The notes under the pieces were generated by a model that searched no databases, was not told the origin of the DNA, and saw only the letters and a list, made by a program, of their open reading frames with translations. Of a stretch of DNA of 38,541 nucleotides, positions 1-38,541 are shown one piece after another. Numbering within the stretch: the first letter of the stretch is position 1; each line of letters begins with the position of its first letter. Location of the stretch: NCBI GenBank assembly GCA_022448485.1, contig JAKUUI010000017.1:1-38541 (forward strand), in the 5' to 3' direction. The DNA is from SAR324 cluster bacterium. GTDB lineage: Bacteria > SAR324 > NAC60-12. A program made the translations under genes and the position numbers.

Positions 1-850
1 AATACTTTAAAATTTATGCTGTATAGCTTCATTTGCTGTTCTGAACTTCTTTTTGTTTTTATGTATTCTAGAAAGTCGAGTGCAACTCGATGATTCTAGA
101 ATTACTAGCCCTTTTAGCCTTGAACTAGGAACCTGAAACTTGGGTCTTTTTTATCTACGGATTTCCCCCATAGGATGCCTTGAAGACGTTGACCGGCGAG
201 CTTTTGGTTTAGAATTCCGCAAGTGATTGATGTTACTAGTGGTGTAATCAGCCAGAGCGAGGGTTCAATGCTCAAGGGCTGGTTTGCTTCAAAGACAGGT
301 GATAAGAGATTGACTGCATAAAAAGGCAGTTGGGTCGTAATTATTTTGAGGTTCGTTAGGGAGAATAGTTTCATGGGTTGCCTGCTTACAGATCTGTTAT
401 TTCGATTAAATGGACACAAATCCACCAAATTGAATTCACAATTTCGGGTAATGATTAAACTCAGGAAACCTTGCAAGGGAGTGAATCTGGAATCTCTGTG
501 AGGCAGATGGCAGGCTAAGTTCTAGTGAAATAGTCCCTGGGGAGGATGCTTTCCTTAATTTTAGCTGATGAGATCTTTTTATATGGTACGGTCAAAATTA
601 AGTTACCGTGTTCTGACTGAGTTTATTGTCACCTTCGAATTTCTGACACCGCTGACTACCGGAGTGCTGCCTTGCGTGGTTCTGCCGTGACAGTTGATCA
701 ATGAACTTTGCACGTAAACTATGGACTAGTGTTTTCCAATTTGTGAGGTTGCTTTTTCAAGCATACTGGCAGGGGAGTCGGTTTAAGAGGTCTTAAACAA
801 TCTGTAAGCACACATGGGCAAATGAAAAAACGGTTCTTACTTTTAAGGAA
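1..850. other. Intergenic stretch with no supported gene
   Basis: No reading frame here has a convincing start, ribosome binding site or recognisable protein motif. The longest open frame (114-476, minus) translates to a sequence without domain character, and I regard it as chance. The only structure I see is the inverted repeat at 66-101, listed separately. The stretch lies downstream of the minus-strand gene at 851-3250 and may hold its 3' untranslated region. Confidence 0.5.
66..101. repeat. Inverted repeat, hairpin-forming
   Basis: TTCTAGAA at 66-73 and again at 94-101 (itself palindromic) bracket a perfect 6-bp hairpin, TCGAGT / ACTCGA (76-81 and 85-90), with a 3-nt loop. Two or three unpaired bases separate the inner and outer stems. 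No T-tract follows on either strand, so this does not look like an intrinsic terminator. A protein-binding operator or the remnant of a small repeat element is possible. Confidence 0.5.
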
Positions 851-3250
851 TCACGTTGACTGCAGACCATCCACGACGGCTCTTTGATCTTTTGCCTTAA
901 GCATAAAATCTTCCTCCAAAATGGACAAAATTTGTACGGGCATGATGGCAGCGAGTGTTTTGGGATCATCCATACCAAGCAGCACCCGAATCAGACGACG
1001 GTAAACTTCCATAGGCGAGCCGGTTGAATTTTCACTGAGTTTTAGTTGTTTTTCTACCCCCGCAGGTATCTCGAATTTCCGTTTTGTAGTGTTGTAATTA
1101 AAAGGAGAGTTGTTATTACTATAATAACCATGTGGTATAAATTTTAAACGCGCAAAATTGTTTAGAAATTCATGTGTTGTTTTGCTTTTTTCCAAATCCT
1201 GAGTGAGTTCGCTTTCAAGACTCACATCTGATTTGAATGAGCTTTCCAATTTATTCAGCAAGGTGAAAAAAGTGTGCGTGTTTGTCAACACATGATAGAT
1301 CATTTTACCTTCAGATGAGGTCATAGGTTTGCAGGCCTTTTTCAGGGCAACCATTTCAAATGGCTGAAAGGGATCGTAAACTGATTTATTTCGGTCTTTT
1401 GAAAAGGGGTCAGGCTTGTCAGCTTTTTTTGTTTTTTGAACCTTTGTTTTCGTTACAACAGGGGCCTGTTCTATTTTTTCTGCAACACTTGCCAGTTTTG
1501 ATTTCCTGGCAGTTTCTTTTATTCTTTGGGCTTGTACTCTGGCAACGACTGGTTTTAACTCTGAACGAAGTTCATCAACAAAACGCAGTTCCTCCAGTGC
1601 TCCTTGTCCTAACATTTCATCCAGAATCCAATCCAGTTCCTCCACTTGATCTGAACTTTGCTTCAAACTCTTTTCAGTAAATTCTGGATTTTGTCTAAGA
1701 AATGATACTGTTTGTTCGTACAAAGTCACAGTATCCTGATTTTGTACTCGAATCTTACCCAGTTCATTCCACTTCGATTCGACTTCCTTGATGGTTTTCA
1801 CCAACAAAACGCATGTTTGAGCGACACTATCAAAAATCATTGATGCAGAGGTTAGACTTGCGTTCTCATTATAGGCTTCTTGCAATAATGAATATGTTTT
1901 CATGGAGTCCCAGTCTGAGGCACTTGAAAGTGTATCCAAAAATTTACTGATTCGATTGCAGTACTGACTCATCTCCTTTTCCCCCTGTTCCAGTAACTCC
2001 AGCGCATGAAATATTCCTTCCGTAATTGGCGCATCAAACAAGTTAACATCGTTGACACTTTGCCGTATTTTTTGCAGTGTTTGGTTCTTTGAGGCAGCAA
2101 CACGTCCACCTTTTTCCAGCATCCCTTTGATCAAGCCCAAGGCTTTAACCAGAAAAACACTGGTTAATGTATCTGAAGAGGCATTGTGATAGATTTTTCC
2201 AAAGCAGATTGAAAGGTTTTGCAGGATGCCCGTTATTTCCCGTAAAGTTTCGTTAAAACCTCCAAACGTCTCAATAAAAAGTTGCAGATGCTTCAGCTCC
2301 TGTGTTGCATAATCGTGGAAGGATGTGATACTTTTCTCAATGCCGTCACGTTCTTTTTGCTCTTCCAGTTTTTTCAAATGCCTATTAAGAAATCCCAATG
2401 GTTCAAAAGGAATGCGGAGCAAGTGCATTCGGAGGGTCATATCCGTACGGGACATTTCGTAGAGTTCAAGACCCCAGTCAGGAATATTTTTTGAGGTTGG
2501 AATTCTTATATTTTTAAGCTTTCTTTCAAAACTGGAAAGATTGTCCAGAATTTCATTTGGGGAAGATTGCTCTGAAGTCGTTTTTTTTGATAAAGCATCT
2601 ATCAGTGCCTGCTGTTCCAATTCTTGAATTTGATGAACATTCTGGAAGAACTTATAAACAGATTGAACTTCCTCTACGGTCATTGGAGGATCAAAGTTAC
2701 TAATATTATTATTTTTGAGTAATTTTTCTGCAAGTGATGTGGCCTCTGTGAATATTTTTTCAACTTCATTTTTTGCAGAATCATCAACATTTGCCTCAAT
2801 TGGCAATTGTGTCCATTTCCCTTGTTGGTGACCGTCGCGGATTTCCCGGATTTTTTTCAGCGATAATTCAATTGCTTTTCCGGCTGAAAAACCACGTGGC
2901 TCTGTAGCATAAAATCCCTGGTCCAGGCTAAAATGAATACATTCTGCCTGGCGGATTATCTGATGCTTCATCTTCAGAAATCGATTTGCATCTCTATCGA
3001 AATGGTCTGGTGTGCGGCATTTATTATAAAGATCCTTGTTGGTTCGAGTAATATCTGCCAGCATTGAAACAATGCTTTCTTGTTCACCGGCCTGAAAAAT
3101 CCAGCGATTTTCTTTGCTCAGAGCACCATTAACAAATTGGGTGATTTTTTTTGTTTCCTTAACAGCTTCCTGAACTTGAGAGACAGGCTTTCGCTCCGCT
3201 TGCAGGGTCGATTTGGCCTGTTTTAATTGTTCCAGTGAATTAGTGGACAT
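851..3250 (-). CDS. Large helical cytoplasmic protein of unknown function (799 aa)
   Basis: I do not recognise a family. The start at 3250 is well supported: a GGAGGTG ribosome binding site lies at 3256-3262, about 5 bases upstream. There is no signal peptide or membrane segment, so it is probably cytoplasmic. The sequence is charged and predicted mainly helical, with several coiled-coil-like stretches rich in E, K, Q and L. A Lys- and Pro-rich linker at roughly residues 620-650 separates a long N-terminal part from a C-terminal segment of about 140 residues that contains an Asn-rich patch and ends in an acidic helix. It is transcribed divergently from dxs across a 163-bp gap and has no co-directional neighbour in view, so context does not suggest a role. 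It has no TCCGGA site, unlike most of the window, which may hint at a different history. Confidence 0.8.
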   Translation of the reverse strand: MSTNSLEQLKQAKSTLQAERKPVSQVQEAVKETKKITQFVNGALSKENRWIFQAGEQESIVSMLADITRTNKDLYNKCRTPDHFDRDANRFLKMKHQIIRQAECIHFSLDQGFYATEPRGFSAGKAIELSLKKIREIRDGHQQGKWTQLPIEANVDDSAKNEVEKIFTEATSLAEKLLKNNNISNFDPPMTVEEVQSVYKFFQNVHQIQELEQQALIDALSKKTTSEQSSPNEILDNLSSFERKLKNIRIPTSKNIPDWGLELYEMSRTDMTLRMHLLRIPFEPLGFLNRHLKKLEEQKERDGIEKSITSFHDYATQELKHLQLFIETFGGFNETLREITGILQNLSICFGKIYHNASSDTLTSVFLVKALGLIKGMLEKGGRVAASKNQTLQKIRQSVNDVNLFDAPITEGIFHALELLEQGEKEMSQYCNRISKFLDTLSSASDWDSMKTYSLLQEAYNENASLTSASMIFDSVAQTCVLLVKTIKEVESKWNELGKIRVQNQDTVTLYEQTVSFLRQNPEFTEKSLKQSSDQVEELDWILDEMLGQGALEELRFVDELRSELKPVVARVQAQRIKETARKSKLASVAEKIEQAPVVTKTKVQKTKKADKPDPFSKDRNKSVYDPFQPFEMVALKKACKPMTSSEGKMIYHVLTNTHTFFTLLNKLESSFKSDVSLESELTQDLEKSKTTHEFLNNFARLKFIPHGYYSNNNSPFNYNTTKRKFEIPAGVEKQLKLSENSTGSPMEVYRRLIRVLLGMDDPKTLAAIMPVQILSILEEDFMLKAKDQRAVVDGLQST

Positions 3251-3255
3251 TAGAA

Positions 3256-3262
3256 CACCTCC
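3256..3262 (-). promoter_or_regulatory. Strong ribosome binding site
   Basis: The minus strand reads GGAGGTG here, a near-perfect Shine-Dalgarno match five bases before the ATG at 3250. It fixes the start of the 799-residue protein. Confidence 0.75.
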
Positions 3263-3413
3263 AAGATATACTGAACTCGGTTAATAATTTTTTTGTCTTC
3301 ATGATGACAAACTGGTCACATCAGTGGATTTGATGGAACGATGAAACAGCTGAAGCACTACATACATTTTCAATTTATTCCCCTTTAAGAAAAATGGGAT
3401 TTTAAATTCAAGA

Positions 3414-5354
3414 ATGAAAACGTTATTAGAAAGTATCTCACAACCTCAAGAGATACAAAACTTAAATTTGCAAGAGTTGACTCAGTTGGCCAAAGAATGC
3501 CGGCAACGTATCATTGAAGTCACCAGCCAACGTGGAGGACACCTCGCTTCTTCACTTGGGACTGTGGAAATAACAGTAGCTCTTCTAAAGAATTTTGATT
3601 TTAGATTTGACCGAATTGTTTGGGACGTCGGCCACCAGGCCTACCCTTATAAAATTCTGACTGACCGCAATGAAAAATTTGATACGCTGGGAAAAGCAGG
3701 TGGCATCAAAAAATTTCTCTCACGAGACGAAAGCAACTTCGACCATTTTGGAGCGGGACATGCCTCCACGTCAATTTCCGCAGCACTGGGAATGGCCGTT
3801 GGACGTGATATTCAGCAAAAAAACCACCGGGTCATTGCCGTCATAGGTGACGGTGCAATGACTGGAGGTTTGGCTTTTGAGGCTCTGAATCACAATGGCT
3901 CACTCGATAAAAACATGCTAGTCATCTACAATGATAACGGAATCAGCATTGATCCAAATGTTGGTGCAATTTCAAAATTACTGACCCGCTTTGCCTCCTC
4001 CAGGTTTTACAACAGTTTCCGTGAAGAAACTCTGGAATTCGCAGAGAAAGCACCTTTTTCAGAACGATTAGGTCTGAGAACTACTTTACAGAAATTGCAC
4101 GATTCTGCAAAGAGCTTTTTTTCTCCGCCCAGTATGCTCTTTGAACAGTTAGGTTGGAGATATTTTGGCACAGTTGATGGTCATAACCTTCCGGAATTGC
4201 TGGATTTAATCGATCGAGTCAAGGAATTAGATGGTCCCATAGTGGTTCACGCCATCACTCAGAAAGGGAAGGGTTATGCTTTTGCTGAAGAAGATGCCCA
4301 CAAGTATCACGGAGTCTCACCATTTGAGCCAGAAGATGGTAAATTTATAAAGAAAAAATCATCTGGCAATGCGATCAGTTTTTCTCAGGTTTTTGGTAAA
4401 AAACTTGGAGAATTGATGGTACGAGATGAACAGGTCGTGGTTTTGACAGCTGCCATGATGAGTGGAACGGGAATCTTAGAACTGCAACCAAAATTTCCGG
4501 ACCGTGTGCTTGACGTTGGGATTGCTGAAGGTCATGCTGTGACATGTTCTGCAGGAATTGCCACCACTGGGAACAAACCGTTTGTTGCCATTTACTCTAC
4601 ATTTTTGCAACGTGCACTTGATCACATTATACACGACGTTGCAATTCAAAAATTGCCAGTACGCTTTATGCTTGACCGTGCAGGATTTGTTGGAGCGGAT
4701 GGTCCTACACATCATGGTTTGTACGACCTTACATATCTGCGCATGATTCCGAACATGACAATTATGGTACCACGTAACGGTGCAGAATTGTGCAGCATGA
4801 TGGAACTTGCCTATAATCATGAAAGCGGTCCATTGGCAATTAGATATCCAAGAGGAAATACTGCTAATCTTGATGAAAGAAATAGTCCACCTCTTGAATT
4901 TGGGAAAGCGCAAATATTGAGGAAAGGAAAAGATGTTGCACTATTTGCGGTAGGATTAATGGTCGATGCTGCGGAGCAGGTGGCAGATCTTCTTGAAAAG
5001 AATGGATATTCAACAGCTGTAATTAATGCCAGGTTTGTCAAACCTCTTGATGAGGATGTGATTGTTCAATTTTGTGGAGAAATACAATTGCTAGTCAGTT
5101 TGGAAGAAAACACAATTCACGGAGGTTTCGGCAGCGGTATACTGGAAACTCTGAGTAATAAAGGAATTTGTGTACCGACACTCCAGATTGGAGCACCTGA
5201 TCGTTTTATTGCACAAGGTACTCCGGATGAACAACTGACCGCATCTGAATTAAGCACGGAACAGATTTACTCTCGTATTCTTGAAAGGTTACCTGTTCCT
5301 GTCAAGAAAATCAGAAAGAAACGAACAGTCCAGCCAAAGAAACTCGCCTCATAA
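3414..5354 (+). CDS. dxs: 1-deoxy-D-xylulose-5-phosphate synthase
   Basis: The enzyme condenses pyruvate and glyceraldehyde 3-phosphate to 1-deoxy-D-xylulose 5-phosphate, the first step of the MEP isoprenoid pathway, using thiamine diphosphate in the cytoplasm. Visible motifs are the His in RGGHLASSLG (residue 43), VGHQAYPYK (His74), GAGHASTS, the ThDP/Mg motif GDGAMTGG at 145-152 with the downstream NDNGISI, and the transketolase-type pyrimidine-binding segment DVGIAEGHAV. In the last, Gly stands where most DXS have Gln (AEQHAV). The region before it, TAAMMSGTGILEL, is also divergent from the usual TPAM...GSG form. The length (646 aa) is normal, with a basic C-terminal tail. No clear Shine-Dalgarno precedes the ATG. 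ispD, a later MEP gene, lies in the same window at 17623-18312 but is not linked to it. Confidence 0.96.
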   Translation: MKTLLESISQPQEIQNLNLQELTQLAKECRQRIIEVTSQRGGHLASSLGTVEITVALLKNFDFRFDRIVWDVGHQAYPYKILTDRNEKFDTLGKAGGIKKFLSRDESNFDHFGAGHASTSISAALGMAVGRDIQQKNHRVIAVIGDGAMTGGLAFEALNHNGSLDKNMLVIYNDNGISIDPNVGAISKLLTRFASSRFYNSFREETLEFAEKAPFSERLGLRTTLQKLHDSAKSFFSPPSMLFEQLGWRYFGTVDGHNLPELLDLIDRVKELDGPIVVHAITQKGKGYAFAEEDAHKYHGVSPFEPEDGKFIKKKSSGNAISFSQVFGKKLGELMVRDEQVVVLTAAMMSGTGILELQPKFPDRVLDVGIAEGHAVTCSAGIATTGNKPFVAIYSTFLQRALDHIIHDVAIQKLPVRFMLDRAGFVGADGPTHHGLYDLTYLRMIPNMTIMVPRNGAELCSMMELAYNHESGPLAIRYPRGNTANLDERNSPPLEFGKAQILRKGKDVALFAVGLMVDAAEQVADLLEKNGYSTAVINARFVKPLDEDVIVQFCGEIQLLVSLEENTIHGGFGSGILETLSNKGICVPTLQIGAPDRFIAQGTPDEQLTASELSTEQIYSRILERLPVPVKKIRKKRTVQPKKLAS

Positions 5355-5611
5355 AAATTGACGGATTCGCAAATAGTTTTAAATATAACGGTTTGGGAAG
5401 CAGGGGGAATATATTTTTGATTTTATGTAAAGTTTTTCTTCTGACTGAGATAAAATCTGCTCCATTGAGTTTACGGAATTGTCGCTTTTAAACGGTCTTG
5501 ACTAAAATGTACGGCTTTTGCATCTGATGTAGCGTTGAAAGTTTTGCCGGGGATCCGGATAACTAATTCCGTGAGGAAATTGCGACAACCATTTATTTAA
5601 GGAAATTAAAT

Positions 5612-5989
5612 ATGTCAAACAATTTACTGAAGCAGCTTGAAGAGAAAATCAACGCAGCGGTTGAGACAATCGAATTGTCACGTATGGAAATTACTGATCT
5701 GAAAGAACAGAATGATGAGTTGCAAAATCGGTACGTAGATTGGGAAGAGAGGCTATCGGCTTTAATTGAAAAATTCGAACAGTTGGAAGAAGGAGAAGCT
5801 GTTGAGATAGAAGCAGAGGCAGAAGCAACAATTCAGAAAGTCGAAGAAGAGTCTGAAGAAGTTCAAGCTGAGGAAGTTGAAGCTGAAGAAGTTAAAGCTG
5901 AGGAAGAAGATGATACAGAAGGCCCCATTTTTGGAACTAGTGCAGATTCATATACTGAAGCTCCAGGATCCGCACAACACTACGCATGA
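5612..5989 (+). CDS. Small coiled-coil protein with acidic tail (ZapB-like architecture)
   Basis: A 125-residue protein whose first 65 or so residues form one long predicted coiled coil (heptads of L, I and V with many E, K and Q), followed by a Glu/Val/Ala-rich repetitive tail (EEVEAEEV-type repeats) and a short unstructured end. An AAGGA ribosome binding site lies about 8 bases before the ATG. The coiled-coil half resembles short FtsZ-ring-associated proteins such as ZapB in size and character, but coiled coils match many families, so this is a weak inference. Its stop overlaps the first possible start of the next gene (ATGA at 5986-5989), suggesting translational coupling with the TPR protein. 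Confidence 0.75.
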   Translation: MSNNLLKQLEEKINAAVETIELSRMEITDLKEQNDELQNRYVDWEERLSALIEKFEQLEEGEAVEIEAEAEATIQKVEEESEEVQAEEVEAEEVKAEEEDDTEGPIFGTSADSYTEAPGSAQHYA

Positions 5990-7719
5990 CGCGAACAGCG
6001 CGTTCTAGATCCCCCAGAATATTCTGCTCAGCTTTTTTGTCTCCACATTTAATTGCGAAGGAAATGAAGAATCAGTTTCTTCGCAATCTGCTCCCCTTGC
6101 TGTTTATAGGTTTGTTCTTTGGAGGGATGTTGCTCCCTCATGTTCTCCAGGCACGCCAGGCAGTAGGATTCCTTTCTGTTGATGTCCGCTACCCCTCAAA
6201 AGGACTGAATTGGCTGGAGCTGTTTATTCAGGAAGAACTTTCCCTGCAGTTGCAGCTTGCAGACCGGTTTTCCGTCATTGCTCCGGATAACATGCGCCGC
6301 TGGAATCAGCGCCTGCGGAATGCAGGAATGCTGGCCTCAAGCTCCTCTGATTTGCAAAACTCAGAGATTGCCCAGCTAAAACCGAACAGACTACTTCAAA
6401 TATCGTTACAGAAAGTCCTCAACCAGCTCTCAGTCACATGGGACATCAGCAGTTTCGGAGAAAGTAAATCCACACTGAAAATCCAAAATACTCATTCCTG
6501 GGTATCTCCGGATAAACTGATAGCTTCCCTCTTGCGGGACCTCGAAGGTGGGGACGCATTTTTCAGTAAACTCACTCATTTTCCGCAAGGTTACAGCTGG
6601 GAGGGGATCAAGCGTTTTTATCAATTGAGACTCAAACAAGTTCCAGCTCCTGATACATCTGCATGGAAAGTACATAAAGACGAATTGGAGTTATTGTTAT
6701 TCAGCTATCCATCACTGGCGGCTTCGATTCGTTTTTACAGAGCGGTTTTACTTATTATCGAAAGCAGCGTTTTGCTTCCAGCTCATGTTCCGGCACTAAA
6801 TTCTGCAGAAACAGAAATTTTGGCAGCCATGAAACAACATCCTGGTAGCAGTCAACATCACACCTTACTTTCACTCGTCCATTACCTCCGCAGAGAACCT
6901 TTGTTCGCCAAACAACAGGCAAATATTGCAAACCAGATAAATCCTGGCAACGGAGTGTCTTTGATCCTCTATGGTCTTACCGTCGGGAAAACCCCACAGG
7001 CAGGAACTGCTTACGTTAGTCGGGGGCTCAAACTTTATCCGTTTGTCGGTGATCCTAGCCCGGATGGCAGACAGCCTTACCACGTACTCGTCAAAGTTTT
7101 AGAACCATGGCTGATATCTGCCGTTTCCGGAAAAACACCGAGCTTCGAACAGCTGATGATTTCCGGACAGGAGGATTACAATGCACGTCGCTGGAAAGAA
7201 GCACTTCAGGCTTTTGAAGATGCTTCTGCACTCCAGCCGTCGCTTCCGGAACCACATCTGTTTCTGGCAAAATTACGCTTGGCGCAGCAGGATGTGGAAA
7301 GCGCACTCGTACTGCTTACTAAACTTCGAAAAAGATTTCCAAAACATCCTGACATCAACCTTTATTTGGGGTACGCACACGAGAAATTAAAACATCACCA
7401 AAAAGCGGAAACATTGTATCGACATGTACTTCACTTGAAGCCGGAACATCATAAATCACTATTGAGGCTAGGGGCTGTGCTCATAAAACTGGGAAAACGT
7501 AGGGAAGCTCGCAGTTTTTTAGAAAGTCTCACTCGAAAATATCCGATGTATACCGTGGGCTGGTGGAACCTTGGAATTGTCTATTATCAGCTTGGAGAAA
7601 TGGAGTTAGCAGAATCTGCATGGGAGGAATCGTTGAGGATTGAGCCGGATAACAGCCAAGTCAGGTTACGACTCGAACAATTGCGTGAAGAGTTCTCATA
7701 TGCATCGGCCTCACAGTAG
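5986..7719 (+). CDS. Exported TPR-repeat protein (577 aa, or 551 aa from an internal start)
   Basis: Two starts are possible. ATG at 5986 overlaps the upstream stop. ATG at 6064 (residue 27) lies next to an AAGGA and begins a classic signal peptide or N-terminal anchor (MKNQF, then a hydrophobic run, then LQA), so 6064 may be the true start. After it comes a domain of about 130 residues (VGFLSVDVRY...) resembling the N-terminal sensing domains of CsgG/TolB-like periplasmic proteins. The middle is helical. From about residue 390 to 565 there are roughly five tetratricopeptide repeats (for example YLGYAHEKLKHHQKAETLY and WWNLGIVYYQLGEMELAE). TPRs bind partner proteins, so a periplasmic or membrane-attached scaffold is the likely role. 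The partner is unknown; the small coiled-coil protein upstream is a candidate. Confidence 0.85.
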   Translation: MTRTARSRSPRIFCSAFLSPHLIAKEMKNQFLRNLLPLLFIGLFFGGMLLPHVLQARQAVGFLSVDVRYPSKGLNWLELFIQEELSLQLQLADRFSVIAPDNMRRWNQRLRNAGMLASSSSDLQNSEIAQLKPNRLLQISLQKVLNQLSVTWDISSFGESKSTLKIQNTHSWVSPDKLIASLLRDLEGGDAFFSKLTHFPQGYSWEGIKRFYQLRLKQVPAPDTSAWKVHKDELELLLFSYPSLAASIRFYRAVLLIIESSVLLPAHVPALNSAETEILAAMKQHPGSSQHHTLLSLVHYLRREPLFAKQQANIANQINPGNGVSLILYGLTVGKTPQAGTAYVSRGLKLYPFVGDPSPDGRQPYHVLVKVLEPWLISAVSGKTPSFEQLMISGQEDYNARRWKEALQAFEDASALQPSLPEPHLFLAKLRLAQQDVESALVLLTKLRKRFPKHPDINLYLGYAHEKLKHHQKAETLYRHVLHLKPEHHKSLLRLGAVLIKLGKRREARSFLESLTRKYPMYTVGWWNLGIVYYQLGEMELAESAWEESLRIEPDNSQVRLRLEQLREEFSYASASQ

Positions 7720-8045
7720 AATTTTTTATCAAAAAAACATTTAGGCTTCACATTTGCAGTGTGTAATCTATGGCCCAGTTTATTACTGCATAAATATTCA
7801 TAAAAAGTAGAATGTAACTGTAAGAAAAAAATTAATTTGTTAAAAAAATGTTAATATGTTGTACTTTCAGTTGAAAAAATTATAGAATACGGCAATTTTT
7901 GGAATAAAAAGCTTGCATTTCTCTTTTATAAACAATAAACTCTCACGCGAGGCTGGCAAAAGAGTCTAGAAGGTTATTAATCAAAGCAGAAGCATGACTC
8001 ACATGAACAGTAGGTTGCGTTGCAAAAGCATTTGAGGAATTAAAC
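7720..8045. other. AT-rich intergenic region with a long 5' leader
   Basis: A 326-bp gap between the TPR gene and the secreted protein at 8046. It is very AT-rich near 7800-7900, contains a promoter-like pair (listed separately), and ends with a GAGGA ribosome binding site 7 bases before the ATG at 8046. No small gene is supported. Confidence 0.5.
7859..7886 (+). promoter_or_regulatory. Possible sigma-70-type promoter for the gene at 8046
   Basis: TTGTAC at 7859-7864 and TATAGA at 7881-7886 are separated by 16 bases. Both are near consensus and sit in the AT-rich part of the gap. It would give a leader of about 150 bases. This is a pattern match only. Confidence 0.3.
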
Positions 8046-8654
8046 ATGAAAAATCTCATACTCTTACTCATATCTATCTTTTTTTCTGTCCAAGTTTTAG
8101 CTCAAACTGAAGATAGTCAGGAAGTCGCACCGACAGATGAAACTTCAAAAACAAATTTGGCAGGCGAATATATCTATGGCGAATCATACTTTAAAAAATC
8201 CAAGACAGGTGTAATTTTGAAATATTTGACGACAGGAGCCGGTCCAAGTTTGTTTTACGGGTGGCGCTTTGTTGTCTATAACACTGAAAAGTTTTTTATC
8301 GGAGGTACCGGATTCACCGGGCAGCTAGGGGATACCAAAAGCGTAGGAACGTACAGTTATGGTGGAATGATGGCCGGTTATGATTTTGTCATCTTTGACG
8401 ATTGGTATGTTGACTGGGGTTTAGCAGCTGGTGGCGGAGGTGCAAAAATGTTCAAAAATGCAACTTTCCCTAATAATGAAGGTCAACAGCAAGTAGCTAG
8501 TGGAGGAGCGGTTGTAGAGCCTTGGTTCGGATTTAACACTAAAATAGGAGAAAAAACTGACTTTAATTGGTCCTTCTCCTATTTCTTCACGCCAAATGAT
8601 AAATATATGTCAGGTGTCTCCTTCAATCTTCGAGTAGATTTCATAATTGAATAG
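8046..8654 (+). CDS. Secreted, probable outer-membrane beta-barrel protein (202 aa)
   Basis: Residues 1-19 form a clear signal peptide (MKNLILLLISIFFSVQVLA, then QTED). The mature part is rich in Gly, Tyr, Phe and Trp with alternating hydrophobic residues (for example GGTGFTGQLG, YSYGGMMAGYDF, GLAAGGGGAKMF), typical of small 8-stranded outer-membrane barrels. The C-terminus is a strand ending FNLRVDFIIE, which lacks the usual final Phe. The start is set by GAGGA 7 bases upstream. It stands alone, with its own possible promoter and a hairpin downstream, so it is probably monocistronic. Family and ligand are not recognised. It differs in sequence from the other barrel-like protein at 30035-30691. 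Confidence 0.8.
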   Translation: MKNLILLLISIFFSVQVLAQTEDSQEVAPTDETSKTNLAGEYIYGESYFKKSKTGVILKYLTTGAGPSLFYGWRFVVYNTEKFFIGGTGFTGQLGDTKSVGTYSYGGMMAGYDFVIFDDWYVDWGLAAGGGGAKMFKNATFPNNEGQQQVASGGAVVEPWFGFNTKIGEKTDFNWSFSYFFTPNDKYMSGVSFNLRVDFIIE

Positions 8655-8700
8655 ATCCAATGAATAAAAATGCTGGCACAACTATTTGGTTTACAGCATA

Positions 8701-8724
8701 ACAGCCGGAGTTGGCTGTCTTTCC
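8701..8724 (+). terminator. Possible terminator after the secreted protein gene
   Basis: ACAGCC / GGCTGT form a 6-bp stem with a 6-nt loop, followed by CTTTCC. The stem is good but the T-tract is weak. It lies 47 bases after the stop at 8654. Confidence 0.35.
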
Positions 8725-9047
8725 TATCATGCCCGCACATGGTCAGTTTTCGGACTGATCAATAATTATCCAATAATATTCAAGTGTGATTAATTTGGGG
8801 TTAAACTTCATTCGACTGGTGTAGTTTAGTGAGATCAATCATGCTCGCATAGGATGCTCTCCCAGTAAACAGTAGTTTTCGCAAATATCACACCTCTATA
8901 TCTGATCTACCATCTAACCTTCAGCTGAATTGATCTCCCTGCAATAGTCTTAGTTCAAAATGAGTGACTAGTCTACAAGAAACGGAAGTGACTCATTATT
9001 CTTTTACTCATCATTTAGCCGGGTCATCATAAATAAAAAGGCAGATT

Positions 9048-9082
9048 TTGTCATTTTCACCAGTTTGGTGAAAAACTGACAA
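9048..9082. terminator. Long hairpin downstream of gspN
   Basis: TTGTCA + TTTTCACC (9048-9061), loop AGTTT, then GGTGAAAA and TGACAA (to 9082) with a 2-nt bulge: about 14 paired bases. It lies 57 bases beyond the gspN stop. A run of T follows on the minus strand, but only about 10 bases later, so it could be a terminator for the gltA-gspM-gspN transcript or an mRNA-stabilising 3' hairpin. Confidence 0.45.
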
Positions 9083-9138
9083 GAACAATTCTGGCACCTT
9101 GTAGTTTTAAATACAGAAGAAAACCAGGACGGTTCGGA

Positions 9139-10032
9139 CTAACATTTATTTCTCGTAGGAAAGTTGAGACGGTTAAACGAACCTTTAAGATTAATTTTGA
9201 TTGTCTCGCCACACTGAAATGTGCGCAGCATAGTGCTATAAGTGCTGAGTTCCTTTTTGAGTGAGGGGGAGGGAGTGAGTTGCATATTTAGATCAATTAA
9301 AGACATTTGCGGACGTTTGTCGTTGAGCTGGATAGTACCATCAATCGTTCCTGCTAAAGATCCTTGTAATTCAATCTTCTTAATATGAATTAAAGGACCG
9401 AGCTGTAGGTTAAAATAAACTTCTGACAGATCGAGCTCCGGTAATTGCAGATCCATGAGTGCTGTCCCGCCTGATATCCGGATGTGGGCATCGTTCAGTT
9501 TGCCCTTAAGGCTCCCTTCAGGAAACCGGGCTTGCTTCTGCAGATCATAAAAATTTTCGATATGAGCTGTCAGAGAAAGCACACCTGAAACAAAAGCATA
9601 TGGAACTAAAGAAAAGAGAGGAACTCGTTCACACTGTAATCCATTAATAGAGAAATCGAGCATTTTCTGTGTTAGCAAATCAGTGGAAACCTTGATTGCT
9701 CCCTCATGGACTTGTCCAAGCATTTTTACTTTTCCGGATGTAATAATTGAGGCAAAAGGGGCTTCTATATTTTCAAGAACAAGCAAGCGGAGATCCGGAA
9801 ACCCAGTCAGCCATTTTGGTGTACGCAGTGCAATTTCAGGGGTGCTGATTTTGTTCCACCCCAACTCAAGATCCTGAATTTCAAATGGAATTCCTGTTTG
9901 CGCTGTTAAACGTATACGAGCTGCATCAGCGATTGTCTTACCAGGGAAATTTTGTTTAAAACCCCAAAAGACGAGCCCCAATATCATCGCCGATCCTGTT
10001 AACAAAAGCACAAAACGTTTTAATAATCGCAT
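9139..10032 (-). CDS. gspN: Type II secretion system protein N (deltaproteobacterial/Leptospira-type GspN)
   Basis: A 297-residue inner-membrane protein with one N-terminal membrane segment (about residues 6-26) and a beta-rich periplasmic part. Its domain character (repeated ISG, LKGKLND, GSLAGTIDGTIQL strands) matches GspN proteins that resemble AsmA-like beta-helical folds. GspN is an accessory component of the type II secretion platform that exports folded proteins across the outer membrane. It begins 6 bp after the gspM stop, so the two are co-translated. Placement beside gspM strongly supports the call despite low sequence conservation in this family. Other T2SS platform genes (C, E, F, G-L) are absent from the window apart from gspD at 14860-17595. 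Confidence 0.8.
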   Translation of the reverse strand: MRLLKRFVLLLTGSAMILGLVFWGFKQNFPGKTIADAARIRLTAQTGIPFEIQDLELGWNKISTPEIALRTPKWLTGFPDLRLLVLENIEAPFASIITSGKVKMLGQVHEGAIKVSTDLLTQKMLDFSINGLQCERVPLFSLVPYAFVSGVLSLTAHIENFYDLQKQARFPEGSLKGKLNDAHIRISGGTALMDLQLPELDLSEVYFNLQLGPLIHIKKIELQGSLAGTIDGTIQLNDKRPQMSLIDLNMQLTPSPSLKKELSTYSTMLRTFQCGETIKINLKGSFNRLNFPTRNKC

Positions 10033-10038
10033 CTTTCG

Positions 10039-10524
10039 TTAATCCCTCTGTTGCTTGTGCACCTGAAACGAGGCACGAATCTGACGGCTACCGGGACTTA
10101 TACTGATGTTGAGATGAGAAGTCCGTAAAACAGGCCGATGATTTTCCAGCCGATAAAGCATAGACAACAAATGATCCAGTTTGAGTTTGTCTAAACCTAC
10201 CTTGACACCCTCAGTTCCCTTTTGGACGTTGGTGAGCACATTAAGTTGCAAATTATCCTGAATTTCAAGGGAGCGGGCTATGTTTTCCACAAAAGAGCTA
10301 AGTGCTTGCGGCAAAACTGGTGCGGTAGGAGTACGCTGTACTTCCTTCCATTCACTGGAGAGGGCACGTACCTGTTTGATTTGATACTCAAGTTTGTCAA
10401 GTTGCTGCTGCAGCAGTTTTTTCTGCAGGTTGAGCTGCTGCATGCCCCACATTCCTGCCAGTACAAATACCAGCAGGAACATGAAAGTTATCAGAAGCTG
10501 CTCCCGCATTGAAAAATTCGACAT
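10039..10524 (-). CDS. gspM: Type II secretion system protein M
   Basis: 161 residues: a short cytoplasmic N-terminus, one membrane segment (about residues 9-30), a Gln/Leu/Lys-rich coiled coil (30-60) and a C-terminal ferredoxin-like periplasmic domain with the typical ending of two strands (RTSHLNISISPG, then IRASFQVHK). GspM normally pairs with GspL in the inner-membrane platform. gspL is normally immediately upstream of gspM, but here the upstream gene is citrate synthase, 28 bp away. GspM sequences are poorly conserved, so the call rests on architecture plus the adjoining gspN. Confidence 0.75.
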   Translation of the reverse strand: MSNFSMREQLLITFMFLLVFVLAGMWGMQQLNLQKKLLQQQLDKLEYQIKQVRALSSEWKEVQRTPTAPVLPQALSSFVENIARSLEIQDNLQLNVLTNVQKGTEGVKVGLDKLKLDHLLSMLYRLENHRPVLRTSHLNISISPGSRQIRASFQVHKQQRD

Positions 10525-10552
10525 GGGGAGCGCTTATTGATGAGTATAGAAA

Positions 10553-11836
10553 TCAGCTACGTTGGTTGATAGACACATATTTCCGCTCAGTATGGCCTGT
10601 ATAAATTTGACGTGGTCGTCCAATTTTAGTTACACCATTACGCATTTCCAGCCAGTGTGCTATCCAGCCTGGCAGGCGTCCCAGAGAAAAAAGTACAGTA
10701 AACATATCTGTTGGAAAGCCAAGTGACTTGTAAATTATTCCGCTGTAAAAATCCACATTTGGATATAGATTCCGCTCAATGAAATATTCATCAGTGAGCG
10801 CTGTTTCCTCAAGCTGCTTTGCGATATCCAGTAAAGGATCATGAGTTCCAAGCAATTCTAAAATTTTATCACAGTAGCCTTTTAGAATTGTGGCTCGTGG
10901 ATCAAAATTTTTGTAGACGCGATGGCCGAAGCCCATTAAGCGAAAACCGGCATCCTTGTCTTTGACCAGTTCTATAAATTTTTGAACGTCTCCACCTTCT
11001 TCATGTATTTTTTGCAGCATTTCCAAAACGGCTTGATTTGCTCCTCCATGCAACGGACCCCAAAGTGCGGCAATTCCTGATGAAATTGAAGCAAACAAAT
11101 TTGCCTCGCTGCTGCCAACCAACCGAACTGTAGAGGTTGAGCAGTTCTGTTCATGATCTGCATGTAAAATGAAAAGTACATTCAGGGCTTGCACGAATTC
11201 TGGTGGAACTTCATATTCTGTGGCAGGTACACCAAACAACATATTCAGAAAGTTTTTAGTATAACTATATTTGTTAACAGGATAAATAAAGGGTTGTCCG
11301 ATATGTTGCTTGTAGGACCATGCTGCGATGGTGGGCAGTTTTCCTAACAAGCGCCAAATCGCCAAGTCGACAGCCTCATGGTCAGTCGCACTGAAATCCG
11401 GATAGAATGTTGAAAGTGCACAAACGATGCTTGAAAGAATAGCCATCGGGTGAGCATCCTTGGGAAAGGCCTGATAAATATGCCGAACATCTTCGTGCAA
11501 CATAGTGTGCCTTTTCACATTGAATTCAAAATTTTCCAGCTGCTGCTTTGACGGTAATTCACCGTAAATCAGCAAATAGCTGACTTCAAGAAAGCTGGAA
11601 TTTTCGGCAAGTTCTTCAATCGGATAGCCGCGGTAGCGCAGGATTCCCTTCTCGCCGTTAAGAAATGTGATTTCACTTTCACAGGAACCGGTGTTAACAA
11701 AGCCCGGATCCAAAGTAATAGTTTTTGTCTGTGCACGTAATTTACTAATATCAATTCCAGTTTCCCCTTCACTACCAATCACTAAGGGGAGATCTATCAA
11801 TTTTTCGTTGACTTCAAATTTTACGGTATCCAACAT
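10553..11836 (-). CDS. gltA: Citrate synthase (type II, hexameric-type)
   Basis: Condenses acetyl-CoA and oxaloacetate to citrate, the entry step of the TCA cycle. 427 residues, as usual for GltA. Visible landmarks are the N-terminal beta domain (LDPGFVNTGSCESEITFLNG), the active-site segments HADHEQNCSTSTVRLVGSS, GPLHGGANQAVLEML and GFGHRVYKNFDPRA (catalytic His residues), and DFYSGIIYKSLGFP with the catalytic Asp. The C-terminus GWIAHWLEM...GRPRQIYTG is canonical. A GGAG ribosome binding site lies a few bases before the ATG. It is preceded by a 173-bp gap and followed after 28 bp by gspM, so it may drive expression of the secretion genes. Confidence 0.97.
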   Translation of the reverse strand: MLDTVKFEVNEKLIDLPLVIGSEGETGIDISKLRAQTKTITLDPGFVNTGSCESEITFLNGEKGILRYRGYPIEELAENSSFLEVSYLLIYGELPSKQQLENFEFNVKRHTMLHEDVRHIYQAFPKDAHPMAILSSIVCALSTFYPDFSATDHEAVDLAIWRLLGKLPTIAAWSYKQHIGQPFIYPVNKYSYTKNFLNMLFGVPATEYEVPPEFVQALNVLFILHADHEQNCSTSTVRLVGSSEANLFASISSGIAALWGPLHGGANQAVLEMLQKIHEEGGDVQKFIELVKDKDAGFRLMGFGHRVYKNFDPRATILKGYCDKILELLGTHDPLLDIAKQLEETALTDEYFIERNLYPNVDFYSGIIYKSLGFPTDMFTVLFSLGRLPGWIAHWLEMRNGVTKIGRPRQIYTGHTERKYVSINQRS

Positions 11837-12009
11837 GGTGTCTCCATTTATGTAATGAGGTAGTTAAGTACATAGAAACAAATATACAGCTGACCCCTAT
11901 ATACATAATTTCGCATGATTTTCACGAAAAAACAAGATATTTAACAGTACAAGTTTTGATGATAAAGAACAGTTTTGTTGAGATTGAAAGGGAATTGAGT
12001 GGAGATGAA

Positions 12010-12408
12010 CTACTGTTCTATAATGGTTTTATCCGGTCGAGTTGAAGTATACCGGACCTCTATCTGACGATGCAGCCATTGTTTTATCGCAGTTCTGGTA
12101 TTGGGAATGAGCAGGAGAAAGCCGAATGCATCTGTAAGAAATCCTGGAGTTAACAACACTAGTCCGGCAATTCCTATCAACAGGGCATCCAGCAGTTCAC
12201 TGGAGGGCATTTGTCCCTCACGCAGACTTTTCTGGATACGGAATAAGGTTTGTAAACCCTGTATTCGAGCTAAATAAGCTCCTAAAAAACCGGTAACAAT
12301 GACCAGGGCAATTGAAGTTAATGCACCAAATATTGTACCAATTTGTATCAACAGGTAGATTTCAACTACTGGAATGATGGTAAAGGCGAGAAATAATTTC
12401 AGTAACAT
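12010..12408 (-). CDS. fxsA: FxsA family membrane protein
   Basis: 132 residues with the FxsA pattern: an N-terminal hydrophobic hairpin (PVVEIYLLIQIG, then a second membrane segment and GAYLARIQG), an amphipathic middle (QKSLREGQMPSSELLDALLIG) and a third hydrophobic stretch containing LLTPGFLTDAFGFLLLIP. In E. coli FxsA is an inner-membrane protein named for suppression of phage T7 exclusion by the F plasmid; its cellular role is unclear. The C-terminal tail (IEVRYTSTRPDK) is short and polar. It sits 40 bp after the CARDB-like gene, probably in the same transcript. Confidence 0.93.
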   Translation of the reverse strand: MLLKLFLAFTIIPVVEIYLLIQIGTIFGALTSIALVIVTGFLGAYLARIQGLQTLFRIQKSLREGQMPSSELLDALLIGIAGLVLLTPGFLTDAFGFLLLIPNTRTAIKQWLHRQIEVRYTSTRPDKTIIEQ

Positions 12409-12448
12409 GAAATGCGCTGACTTATATGTTTATTAACATAGCGAAAAA

Positions 12449-13732
12449 TCAGGAGGAATCTGAACTGACCGGTGTAATTCTGAACCTGTGAATTCCCGAA
12501 ATTGCTTGTTTTCCGCTGGCTTGACGTCCAATCACGCGCCAGAAAAGCTGATTCTTCTTTTTTGCTCTCATCAATCCCATTGCCATCCCCGGCAGCTCTC
12601 CTGCAAGCGGAACAAGTTCCTTGTCAGCAATCCAGCGGTTCCCCTGCGGCAAATCAAAATATGATCCAGAGTCTTCAAATTTTTCATCAACACCAACCTG
12701 AATTTTGAACTCACTGAAGGCAAGACTGTCCCACTGAAAAAGGAAGAGTCCATTTTCTTCAAAGGTAAATTTATCAGTTGGCAAAAGGAGCTTGATATCA
12801 CTGAGTCTGATTACGTTAGATTTAGCAACATTATTTTTTTCCTTTAGTTCCTCAATTTCGTTTTCTGGATCAACGGTTACAGCAATTTGATATTTGCCCA
12901 ACAGCTGGTCATCTGGAAGGATGTATTCCAAGTCGAAAGTTACAATTTCTCCAGGAGCCATCACCTGTGCACTGGGCATGGCAATGATCGATTTGCGCAT
13001 CGGTTGTTTGACATTGTAATATTGAATCTTCGCAGTAACATCTTTCACAATATCACCGCCAGCATTCATCAAGTTTAGGCGTAGCCGGAGTTTCTCACCA
13101 CGTAGAGTATGTTTTGGTAAAACCTGCACTGATTCCCAGCGTAAATCCGGTGGATCAAATTTCAGAGGTGAGATGATTCGTTTCCCGGAAACTCTCACTC
13201 CTGATGCTAATTGAGTATTTGCAACTTCAATATCTTGAGGAGAAGCGATGAAGAAATATCGTTCGTCACCTGCGGTGGTGTTGAGTAAAATACGTTTAAA
13301 CTGGGCATCCCAAATACGAACTGAGATTTGATAAATGCCAGTATTTTCCAAATCAATCTCATGCAGCACCCGCGCTGTGTCACTGGACTGAATCGTATAG
13401 ACTTTACGCAGACGCTTTTTTTTCAGTTCCTGTCCGTCCACTCTGACTTTAATTTCAACACCTACCTTTGTGGGAAACTTAGCTTGGTTAGCAATAGCAG
13501 TTTGAACCAACTGCGTATCCCCATGTTTGGGACAATCTGGGTTGTTCACTGATTTGAGGATGGAATCCGGAGAGTCGATAGTCATGTCCGGGCCATCCGG
13601 CAAGGGGCAAGTTTTTGAAAGGATAATCGCGATTATTTTCAGGTCAGATGACTGATTTGCCAACGACAAGGTTGGTAAAAGCAGAGCAATTATCCCAGAG
13701 AATATAAGTTTCAGCAGTAAATTCCAGAACAT
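12449..13732 (-). CDS. Secreted protein with CARDB-like Ig-fold domains (427 aa)
   Basis: A signal peptide spans about residues 1-25 (MFWNLLLKLIF...LSLA). Residues 30-160 look like a first Ig-like domain with two Cys (near 36 and 69) that could form a disulfide. Residues 195-310 match the CARDB pattern (LRLRLNLMNAGGDIVKDVTAKI, GKYQIAVTVDPENEIEELKEKNN). The C-terminal 110 residues look like a further beta-sandwich (FLFQWDSLAFSEFKIQVGVD). CARDB domains are adhesion-type modules found in extracellular proteins. It is a candidate type II secretion substrate or periplasmic protein, given the gsp genes around it, but that is only contextual. The gap before it (13733-13966) contains a TTGACA on the minus strand but no good -10 partner. 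Confidence 0.8.
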   Translation of the reverse strand: MFWNLLLKLIFSGIIALLLPTLSLANQSSDLKIIAIILSKTCPLPDGPDMTIDSPDSILKSVNNPDCPKHGDTQLVQTAIANQAKFPTKVGVEIKVRVDGQELKKKRLRKVYTIQSSDTARVLHEIDLENTGIYQISVRIWDAQFKRILLNTTAGDERYFFIASPQDIEVANTQLASGVRVSGKRIISPLKFDPPDLRWESVQVLPKHTLRGEKLRLRLNLMNAGGDIVKDVTAKIQYYNVKQPMRKSIIAMPSAQVMAPGEIVTFDLEYILPDDQLLGKYQIAVTVDPENEIEELKEKNNVAKSNVIRLSDIKLLLPTDKFTFEENGLFLFQWDSLAFSEFKIQVGVDEKFEDSGSYFDLPQGNRWIADKELVPLAGELPGMAMGLMRAKKKNQLFWRVIGRQASGKQAISGIHRFRITPVSSDSS

Positions 13733-13966
13733 TTTTTAGCAGTAAATTTAAGTTTGTAAATTTTTCTGTTCATCTGCCTTGTCAATAATTCCTTATCAAA
13801 CAGCAAAAGATTCTACAGAAACTCGTAATGATGCACATTTTATACACTTGAAGTTCTAGGTCAGGCGTAAAAGTAATGCATGCCGTAAACTCTACCTAGT
13901 TATGCTGAAAAAACTTTGCTTTTCAACCACGACAATATTTCCTGTAGAAAAATGGATTTTTGATGC

Positions 13967-14839
13967 TCAGCTTGCTTTGAGCAGGGCCGGCTCCTCATTT
14001 CCATCACCGTTTTGCAAATGGAACCAGTGAATGATGTTTTGATCAAAATTTTCATGAGACGTACAGTGAATTGCTCCAAGCTGGTCAACCTGCACTATCG
14101 TGATAAGATGAAGTCGCACCATTTCCAGTATTGCCATGAACGTAATAATAAACCATAAGAGAGGTTTGCCCCTCTCAAACAGGTCTTCAAAAAGGCAGTG
14201 CTGCCGTCTGCCAAAATACGAAATCAATTCTTCAATGCGATCCTCAATCCGTGCACTTTCTGCTTCAATTACATGTCTGGTAATTTTGGGAATCCGCTTC
14301 ATTACCCGTTCGAAGGCTTCCATCAGTGCGGTGACTGAGATGTCCTCGTATTCAGGATTAGCTTCTTCGTTATCTGCAACTAGTTCTACATTTTCAGGAC
14401 GTTGAAACACATCGCGTCCCAAGATATCAAGCGAGCTTAGTTCATATGCGGCATCCTTGTAATGCTGATACTCCAGCAAGCGGCGTCGCAGAATTTCTTC
14501 AGGATCCTCTTCTTCTACTTCTTCAGGATCAACCGAAGACTTGGGGAGCAAATGTCTGGACTTGATCAAAATCAACATGGCGGCAATTTCTAAAAATTCA
14601 CCTGCCAGGTCTAGATTGACCGACTGCATCGTCTCCACATATTCCAGGTATGAGGCTGTTAATTCAGAGAGACGCACCTCTTCAATTGAGACTTCTTTTA
14701 TTCGAATAAGATGCAGCAATAAATCTAGCGGCCCTTCAAACAAAGGGATTTTAATTTCCAGAGGATTTTCCGGATTGGGGAAAATTGAAGGCATCTCCAC
14801 GCTTTTTTGTCTTTGTTCCATAGTTTCATGCTCATCCAT
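13967..14839 (-). CDS. scpA: Segregation and condensation protein A
   Basis: The kleisin subunit of the Smc-ScpAB condensin, which organises and segregates the chromosome. The N-terminal signature is clear: IKIPLFEGPLDLLLHLI, then ASYLEYVETM and LAGEFLEIAAMLILIKSR, the Smc-neck-binding helices. An acidic linker follows (DPEEVEEEDPEEILRRRL). The C-terminal winged helix includes FLEDLFERG-like and WFIITFMAILEMVRL segments that contact the Smc head. The length (290 aa) is slightly above usual because of a tail of about 35 residues. scpB is not in the window. The gene starts 20 bp after gspD ends, so the two are probably cotranscribed. The start could also be the Met at residue 7; no clear ribosome binding site decides it. 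Confidence 0.93.
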   Translation of the reverse strand: MDEHETMEQRQKSVEMPSIFPNPENPLEIKIPLFEGPLDLLLHLIRIKEVSIEEVRLSELTASYLEYVETMQSVNLDLAGEFLEIAAMLILIKSRHLLPKSSVDPEEVEEEDPEEILRRRLLEYQHYKDAAYELSSLDILGRDVFQRPENVELVADNEEANPEYEDISVTALMEAFERVMKRIPKITRHVIEAESARIEDRIEELISYFGRRQHCLFEDLFERGKPLLWFIITFMAILEMVRLHLITIVQVDQLGAIHCTSHENFDQNIIHWFHLQNGDGNEEPALLKAS

Positions 14840-14859
14840 GAGCGGAGATAAGAGGATAT

Positions 14860-17595
14860 TTACTCCGCAACTTTTTCTGCTTGATCAGAAAGTTCAGGAA
14901 TCCCCATATCTTCCAGCACTTGATCGGTCACCTTGTTAAGTTCTTTTGCTTTTTTGTAACGGGAACTGGCACGCTGGTTAACTTTTTCCAAATCTTTTAG
15001 TGTCCGAATGATGGTTGGTCTAATAAAAATAAGCAGGTTAATTTTCTCAAATTGATCCAATCTACTGCGAAACAACCAGCCAATCAAAGGTAGATCTCCA
15101 AATCCCGGAATCTTATCTTGATTGCGTGCAATTTTTTCTTTGATCAAACCACCCAGAACAATAATCTCACCATCCTCTGCAATCACAGATGTTTTAATGG
15201 TTCTCTTGAAAATCGTAACTGCTTCAGCACCAGGATTGACCACATCACTGGATTCCTGGGCAATATCGAGTCGGATACTGCTTTCTCCACTAATTTGCGG
15301 TTTAATTTCAAGTTTGATACCAACTTCCTTGAATTGATATTCTTTTGTGGAAATGTTAGTAGCGCTTGTAACAGTTTTTGGTGACACAGGAACAACGGAA
15401 ACAACGTTAATATTCGGCACTTCTCCCTCTTGGGGATTGTTGAGAATCATCAACTGAGGGTTTGCAAGGACATTCACATCATTATTGTTTTGAACTGCTT
15501 TAACAAATGCTCCGAAACTGAAAAATTCTTTTCCTCCAATGCTGATTGTGTTGCCATTCAAGACTCCTATTGAAGAACTATCGGCAGTTATTGCTGCAGT
15601 TCCTCCTGTGGTTGCATCCCCTGTGAAAGCTCCTCCACCGGGAAAACCGCCTGTTATCACTCGGCCTGTTCTTGTTGCACCGGCAGCTTTCCAGTTAATA
15701 CCTAAATCCAAACTTTTTGAAAGCGAAACCTCCATCACAAGTGCCTCCACATAGACTTGCATTCTAGGCACATCAAGCTCGATAATAATCTGGTCCAAAG
15801 TTGTGAAGGCGTCTGCCGGAGCAAAAACCAAGAGAGAATTTGTAGCCTCATCAGCGCTGATTGAAATATCAGATTGTGTTCCTGAGCCTGCTGTTTTGGC
15901 CTGTTCCGTTGCTTCCGGTTTTGGTTGTTCATCTTTCCTGGCAACTTCAGTAATTCTTCCAGTAACTTCTTTGAGCAGAACAGCCATGTCTTTTGCTACC
16001 GCATGTTTGAGATGATAAAGCTTAAAATTACTTTTAATTTTTCCACTTTCCTGGAATACATCCAACTTTTTGACCAATGATAAAATTCTTTCGATTTCAA
16101 GTCGTCCCGCAATGATGATCAGGGCATTCAGCCTTTCCTCTTCAATGATTCTAACCGGGCTTGCTTTTGCAGTTTTGCCTTCACCTTTTCCAGCAACAAC
16201 ACTATCCGAAAATATTTTTGTCAACAGGTTAGCCATCCTTTTTGCAGAAGTATTCTCCAGCGGTATCAACTTGAGCTGTGTTTCTCCAGAAGTTCCTTGT
16301 TCTGTGTCAAGTTTTGAGATTAGCTGGAGAACTCTGTCGGTTGCCAAACGATCCGCAATGATGATCAGGGCATTCAGTCGAGGCTCTGCGATTATTTTGA
16401 CCGGACTCCCGGTTGCGGTTTTACCCTCACCTTTTCCGGCAACCACCTTATCTGCAAATATTTTGGAGAGCAGCGGTGCCAATGTTGTGGCGGCAGCGTA
16501 TTGCAATTGGTGCAGTTTTATTTGTCGGTTCCCTCTAGGAATATCAAGTTGATCTACGAGGTCGATAATTTGCTGAGATGTTGTTGGATTTGCAATAATA
16601 ATCAGTGCATTAAAAGGGGCAAAAGGAACAATTTTGATAGATGCTGTTTTTGGAAAAACAGTCGTTATTAGAGGTACCAGCTTAGCGGCATCAGAATATT
16701 GCAGTTCATGAATTGTTGTTTTAGCACCTTCTACCGGTACGTCAACCTGTTCAATTAATTCAATTATGTCATCAGTGGTTTCACGATTTGCAACGATAAA
16801 CAGTGAATTTAAACGAGACTCAATTAAGAGTTTGAATTTAGTAGGCTTCCCTTTTCGTACCAAGTTGGAAAACAATTCTGAAACGGTTTTGTGAATTTCA
16901 GTTACATCGTTATGTACTATTTGCTGCAAAGTGACAATTTGTTCCACTCCTTTTGGTGCAGATGTGTCCAGCATATTTATCAATTCAATTATACGGCTCA
17001 CGTTGGACTCAACATCGATTACGATCAACATATTCATCGGCTCGTAAACGAGCAGCGCTCCTGTCTTGGAAAAAATGGGCAGCAATGTTGACTGAATCCC
17101 TTTGAGGTCTGCGTGGCGAATTGGGATCAGACGCATGACATAGTTCCCGCCTTTGGCTTTGATTTTTCCTCTATCTCGTGAAATCGGCAAGTGCTGGAAG
17201 CGTGCATCTGCAGCAGGAAGAATTTCTACGACCTTACTTCCTTTTTTACGCACCATAGCCAATCCCTGGCTGGCAAGTATTTTTTCAAAGAAGAAAAATG
17301 CGTCCTCCGGAGTTACTTTGAAATTACGCGGAGCTGTGATTGACATTTGTCCGCGCATATTTTTTTCCTCATAAACAAAAACCGTTCCAGTGTTTTCCGA
17401 AATTATTTTGATAAATTCTTTGAGGATCAGAGTTTGAGGCAGGTTGATTGTAACCTTCGAGCGGCTTGTCTTTTTTGCTCCTTCCAGTTCTACAGGTTGA
17501 GAAAGATGAAACAGAAAGAAGCTCAGTAAAAACAATCCGGACAACCAGCGATTTTTACGGAGCCGCTTAAATAGGTTGGAGGTATGGAAAATCAT
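14860..17595 (-). CDS. gspD: Type II secretion system secretin GspD, enlarged (911 aa)
   Basis: Forms the outer-membrane channel of the type II secretion system. Signal peptide about 1-40, N0 domain about 47-125, then six N1-like (KH-fold) modules at 152-210, 218-285, 293-351, 357-430, 439-512 and 524-608, and the secretin barrel at about 610-870 (VEALVMEVSLSKSLDLGINW, NVLANPQLMILNN, VGIKLEIKPQI, IVLGGLIKEK, GDLPLIGWLFRS). Typical GspD has N0 plus three such modules and about 650-750 residues, so this one is extended. Modules four and five share the exact string VVAGKGEGKTA, which points to internal duplication. Module six has a Pro/Lys/Glu/Ala-rich insert at 553-575. The last 45 residues form a basic/acidic helix that could be the pilotin-binding region. 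It lies between ispD (27 bp upstream) and scpA (20 bp downstream) rather than in a gsp operon. Confidence 0.94.
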   Translation of the reverse strand: MIFHTSNLFKRLRKNRWLSGLFLLSFFLFHLSQPVELEGAKKTSRSKVTINLPQTLILKEFIKIISENTGTVFVYEEKNMRGQMSITAPRNFKVTPEDAFFFFEKILASQGLAMVRKKGSKVVEILPAADARFQHLPISRDRGKIKAKGGNYVMRLIPIRHADLKGIQSTLLPIFSKTGALLVYEPMNMLIVIDVESNVSRIIELINMLDTSAPKGVEQIVTLQQIVHNDVTEIHKTVSELFSNLVRKGKPTKFKLLIESRLNSLFIVANRETTDDIIELIEQVDVPVEGAKTTIHELQYSDAAKLVPLITTVFPKTASIKIVPFAPFNALIIIANPTTSQQIIDLVDQLDIPRGNRQIKLHQLQYAAATTLAPLLSKIFADKVVAGKGEGKTATGSPVKIIAEPRLNALIIIADRLATDRVLQLISKLDTEQGTSGETQLKLIPLENTSAKRMANLLTKIFSDSVVAGKGEGKTAKASPVRIIEEERLNALIIIAGRLEIERILSLVKKLDVFQESGKIKSNFKLYHLKHAVAKDMAVLLKEVTGRITEVARKDEQPKPEATEQAKTAGSGTQSDISISADEATNSLLVFAPADAFTTLDQIIIELDVPRMQVYVEALVMEVSLSKSLDLGINWKAAGATRTGRVITGGFPGGGAFTGDATTGGTAAITADSSSIGVLNGNTISIGGKEFFSFGAFVKAVQNNNDVNVLANPQLMILNNPQEGEVPNINVVSVVPVSPKTVTSATNISTKEYQFKEVGIKLEIKPQISGESSIRLDIAQESSDVVNPGAEAVTIFKRTIKTSVIAEDGEIIVLGGLIKEKIARNQDKIPGFGDLPLIGWLFRSRLDQFEKINLLIFIRPTIIRTLKDLEKVNQRASSRYKKAKELNKVTDQVLEDMGIPELSDQAEKVAE
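16060..16527 (-). repeat. Duplicated N-module within gspD
   Basis: Codons 357-430 and 439-512 encode two consecutive modules of the same length. They share VVAGKGEGKTA exactly, followed by SPV(K/R)II and RLNALIIIA. The DNA has diverged at many third positions, so the duplication is not very recent. Confidence 0.75.
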
Positions 17596-17622
17596 GTAAA
17601 AAGTAGTGAAAAACTTAGAATT

Positions 17623-18312
17623 TCAGGTATGAATCATTAAATTTAGGATCCAATTTGCCTGCTTCAAATCATCAGGAGTAGTGATTTTTAGATTTTGCGG
17701 TTCTCCTTCAACTGTTATTACTTCATGGCCGCTGTTTTCCACCAGTGATGCGTCATCAGTAACTACCCAATTTTTTTCCAATGCTTGTTTTGAAGCATCC
17801 AGGATCAATTCGGTACGAAATCCTTGCGGAGTCTGCACAGCAAATAATTTACTCCGATCCACAACCTCGGTTTTTTCCTCTGTAACTCTGCGGATTGTGT
17901 CTACCAGTGGCAGCACTGGAATTGCGGCATCATGTTCAAAGGCCGCATCCAAAATGCGGTCGATCAGTTTTATACTGCAAAACGGTCGAGCGCCGTCATG
18001 CATCAAAACCAGTTCCGGAACTTGTTTTTCTTGCAGGATCTGCAATAAAGCATGATGCACTGAGTCTTGGCGGCGCCTCCCGCCTTCAACCAGAATCACT
18101 TCCTCAGGGATTATCTTTTCAAAAATATGCCGATCTTGGGAAGCAACTGTCAAAAAAATCTTCCGGATTCTAGGATGCTTCAAAAAAGGTTCAAGGCTAA
18201 ACTCAAGTATTGTACGTGTTCCTAGAGGAAGAAGCAATTTATTGTGCTTTCCCCCCATGCGAGTTCCTTGCCCTGCGGCAACAATCACTGCAACCGCAGC
18301 TTCATCTGTCAT
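17623..18312 (-). CDS. ispD: 2-C-methyl-D-erythritol 4-phosphate cytidylyltransferase
   Basis: Transfers CMP from CTP to methylerythritol 4-phosphate, the third step of the MEP pathway. The nucleotide-binding signature VIVAAGQGTRMGG at residues 9-21 with K27 and NKLLLPLG is intact, as are MHDGARPF (Asp and Arg in the active site), the KLFAVQTPQGF loop and VTDDASLVE, then the VEGEPQNLKITTPDDL end typical of the family. The length (229 aa) is normal for a monofunctional enzyme; no IspF fusion is present. It is the first gene of the minus-strand run that continues to gspD and scpA. It shares a pathway with dxs at 3414-5354. Confidence 0.96.
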   Translation of the reverse strand: MTDEAAVAVIVAAGQGTRMGGKHNKLLLPLGTRTILEFSLEPFLKHPRIRKIFLTVASQDRHIFEKIIPEEVILVEGGRRRQDSVHHALLQILQEKQVPELVLMHDGARPFCSIKLIDRILDAAFEHDAAIPVLPLVDTIRRVTEEKTEVVDRSKLFAVQTPQGFRTELILDASKQALEKNWVVTDDASLVENSGHEVITVEGEPQNLKITTPDDLKQANWILNLMIHT

Positions 18313-18545
18313 TTTAGCTCAAGAATTTGAAGTTTGAGAAAACCATAACATCGACCGCATAAATACCAAATATCTCAACCGCTTAGATTAAGAAAGTTTA
18401 GTAATAAAAGTCCAGATAAAACGGGGTATTCCATTTATTAAACAAAATGATGTGGATATCAGACTTGTAAAAAAGATCACACAAACTAAACTAACAATCA
18501 ACAAGTTGAGTGGTGCAGGATTCTTTTTATGTTGAATAGGTAACT

Positions 18546-18800
18546 TTGGAACAAGAAAAAACGAGTCGGAAAGAGTGGGTAACCCCGTTAAACTGGAATT
18601 CAGAGAAGTGGGGCGGTGTCTATTTCAGTCACGCCGATTCCAGTACATTGGTTCCCAAACGTATTGCTAAAATGGGTTGGACACTTAATTTGGTAAAACC
18701 TGCGGGAGTTGCCTAGCTGATCGGTTTCTTGGTGGGTATTCCACTTCTGACCACGGCAATTGTTTTTTTGCTAAATAATTTCACGTCTCAGAGAGTTTAA
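18546..18800 (+). pseudogene. Small DUF5808-like membrane protein gene interrupted by an amber codon
   Basis: From a TTG at 18546 (AGG five bases upstream) an open frame of 56 codons reads EWVTPLNW...WGGVYFSHAD, LVPKRIAKMGWTLNLVKP, and stops at TAG, 18714-18716. The pattern W-G-x-YF near the start, then VPKR and GWTLN, matches the DUF5808 motif of short membrane proteins. The same frame continues after the TAG for 27 codons as LIGFLVGIPLLTTAIVFLL, a textbook membrane helix, then a stop at 18798-18800. One amber codon therefore separates the conserved domain from its expected anchor. Point-mutation decay, a sequencing error or readthrough would all explain this. An in-frame TAG at 18537 excludes an earlier start. 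Confidence 0.6.
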
Positions 18801-18805
18801 ATATG

Positions 18806-18956
18806 TTTAACGAAACCGTTATCCTTGATGAGCACGAAAAATATTAAAATTCAACACTTGTTTTTCATTTCTTCGAAAACATGAATCCATTATTTTAGAT
18901 ACTTAAAAGCTTATGAATTCACGCTTTTGTGGGAATGACAACTTTTTAACGAAACC
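18806..18956. repeat. 12-bp direct repeat TTTAACGAAACC upstream of the oxidoreductase operon
   Basis: Identical 12-mers at 18806-18817 and 18945-18956, 139 bp apart, with the second 37 bp before the first start codon. A pair of direct operator half-sites for a regulator is possible. Confidence 0.4.
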
Positions 18957-18992
18957 AAGTATTAACCAAAAACAAAAAGCTACGAAGGAAAT

Positions 18993-19883
18993 ATGTCTGA
19001 AAAAACAGCATTTATTGGACTCGGTGTGATGGGTTATCCCATGGCCGGGTTCTTGGCCAGGGCCGGACACGAAGTTACAGTGTATAATCGTACAACTAAA
19101 AAGGCAGAAAAGTGGGTGGAAGAATATGGTGGAAAACTGTCAATGACACCAGCGGATGCGGCAAAGGACGCGACTTTCGTTTTTGCTTGCGTGGGCAACG
19201 ATGATGACCTGCGTTCGGTTACAATTGGCGATACTGGCGCTTTTTCAGGCATGCGTTCCGGGACTGTGTTTGTTGATCATACGACATCTTCAGCCAAAGT
19301 TGCTCGTGAAGTGGCGGATGCTGCTCATCAGCAGGAATGCACTTTTCTCGATGCACCAGTCTCAGGAGGTCAAGCTGGTGCTGAAAATGGAGTTTTAACA
19401 GTGATGGTTGGAGGTGACGAAGATAGCTACGCACGGGCGGAACCGCTGATCAAGAATTTTGCAAAAAAAGTTAAACTTTTAGGTCCGGTGGGGTATGGAC
19501 AATTGACCAAAATGGTGAACCAAATTTGCATCGCCGGACTAGTTCAGGGTTTGGCAGAGGGAATTCATTTTGCCAAAGTGGTCGGTCTGGATGTGGAATC
19601 CGTGATTGAGACTATTTCCAAAGGAGCAGCCCAATCTTGGCAAATGGAAAATCGTTACAAGACGATGAATGAAGGAAAATTCGATTACGGCTTTGCTGTA
19701 GATTGGATGCGCAAAGATTTGGGGATTGCTCTTGAGGAAGCCCGCGCGAACAAAGCTCATTTGCCGGTTGCGGCTTTGGTAGACCAGTTTTATTCGGAAG
19801 TGCAGGCTCTAGGAGGAAGCCGCTGGGACACCTCAAGTTTGATTGCCAGGCTGGAGGCAATGCAGCAGATAAACAAAAAATAA
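18993..19883 (+). CDS. Beta-hydroxyacid dehydrogenase (3-hydroxyisobutyrate dehydrogenase family)
   Basis: NAD(P)-dependent oxidation of a beta-hydroxyacid or reduction of its semialdehyde. Rossmann motif FIGLGVMGYPMAG at 7-19, then the substrate-binding loop DAPVSGGQAGAENG (Ser124, Gly125, Gly126), the catalytic Lys173 and Asn176 in GYGQLTKMVNQ, and a C-terminal all-helical domain. The length (296 aa) fits. An AAGGA lies before the ATG. First gene of a tight operon with an aldehyde dehydrogenase (14 bp on) and an SDR (1 bp on), which suggests one catabolic route through hydroxyacid, aldehyde and alcohol steps. The family also includes tartronate semialdehyde and succinic semialdehyde reductases, so the substrate is not set. 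Confidence 0.92.
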   Translation: MSEKTAFIGLGVMGYPMAGFLARAGHEVTVYNRTTKKAEKWVEEYGGKLSMTPADAAKDATFVFACVGNDDDLRSVTIGDTGAFSGMRSGTVFVDHTTSSAKVAREVADAAHQQECTFLDAPVSGGQAGAENGVLTVMVGGDEDSYARAEPLIKNFAKKVKLLGPVGYGQLTKMVNQICIAGLVQGLAEGIHFAKVVGLDVESVIETISKGAAQSWQMENRYKTMNEGKFDYGFAVDWMRKDLGIALEEARANKAHLPVAALVDQFYSEVQALGGSRWDTSSLIARLEAMQQINKK

Positions 19884-19897
19884 TTTGAGAAGAGGTT

Positions 19898-21346
19898 ATG
19901 CAAAATTTTGAAGGAAAAATCCTCATCAACGGAGCATGGCAAACTCCGGATTCCGGAGAGACTTTACCTGTGATTGACCCCAGTGACGGTAGCGAATATG
20001 GGCGAATTGCCAGAGGTTCAGCGGTGGATATTGAGCGTGCCGTTCTGTCTGCGCAAAATGCAGTGGACGGCGAATGGGGTAAGTTGATTCCTGTGGAGCG
20101 GGGACGTTTGCTGCAAAAACTGAGTGTGCTGATTTTGCTGCATGAAGACGAACTGACTGAAATGGAAGCGCGCGATGTGGGAAAACCATTGCGTCAGGCA
20201 CGTATGGATGTCAAGGCCTGTGCCCGATATTTTGAATTTTACGGCGGCGCCGCTGACAAAGTACACGGCGAAACCATTCCATATCTGGACGGCTACACAG
20301 TGCTGACATTCAGGGAACCGCATGGAGTTACCGGACACGTCATTCCTTGGAACTATCCGCTCCAAATCATCGGGCGAACAGTTGGCGGAGCCTTGACAAT
20401 GGGCAATGCCTGTGTGCTCAAACCCGGTGAAGAAGCATCACAAACCGCATTGATGGTTGGAGAATTGGCAACTCAAGCAGGATTCCCTCCGGGAGTTTTC
20501 AACATTGTTACTGGACTTGGTGAAGAAGCCGGAGACGTGCTTATCAATCATTCCGGAGTCCATCACCTTTCATTCACCGGATCCACTGAAGTCGGAGCAT
20601 TGGTACAGCAAGCCGCTGCAAAAAATGCAGTTCCAGTCACTTTGGAACTCGGAGGAAAATCTCCTCAAGTCGTATTTTCCGATGCAGATTTGGACAAGGC
20701 TTTGCCTTTTCTGGTTAACGCCAGCATTCAAAATTGCGGACAAACTTGTTCTGCGGCAAGTCGGGTTTTGGTGGAGCAGTCGATTTATGAAAATTTGACA
20801 TTGCGGCTTGCAGAAGAATTTACCCTGCTTCAAGCTGGCCCGGCTTTCAGGGATTTGGATTGCGGTCCGCTCATCAGTCCGGAACAACAAGTACGCTTGG
20901 AAAAATATTTAGAACAAGCAAAAGCGGATGGGTTGAATTTTGCTGCTGAGGGGGAAATTGTGTATGATGCACCTTCCGGAGGGAATTATGTAAAACCAAT
21001 GTTAATCCGGGATGTGCCTCCAGATCATGTGGTGGCTCAGGTAGAATTGTTCGGACCGGTTTTGGCGGTTATGCCTTTTCAAGATGAGGATGAAGCGGTG
21101 GAATTGGCCAACGGAACACCTTTTGGTTTAGTCTCCGGAATCTGGACAAAAGACGGCGCGCGGCAATTCCGTATGGCCAAAAAACTCAAATCCGGACAAG
21201 TCTTCATCAACAATTACGGTGCAGGAGGAGGTGTGGAATTGCCTTTTGGAGGGGTCAAACTCAGCGGTCACGGACGTGAAAAGGGATTTGAAGCACTTTA
21301 CGGATTTTCTGTTACCAAAACTATTGCCATTCAACACGGAAAATAA
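19898..21346 (+). CDS. NAD(P)-dependent aldehyde dehydrogenase
   Basis: Oxidises an aldehyde to the carboxylate. 482 residues with all family landmarks: PWNYP with Asn152 (oxyanion), LKPGEEAS with Lys175 (cofactor), FTGSTEVG at 226-233, general base Glu250 in TLELGGKSP, nucleophile Cys284 in NCGQTCSAASRV, and the late EELFGPV-like segment VELFGPVLAV. The final LPFGGVKLSGHGREKGFEALYGF is that of betaine-aldehyde or gamma-aminobutyraldehyde dehydrogenase-like members, but substrate cannot be read from sequence. AGAGG lies just before the ATG. Two TCCGGA sites sit 7 bp apart near its start (19945 and 19952), in different reading phases. Confidence 0.94.
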   Translation: MQNFEGKILINGAWQTPDSGETLPVIDPSDGSEYGRIARGSAVDIERAVLSAQNAVDGEWGKLIPVERGRLLQKLSVLILLHEDELTEMEARDVGKPLRQARMDVKACARYFEFYGGAADKVHGETIPYLDGYTVLTFREPHGVTGHVIPWNYPLQIIGRTVGGALTMGNACVLKPGEEASQTALMVGELATQAGFPPGVFNIVTGLGEEAGDVLINHSGVHHLSFTGSTEVGALVQQAAAKNAVPVTLELGGKSPQVVFSDADLDKALPFLVNASIQNCGQTCSAASRVLVEQSIYENLTLRLAEEFTLLQAGPAFRDLDCGPLISPEQQVRLEKYLEQAKADGLNFAAEGEIVYDAPSGGNYVKPMLIRDVPPDHVVAQVELFGPVLAVMPFQDEDEAVELANGTPFGLVSGIWTKDGARQFRMAKKLKSGQVFINNYGAGGGVELPFGGVKLSGHGREKGFEALYGFSVTKTIAIQHGK

Positions 21347-21347
21347 G

Positions 21348-22094
21348 ATGCGTCTAAACAACAAAATTTCCCTTGTGACAGGAGCCGGTTCAGGATTCGG
21401 ACGGGGTATCGCTAGTCGTTTTGTCGAAGAAGGTGCAAAGGTCGTTGTTGCTGATATTAATCAGGAAGCTGCGGAAATGGTCGCAGAGGAAATTGGAGAG
21501 AATGCAATTGCTATTGTTGCGGATGTCAGCCAAAACACGGATGTGTCAGCCATGATTCAGCTGACGGTGGAGCAGTATGGTCGTTTGGATATTTTGGTTA
21601 ATAACGCCGGAACCACCCATCGCAATAAACTAATGACGGAAGTCAGCGAGGAAGAATTTGACCATATTTTAGCGGTCAATGTAAAGTCTGTTTTTCTGAC
21701 GGCAAAACATATAGTTCCGTTGATGAAGAAGCAAGGTTCCGGAGTGATTTTGAATGTCGCCTCAACGGCAGGTGTACGTCCACGTCCGGGGCTGGCGTGG
21801 TACAACACTTCCAAAGGTGCAATGATCGCGGCGACTAAAGCCATGGCGATTGAGTTGGCTCCGGAAAAAATTCGTGTCAACGCCATCAATCCTGTGGCTG
21901 GTGAAACTGGAATGCTGCATCTTTTTATGGGAGAAGACACTCCGGAAAAACGGAAGCAATTTGTTTCCAGTATTCCATGGGGGCGTTTAAGTCAACCGGA
22001 AGATATGGCAAATGCTGCGCTTTTTTTGTGTTCTGATGAAGCTGAAATGGTGACAGGAACTTGCATGGAAGTTGATGGTGGACGCTGCATTTGA
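21348..22094 (+). CDS. Short-chain dehydrogenase/reductase (classical SDR)
   Basis: A 248-residue NAD(P)-dependent oxidoreductase. TGAGSGFGRG (11-20) is the cofactor motif, Asp60 follows as in VADV, NNAG lies at 85-88, Asn111 in VNVKS, and the catalytic Ser139, Tyr152 and Lys156 appear in VASTAG and YNTSKGA. The C-terminal VTGTCMEVDGG is typical of FabG-like or glucose-dehydrogenase-like SDRs. An upstream start at 21219 is open in this frame but lies deep inside the aldehyde dehydrogenase; the ATG at 21348, one base after that gene's stop, begins exactly at the expected N-terminus. It closes the three-gene operon and probably acts on a hydroxyl or keto intermediate of the same pathway. Confidence 0.94.
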   Translation: MRLNNKISLVTGAGSGFGRGIASRFVEEGAKVVVADINQEAAEMVAEEIGENAIAIVADVSQNTDVSAMIQLTVEQYGRLDILVNNAGTTHRNKLMTEVSEEEFDHILAVNVKSVFLTAKHIVPLMKKQGSGVILNVASTAGVRPRPGLAWYNTSKGAMIAATKAMAIELAPEKIRVNAINPVAGETGMLHLFMGEDTPEKRKQFVSSIPWGRLSQPEDMANAALFLCSDEAEMVTGTCMEVDGGRCI

Positions 22095-22180
22095 AGAACT
22101 TCTAACGGAAACCCCACTTTTCGTTGACGATATTTATTGTAAAATCGTTTAAAAAATTTTCCTTATCTGGATAAATATAG

Positions 22181-22807
22181 ATGATCAGCACAAAAAAAAT
22201 GACGGTCGTCTGTCTTGATTTTGAAGGAGTTTTGATTCCGGAAATCTGGAAAGGACTTGCGCAGCTTAGTAACATTGAAGAGCTGGAATTGACGACTCGT
22301 GATATTGCCGATTATGACGAATTGATGCGCTACCGTTTGAAAATTTGTGATCAGTTCAATCTGACTCTCAGGGATATTCATAAGGTAGTGAAACAAATGA
22401 AACCGCTGGAAGGTGCATTTGAATTTTTAACTTGGTTGAGACAACGAAATGAAGTGATAATTCTCTCAGATACTTTCCGTGAATTTGTTGAGCCCTTGCT
22501 GCATAAACTGCAATATCCAACCGTGCTTTGTCATTCATTGAAACTGGATGATGATATGCGAATTGTTGATTATTGCCTGCGACAAAAAGACCAAAAACGG
22601 TATGCGGTAAAAGCTTTTAAAGAAATGAATTATTATACAGTTGCGGTAGGTGATTCCTACAATGACATCAGTATGCTGCAAGAGGCAGATCAAGGCGTAT
22701 TCTTCCGCCCCACTAAAAAAATCGTAGCAGAACATCCGGATTTTCCTGTGGCCCATGAATATCCTGCATTACAAATTGCACTGGAACAGATTTCAAATAA
22801 TGCCTAA
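22181..22807 (+). CDS. thrH: Phosphoserine phosphatase / homoserine phosphotransferase (ThrH)
   Basis: A HAD-superfamily enzyme that dephosphorylates phosphoserine and can transfer the phosphate to homoserine. The ThrH-type active site is evident: nucleophile motif LDFEGVLIPEIW (DxEG rather than the usual DxDG), TTRDIADYDELM, MKPLEGAFEFL, ILSDTFREF (motif II) and AVGDSYNDISML (motifs III/IV). Full length at 208 residues. The Met at residue 7 (22199) is an alternative start close to the first conserved strand, and neither has a clear ribosome binding site. It overlaps rlmB by 8 bp, so the pair is probably one transcript. It can serve serine biosynthesis where no serB is present. Confidence 0.93.
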   Translation: MISTKKMTVVCLDFEGVLIPEIWKGLAQLSNIEELELTTRDIADYDELMRYRLKICDQFNLTLRDIHKVVKQMKPLEGAFEFLTWLRQRNEVIILSDTFREFVEPLLHKLQYPTVLCHSLKLDDDMRIVDYCLRQKDQKRYAVKAFKEMNYYTVAVGDSYNDISMLQEADQGVFFRPTKKIVAEHPDFPVAHEYPALQIALEQISNNA

Positions 22808-23570
22808 GAAACAAGATTCAAAGCTCAAAGGTCGAGGCGAACTGCTTTATGGCACCCAGCCTGTCTCTGGAGCTTTACTGCAGAGGAAACGTCTGTTTGA
22901 GCGACTTTATCTAAAAAGGAATGCAGATTCTTCCACACGCTTGAAAGAAATCCGGATGCTTGCCGAAAAAAGTCAAATTCCGGTCAGCGAAGTTTCAGTA
23001 ACTCAATTGACCGAAATGTGTCCAGATACCGTCCATCAGGGTGTTGCACTACGCTGCAGCTTTCTGCCTTTTTCCTCCATCTTAGATCTTCCACAATCGA
23101 CTGAAGGCAGGCATCCAATTATTGTTGTGCTCGATCAAATTGAAGATCCGCATAATCTGGGTGCTATTCTTCGAACCTGTGGATTTTATGACGTCAGTGC
23201 AGTCGTTGTTCCACGAGATCACTCTTCCAGCCTAACTCCAGTTGTTTCCAAAGCTTCTGCAGGAGTTGCAGAGTGGTTCCCTGTTATTTCCGTTACCAAC
23301 CTCGCCAGGTTTCTTCAAGAACGAAAAAATAAAGGTTTCTGGGTGGTTGGTTTGGATGGAGAATCTCCGGACAGCTTGGCTAACCTCACATGTGACCGAC
23401 CGCTAATTATTGTAATGGGGAACGAAGGACGTGGAATTCGTCGTCTCATCCGCAAGCATTGTGACTGGCTGGTGCGCATTCCGGGAAATCCGTTGGTCTC
23501 GTCACTAAATGTGAGCAATGCTGCTGCGGTTACACTATATCATTTACATACCCTGCCCCAAACCTCCTGA
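22800..23570 (+). CDS. rlmB: 23S rRNA 2'-O-methyltransferase, TrmH/RlmB family (SpoU)
   Basis: Transfers methyl from S-adenosylmethionine to a ribose 2'-OH; RlmB modifies G2251 of 23S rRNA (E. coli numbering). From the ATG at 22800 it is 256 residues. The N-terminal substrate-binding domain begins LLYGTQPVSGALL. The knotted catalytic domain has motif 1 DQIEDPHNLGAILRTC, motif 2 IVMGNEGRGIRRL, and motif 3 VRIPGNPLVSSLNVSNAA. A longer frame is open to 22755, but it lies inside thrH and 22800 gives the usual length. rlmB is often linked to unrelated genes. The flagellar cluster follows after 187 bp. Other SpoU targets cannot be excluded. Confidence 0.93.
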   Translation: MPKKQDSKLKGRGELLYGTQPVSGALLQRKRLFERLYLKRNADSSTRLKEIRMLAEKSQIPVSEVSVTQLTEMCPDTVHQGVALRCSFLPFSSILDLPQSTEGRHPIIVVLDQIEDPHNLGAILRTCGFYDVSAVVVPRDHSSSLTPVVSKASAGVAEWFPVISVTNLARFLQERKNKGFWVVGLDGESPDSLANLTCDRPLIIVMGNEGRGIRRLIRKHCDWLVRIPGNPLVSSLNVSNAAAVTLYHLHTLPQTS

Positions 23571-23687
23571 TTAATATCCTTATTCTAATTATCATTGATG
23601 ATTTTGCAGGGATATTGCACTACGAAAAAAACTCTTTTATCGACGGCAAGTGACTGATGGTCCGCAGTCTGGTTGCAAATAATTCCG

Positions 23688-23715
23688 TAAATTGGATCCA
23701 GTTGATTGCAGATAG
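23688..23715 (+). promoter_or_regulatory. Possible sigma-28 flagellar promoter upstream of fliJ
   Basis: TAAA at 23688 and GCAGATAG at 23708 are separated by 16 bases, near the enteric flagellar pattern TAAA-N15-GCCGATAA. Six of eight -10 bases match and spacing is off by one. It lies 43 bp before the fliJ start. Confidence 0.3.
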
Positions 23716-23757
23716 AATATTCACAGCTGAATTTAAACCTCAACTCATGATCGAAAC

Positions 23758-24192
23758 ATGAAGCGTTTTCGTCTGGAAACAGCTTTAAAAGTCCGGGAGC
23801 GACTTGAAAAACTCTACCAGAAAGCACTTGCGGAACAGGTGCAGTTGGAACAGCAGTACCGTGACAGAAAACAATTGATGCAGGATGCTTTAAACAATTA
23901 TAACAATGAATTAGATGAAGCGAAAGCACATGATGTGACAATTAACCAGTTGTTAATGGGGGGGCAGTTTCAGCAAAGAATAGAACAGCAATTGGAACTC
24001 ACGCAAGATCAACTGAACGAGCAACTGGAAGTTGTGGAACTGAAACGTCATGAACTGACCCAAGCAACCCAAAAGAAACGTGTGCTGGAGATTCTTAAGG
24101 AAAAAGAAATTAAAAAATTTAGAGATGAAACGGAACGTTTGGAACGTTTAGAGGCGGATGAAATTGCCCAGAATTATCTAAGGCATTCTTAA
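23758..24192 (+). CDS. fliJ: Flagellar export protein FliJ
   Basis: 144 residues, almost entirely coiled coil, starting KRFRLETALKVRERLEKLY, the conserved FliJ N-terminus. FliJ links the export ATPase FliI to the FlhA gate and helps select substrates; it belongs to the cytoplasmic part of the flagellar export apparatus. Position immediately before MotE-like, fliK, flgD and flgE genes confirms the call. A Shine-Dalgarno is not evident; a possible flagellar promoter lies upstream. fliI and fliH are not in view. Confidence 0.88.
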   Translation: MKRFRLETALKVRERLEKLYQKALAEQVQLEQQYRDRKQLMQDALNNYNNELDEAKAHDVTINQLLMGGQFQQRIEQQLELTQDQLNEQLEVVELKRHELTQATQKKRVLEILKEKEIKKFRDETERLERLEADEIAQNYLRHS

Positions 24193-24262
24193 AATTATAT
24201 AAATTTTGCCTAATCTTAAGCAATTTTCATTCTTATCATTATTGAAAAACTACAGGAATGTC

Positions 24263-24862
24263 ATGAATAAATTATTAAATTTTATTAACGAATTCAAATA
24301 TTTATATTTATTATTTGGATTTGTCATGATGGCAAGGCCCGCTTATAGCATACCAACCACCATCGACGAAATTAAACAATCCGTCGGATCTCTCTGTGCA
24401 GATTATGGACTTGAATTTTGTGCATTAGAACCAGAAGCCGGAAAAAAGGCAAAGAAAGCTCATAAGTTTACAGAGAGCGAAAAGAAGATTTTGACCAGAC
24501 TTGCCGAGCAGCAAGAGCGGTTACGTTTGAGAGCAATGGAGTTGGACCGGAGAGAAGGGCAGCTCAAAACTTTGCAAGAAGATATTCAACGTCAAATTAC
24601 CCGGTTAGAAAAACTCCAACGGGAGATTGAAAGGAATATCAAGAAAAAGAAAACTCAAGATAACAAGCAACTTGAAAAAGCTGTTGCATTATATTCAAAA
24701 ATGGATGCGGTAACCGCAGCGCAGTCAATATCAAAACTTGATCGCACAATTGCTGTGAACATCCTGAAGCAGATGAAAGAAAAACAAGCATCACTAGTGC
24801 TTTCCAGTATGACGGCAGAAGAATCTGCCAGCTTGATTAAAGATATAACCAGAAAAAATTGA
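24263..24862 (+). CDS. MotE-like flagellar chaperone with MgtE-type helical domain
   Basis: From the ATG at 24263 (AGGA five bases upstream) the protein is 199 residues. A TTG 57 bp earlier is open but gives an unneeded polar extension before the signal. Residues 1-30 form a membrane segment or signal peptide (KYLYLLFGFVMMARPAYS). A periplasmic stretch follows with two Cys (about 48 and 57), then a long coiled coil (FTESEKKILTRLAEQQ... to about 135) and a C-terminal MgtE-N-like fold with repeated (A/S)xxxLxxMKEKQASLVLSSMTAEE units. MotE proteins with this layout sit between fliJ and fliK in many proteobacteria and help stator function. Symbol left blank because homologues vary widely. Confidence 0.8.
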   Translation: MNKLLNFINEFKYLYLLFGFVMMARPAYSIPTTIDEIKQSVGSLCADYGLEFCALEPEAGKKAKKAHKFTESEKKILTRLAEQQERLRLRAMELDRREGQLKTLQEDIQRQITRLEKLQREIERNIKKKKTQDNKQLEKAVALYSKMDAVTAAQSISKLDRTIAVNILKQMKEKQASLVLSSMTAEESASLIKDITRKN

Positions 24863-24869
24863 GATTGTA

Positions 24870-26834
24870 ATGATGGAATCAATAGGTCAAAAAGCAGTCC
24901 TTCCGACTACGGATGAGGTAATTGTTGCAGGTGAATTGGATGTGGATTCCGGAGAAACCGGGGAAGAAAGAATGTTTGATGCTGCCTTGGAAGAAATTAT
25001 AGCAGAACATCCTCTCGATGAAAGTTCGCTTGGGGAATTCCTTGAAGAGGACGATTTGAATGCTTCACTGGCTTCAGCCATTTTTACTCAAAATCAAGTT
25101 GACCCGGAAGTTGTCAAAGAAAATTTTGGTGAAATAGATTATGCAGCCATTCCCTCTGAAATTATGAAGGACAATCTTTGGGACGAAGATTCTCTTTCAG
25201 TTCAGTCACAAGTTTTGAAAAAATCAACAACTGTAGCACAAGAAATGATTGAGGTGCTTGATCCCAGAGTTATCACGGAAGAAAGCAATTTTCAGAATCT
25301 ACCAGTTAAGGGTGTGGCCGAAACGGGGCTCCAATCTTTTTTACAGGGGCCTGCTCAGGAAAATCAGGAAACATTGCTGCAGACAGTATTTCATAGGGTA
25401 AAGCCTACGGAAGTTGATTCTGATTTTACAGGAGATGATCTGCAGACTGTCTTACAGAAAAATACTAGCTTGCCTGTTGAGCTAGAAGGAGATGCTGAAT
25501 TTTCAACAGATGATTTACAAACTGTCCTGCAAAAAAATACTGGCCAACCAGTTCACGTCCAGGAAAGAAATTCGGTTGTACAGGATCTTAAACCGATTCA
25601 GGAGAACCAGGAAGGACGTCCTCGAAAGGAACCGCAAACTGTATTCCCTCAAGGATTACAAGAGAATGCGCAAGAGACTGAAAAACCAGTAGAAGAGAAT
25701 TTAGTAAAAATTGAACCTGAAGAAGTACTGCGGACCGAAGAAAAGCTTAAAGCAAAGGAAAGTTTTCAAGTTGTAGACAGAATTAAAATGACCGAAGCCT
25801 TGGCATCCAAAGCAGCAGAAGAAATTGAAGGTGGAGTAAAAATAAAAACTGCTGACGTCTCACAGGCCACAGAGAAGATCAAAGCAGCAGAAGGGATTGA
25901 GAGTGGAGTAAAGGCAAAAGCAGGCTTCCAAATGACTGGTGTTGAGAATTCGAGAGATATTTCTGGAAAGGAAACCATTCTGCCTGTGGAAAATCTTAAA
26001 GCAGCGGCGAGTCAGCAAATTGTAGACAGAATTAAAATGACCGAAGCCTTGGCATCCAAAGCAGCAGAAGAAATTGAAGGTGGAGTAAAAATAAAAACTG
26101 CTGACGTCTCACAGGCCACAGAGAAGATCAAAGCAGCAGAAGGGATTGAAGGTGGAGTAAAAGCAAAAGCAGGCTTCCAAATGACGGGTGTTGAGAATTC
26201 GAGAGATATTTCTGAAAAGGTATCCACACAGCCTTTGAATCAGTTCAGGAAACTGGCATCTAAAGAAACTCAACTTTCCAGCAATGCCAAATCTACCGTA
26301 GACTTGGTATCTCCCCAGGGAATTAATGCTGTTTCAGAGCTTTCCGGCACCTCGATTATCAAACCAGGTGAAGCCGCCAGTACTGTAACCGAAACAGTGC
26401 GTGGCGCCGACCTTCCGTTTGACATGGATCAGGTGGTGAATCGAGTAAGGATATTGCGCGGCAACGGCGTTGAAGAAATGACGCTTCGTTTGCATCCGGA
26501 GGAATTGGGGCACATTACTTTGAAAGTCCGGCAATCCGGCGGGGGTCTCTCGATAGATATGCGTGTTGACAATCCACTGGCAAAACAAATGGTAGAATCC
26601 GGATTTGATTCTCTCCGTAGCAGATTTTTGGATCAGGAATTTTCTTATCAGGATTTAGCTCTAAACGTTGATATTAACGAACGTGATTCCCAATATAGCG
26701 GTGACCGTGAACATTTTGAATTTGAAGAAGAAATGTTTTCTTCAAAGAGAGGGAAAAAAGAAGAAATATCATCATTGGAAGAAACACCACATGTGAGGCA
26801 CAGGACCGATTCTGGCCTCAATCTATACGTCTGA
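24870..26834 (+). CDS. fliK: Flagellar hook-length control protein FliK
   Basis: FliK is the secreted ruler that stops hook growth and switches export specificity. 654 residues: a long, acidic, low-complexity N-terminal part with repeats, then the conserved C-terminal domain at about 525-605 (RVRILRGNGVEEMTLRLHPEELG, ITLKVRQSGGGLSIDMRV, SGFDSLRSRFLDQ). A basic/acidic tail ends at 654. The ruler part carries two nearly identical 66-residue blocks 83 residues apart (DNA repeat 25771-26219) and two shorter LQTVLQKNT units 25 residues apart. Length variation of such repeats would change hook length if the ruler model applies. The start is the first of two consecutive Met codons, 7 bp after the previous stop. 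Confidence 0.9.
   Translation: MMESIGQKAVLPTTDEVIVAGELDVDSGETGEERMFDAALEEIIAEHPLDESSLGEFLEEDDLNASLASAIFTQNQVDPEVVKENFGEIDYAAIPSEIMKDNLWDEDSLSVQSQVLKKSTTVAQEMIEVLDPRVITEESNFQNLPVKGVAETGLQSFLQGPAQENQETLLQTVFHRVKPTEVDSDFTGDDLQTVLQKNTSLPVELEGDAEFSTDDLQTVLQKNTGQPVHVQERNSVVQDLKPIQENQEGRPRKEPQTVFPQGLQENAQETEKPVEENLVKIEPEEVLRTEEKLKAKESFQVVDRIKMTEALASKAAEEIEGGVKIKTADVSQATEKIKAAEGIESGVKAKAGFQMTGVENSRDISGKETILPVENLKAAASQQIVDRIKMTEALASKAAEEIEGGVKIKTADVSQATEKIKAAEGIEGGVKAKAGFQMTGVENSRDISEKVSTQPLNQFRKLASKETQLSSNAKSTVDLVSPQGINAVSELSGTSIIKPGEAASTVTETVRGADLPFDMDQVVNRVRILRGNGVEEMTLRLHPEELGHITLKVRQSGGGLSIDMRVDNPLAKQMVESGFDSLRSRFLDQEFSYQDLALNVDINERDSQYSGDREHFEFEEEMFSSKRGKKEEISSLEETPHVRHRTDSGLNLYV
25434..25541 (+). 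repeat. Short diverged direct repeat in fliK (33 bp, two copies)
   Basis: 25434-25466 and 25509-25541 encode DDLQTVLQKNT twice at a 75-bp period. Third positions differ, so this duplication is older than the 200-bp one downstream. Confidence 0.65.
25771..26219 (+). repeat. Near-identical 200-bp in-frame direct repeat in fliK
   Basis: 25771-25970 and 26020-26219 are about 200 bp each, at a period of 249 bp (83 codons), with only a handful of mismatches. Both encode VDRIKMTEALASKAAEE through GVENSRDIS. The near identity at third positions points to a recent duplication or ongoing gene conversion. Confidence 0.9.
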
Positions 26835-26847
26835 AAAAAGGTAAACT

Positions 26848-27627
26848 ATGAATACCGGAAACAACGTTGAACAGGCACTGCAAGTCAGTGCGACAAGCTT
26901 GCGCAACCGTGCTTCAAAAAGTAGTAATGACGGCAAAGAACTGGGGAAACAAGATTTCCTGAATTTGCTGATGACTCAAATGTCTAATCAGGATCCTCTT
27001 GATCCAATGGATTCAGCGGGCATGATGCAGCAATTGGCTTCGATGGGTACGGTGGAACAACTACAGAACCTCAATAGTCAGACAGCTAAAATGATGGCAA
27101 TTCAGCAGCACATCGCCAAGGCTACCGCCGGCAGTTTGTTGGATAAAGATGTGGAAGTTGGCGCAAGAAAGATTCCTTTGAAAAACGGAGATACTATTCC
27201 GGTCACTTATAAGTTGGACGGAAGTGCCGACCGGGTAATGCTCCTTGTACATGATTCCACTGGAGAAATGATACGTGAGGTCAACCTTGAAAGCAGAGCA
27301 CAGGGCGTTCATGAATTTTCCTGGGATGGGCGTGACAATGACGGAGATGTATTGCCGGACGGAAATTATAGCTTCAACGTGTTTGCAAGAACTGATGGAG
27401 GTGAAGAGATTGGTGTTACACTGACGAAATCCGGACAAGTATCTATGGTTCGATTTGATGGTAGTGACTCTCTGTTGAAAATCAATGGCGAGTGGGTTCC
27501 TGCTAATGAAATGGTTGGTTTAGGTAATAAATCAAAATTGCGGTATCAAGATGCAGTGCCTCTTCCAGCACGAACAGAACTGATGACCCGAAAAAATCCT
27601 GTCTGGAGTTCCAGAAGTTCTGATTAA
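26848..27627 (+). CDS. flgD: Flagellar hook assembly scaffolding protein FlgD
   Basis: The hook cap that guides FlgE polymerisation and is later discarded. 259 residues. The N-terminal signature KQDFLNLLMTQMSNQDPLDPMD with MQQLASMGTVEQLQNLN (residues 31-75) is unmistakable. The C-terminal half has the tudor-like and fibronectin-like domains, including the FlgD signature around EFSWDGRDNDGDVLPDGNYSF. An AAGG lies before the ATG. It follows fliK by 13 bp and precedes flgE by 130 bp. Confidence 0.96.
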   Translation: MNTGNNVEQALQVSATSLRNRASKSSNDGKELGKQDFLNLLMTQMSNQDPLDPMDSAGMMQQLASMGTVEQLQNLNSQTAKMMAIQQHIAKATAGSLLDKDVEVGARKIPLKNGDTIPVTYKLDGSADRVMLLVHDSTGEMIREVNLESRAQGVHEFSWDGRDNDGDVLPDGNYSFNVFARTDGGEEIGVTLTKSGQVSMVRFDGSDSLLKINGEWVPANEMVGLGNKSKLRYQDAVPLPARTELMTRKNPVWSSRSSD

Positions 27628-27757
27628 GACCGGCTGAACACGCAAGTTCAGTTGTGAACGATTAGTTTCAAACTATTCATTTTTGTAATAATATCTATGC
27701 GAAACAATGGACTGTGTCGCCTGGTATGTTTTCTAATTCAGCTTAAGGAGAAATAAA

Positions 27758-29242
27758 ATGGCGTTACTAGGATCATTGAATACTGGAGCCAGCGGGGTAA
27801 AAACCCATGGCAAATCCATGCAGATTATTGGTAATAACATTGCCAACGTCAATACCTTTGGTTACAAAAGCAACGATGTTGCTTTTGAAGACTTAATGGG
27901 AAATTCATGGCCACAAGGTTCAGCAGTTACAAAGGCCAGTAATGGTGTATCAATTGGTGGAGTGGAAATGGACTCTTCACAGGGTGCATTTGAAAACACG
28001 TCCATTAGCACGGATATGGCAATTGCCGGCGGTGGTTTTTTTACTATAGTTAATCCTGTTACTGGCACAGAGGTATACACTCGTAATGGAGAGTTTTCAT
28101 ATAATAAAGAAGGTTATCTTACTACCCTGCGTGGAGGGCTTGTGCAGGCTTTGCAAGTGGATCGACTTACCAATGAGAGCAAAGGAATTCCAGGATCGCT
28201 TAAAGTTTTAGGTCTTGTTGATGCTCCTCAACCAACAGGGACCGGACAAAGAGGAACCGGTATTAAGATTGCCGCAAACCTTGATGCGAATGCAACCGTC
28301 AAAGATATCCCTGTGGATCCAAGCAATGTACTGGACAGCATGTACAATTTTGCGACATCAACCACTGTTTATGATGCACTGGGTAACTCTCACGCTGCAA
28401 CAATTGCCATGAGAAAACGGCCGGACCTTCCGGAACAAATTGATCCTGCTACTGGTCAACCAATCGCGGGAACTGGTGTCAGCAATCAGTGGGAATACTA
28501 TTTGATGTTTGATGGAGCTTCTTTGGGACAGGTCCCGGGAGTAATGATCGCAGTCGGCGGTGGATTCATGCAGTTTACTGATGATGGGAAATTAATTGCC
28601 ACGACAGGTGGTTCTTTTGAAGCACAGCCTGGAGGAGTTGGGCCGGATGGTCAGCCTTTGCCTGCCGGACCACCTCGATTAATTCCACAGCCTGTGGATC
28701 CTGACACAGGAGTTCCACAATTTGCTGTTTCTTTCGGTGGTGGGACTCCGATAGTTCTTGGAGTGCATCTCGGAGAGGGTTATAATCCTGATGATCCCAG
28801 AGATCCTAGAACAGGGTTGGATGGTATTACTCAGTTTGCAGGGCATTACAATGTGATTCGAACCAGTGCAGACGGCAACCCTTCTGGAAATTTGGAGAGT
28901 ATTTACTTGCAAGACAATGGAACTGTGAACGGAGTGTTTGATGCCGGATACACTCGTGCGATTGGCAGAATCGTTTTGACAAAATTTGACAATCCTGGGA
29001 AACTTGCTCAAGTCGGTGATAATATGCTTGTTGAAACCTTAGGTTCCGGGAAGAAAGTGACAGGTGAGGCTGGTACTGCAGGGCTGGGAGAAATTCGCAG
29101 TCAAAGTCTGGAGCAGTCAAACGTTGATCTCTCTGAGGAATTTGTCAATATGGTTGAGACGCAACGTGCCTTTCAAGCAAGTGCTAAAACAGTGACTACT
29201 TCTGATGAGATGATTCAAGACCTGATCAACATGAAGCGGTAA
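27758..29242 (+). CDS. flgE: Flagellar hook protein FlgE
   Basis: The structural subunit of the hook, 494 residues. The N-terminal rod/hook signature SLNTGASGVKTHGKSMQIIG then NNIANVNTFGYKS (10-45), the FlgE/F/G central domain with GGGFFTIVNPVTG and YTRNGEFSYNKEGYL, and the C-terminal helix SNVDLSEEFVNMVETQRAFQ through MIQDLINMKR are all present. A Pro/Gly-rich variable region at about 225-345 is the surface-exposed D2-type domain. A strong AAGGAG lies before the ATG, as expected for an abundant product. The 130-bp upstream gap could hold its own promoter, but no sigma-28 or sigma-54 site is clear. A strong terminator at 29254 ends the cluster. Confidence 0.96.
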   Translation: MALLGSLNTGASGVKTHGKSMQIIGNNIANVNTFGYKSNDVAFEDLMGNSWPQGSAVTKASNGVSIGGVEMDSSQGAFENTSISTDMAIAGGGFFTIVNPVTGTEVYTRNGEFSYNKEGYLTTLRGGLVQALQVDRLTNESKGIPGSLKVLGLVDAPQPTGTGQRGTGIKIAANLDANATVKDIPVDPSNVLDSMYNFATSTTVYDALGNSHAATIAMRKRPDLPEQIDPATGQPIAGTGVSNQWEYYLMFDGASLGQVPGVMIAVGGGFMQFTDDGKLIATTGGSFEAQPGGVGPDGQPLPAGPPRLIPQPVDPDTGVPQFAVSFGGGTPIVLGVHLGEGYNPDDPRDPRTGLDGITQFAGHYNVIRTSADGNPSGNLESIYLQDNGTVNGVFDAGYTRAIGRIVLTKFDNPGKLAQVGDNMLVETLGSGKKVTGEAGTAGLGEIRSQSLEQSNVDLSEEFVNMVETQRAFQASAKTVTTSDEMIQDLINMKR

Positions 29243-29253
29243 TTCCCAAATAT

Positions 29254-29281
29254 AATGAGGGCCTTTTGGCCCTCATTTTTT
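29254..29281 (+). terminator. Strong intrinsic terminator after flgE
   Basis: A perfect 10-bp stem AATGAGGGCC / GGCCCTCATT with a TTTT loop is followed by a T-run. It lies 11 bp beyond the flgE stop and closes the flagellar cluster. The symmetrical A-run before the stem gives it some bidirectional capacity. Confidence 0.93.
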
Positions 29282-29388
29282 CCTGCCTTATTAAATTCTC
29301 CAAAAAAATATTAAGACCTACTATACTACGGTTGTTGAGCTTTAGCTTAATTTGCCTTTTGTTTCAAAAACACGATTGAAATCTTTCG

Positions 29389-30033
29389 ATGACGTTTTCC
29401 ATTGTTCTGAGGGATTCCGAAGAAAACAGTTTCGGCATTGCAGTAGCGACCAAACATTTTGCGGTCGGAGCATTGGTTCCGCATTTGCGCTCCGGAGTGG
29501 GTGCCGTTGCCGTTCAAGCTTCCACCAATCCGCATCTTGGACTGTCTGGATTGGAGCAACTGGCTTCCGGAAAAAACATTGAACAAGCGTTGAAAACAGT
29601 TTTGGCAGAAGATCCGGAAGCGGGTTTGCGCCAATTACACGGTTTGGACGCGTCCGGAAGATCATGGGCTTGGAGCGGAAAGCAAACGAAAAAATGGGCA
29701 GGACATCAATGCGGAGAAAATTATAGCGTGGCTGGGAATATGCTGACCGGGCTGGAAGTGGTGGAAACTTGTGTGGAATCTTTGCTGAAAAATACAGACT
29801 TGCCTTTAGAAGAGAAACTGCTCAAAGCACTGCAAGCGGGAGAACAGGCCGGAGGTGATCGTCGAGGCAAGCAATCTGCAGCCTTGCTGACGGTTCGGCA
29901 TCAGCCCTTCACGTGGTGCAATTTACGGGTTGACGATCATCCGGAACCGTTGTCTGAACTGGAACGCCTGTTTAGCGAATTTAGGAAGCCTTATTATCAG
30001 GAGTTTGTTTCTGTAATTCATGGTCAGTCTTGA
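29389..30033 (+). CDS. DUF1028 family protein (Ntn-hydrolase-like fold)
   Basis: 214 residues starting MTFSIVLRDSE, with GIAVATKHFAVGALVPHLRSGVGAVA, ASTNPHLGLSGLEQLASG and GEQAGGDRRGKQSAALL, the three conserved blocks of DUF1028. Members resemble N-terminal-nucleophile hydrolases, in which the residue after Met (here Thr2) would be the nucleophile; no reaction is established for this protein. The C-terminus includes WCNLRVDDHPEPLSELERL. It ends 1 bp short of the convergent outer-membrane gene at 30035. No ribosome binding site is visible, and the start is chosen because it gives the conserved N-terminus. Confidence 0.9.
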   Translation: MTFSIVLRDSEENSFGIAVATKHFAVGALVPHLRSGVGAVAVQASTNPHLGLSGLEQLASGKNIEQALKTVLAEDPEAGLRQLHGLDASGRSWAWSGKQTKKWAGHQCGENYSVAGNMLTGLEVVETCVESLLKNTDLPLEEKLLKALQAGEQAGGDRRGKQSAALLTVRHQPFTWCNLRVDDHPEPLSELERLFSEFRKPYYQEFVSVIHGQS

Positions 30034-30034
30034 A

Positions 30035-30691
30035 TTAAAAGCCATAATAGAAGCCGATAAATGAAGCTGTACCGCCGAGTGAAAGCGGTTTGTCTTCCGT
30101 GGGGACTTGAAAATCGGCGGAGGTGTATTGTTGAGTGAAGACAATACCCAATCCATTAAAAGGAATTCGGACACCGAATTTGTAATAAAATGGATTGTCA
30201 ACCTGTCCGAAAATGGTACCAGAAGTTGTGTTACTTCCTGTTGTTAATTCCTCTTTCACTTTTGCTGAATAATTCCCTGTACCAAAACCTATGAAGGGAA
30301 ACCAAAAATCTCCCCGATAATAAAAATTCAGTCCGTACAACAGCCCCACAGCAGAAAGATTGACTTGTGAACTATCGTTTTCAAAAGTATATTTTTTTTC
30401 GTAGCTATGGACCTCCATCCCAAATCCACTGGCAACTGATCCGGTTGTCTTGTAAAAGTCGAAAGATATAATTTTTAGATTAACCTGCCGGTTTTCCTTC
30501 AATGCACCATGTTTAGCCTCCAAAGAGTTTAAGTATGAGTCCATACGTCCCACTCCGGGTGCCGGACTTCCGGTATCTTGCTGTCCGTTTTGAACTGCTA
30601 GATAAACCACAGTTTGCTCCACACCCCATCCTGTTGATGCACAGAAAAGCAAACACATTCCGCACAAGAGAAGTTTGACAAAATTTTTCAC
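30035..30691 (-). CDS. Secreted, probable outer-membrane beta-barrel protein
   Basis: The likely start is GTG at 30691, overlapping the upstream stop (GTGA, 4 bp), which yields a signal peptide (VKNFVKLLLCGMCLLFCAST). An ATG at 30712 in the same frame adds 7 residues and lies inside the upstream gene. The mature part of about 195 residues has barrel-like alternating strands (VGLLYGLNFYYRGDFWFPFIGFG, YKFGVRIPFNGLGIVFTQQY) and ends SFIGFYYGF, with a terminal Phe as expected for BAM recognition. It is cotranscribed with the DUF3187 protein and both may act together in the outer membrane. Family and substrate are not recognised. Confidence 0.8.
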   Translation of the reverse strand: MKNFVKLLLCGMCLLFCASTGWGVEQTVVYLAVQNGQQDTGSPAPGVGRMDSYLNSLEAKHGALKENRQVNLKIISFDFYKTTGSVASGFGMEVHSYEKKYTFENDSSQVNLSAVGLLYGLNFYYRGDFWFPFIGFGTGNYSAKVKEELTTGSNTTSGTIFGQVDNPFYYKFGVRIPFNGLGIVFTQQYTSADFQVPTEDKPLSLGGTASFIGFYYGF

Positions 30692-31833
30692 CAATGAACC
30701 CCCATTTCCCAAAATAATACAAAATCTGTTTCATTGCCAAAATTGTTGTAATCCTGTATGAAACCAGCTTCCCAAAATAGTGAACCAGAGGTAAATTTGT
30801 AGCCGAATGCAGAAACACTGGTAGGAACACTCAAGTTTGAGTTTCGCTGTTCCTGGTTTTCTCCATTTGTAGAGCGAGAGCTGGCTTCTGTTTTCGGAAA
30901 GATGCTGCTTTGCGAGACAGTTTGGAAAACAAATGATTCTCCCTCTTCAATTAGGTACTCCAGAGACATGAACCGGTGGCTCAGGGAAGATGCAAATCCT
31001 CGATTTTGGCCGATTCTGGTTTTTCCATCGCCAAAATAAACTATCCAATTATCGAATCCTTTTGACAGAATTAGGTAGTACCCCCAATCTACACCGCCAC
31101 TGCGAATTAATTGTTGTTCTCCGCTTCTGTCAGTATTGGCAAATTTATAGGATAATTTCAAAGTAGCAGCAGGCATGACCTTTCCGCCTTCAGAAAAATT
31201 CCATTTCAGTCCCATGGTTGGTTCACCTCGCACATTGTATATCTGCTTGGTACTGGCGAAGATAAATTTTCCATCTTGTACCACATAATAGGCATATTGG
31301 TTGCGCTCAGAAAGAGCACGATAAGCTCCACCTCTTTTGAAATTTGAAATACCAATCATGCTATGCACACTTTCAATGGAACTATCCATGAAACCGCCAT
31401 CCAAAGATAAGAATGGCAATTCGAGTTTTAGTTCTAATGAATCCGATATTCCGTAGCGGTATTTAAACTTTTTACGCTTGCTTTCTGCGTCCAGATACAA
31501 ACTGAATCCAGTGACTGTTTTTCCGTCTTTGTCCAAAAAGTCAGCTACGGTTAAGCCGCGGGCCACTTCTTTTTTTGTGATTTGTTCAGTCGGACCCTGA
31601 GTGTTAACAAAGGTATTTGCGATCTCGATACTAAAAGACAGTTTTGATTCACCATCTTTTAGAGTTAAGGTGTTGCCGGGAGACATGGCTAAAAATTGCT
31701 GATTTACCAAAAATTGGGGGCGAATTTCCAATGGACCAAGGCCGGAGTTTTTTGTGCCGGCATTAGTTGAACTTCTCCAGCTGAAAAAAACTAGTAAAGC
31801 TGATAATAAAACTAATAATCCTTTTATTTTCAT
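30688..31833 (-). CDS. DUF3187 family outer-membrane protein
   Basis: 381 residues. A signal peptide covers about 1-25 (MKIKGLLVLLSALLVFFSW...). The start LGPLEIRPQFLVNQQFLAMSP is the DUF3187 signature, followed by YRYGISDSLELKLELPFLSLDGGFMDSSIE and further barrel-like strands such as WGYYLILSKGFDNWIVYFG. The C-terminus FVLFWEMGVHW ends in an aromatic residue, as in barrels. The function of DUF3187 is unknown; a lipid or hydrocarbon transport role is sometimes proposed for similar barrels but nothing here shows it. AGG lies 4 bases before the ATG. It overlaps the next gene by 4 bp. Confidence 0.87.
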   Translation of the reverse strand: MKIKGLLVLLSALLVFFSWRSSTNAGTKNSGLGPLEIRPQFLVNQQFLAMSPGNTLTLKDGESKLSFSIEIANTFVNTQGPTEQITKKEVARGLTVADFLDKDGKTVTGFSLYLDAESKRKKFKYRYGISDSLELKLELPFLSLDGGFMDSSIESVHSMIGISNFKRGGAYRALSERNQYAYYVVQDGKFIFASTKQIYNVRGEPTMGLKWNFSEGGKVMPAATLKLSYKFANTDRSGEQQLIRSGGVDWGYYLILSKGFDNWIVYFGDGKTRIGQNRGFASSLSHRFMSLEYLIEEGESFVFQTVSQSSIFPKTEASSRSTNGENQEQRNSNLSVPTSVSAFGYKFTSGSLFWEAGFIQDYNNFGNETDFVLFWEMGVHW

Positions 31834-32125
31834 ATACCTAAACTGAGAACATAAAAAACTTTAGTATGCCTTGAATTTTGTAAACATCCCCAGCGAAAGT
31901 GAATCCAAGAGTTATGCCTTTTACCTTATGAAAAAATTTGTCACAGTAAAACCAATTGATTTGCATTATTTTGTCACCTGGCCAGTCTGGAACAGATGTA
32001 GTAGCAGGGACAATTATTGCTGGAAGAATCATTGCATTATCAGAAATAACTGTCTCATAAACTGTTTACTGATCTCAGTTGTAATTTTGGAAATATATTA
32101 ATAACAAACTTTGAGGAGTCTCTGA

Positions 32126-32866
32126 ATGAAGCTTGAAAAAAAACTTGTTTCCACAGGATACTGGCTGTTTCGTTGGAGGAGTTATTTCCCCATTATCATC
32201 ATTTTGATTTTCATTCCTGCAATGGCCGAATATGAATATGTGGGAGGAAGCCGGGAGATGACGACAACCTGGGGTTTATTCAGTTTGGTCGTCGGATTAG
32301 TGGGTTTGTTTTTCAGAATTCTTGTTGTAGGATACACTCCGAAAAACACTTCCGGAAGGAATACGAGGGAACAAGTTGCAGATGTCCTAAATATTAGCGG
32401 ATGGTACTCTGTTGTGAGACACCCGCTTTATCTGGGAAACTACATAATGGGACTTGGAATTTCCCTGTTTCCGTTTTCCTGGTGGATGCCCGTGATTTAC
32501 ACATTGGCATTTGCCCTTTATTACGAGCGAATAATGGTGGCAGAAGAAGATTTTCTCAGGGGTAAGTTTGGGGATGACTTTGAAAAATGGTCAGCAGCTA
32601 CACCAGGCTTCTTTCCTGATTTTTCTAAATGGGATAGTCCCTCTTTGGAATTTTCCTTCAAAAACATCTTACGCAGAGAATATTCGAGTCTCTTTGCACT
32701 CGTTTTTTGTTTTACAGTTCTTGATCTGATCGGCAATTATCTGGTTGTTCAGAGACTCTATACCGTACCCATGTGGAATAATCTGTTCTGGGCTACTCTT
32801 GCAGCCTATATAATTTTTAGAACCTTGAAGCGGCATACTAAGGTTCTGGACGTACAAGGGCGGTAA
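32126..32866 (+). CDS. Integral membrane methyltransferase, ICMT/PEMT-like, with extra C-terminal helices
   Basis: 246 residues with about five to six membrane segments. The isoprenylcysteine-carboxyl/phospholipid methyltransferase core is clear: VVRHPLYLGNYIMGLGISL (SAM and substrate pocket) and YYERIMVAEEDFLRGKFGDDFEKW (the conserved Glu-Glu region). An N-terminal helix pair (FPIIIILIFIPAM) and a C-terminal pair (SLFALVFCFTVLDLIGNYLVV and NNLFWATLAAYIIF) lie outside the core. Methylated lipid A 1-phosphate is made by a related enzyme (LmtA) in Leptospira, which is one possible role; methylation of membrane phospholipids is another. A strong GAGGAG precedes the ATG. It neighbours outer-membrane genes on the opposite strand. 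Confidence 0.85.
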   Translation: MKLEKKLVSTGYWLFRWRSYFPIIIILIFIPAMAEYEYVGGSREMTTTWGLFSLVVGLVGLFFRILVVGYTPKNTSGRNTREQVADVLNISGWYSVVRHPLYLGNYIMGLGISLFPFSWWMPVIYTLAFALYYERIMVAEEDFLRGKFGDDFEKWSAATPGFFPDFSKWDSPSLEFSFKNILRREYSSLFALVFCFTVLDLIGNYLVVQRLYTVPMWNNLFWATLAAYIIFRTLKRHTKVLDVQGR

Positions 32867-32914
32867 TTGCGTGAATTTTCTCAAATCACTCAGTTGTAAA
32901 TTCAGTAGTTAACA

Positions 32915-33904
32915 ATGTCCAAACTTAACGAAATGATTCGCGAATTCCGTGAAGACATTGGCCAGAGTATTGAAGGTTTGGCGTTGCTGATGCAGATGGA
33001 GCCGGATGAATTTGCTCAGCTGGAGGAAGATTGGATTCCTCCGGATGACATTCTTCAGCGGCTTTGTGCGCTCTTTGAATGGAATTATCGGGACATCAAA
33101 CGGCTTGCAGACAAAACTCCATCTGTTAAACTCGGACAAAATTATCCGGAAAAACCTGAATCTTCTTTAACAGAGGAAACTCCATCTAAAATCAGCGTAC
33201 CTCCTTTTGCCAGAATGATTCGGGAAGCCCGCATCAAAGCCAAGCAGGATGCACGGGGAATAGCTACCTTACTAGGCGTGTCTCCGGATTATTATGAAGA
33301 GTTGGAAGCAGATCTCATTCCTCCTGATGACTTGCTGCGTAAATTATGCTCCCTGTTTGGTTGGAACTACAAACAAATACAACAAAAAATCAGCAGACAA
33401 AGTACAGTTCTGTATGGCACACGGCAGCCTCCACTAACTGCCAGTGAAATTCAGGCACGACTTCCGAAGATTGAACTGCCGGAAATAACGGATATTCCTG
33501 CACCAGTTTCTCTGCACGAGCAAATTCAGCAGGCGAGAATTAGAGCAGATCAGAATGTGGAGGGGATTTCCCTTTTGCTGCAAGTCAACCCTAAATATTA
33601 TGAGCAGATTGAAGCCGGAGATGTGATACCGGATCAGGATTTACTGAAACGCATTTCTTCTCTCTTCGGCTGGAATTATCATGAAATGCTGCATCGTGAA
33701 AAAAGCTCACAATATGGGCAACTGCAGCCTGCGGTTACCTCTCTGGATTCAGCGGACTCCTCAAAAACTGAAATAAAACTCAGGGAAGTCCAGGAGAAAA
33801 TTGCAGAAAACTGGCGGGAAATTACCCGAGAAAGACAGGAAACTCTGCTGACACAATTGGAATTGATCAGTGAAATGATGGAACGTTGGAAGAACGAGGA
33901 CTAG
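32915..33904 (+). CDS. Protein with three tandem helix-turn-helix (XRE-like) repeats and a coiled-coil tail
   Basis: 329 residues. Three related domains, each about 58 residues, lie at 7-64, 101-158 and 204-261. Each has the form (M/Q)IxxAR or FREDI, then a GIxxLL helix, (P)xxYYEx(L/I)E, a PPDDLLxxL turn and a SLFGWNYxxI end. This is the layout of HTH_3/XRE DNA-binding domains (turn between helices 2 and 3, then LFGWNY). They are linked by Pro- and Ser-rich spacers of 35-45 residues. A final helix (270-329) is a charged coiled coil (EIKLREVQEKIAENWREITRERQE). No enzyme or ligand-binding domain is present. It could be a multivalent DNA-binding regulator; the repeats may also be non-DNA-binding. 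It follows the methyltransferase by 48 bp. Confidence 0.8.
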   Translation: MSKLNEMIREFREDIGQSIEGLALLMQMEPDEFAQLEEDWIPPDDILQRLCALFEWNYRDIKRLADKTPSVKLGQNYPEKPESSLTEETPSKISVPPFARMIREARIKAKQDARGIATLLGVSPDYYEELEADLIPPDDLLRKLCSLFGWNYKQIQQKISRQSTVLYGTRQPPLTASEIQARLPKIELPEITDIPAPVSLHEQIQQARIRADQNVEGISLLLQVNPKYYEQIEAGDVIPDQDLLKRISSLFGWNYHEMLHREKSSQYGQLQPAVTSLDSADSSKTEIKLREVQEKIAENWREITRERQETLLTQLELISEMMERWKNED

Positions 33905-34465
33905 AGTATTTTGATTCGAAATAGAAAAGTAGTGCAGAAACACTCGTCAGCTTATACGACCATGTGCGGTGTGTGAAGTAGTGATTAGTAGATTAAATTG
34001 ATGTATTTGTTTAACCTGAGTACACCCTCCAAGATGGTCGGGGATGTGGTACCATTGCCAAAGCTACCTTTCCATTTTTTCTTTTTATGATTTTGTCCAC
34101 TGCATTGCTGACCATTTTTCCAGAAATTACATTCTATTTTTCTGGCTTGAAAATGAAGTGGTCTCCTCTTTAATTTTGACAATGTCACATTAAAAAAATT
34201 TATACATGATTACAGGATAAACAAGATTTTTGTCTGCTTTTGCTGGCCGTTCATTCGCTTATTTGTCCAGTCTATCCTGTAATACTGCCAAAAAAATTGA
34301 AAGTGATATTATTAAATAGTAATCCCTTTATTCTCGGGTCTCTGCCAGATCGAGTAGTTCTGACTTTAAGAATAGCACCGAAAAAATTTGGGGGTATTCC
34401 TAATCTAAATTTGCATTGCACAACCCACTCAATGTGGTATGGGTTCCTATTTTCTGGCTGATCGC
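33905..34465. other. Intergenic region with an inverted repeat
   Basis: A 561-bp gap. Short open frames on both strands (for example 33985-34188 and 34272-34493, minus) lack a ribosome binding site and recognisable motifs. The perfect 11-bp inverted repeat at 34209-34283 is the main structure, with a smaller 7-bp hairpin at 34120-34145. The promoter of the oxoprolinase gene should be here, but none is clear. Confidence 0.5.
34209..34283. repeat. Inverted-repeat element ending ATTACAGGATA
   Basis: ATTACAGGATA at 34209-34219 is mirrored by TATCCTGTAAT at 34273-34283, enclosing about 53 bp. The inner flanks also partly match. Such ATTACAGGAT/ATCCTGTAAT ends are common in interspersed intergenic repeats of many bacterial genomes, so this may be a degenerate member of a small non-coding repeat family. 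Confidence 0.6.
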
Positions 34466-37400
34466 ATGACTCCCCTTTCTTTTCGTTTTTCAATCGACCG
34501 TGGAGGCACCTTCACAGATGTTTATGCGGAAGTTCCCGGTGAACCCGGTTTCCAGGTGGTGAAATTACTTTCCGAAGATCCACAAAATTATCCTGATGCG
34601 CCGCGCGAAGGCATTCGCCGTATACTCGAATCAGTTACCGGGCAATCCTTTCCTAAGGCAAGTTTTTCTGCAGAAAATATTGAGTGGATTCGCATGGGAA
34701 CCACCGTGGCGACTAACGCGCTTTTAGAACGCAAAGGTGCAAGAACTTTACTGATTACGACGAAGGGATTTCGAGATTTGCTGCAAATTGGGAATCAGAG
34801 CCGACCCAAAATTTTTGATCTGGAAATCCGGAAACTCGACTTACTTTATGAAAAAGTGATTGAAGTTGATGAGCGTGTGCGGATCTTCAAGGATTCATGG
34901 GACAGGAAACGGGTTTCAGAGGGTAGGGATCAGGTTTCAGGTTTTGACATTGTAGAAGGAACGACTGGAGAAAAATTCGAAGTTTTGGCAAAGCCGGATT
35001 TGGATACAGTACACCAGCAGCTTGCAGCAGTTTTTAAACAAGGAGTTCGGGCTGTGGCAGTAGTGTTTTTACACGCTTACGCATTCCCGGAACATGAACT
35101 GCAAATCGGTGAAATTGCCCGTGAAATTGGATTTGAGCAAATTTCACTTTCGCATCAAGTTATGCCGATGGTTAAAATGGTGGCGCGCGGTGATACGACG
35201 ACTGTGGATGCGTACCTCACTCCTCACATACGCAATTATCTGAGTAGTTTCCGCTCCGGATTTTCAGATAATTTGGCAAACTCACAACTGCTGTTCATGC
35301 AGTCCGACGGCGGTTTGATCGATTCAGGAAATTTTAAGGGCAGCAATGCTATTTTGTCCGGACCCGCCGGAGGTGTGGTTGGTTACGCCATGACTACTTC
35401 AATTTCGACACAAAACACGGAAATTAAGAATTCCAGCCAAGCACCGGCAAGCACCGGCAAGCAACTACCAGTTATTGGTTTTGACATGGGCGGTACCTCG
35501 ACAGATGTTTCACGTTACGGTGACGATTACGAACTTGTTCATGAAACAGAAACTGCCGGAGTGCGTATCCAGGCTCCGCAAATGCACATCAAAACCGTGG
35601 CCGCCGGAGGAGGTTCACGACTGTTTTTTCGCAACGGATTATTCGAGGTTGGTCCGGAATCTGCCGGAGCCCATCCTGGTCCGGTTTGCTACCGCAAAGG
35701 TGGACATCTGGCAGTAACTGACGCAAATTTGGTGCTGGGTCGTCTGCATCCGGAATACTTTCCAAAAATTTTTGGACCGAACGAAAACGAAGCCCTTGAT
35801 GTCGAAGCCTCTCGTGTCGCTTTTCAAAAATTAACTGCTGAAATCAATGACTATTCTAAAAAACGACAGCTTCCGGCAGAAATGACTTTGGAAGAAGTTG
35901 CTCTTGGGTTTTTGCGCGTTGCTAACGAAGTTATGGTACGCCCCATCCGTGAAATTTCGGTGATGCGCGGTTTCGATATTAAGGAACATGCTTTAGCTTG
36001 TTTCGGAGGTGCCGGCGGTCAACACGCATGTGCGATTGCCCGAGAATTGGGCATTTCGAAAATATTCATCCACCGTTTTGCCGGTATCCTTTCGGCTTAC
36101 GGCATGGGCCTCGCAGACATTGTAGTTGAGAAACAGGAACCTTCTGCACAGGCGTTGCCGGAAAGCAAACAGAACAATGTACTCAAAAATCTCTTAATCA
36201 ATCTGGATACTTTAGCGCAGGAAGCAAAAAAAGAATTGATTAACCAAGGACATAAAGCTGAGCAGATCGAAATAAAGCCTTATCTCAATTTGCGTTATCA
36301 GGGAACAGACACGGCTTTGATGATTCCAGAACCAGAGTCAATGGTGAAATACGAATTGGGAATTACGAATTGTGGGCTTGGCATTTTCGAATCAAGTCCG
36401 GAATTGCAGTCGAACGTTGAACAATTACCGGACTATGTAGATGCATTCCGGGAAACGTACCGCAGGGAATTTGGCTTTGATTTGACGGGGCGGGAGATCA
36501 TTGTTGATGATTTGCGTGTAAGAGCGGTGGCAAAGTCTCCAGGATTGCAAAAATTTCCGCTGGCACAAAAATCCAAGACTCCGAAAGTTGAAGGTCAGAC
36601 CCGTTGTTATTTCATGGCCGAAAGTTCTGATGTCTGCAGCTGGCATGAAACTCCGATTTATCACTTGGAAAAACTGGGTGCCGGACAGCGTTTACAAGGA
36701 CCGGCGATAGTGATGCAGGATACGTCAACTATCCTTGTTGAACCAGGATGTTACGCAGAAATTACGGAATTAGGTGACGTGGTTTTGACAGTTGAAACCA
36801 AAACCTATCGTGAAATAGGTACTCAAGCCGATCCAGTGCAAATTTCTATTTTTGGCAATCTATTCATGTCGATTGCCGAGCAAATGGGGCGCACTCTGCA
36901 GCGCACCGCTATTTCCACCAACATCAAAGAACGTCTTGATTTTTCCTGTGCCATTTTTGATGAAACGGGAGGCTTGGTGGCTAACGCGCCGCATCAACCG
37001 GTGCATCTGGGAGCAATGAGCGAAGCTGTTAGACAACAGGTAAAACTTCAAGGAAAAAATCTTCGGGAAGGTGATGTTTTACTGACGAACCATCCGATTG
37101 CCGGTGGAAGTCATCTTCCGGACATTACCATCATTACTCCAGTTTGGGCTGGAAAACCCAGTGCCAAAAAAGAAAAACCGATTTTTTACATCGCCAGTCG
37201 AGGTCATCATGCTGATATTGGAGGAATTTCTCCGGGGTCGATGCCGCCCTTTTCCCGTAAACTCGAAGAGGAAGGTGTGTGCATCAAAACTTTTAAGCTG
37301 GTGGAAAACGGCATTTTCAATGAAGACGGAATAATCGATTTGCTCCAAGCTCCCGGTAAAATCAAACGTGCTCCCGGAGAAACTGCAATTAGTGGAACCC

Positions 37401-38452
37401 GTTTGCTTTCAGATAATCTTTCTGACCTTAAAGCGCAAGTTGCAGCCAATCAGCGTGGAATCGATTTGCTACTGGAAATGGTGCAGTATTATTCGCTGCA
37501 AGTCGTGCAAGCTTACATGCACCATATTCAAACCAATGCTGAAGAGGCTGTGCGGAATATGCTCAAAGCGCTTTCTGAACGGAAAGGTTTGGCCGAACCA
37601 GAAGCTCCGGTGCAGCAGTACACAGTCGAATCCATGGATTATCTTGATGACGGCAGTGAGATTGTTCTGCATCTTACTATTGATAAACGATTAGGTAGTG
37701 CGATTTTTGACTTTTCCGGAACCGGCCCTGAACTTTGGGGCAATCTTAATGCTCCGAGAGCGGTGACACATTCAGCGATTTTGTACTGTTTGCGCTGTTT
37801 GATAGGTCAGGAAATCCCTCTTAATCAAGGCTGTTTAAATCCAATTGAGGTGATTATAGAAGAAGGTTCCTTGCTTGCTCCATCGGAAAATGCAGCAGTA
37901 GTCGGCGGTAATGTTCTGACTTCTCAGCGCATCACTGATGTTATTCTCAAAGCATTTCGGGCCTGTGCTGCTTCGCAGGGATGCATGAATAATTTTACCT
38001 TTGGCAATGAGAATTTCGGCTATTACGAAACAATCGGAGGAGGTGCTGGGGCTGGTCCGGATTGGCACGGACAGTCTGGAGTTCACACTCACATGACAAA
38101 TACCCGCATCACTGATCCGGAAATACTGGAAAGACGCTATCCAGTGATGTTGCGTGAATTTTCCATCCGAAAAAATTCAGGTGGCTCAGGAAAATTCAGG
38201 GGTGGAGACGGACTTGTTCGTGAAGTCGAATTTCTGGAACCGCTCAATACGGCCATACTTTCAGAGCGTAGGGTTCACCAGCCTTATGGACTTAACGGTG
38301 GAGAGTCCGGAAAAAGTGGAATGAACCTCTTCATTCGTAAAGATGGTACCAAGGTTCATCTAGGTGGAAAAAACGAAATTCGTGCTGAACCGGGCGAGCG
38401 TATCCGCATAGAAACCCCAGGTGGAGGCGGATATGGTAAAGTAAATTCTTGA
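34466..38452 (+). CDS. 5-oxoprolinase (ATP-hydrolysing), fused HyuA-HyuB type
   Basis: Hydrolyses 5-oxoproline (pyroglutamate) to glutamate with ATP; related hydantoinases act on N-acyl hydantoins. 1328 residues from the ATG at 34466 (an ATG at 34439 adds nine). The HyuA half begins [17 protein letters not shown], and has [59 protein letters not shown] and [17 protein letters not shown]. The HyuB half starts around residue 795 ([20 protein letters not shown]) and has [67 protein letters not shown] and the Gly-rich end PGGGGYGK. Fusion in this order is typical of eukaryotic-like OPLAH and some bacterial enzymes. Two inserts are odd: a 10-bp tandem repeat near 35439 and a repeat-derived stretch near 36346. 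It ends exactly where the convergent gene's stop begins. Confidence 0.94.
35439..35465 (+). repeat. 10-bp tandem repeat inside oxoprolinase
   Basis: AAGCACCGGC occurs twice in tandem, followed by AAGCAA, in a Ser/Pro/Ala-rich loop between two conserved blocks. The unit length is not a multiple of three. Confidence 0.75.
36346..36376 (+). repeat. Repeat-like insertion inside oxoprolinase
   Basis: Two similar units, AATACGAATTGGG and AATTACGAATTGTGGG, lie in the coding sequence and encode [12 protein letters not shown] in a poorly conserved loop. This AATTACGAATT motif (NYELRITNYELRI-type peptides) is familiar as an interspersed repeat in diverse bacteria, which suggests insertion of a small element that kept the frame. 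Confidence 0.5.
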
Positions 38453-38539
38453 TTATCTGACCTCCAGATCCATCAGTGGTGCATATTGCTGTCCTGAATA
38501 CATGTCGGTTTCTCCTGGATCGCCTTGAATTCGAGGTCG
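38453..38539 (-). CDS. C-terminal end of a gene entering from the right edge (partial)
   Basis: The last 28 codons of a minus-strand gene: RPRIQGDPGETDMYSGQQY and then APLMDLEVR, stop at 38453-38455. The frame is open to the window edge and the sequence looks protein-like (GDPGETDMYSGQQ). Its stop abuts the oxoprolinase stop, so the two genes are convergent with no gap. A segment like MYSGQQYAPLM recalls the C-termini of flavin-dependent nitronate-monooxygenase or enoyl-reductase type proteins, but too little is visible to assign it. Confidence 0.5.
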   Translation of the reverse strand, partial: RPRIQGDPGETDMYSGQQYAPLMDLEVR

Positions 38540-38541
38540 CG

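Follow-up and report, generated by a model that had tools for sequence, protein, structure and literature searches.

Recurrent in-frame tandem repeats in the middle of the flagellar hook-length gene fliK of a SAR324 bacterium and its genus

The stretch of DNA analysed here (38,541 nucleotides, referred to as the window) makes up the whole of contig C79 in a 2.70-Mb draft genome, which comprises 246 contigs and is 86.9% complete. Among its genes is fliK, encoding the flagellar hook-length control protein, which sits among hook genes recognised by Pfam, with flgD and flgE directly downstream and a fliJ-like gene upstream. The features of interest are as follows:

23758..24192, + strand: fliJ-like gene, upstream of fliK (Pfam FliJ, E 6.6e-10)
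24870..26834, + strand: fliK, flagellar hook-length control protein, 654 residues (open reading frame, translation, Pfam Flg_hook)
24870..25334, + strand: conserved N-terminal part of FliK, to the AETGLQ motif
25410..25553, + strand: older 75-bp repeat with LQTVLQKNT units, 74% identical
25740..25988, + strand: 249-bp tandem unit, copy 1, 83 codons
25771..25900, + strand: exact 130-bp run, recurring at 26020-26149
25812..25924, + strand: two older sub-repeats within the unit, 72 bp apart, KAAEEIEGGVKIK / KAAEGIESGVKAK, in copy 1
25989..26237, + strand: 249-bp tandem unit, copy 2, 83 codons
26409..26831, + strand: conserved C-terminal part of FliK, DLPFD to the last codon, 141 residues, holding the Flg_hook match
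26848..27627, + strand: flgD, hook cap protein (Pfam FlgD, FlgD_ig)
27758..29242, + strand: flgE, hook protein (Pfam Flg_bb_rod, LlgE_F_G_D1, FlgE_D2, Flg_bbr_C)

That the gene is fliK, as the original prediction had it, is borne out by the Flg_hook family (PF02120), which matches residues 529-600 with an E-value of 7.1e-16 and 58.2 bits against a cut-off of 29.8, and by the position of flgD and flgE. A second methionine is a possible start, from which the protein would have 653 residues. Identity as YscP was considered and rejected, since the protein scores 18.7 bits (E 0.0015) against a curated NCBIfam cut-off of 76.5 (TIGR02514). No solved structure matches FliK by sequence at E 0.01, and no Rfam family reaches its threshold anywhere in the window. 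A structure prediction of the whole protein made with nine sequences of the genus begins both copies with a helix (residues 288-319 and 374-404); with a mean pLDDT of 37.2 and a pTM of 0.17, the model does not allow the helicity of the units to be judged.

Other parts of the window have features of their own. A short tandem repeat with a period of 15 bp lies at 5853-5921 within an open reading frame at 5612-5989. The gene at 32915-33904 encodes a protein with three similar segments that by reading are helix-turn-helix-like, with matches to Pfam HTH families, and its internal offset of 282 bp is present in three relatives too. A hydantoinase is encoded at 34439-38452, and a second, partial copy is found in the same genome (handle G000) at G000:C34:2890-4158. 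This copy, 90% identical over query residues 915-1337, is either an incomplete paralogue or a fragment that reached the bin from a different strain.

The duplication in fliK lies between the conserved end parts of the protein. A direct-repeat search returns the full 249-bp units with a spacing of 249 and an identity of 92%, and the TRF call spans 25767-26220 with a period of 249, 1.8 copies and 97% matches. As originally predicted, two 200-bp blocks within the units (25771-25970 and 26020-26219) are nearly identical: they match at 195 of 200 positions (97.5%). Of the five mismatches, four fall in a 195-bp core (25771-25965), where three are synonymous (GAG/GAA, AAG/AAA and ACT/ACG) and only one is not (AGT/GGT); the fifth, GGA/GAA at 25966, is outside the core. 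As 249 is three times 83, the reading frame is kept across the duplication, which upholds the claim that it is in frame. The observed copies match at 60 of 60 bases, whereas 100 codon shuffles of this gene's own middle gave no more than 37 of 60 at any of the offsets tried, and a chance origin of the duplication is therefore excluded. In a DNA search of the draft genome, the duplicated block matches these two sites only.

Older layers of repetition are also evident in the FliK middle. The upstream LQTVLQKNT duplication that had been predicted was recovered as a pair at 25410-25478 and 25485-25553, with a spacing of 75 bp and 74% identity, and LQ-rich units related to it can be read in several members of the genus. 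The two sub-repeats inside the unit match at 41 of 60 bases at an offset of 72, as seen in copy 2.

In named genomes, FlgE has matches at 14 loci, of which 11 are close (83-87% identity). The fliK gene was then compared across the genus. The sample contains 17 genomes including the one analysed, with one genome per species, and the variation it reveals is variation between species. Some fliK sequence was present in 15 of them; the two where none was found, G002 and G008, are 57% and 51% complete, respectively. Repeats were scored as the number of matching bases out of 60 at a given offset, with a threshold of at least 46 and with matches spanning N gaps excluded. Counting whole and partial genes alike, 11 of the 15 genomes have a fliK tandem repeat by this measure:

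G000 fliK: periods of 249 and 75 bp
G001 fliK: periods of 183 and 132 bp
G005 fliK: periods of 60, 183 and 132 bp
G007 fliK: period of 18 bp
G010 fliK: period of 75 bp
G011 fliK: period of 33 bp
G012 fliK: periods of 93 and 72 bp
G013 fliK: period of 72 bp
G014 fliK: period of 72 bp
G015 fliK: period of 252 bp
G016 fliK: period of 72 bp

In-frame repeats that differ between related genomes are thus found in fliK of this genus. The periods, accompanied in the offset scan by their multiples and sums, differ among lineages and are nearly always multiples of three, and by reading their positions vary within the FliK middle. Offsets that are not multiples of three either span N gaps (155 in G003, 65 and 158 in G012) or belong to G005 (182 and 617), where the frame is broken. 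The outcome named as speaking against the original prediction was that the relatives would all share one fixed copy number and have diverged copies; the relatives differ instead. When codon shuffling was applied to six fliK genes, five far exceeded the null (54-60 observed, at most 40 in shuffles). The exception was G004, whose middle scores 32 where its shuffles reach up to 36. It is one of four genomes out of 15 with no strong fliK repeat of their own in the scan at 46 of 60 or better, and its N-terminal part contains a weak repeat of 27 bp (44 of 60). Of the other three, G003 has a sole match that spans an N gap, while G006 and G009 have partial genes with no repeat at this threshold.

The fliK of G005 (L035 4783-7081) is split into two open frames of 295 and 415 codons, and this break is either an assembly error or the mark of a decaying gene. 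In addition, about 20 consecutive residues in its C-terminal part do not resemble the aligned relatives. An inversion was considered for this stretch and rejected, as its reverse complement gives a poorer alignment than the sequence as read.

Five genes of the genus are intact, with no cut and a single open frame (G000, G004, G010, G013 and G016). The C-terminal part has 141 residues in all five, and the N-terminal part up to AETGLQ has 154-163 residues in four; the motif was not found in G010. The middle ranges from 218 to about 498 residues, the upper value being an estimate that assumes 150 residues for the N-terminal part of G010. The change in length is therefore nearly confined to the middle. 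This is as expected if the middle is a ruler flanked by an export part and a switch domain, roles that we assign by analogy with available portions of the Salmonella work (PMC6972891). Overall, FliK of the five intact genes has 522-789 residues, compared with 412-593 residues, measured from stop to stop, in other genera of the phylum (n = 28, with G027 omitted for an open frame running far upstream). FliK thus tends to be longer in this genus, and G004, the shortest of its intact proteins, falls within the range of the other genera.

Strong repeats of this kind are rare in the other genes sampled from the genus and absent from the FliK genes scored in other genera. Among 126 other open reading frames of the genus, from nine loci, only one reached the threshold, a secretin at 47, and the next best scored 43. 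This secretin, at 14863-17595 on the minus strand of the window, has six stretches matching Pfam Secretin_N and an internal direct repeat (16084-16250 and 16330-16496, spacing 246 bp, 71% identity). GspD usually has three N domains, and the secretin of the window has more. It is nearly whole and in one piece in 11 of the 13 other genus genomes that match it, at 84-88% identity, and hence looks fixed. In other genera, a FliK match was obtained in 33 of the 35 genomes searched, and 29 were scored, with G025, G029, G040 and G042 left out. None of the 29 reached 46 of 60, the best being 42 in G047. These genes were scored in two sets (15 genes with a best of 36, and 27 genes with a best of 42) that together cover 29 distinct genomes, and in the larger set those of G027 and G030 were cut at the 5' side.

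The poor conservation of the FliK middle, in both sequence and length, would also be expected from neutral drift. Here, the middle would be a lax linker in which duplications accumulate as its length hardly matters; hook length may change, only without consequence. However, general laxity of the middle does not explain why repeats of comparable strength should be restricted to this genus and missing from the 29 FliK genes of other genera in the phylum. The Salmonella data, as far as the accessible text of PMC6126814 goes, also argue against it: soft-agar motility is highest near the wild-type FliK length and is reduced at 363 residues or fewer and at 520 residues or more. Neutral drift is compatible with the explanation we prefer, and we regard it as a serious contender that falls somewhat short of even odds.

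The relatives also allow the duplication to be placed in time. Its unit is 66 bp longer than the 183-bp counterpart in G001 and G005, with which it is homologous and in phase. Between G000 and these two genomes the units are 68-74% identical, whereas the copies within G000 are 92% alike over the 249 bp and 97.5% alike over the blocks. The doubling, or a homogenisation, therefore postdates the split of these species, and the predicted recency stands. The second unit of G005 holds several copies of a 60-bp piece, and the G001 contig ends at the point where this array starts in G005. The homologous phase would also fit one older duplication, common to G000, G001 and G005 and homogenised in each genome by gene conversion. 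In agreement with this, at the differing sites in the second sub-repeat (25901, 25902 and 25913) copy 2 carries the letters of the first sub-repeat, which is what a short conversion tract would leave. We find such a single ancestral event possible but doubtful. The repeated segments are different ones elsewhere in the genus (252 bp in G015, 33 bp in G011 and 18 bp in G007), which calls for more than a single event in any case.

With all of these genes coming from assemblies, the copy number itself has to be questioned. A contig end or an N gap cuts fliK in nine of 15 genomes (G001, G003, G006, G007, G009, G011, G012, G014 and G015). In G001, G014 and G015 the contig breaks off in repeated sequence, and in G003 and G012 an identical 55-mer flanks the N gap on both sides; in G006, G007, G009 and G011, the contig-end sequence is not repeated. 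For control genes, contig ends cut FlgE in one of 12 cases, an aldehyde dehydrogenase in none of 12, the secretin in one of 14 and the hydantoinase (matches of at least 81% identity) in three of 13. Pooled, the controls are cut in five of 51 cases against nine of 15 for fliK, a per-kb ratio of 7.7 (binomial p 2.5e-4), where the control copies share genomes and come from the same window, control cuts are contig ends with N gaps not read, and internal stops and frame breaks in control genes (G010, G013) do not count as cuts. When G011, whose contig starts near codon 44 of fliK and outside the repeats, is removed, p becomes 8.7e-4. Measured against the assembly-wide density of contig ends, the excess is weaker: the seven contig-end cases compare with 4.1 expected if every end is counted (p 0.07) and with 2.3 expected if each break is counted once (p 0.0025). 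We take this excess as supporting rather than decisive.

As the window is a draft contig and short-read assembly may mishandle the 130 bp of exact identity, the two copies may represent a collapse of more, and with fliK so often cut, its copy number is uncertain in all drafts, the window included. FliK length should accordingly be treated as unreliable in draft genomes of this genus. At the extreme, the second copy would be an artefact, arising where reads or two strains had been wrongly joined, with the true number being one or some other. A draft of 246 contigs, fliK genes cut in nine of 15 assemblies, and three contig ends and both N gaps lying on repeats would all suit such an error. However, the copies differ at five of 200 positions, their flanks are distinct and the frame is kept, and other assemblies, G010 among them, show different repeats of their own. 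An artefact is therefore very unlikely in our estimation, and the assembled copy number could still be wrong. A different origin of the breaks would follow if fliK were a hypervariable repeat locus, its copy number changing so frequently that one population carries several lengths of ruler and hence of hook as a heritable tuning of hook mechanics. On that view the breaks would stem from genuine mixtures of strains as well as from repeats exceeding the assembler's word. We consider this improbable.

Taken together, we favour a recent in-frame duplication of 83 codons in the FliK middle as one event in a genus-wide gain and loss of repeats that leaves the ends near-constant, and give this reading a probability of about 0.7. 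As for the route, we infer that older units, being related in sequence, would recombine unequally or slip against one another to produce new tandem copies, and that only in-frame products would be retained, since the protein needs its C-terminal switch domain. With every residue gained the ruler would lengthen, and the hook would grow longer before the export switch. The premise behind this, already part of the original prediction, is that FliK length sets hook length, and it matches the published Salmonella work in the portions available (PMC6126814, PMC6972891). There, FliK proteins of 363-785 residues gave hooks of 42-135 nm, with 0.2 nm per inserted residue (PMC6126814). On this slope, the 83-residue unit suggests about 17 nm of hook, and the range of 267 residues among the intact FliK proteins of the genus would, by extrapolation, translate into a span of about 53 nm. 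If the slope holds, hooks of about 78 to 132 nm are predicted, and the genus would offer a natural test of the ruler rule and of why hook length is tuned. The published FliK length series behind the rule is, in the parts available, an engineered one (PMC6126814).

Several known systems resemble the one described here. Salmonella FliK (405 residues, engineered from 310 to 785; PMC6126814, PMC6972891) is alike in having an N-terminal part, a middle and a C-terminal switch domain. According to the available portions of these reports, the length of its middle sets hook length. FliK of the window has 654 residues with natural tandem repeats in the middle, whereas the Salmonella variants were engineered. 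Among the matches listed from the open-licence literature, titles and the starts of abstracts do not describe natural FliK repeats, which is not proof of their absence. The repeats in the accessible part of PMC10936197 are those of an engineered FlgE linker, and no natural FliK repeats were found in that of PMC1084347. Periscope proteins, as presented in the accessible text of PMC8201768, provide another parallel, with gene-length variation that changes physical reach, as proposed here; those are surface proteins that project a ligand-binding domain, unlike the secreted internal ruler considered here. The closest likeness in kind is YscP of Yersinia enterocolitica, the ruler of the type III needle, whose length varies naturally through repeated motifs of 14, 25 and 46 residues that differ in number between strains (PMC3469391, available part). 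Natural repeat variation in a type III ruler is thus already known. YscP measures an injectisome needle and varies within a species, in contrast to the flagellar hook and the between-species variation described here. What the present analysis adds is a flagellar counterpart of the YscP variation, recurrent across one genus, and it is this genus-wide turnover of fliK repeats that is the finding worth keeping.
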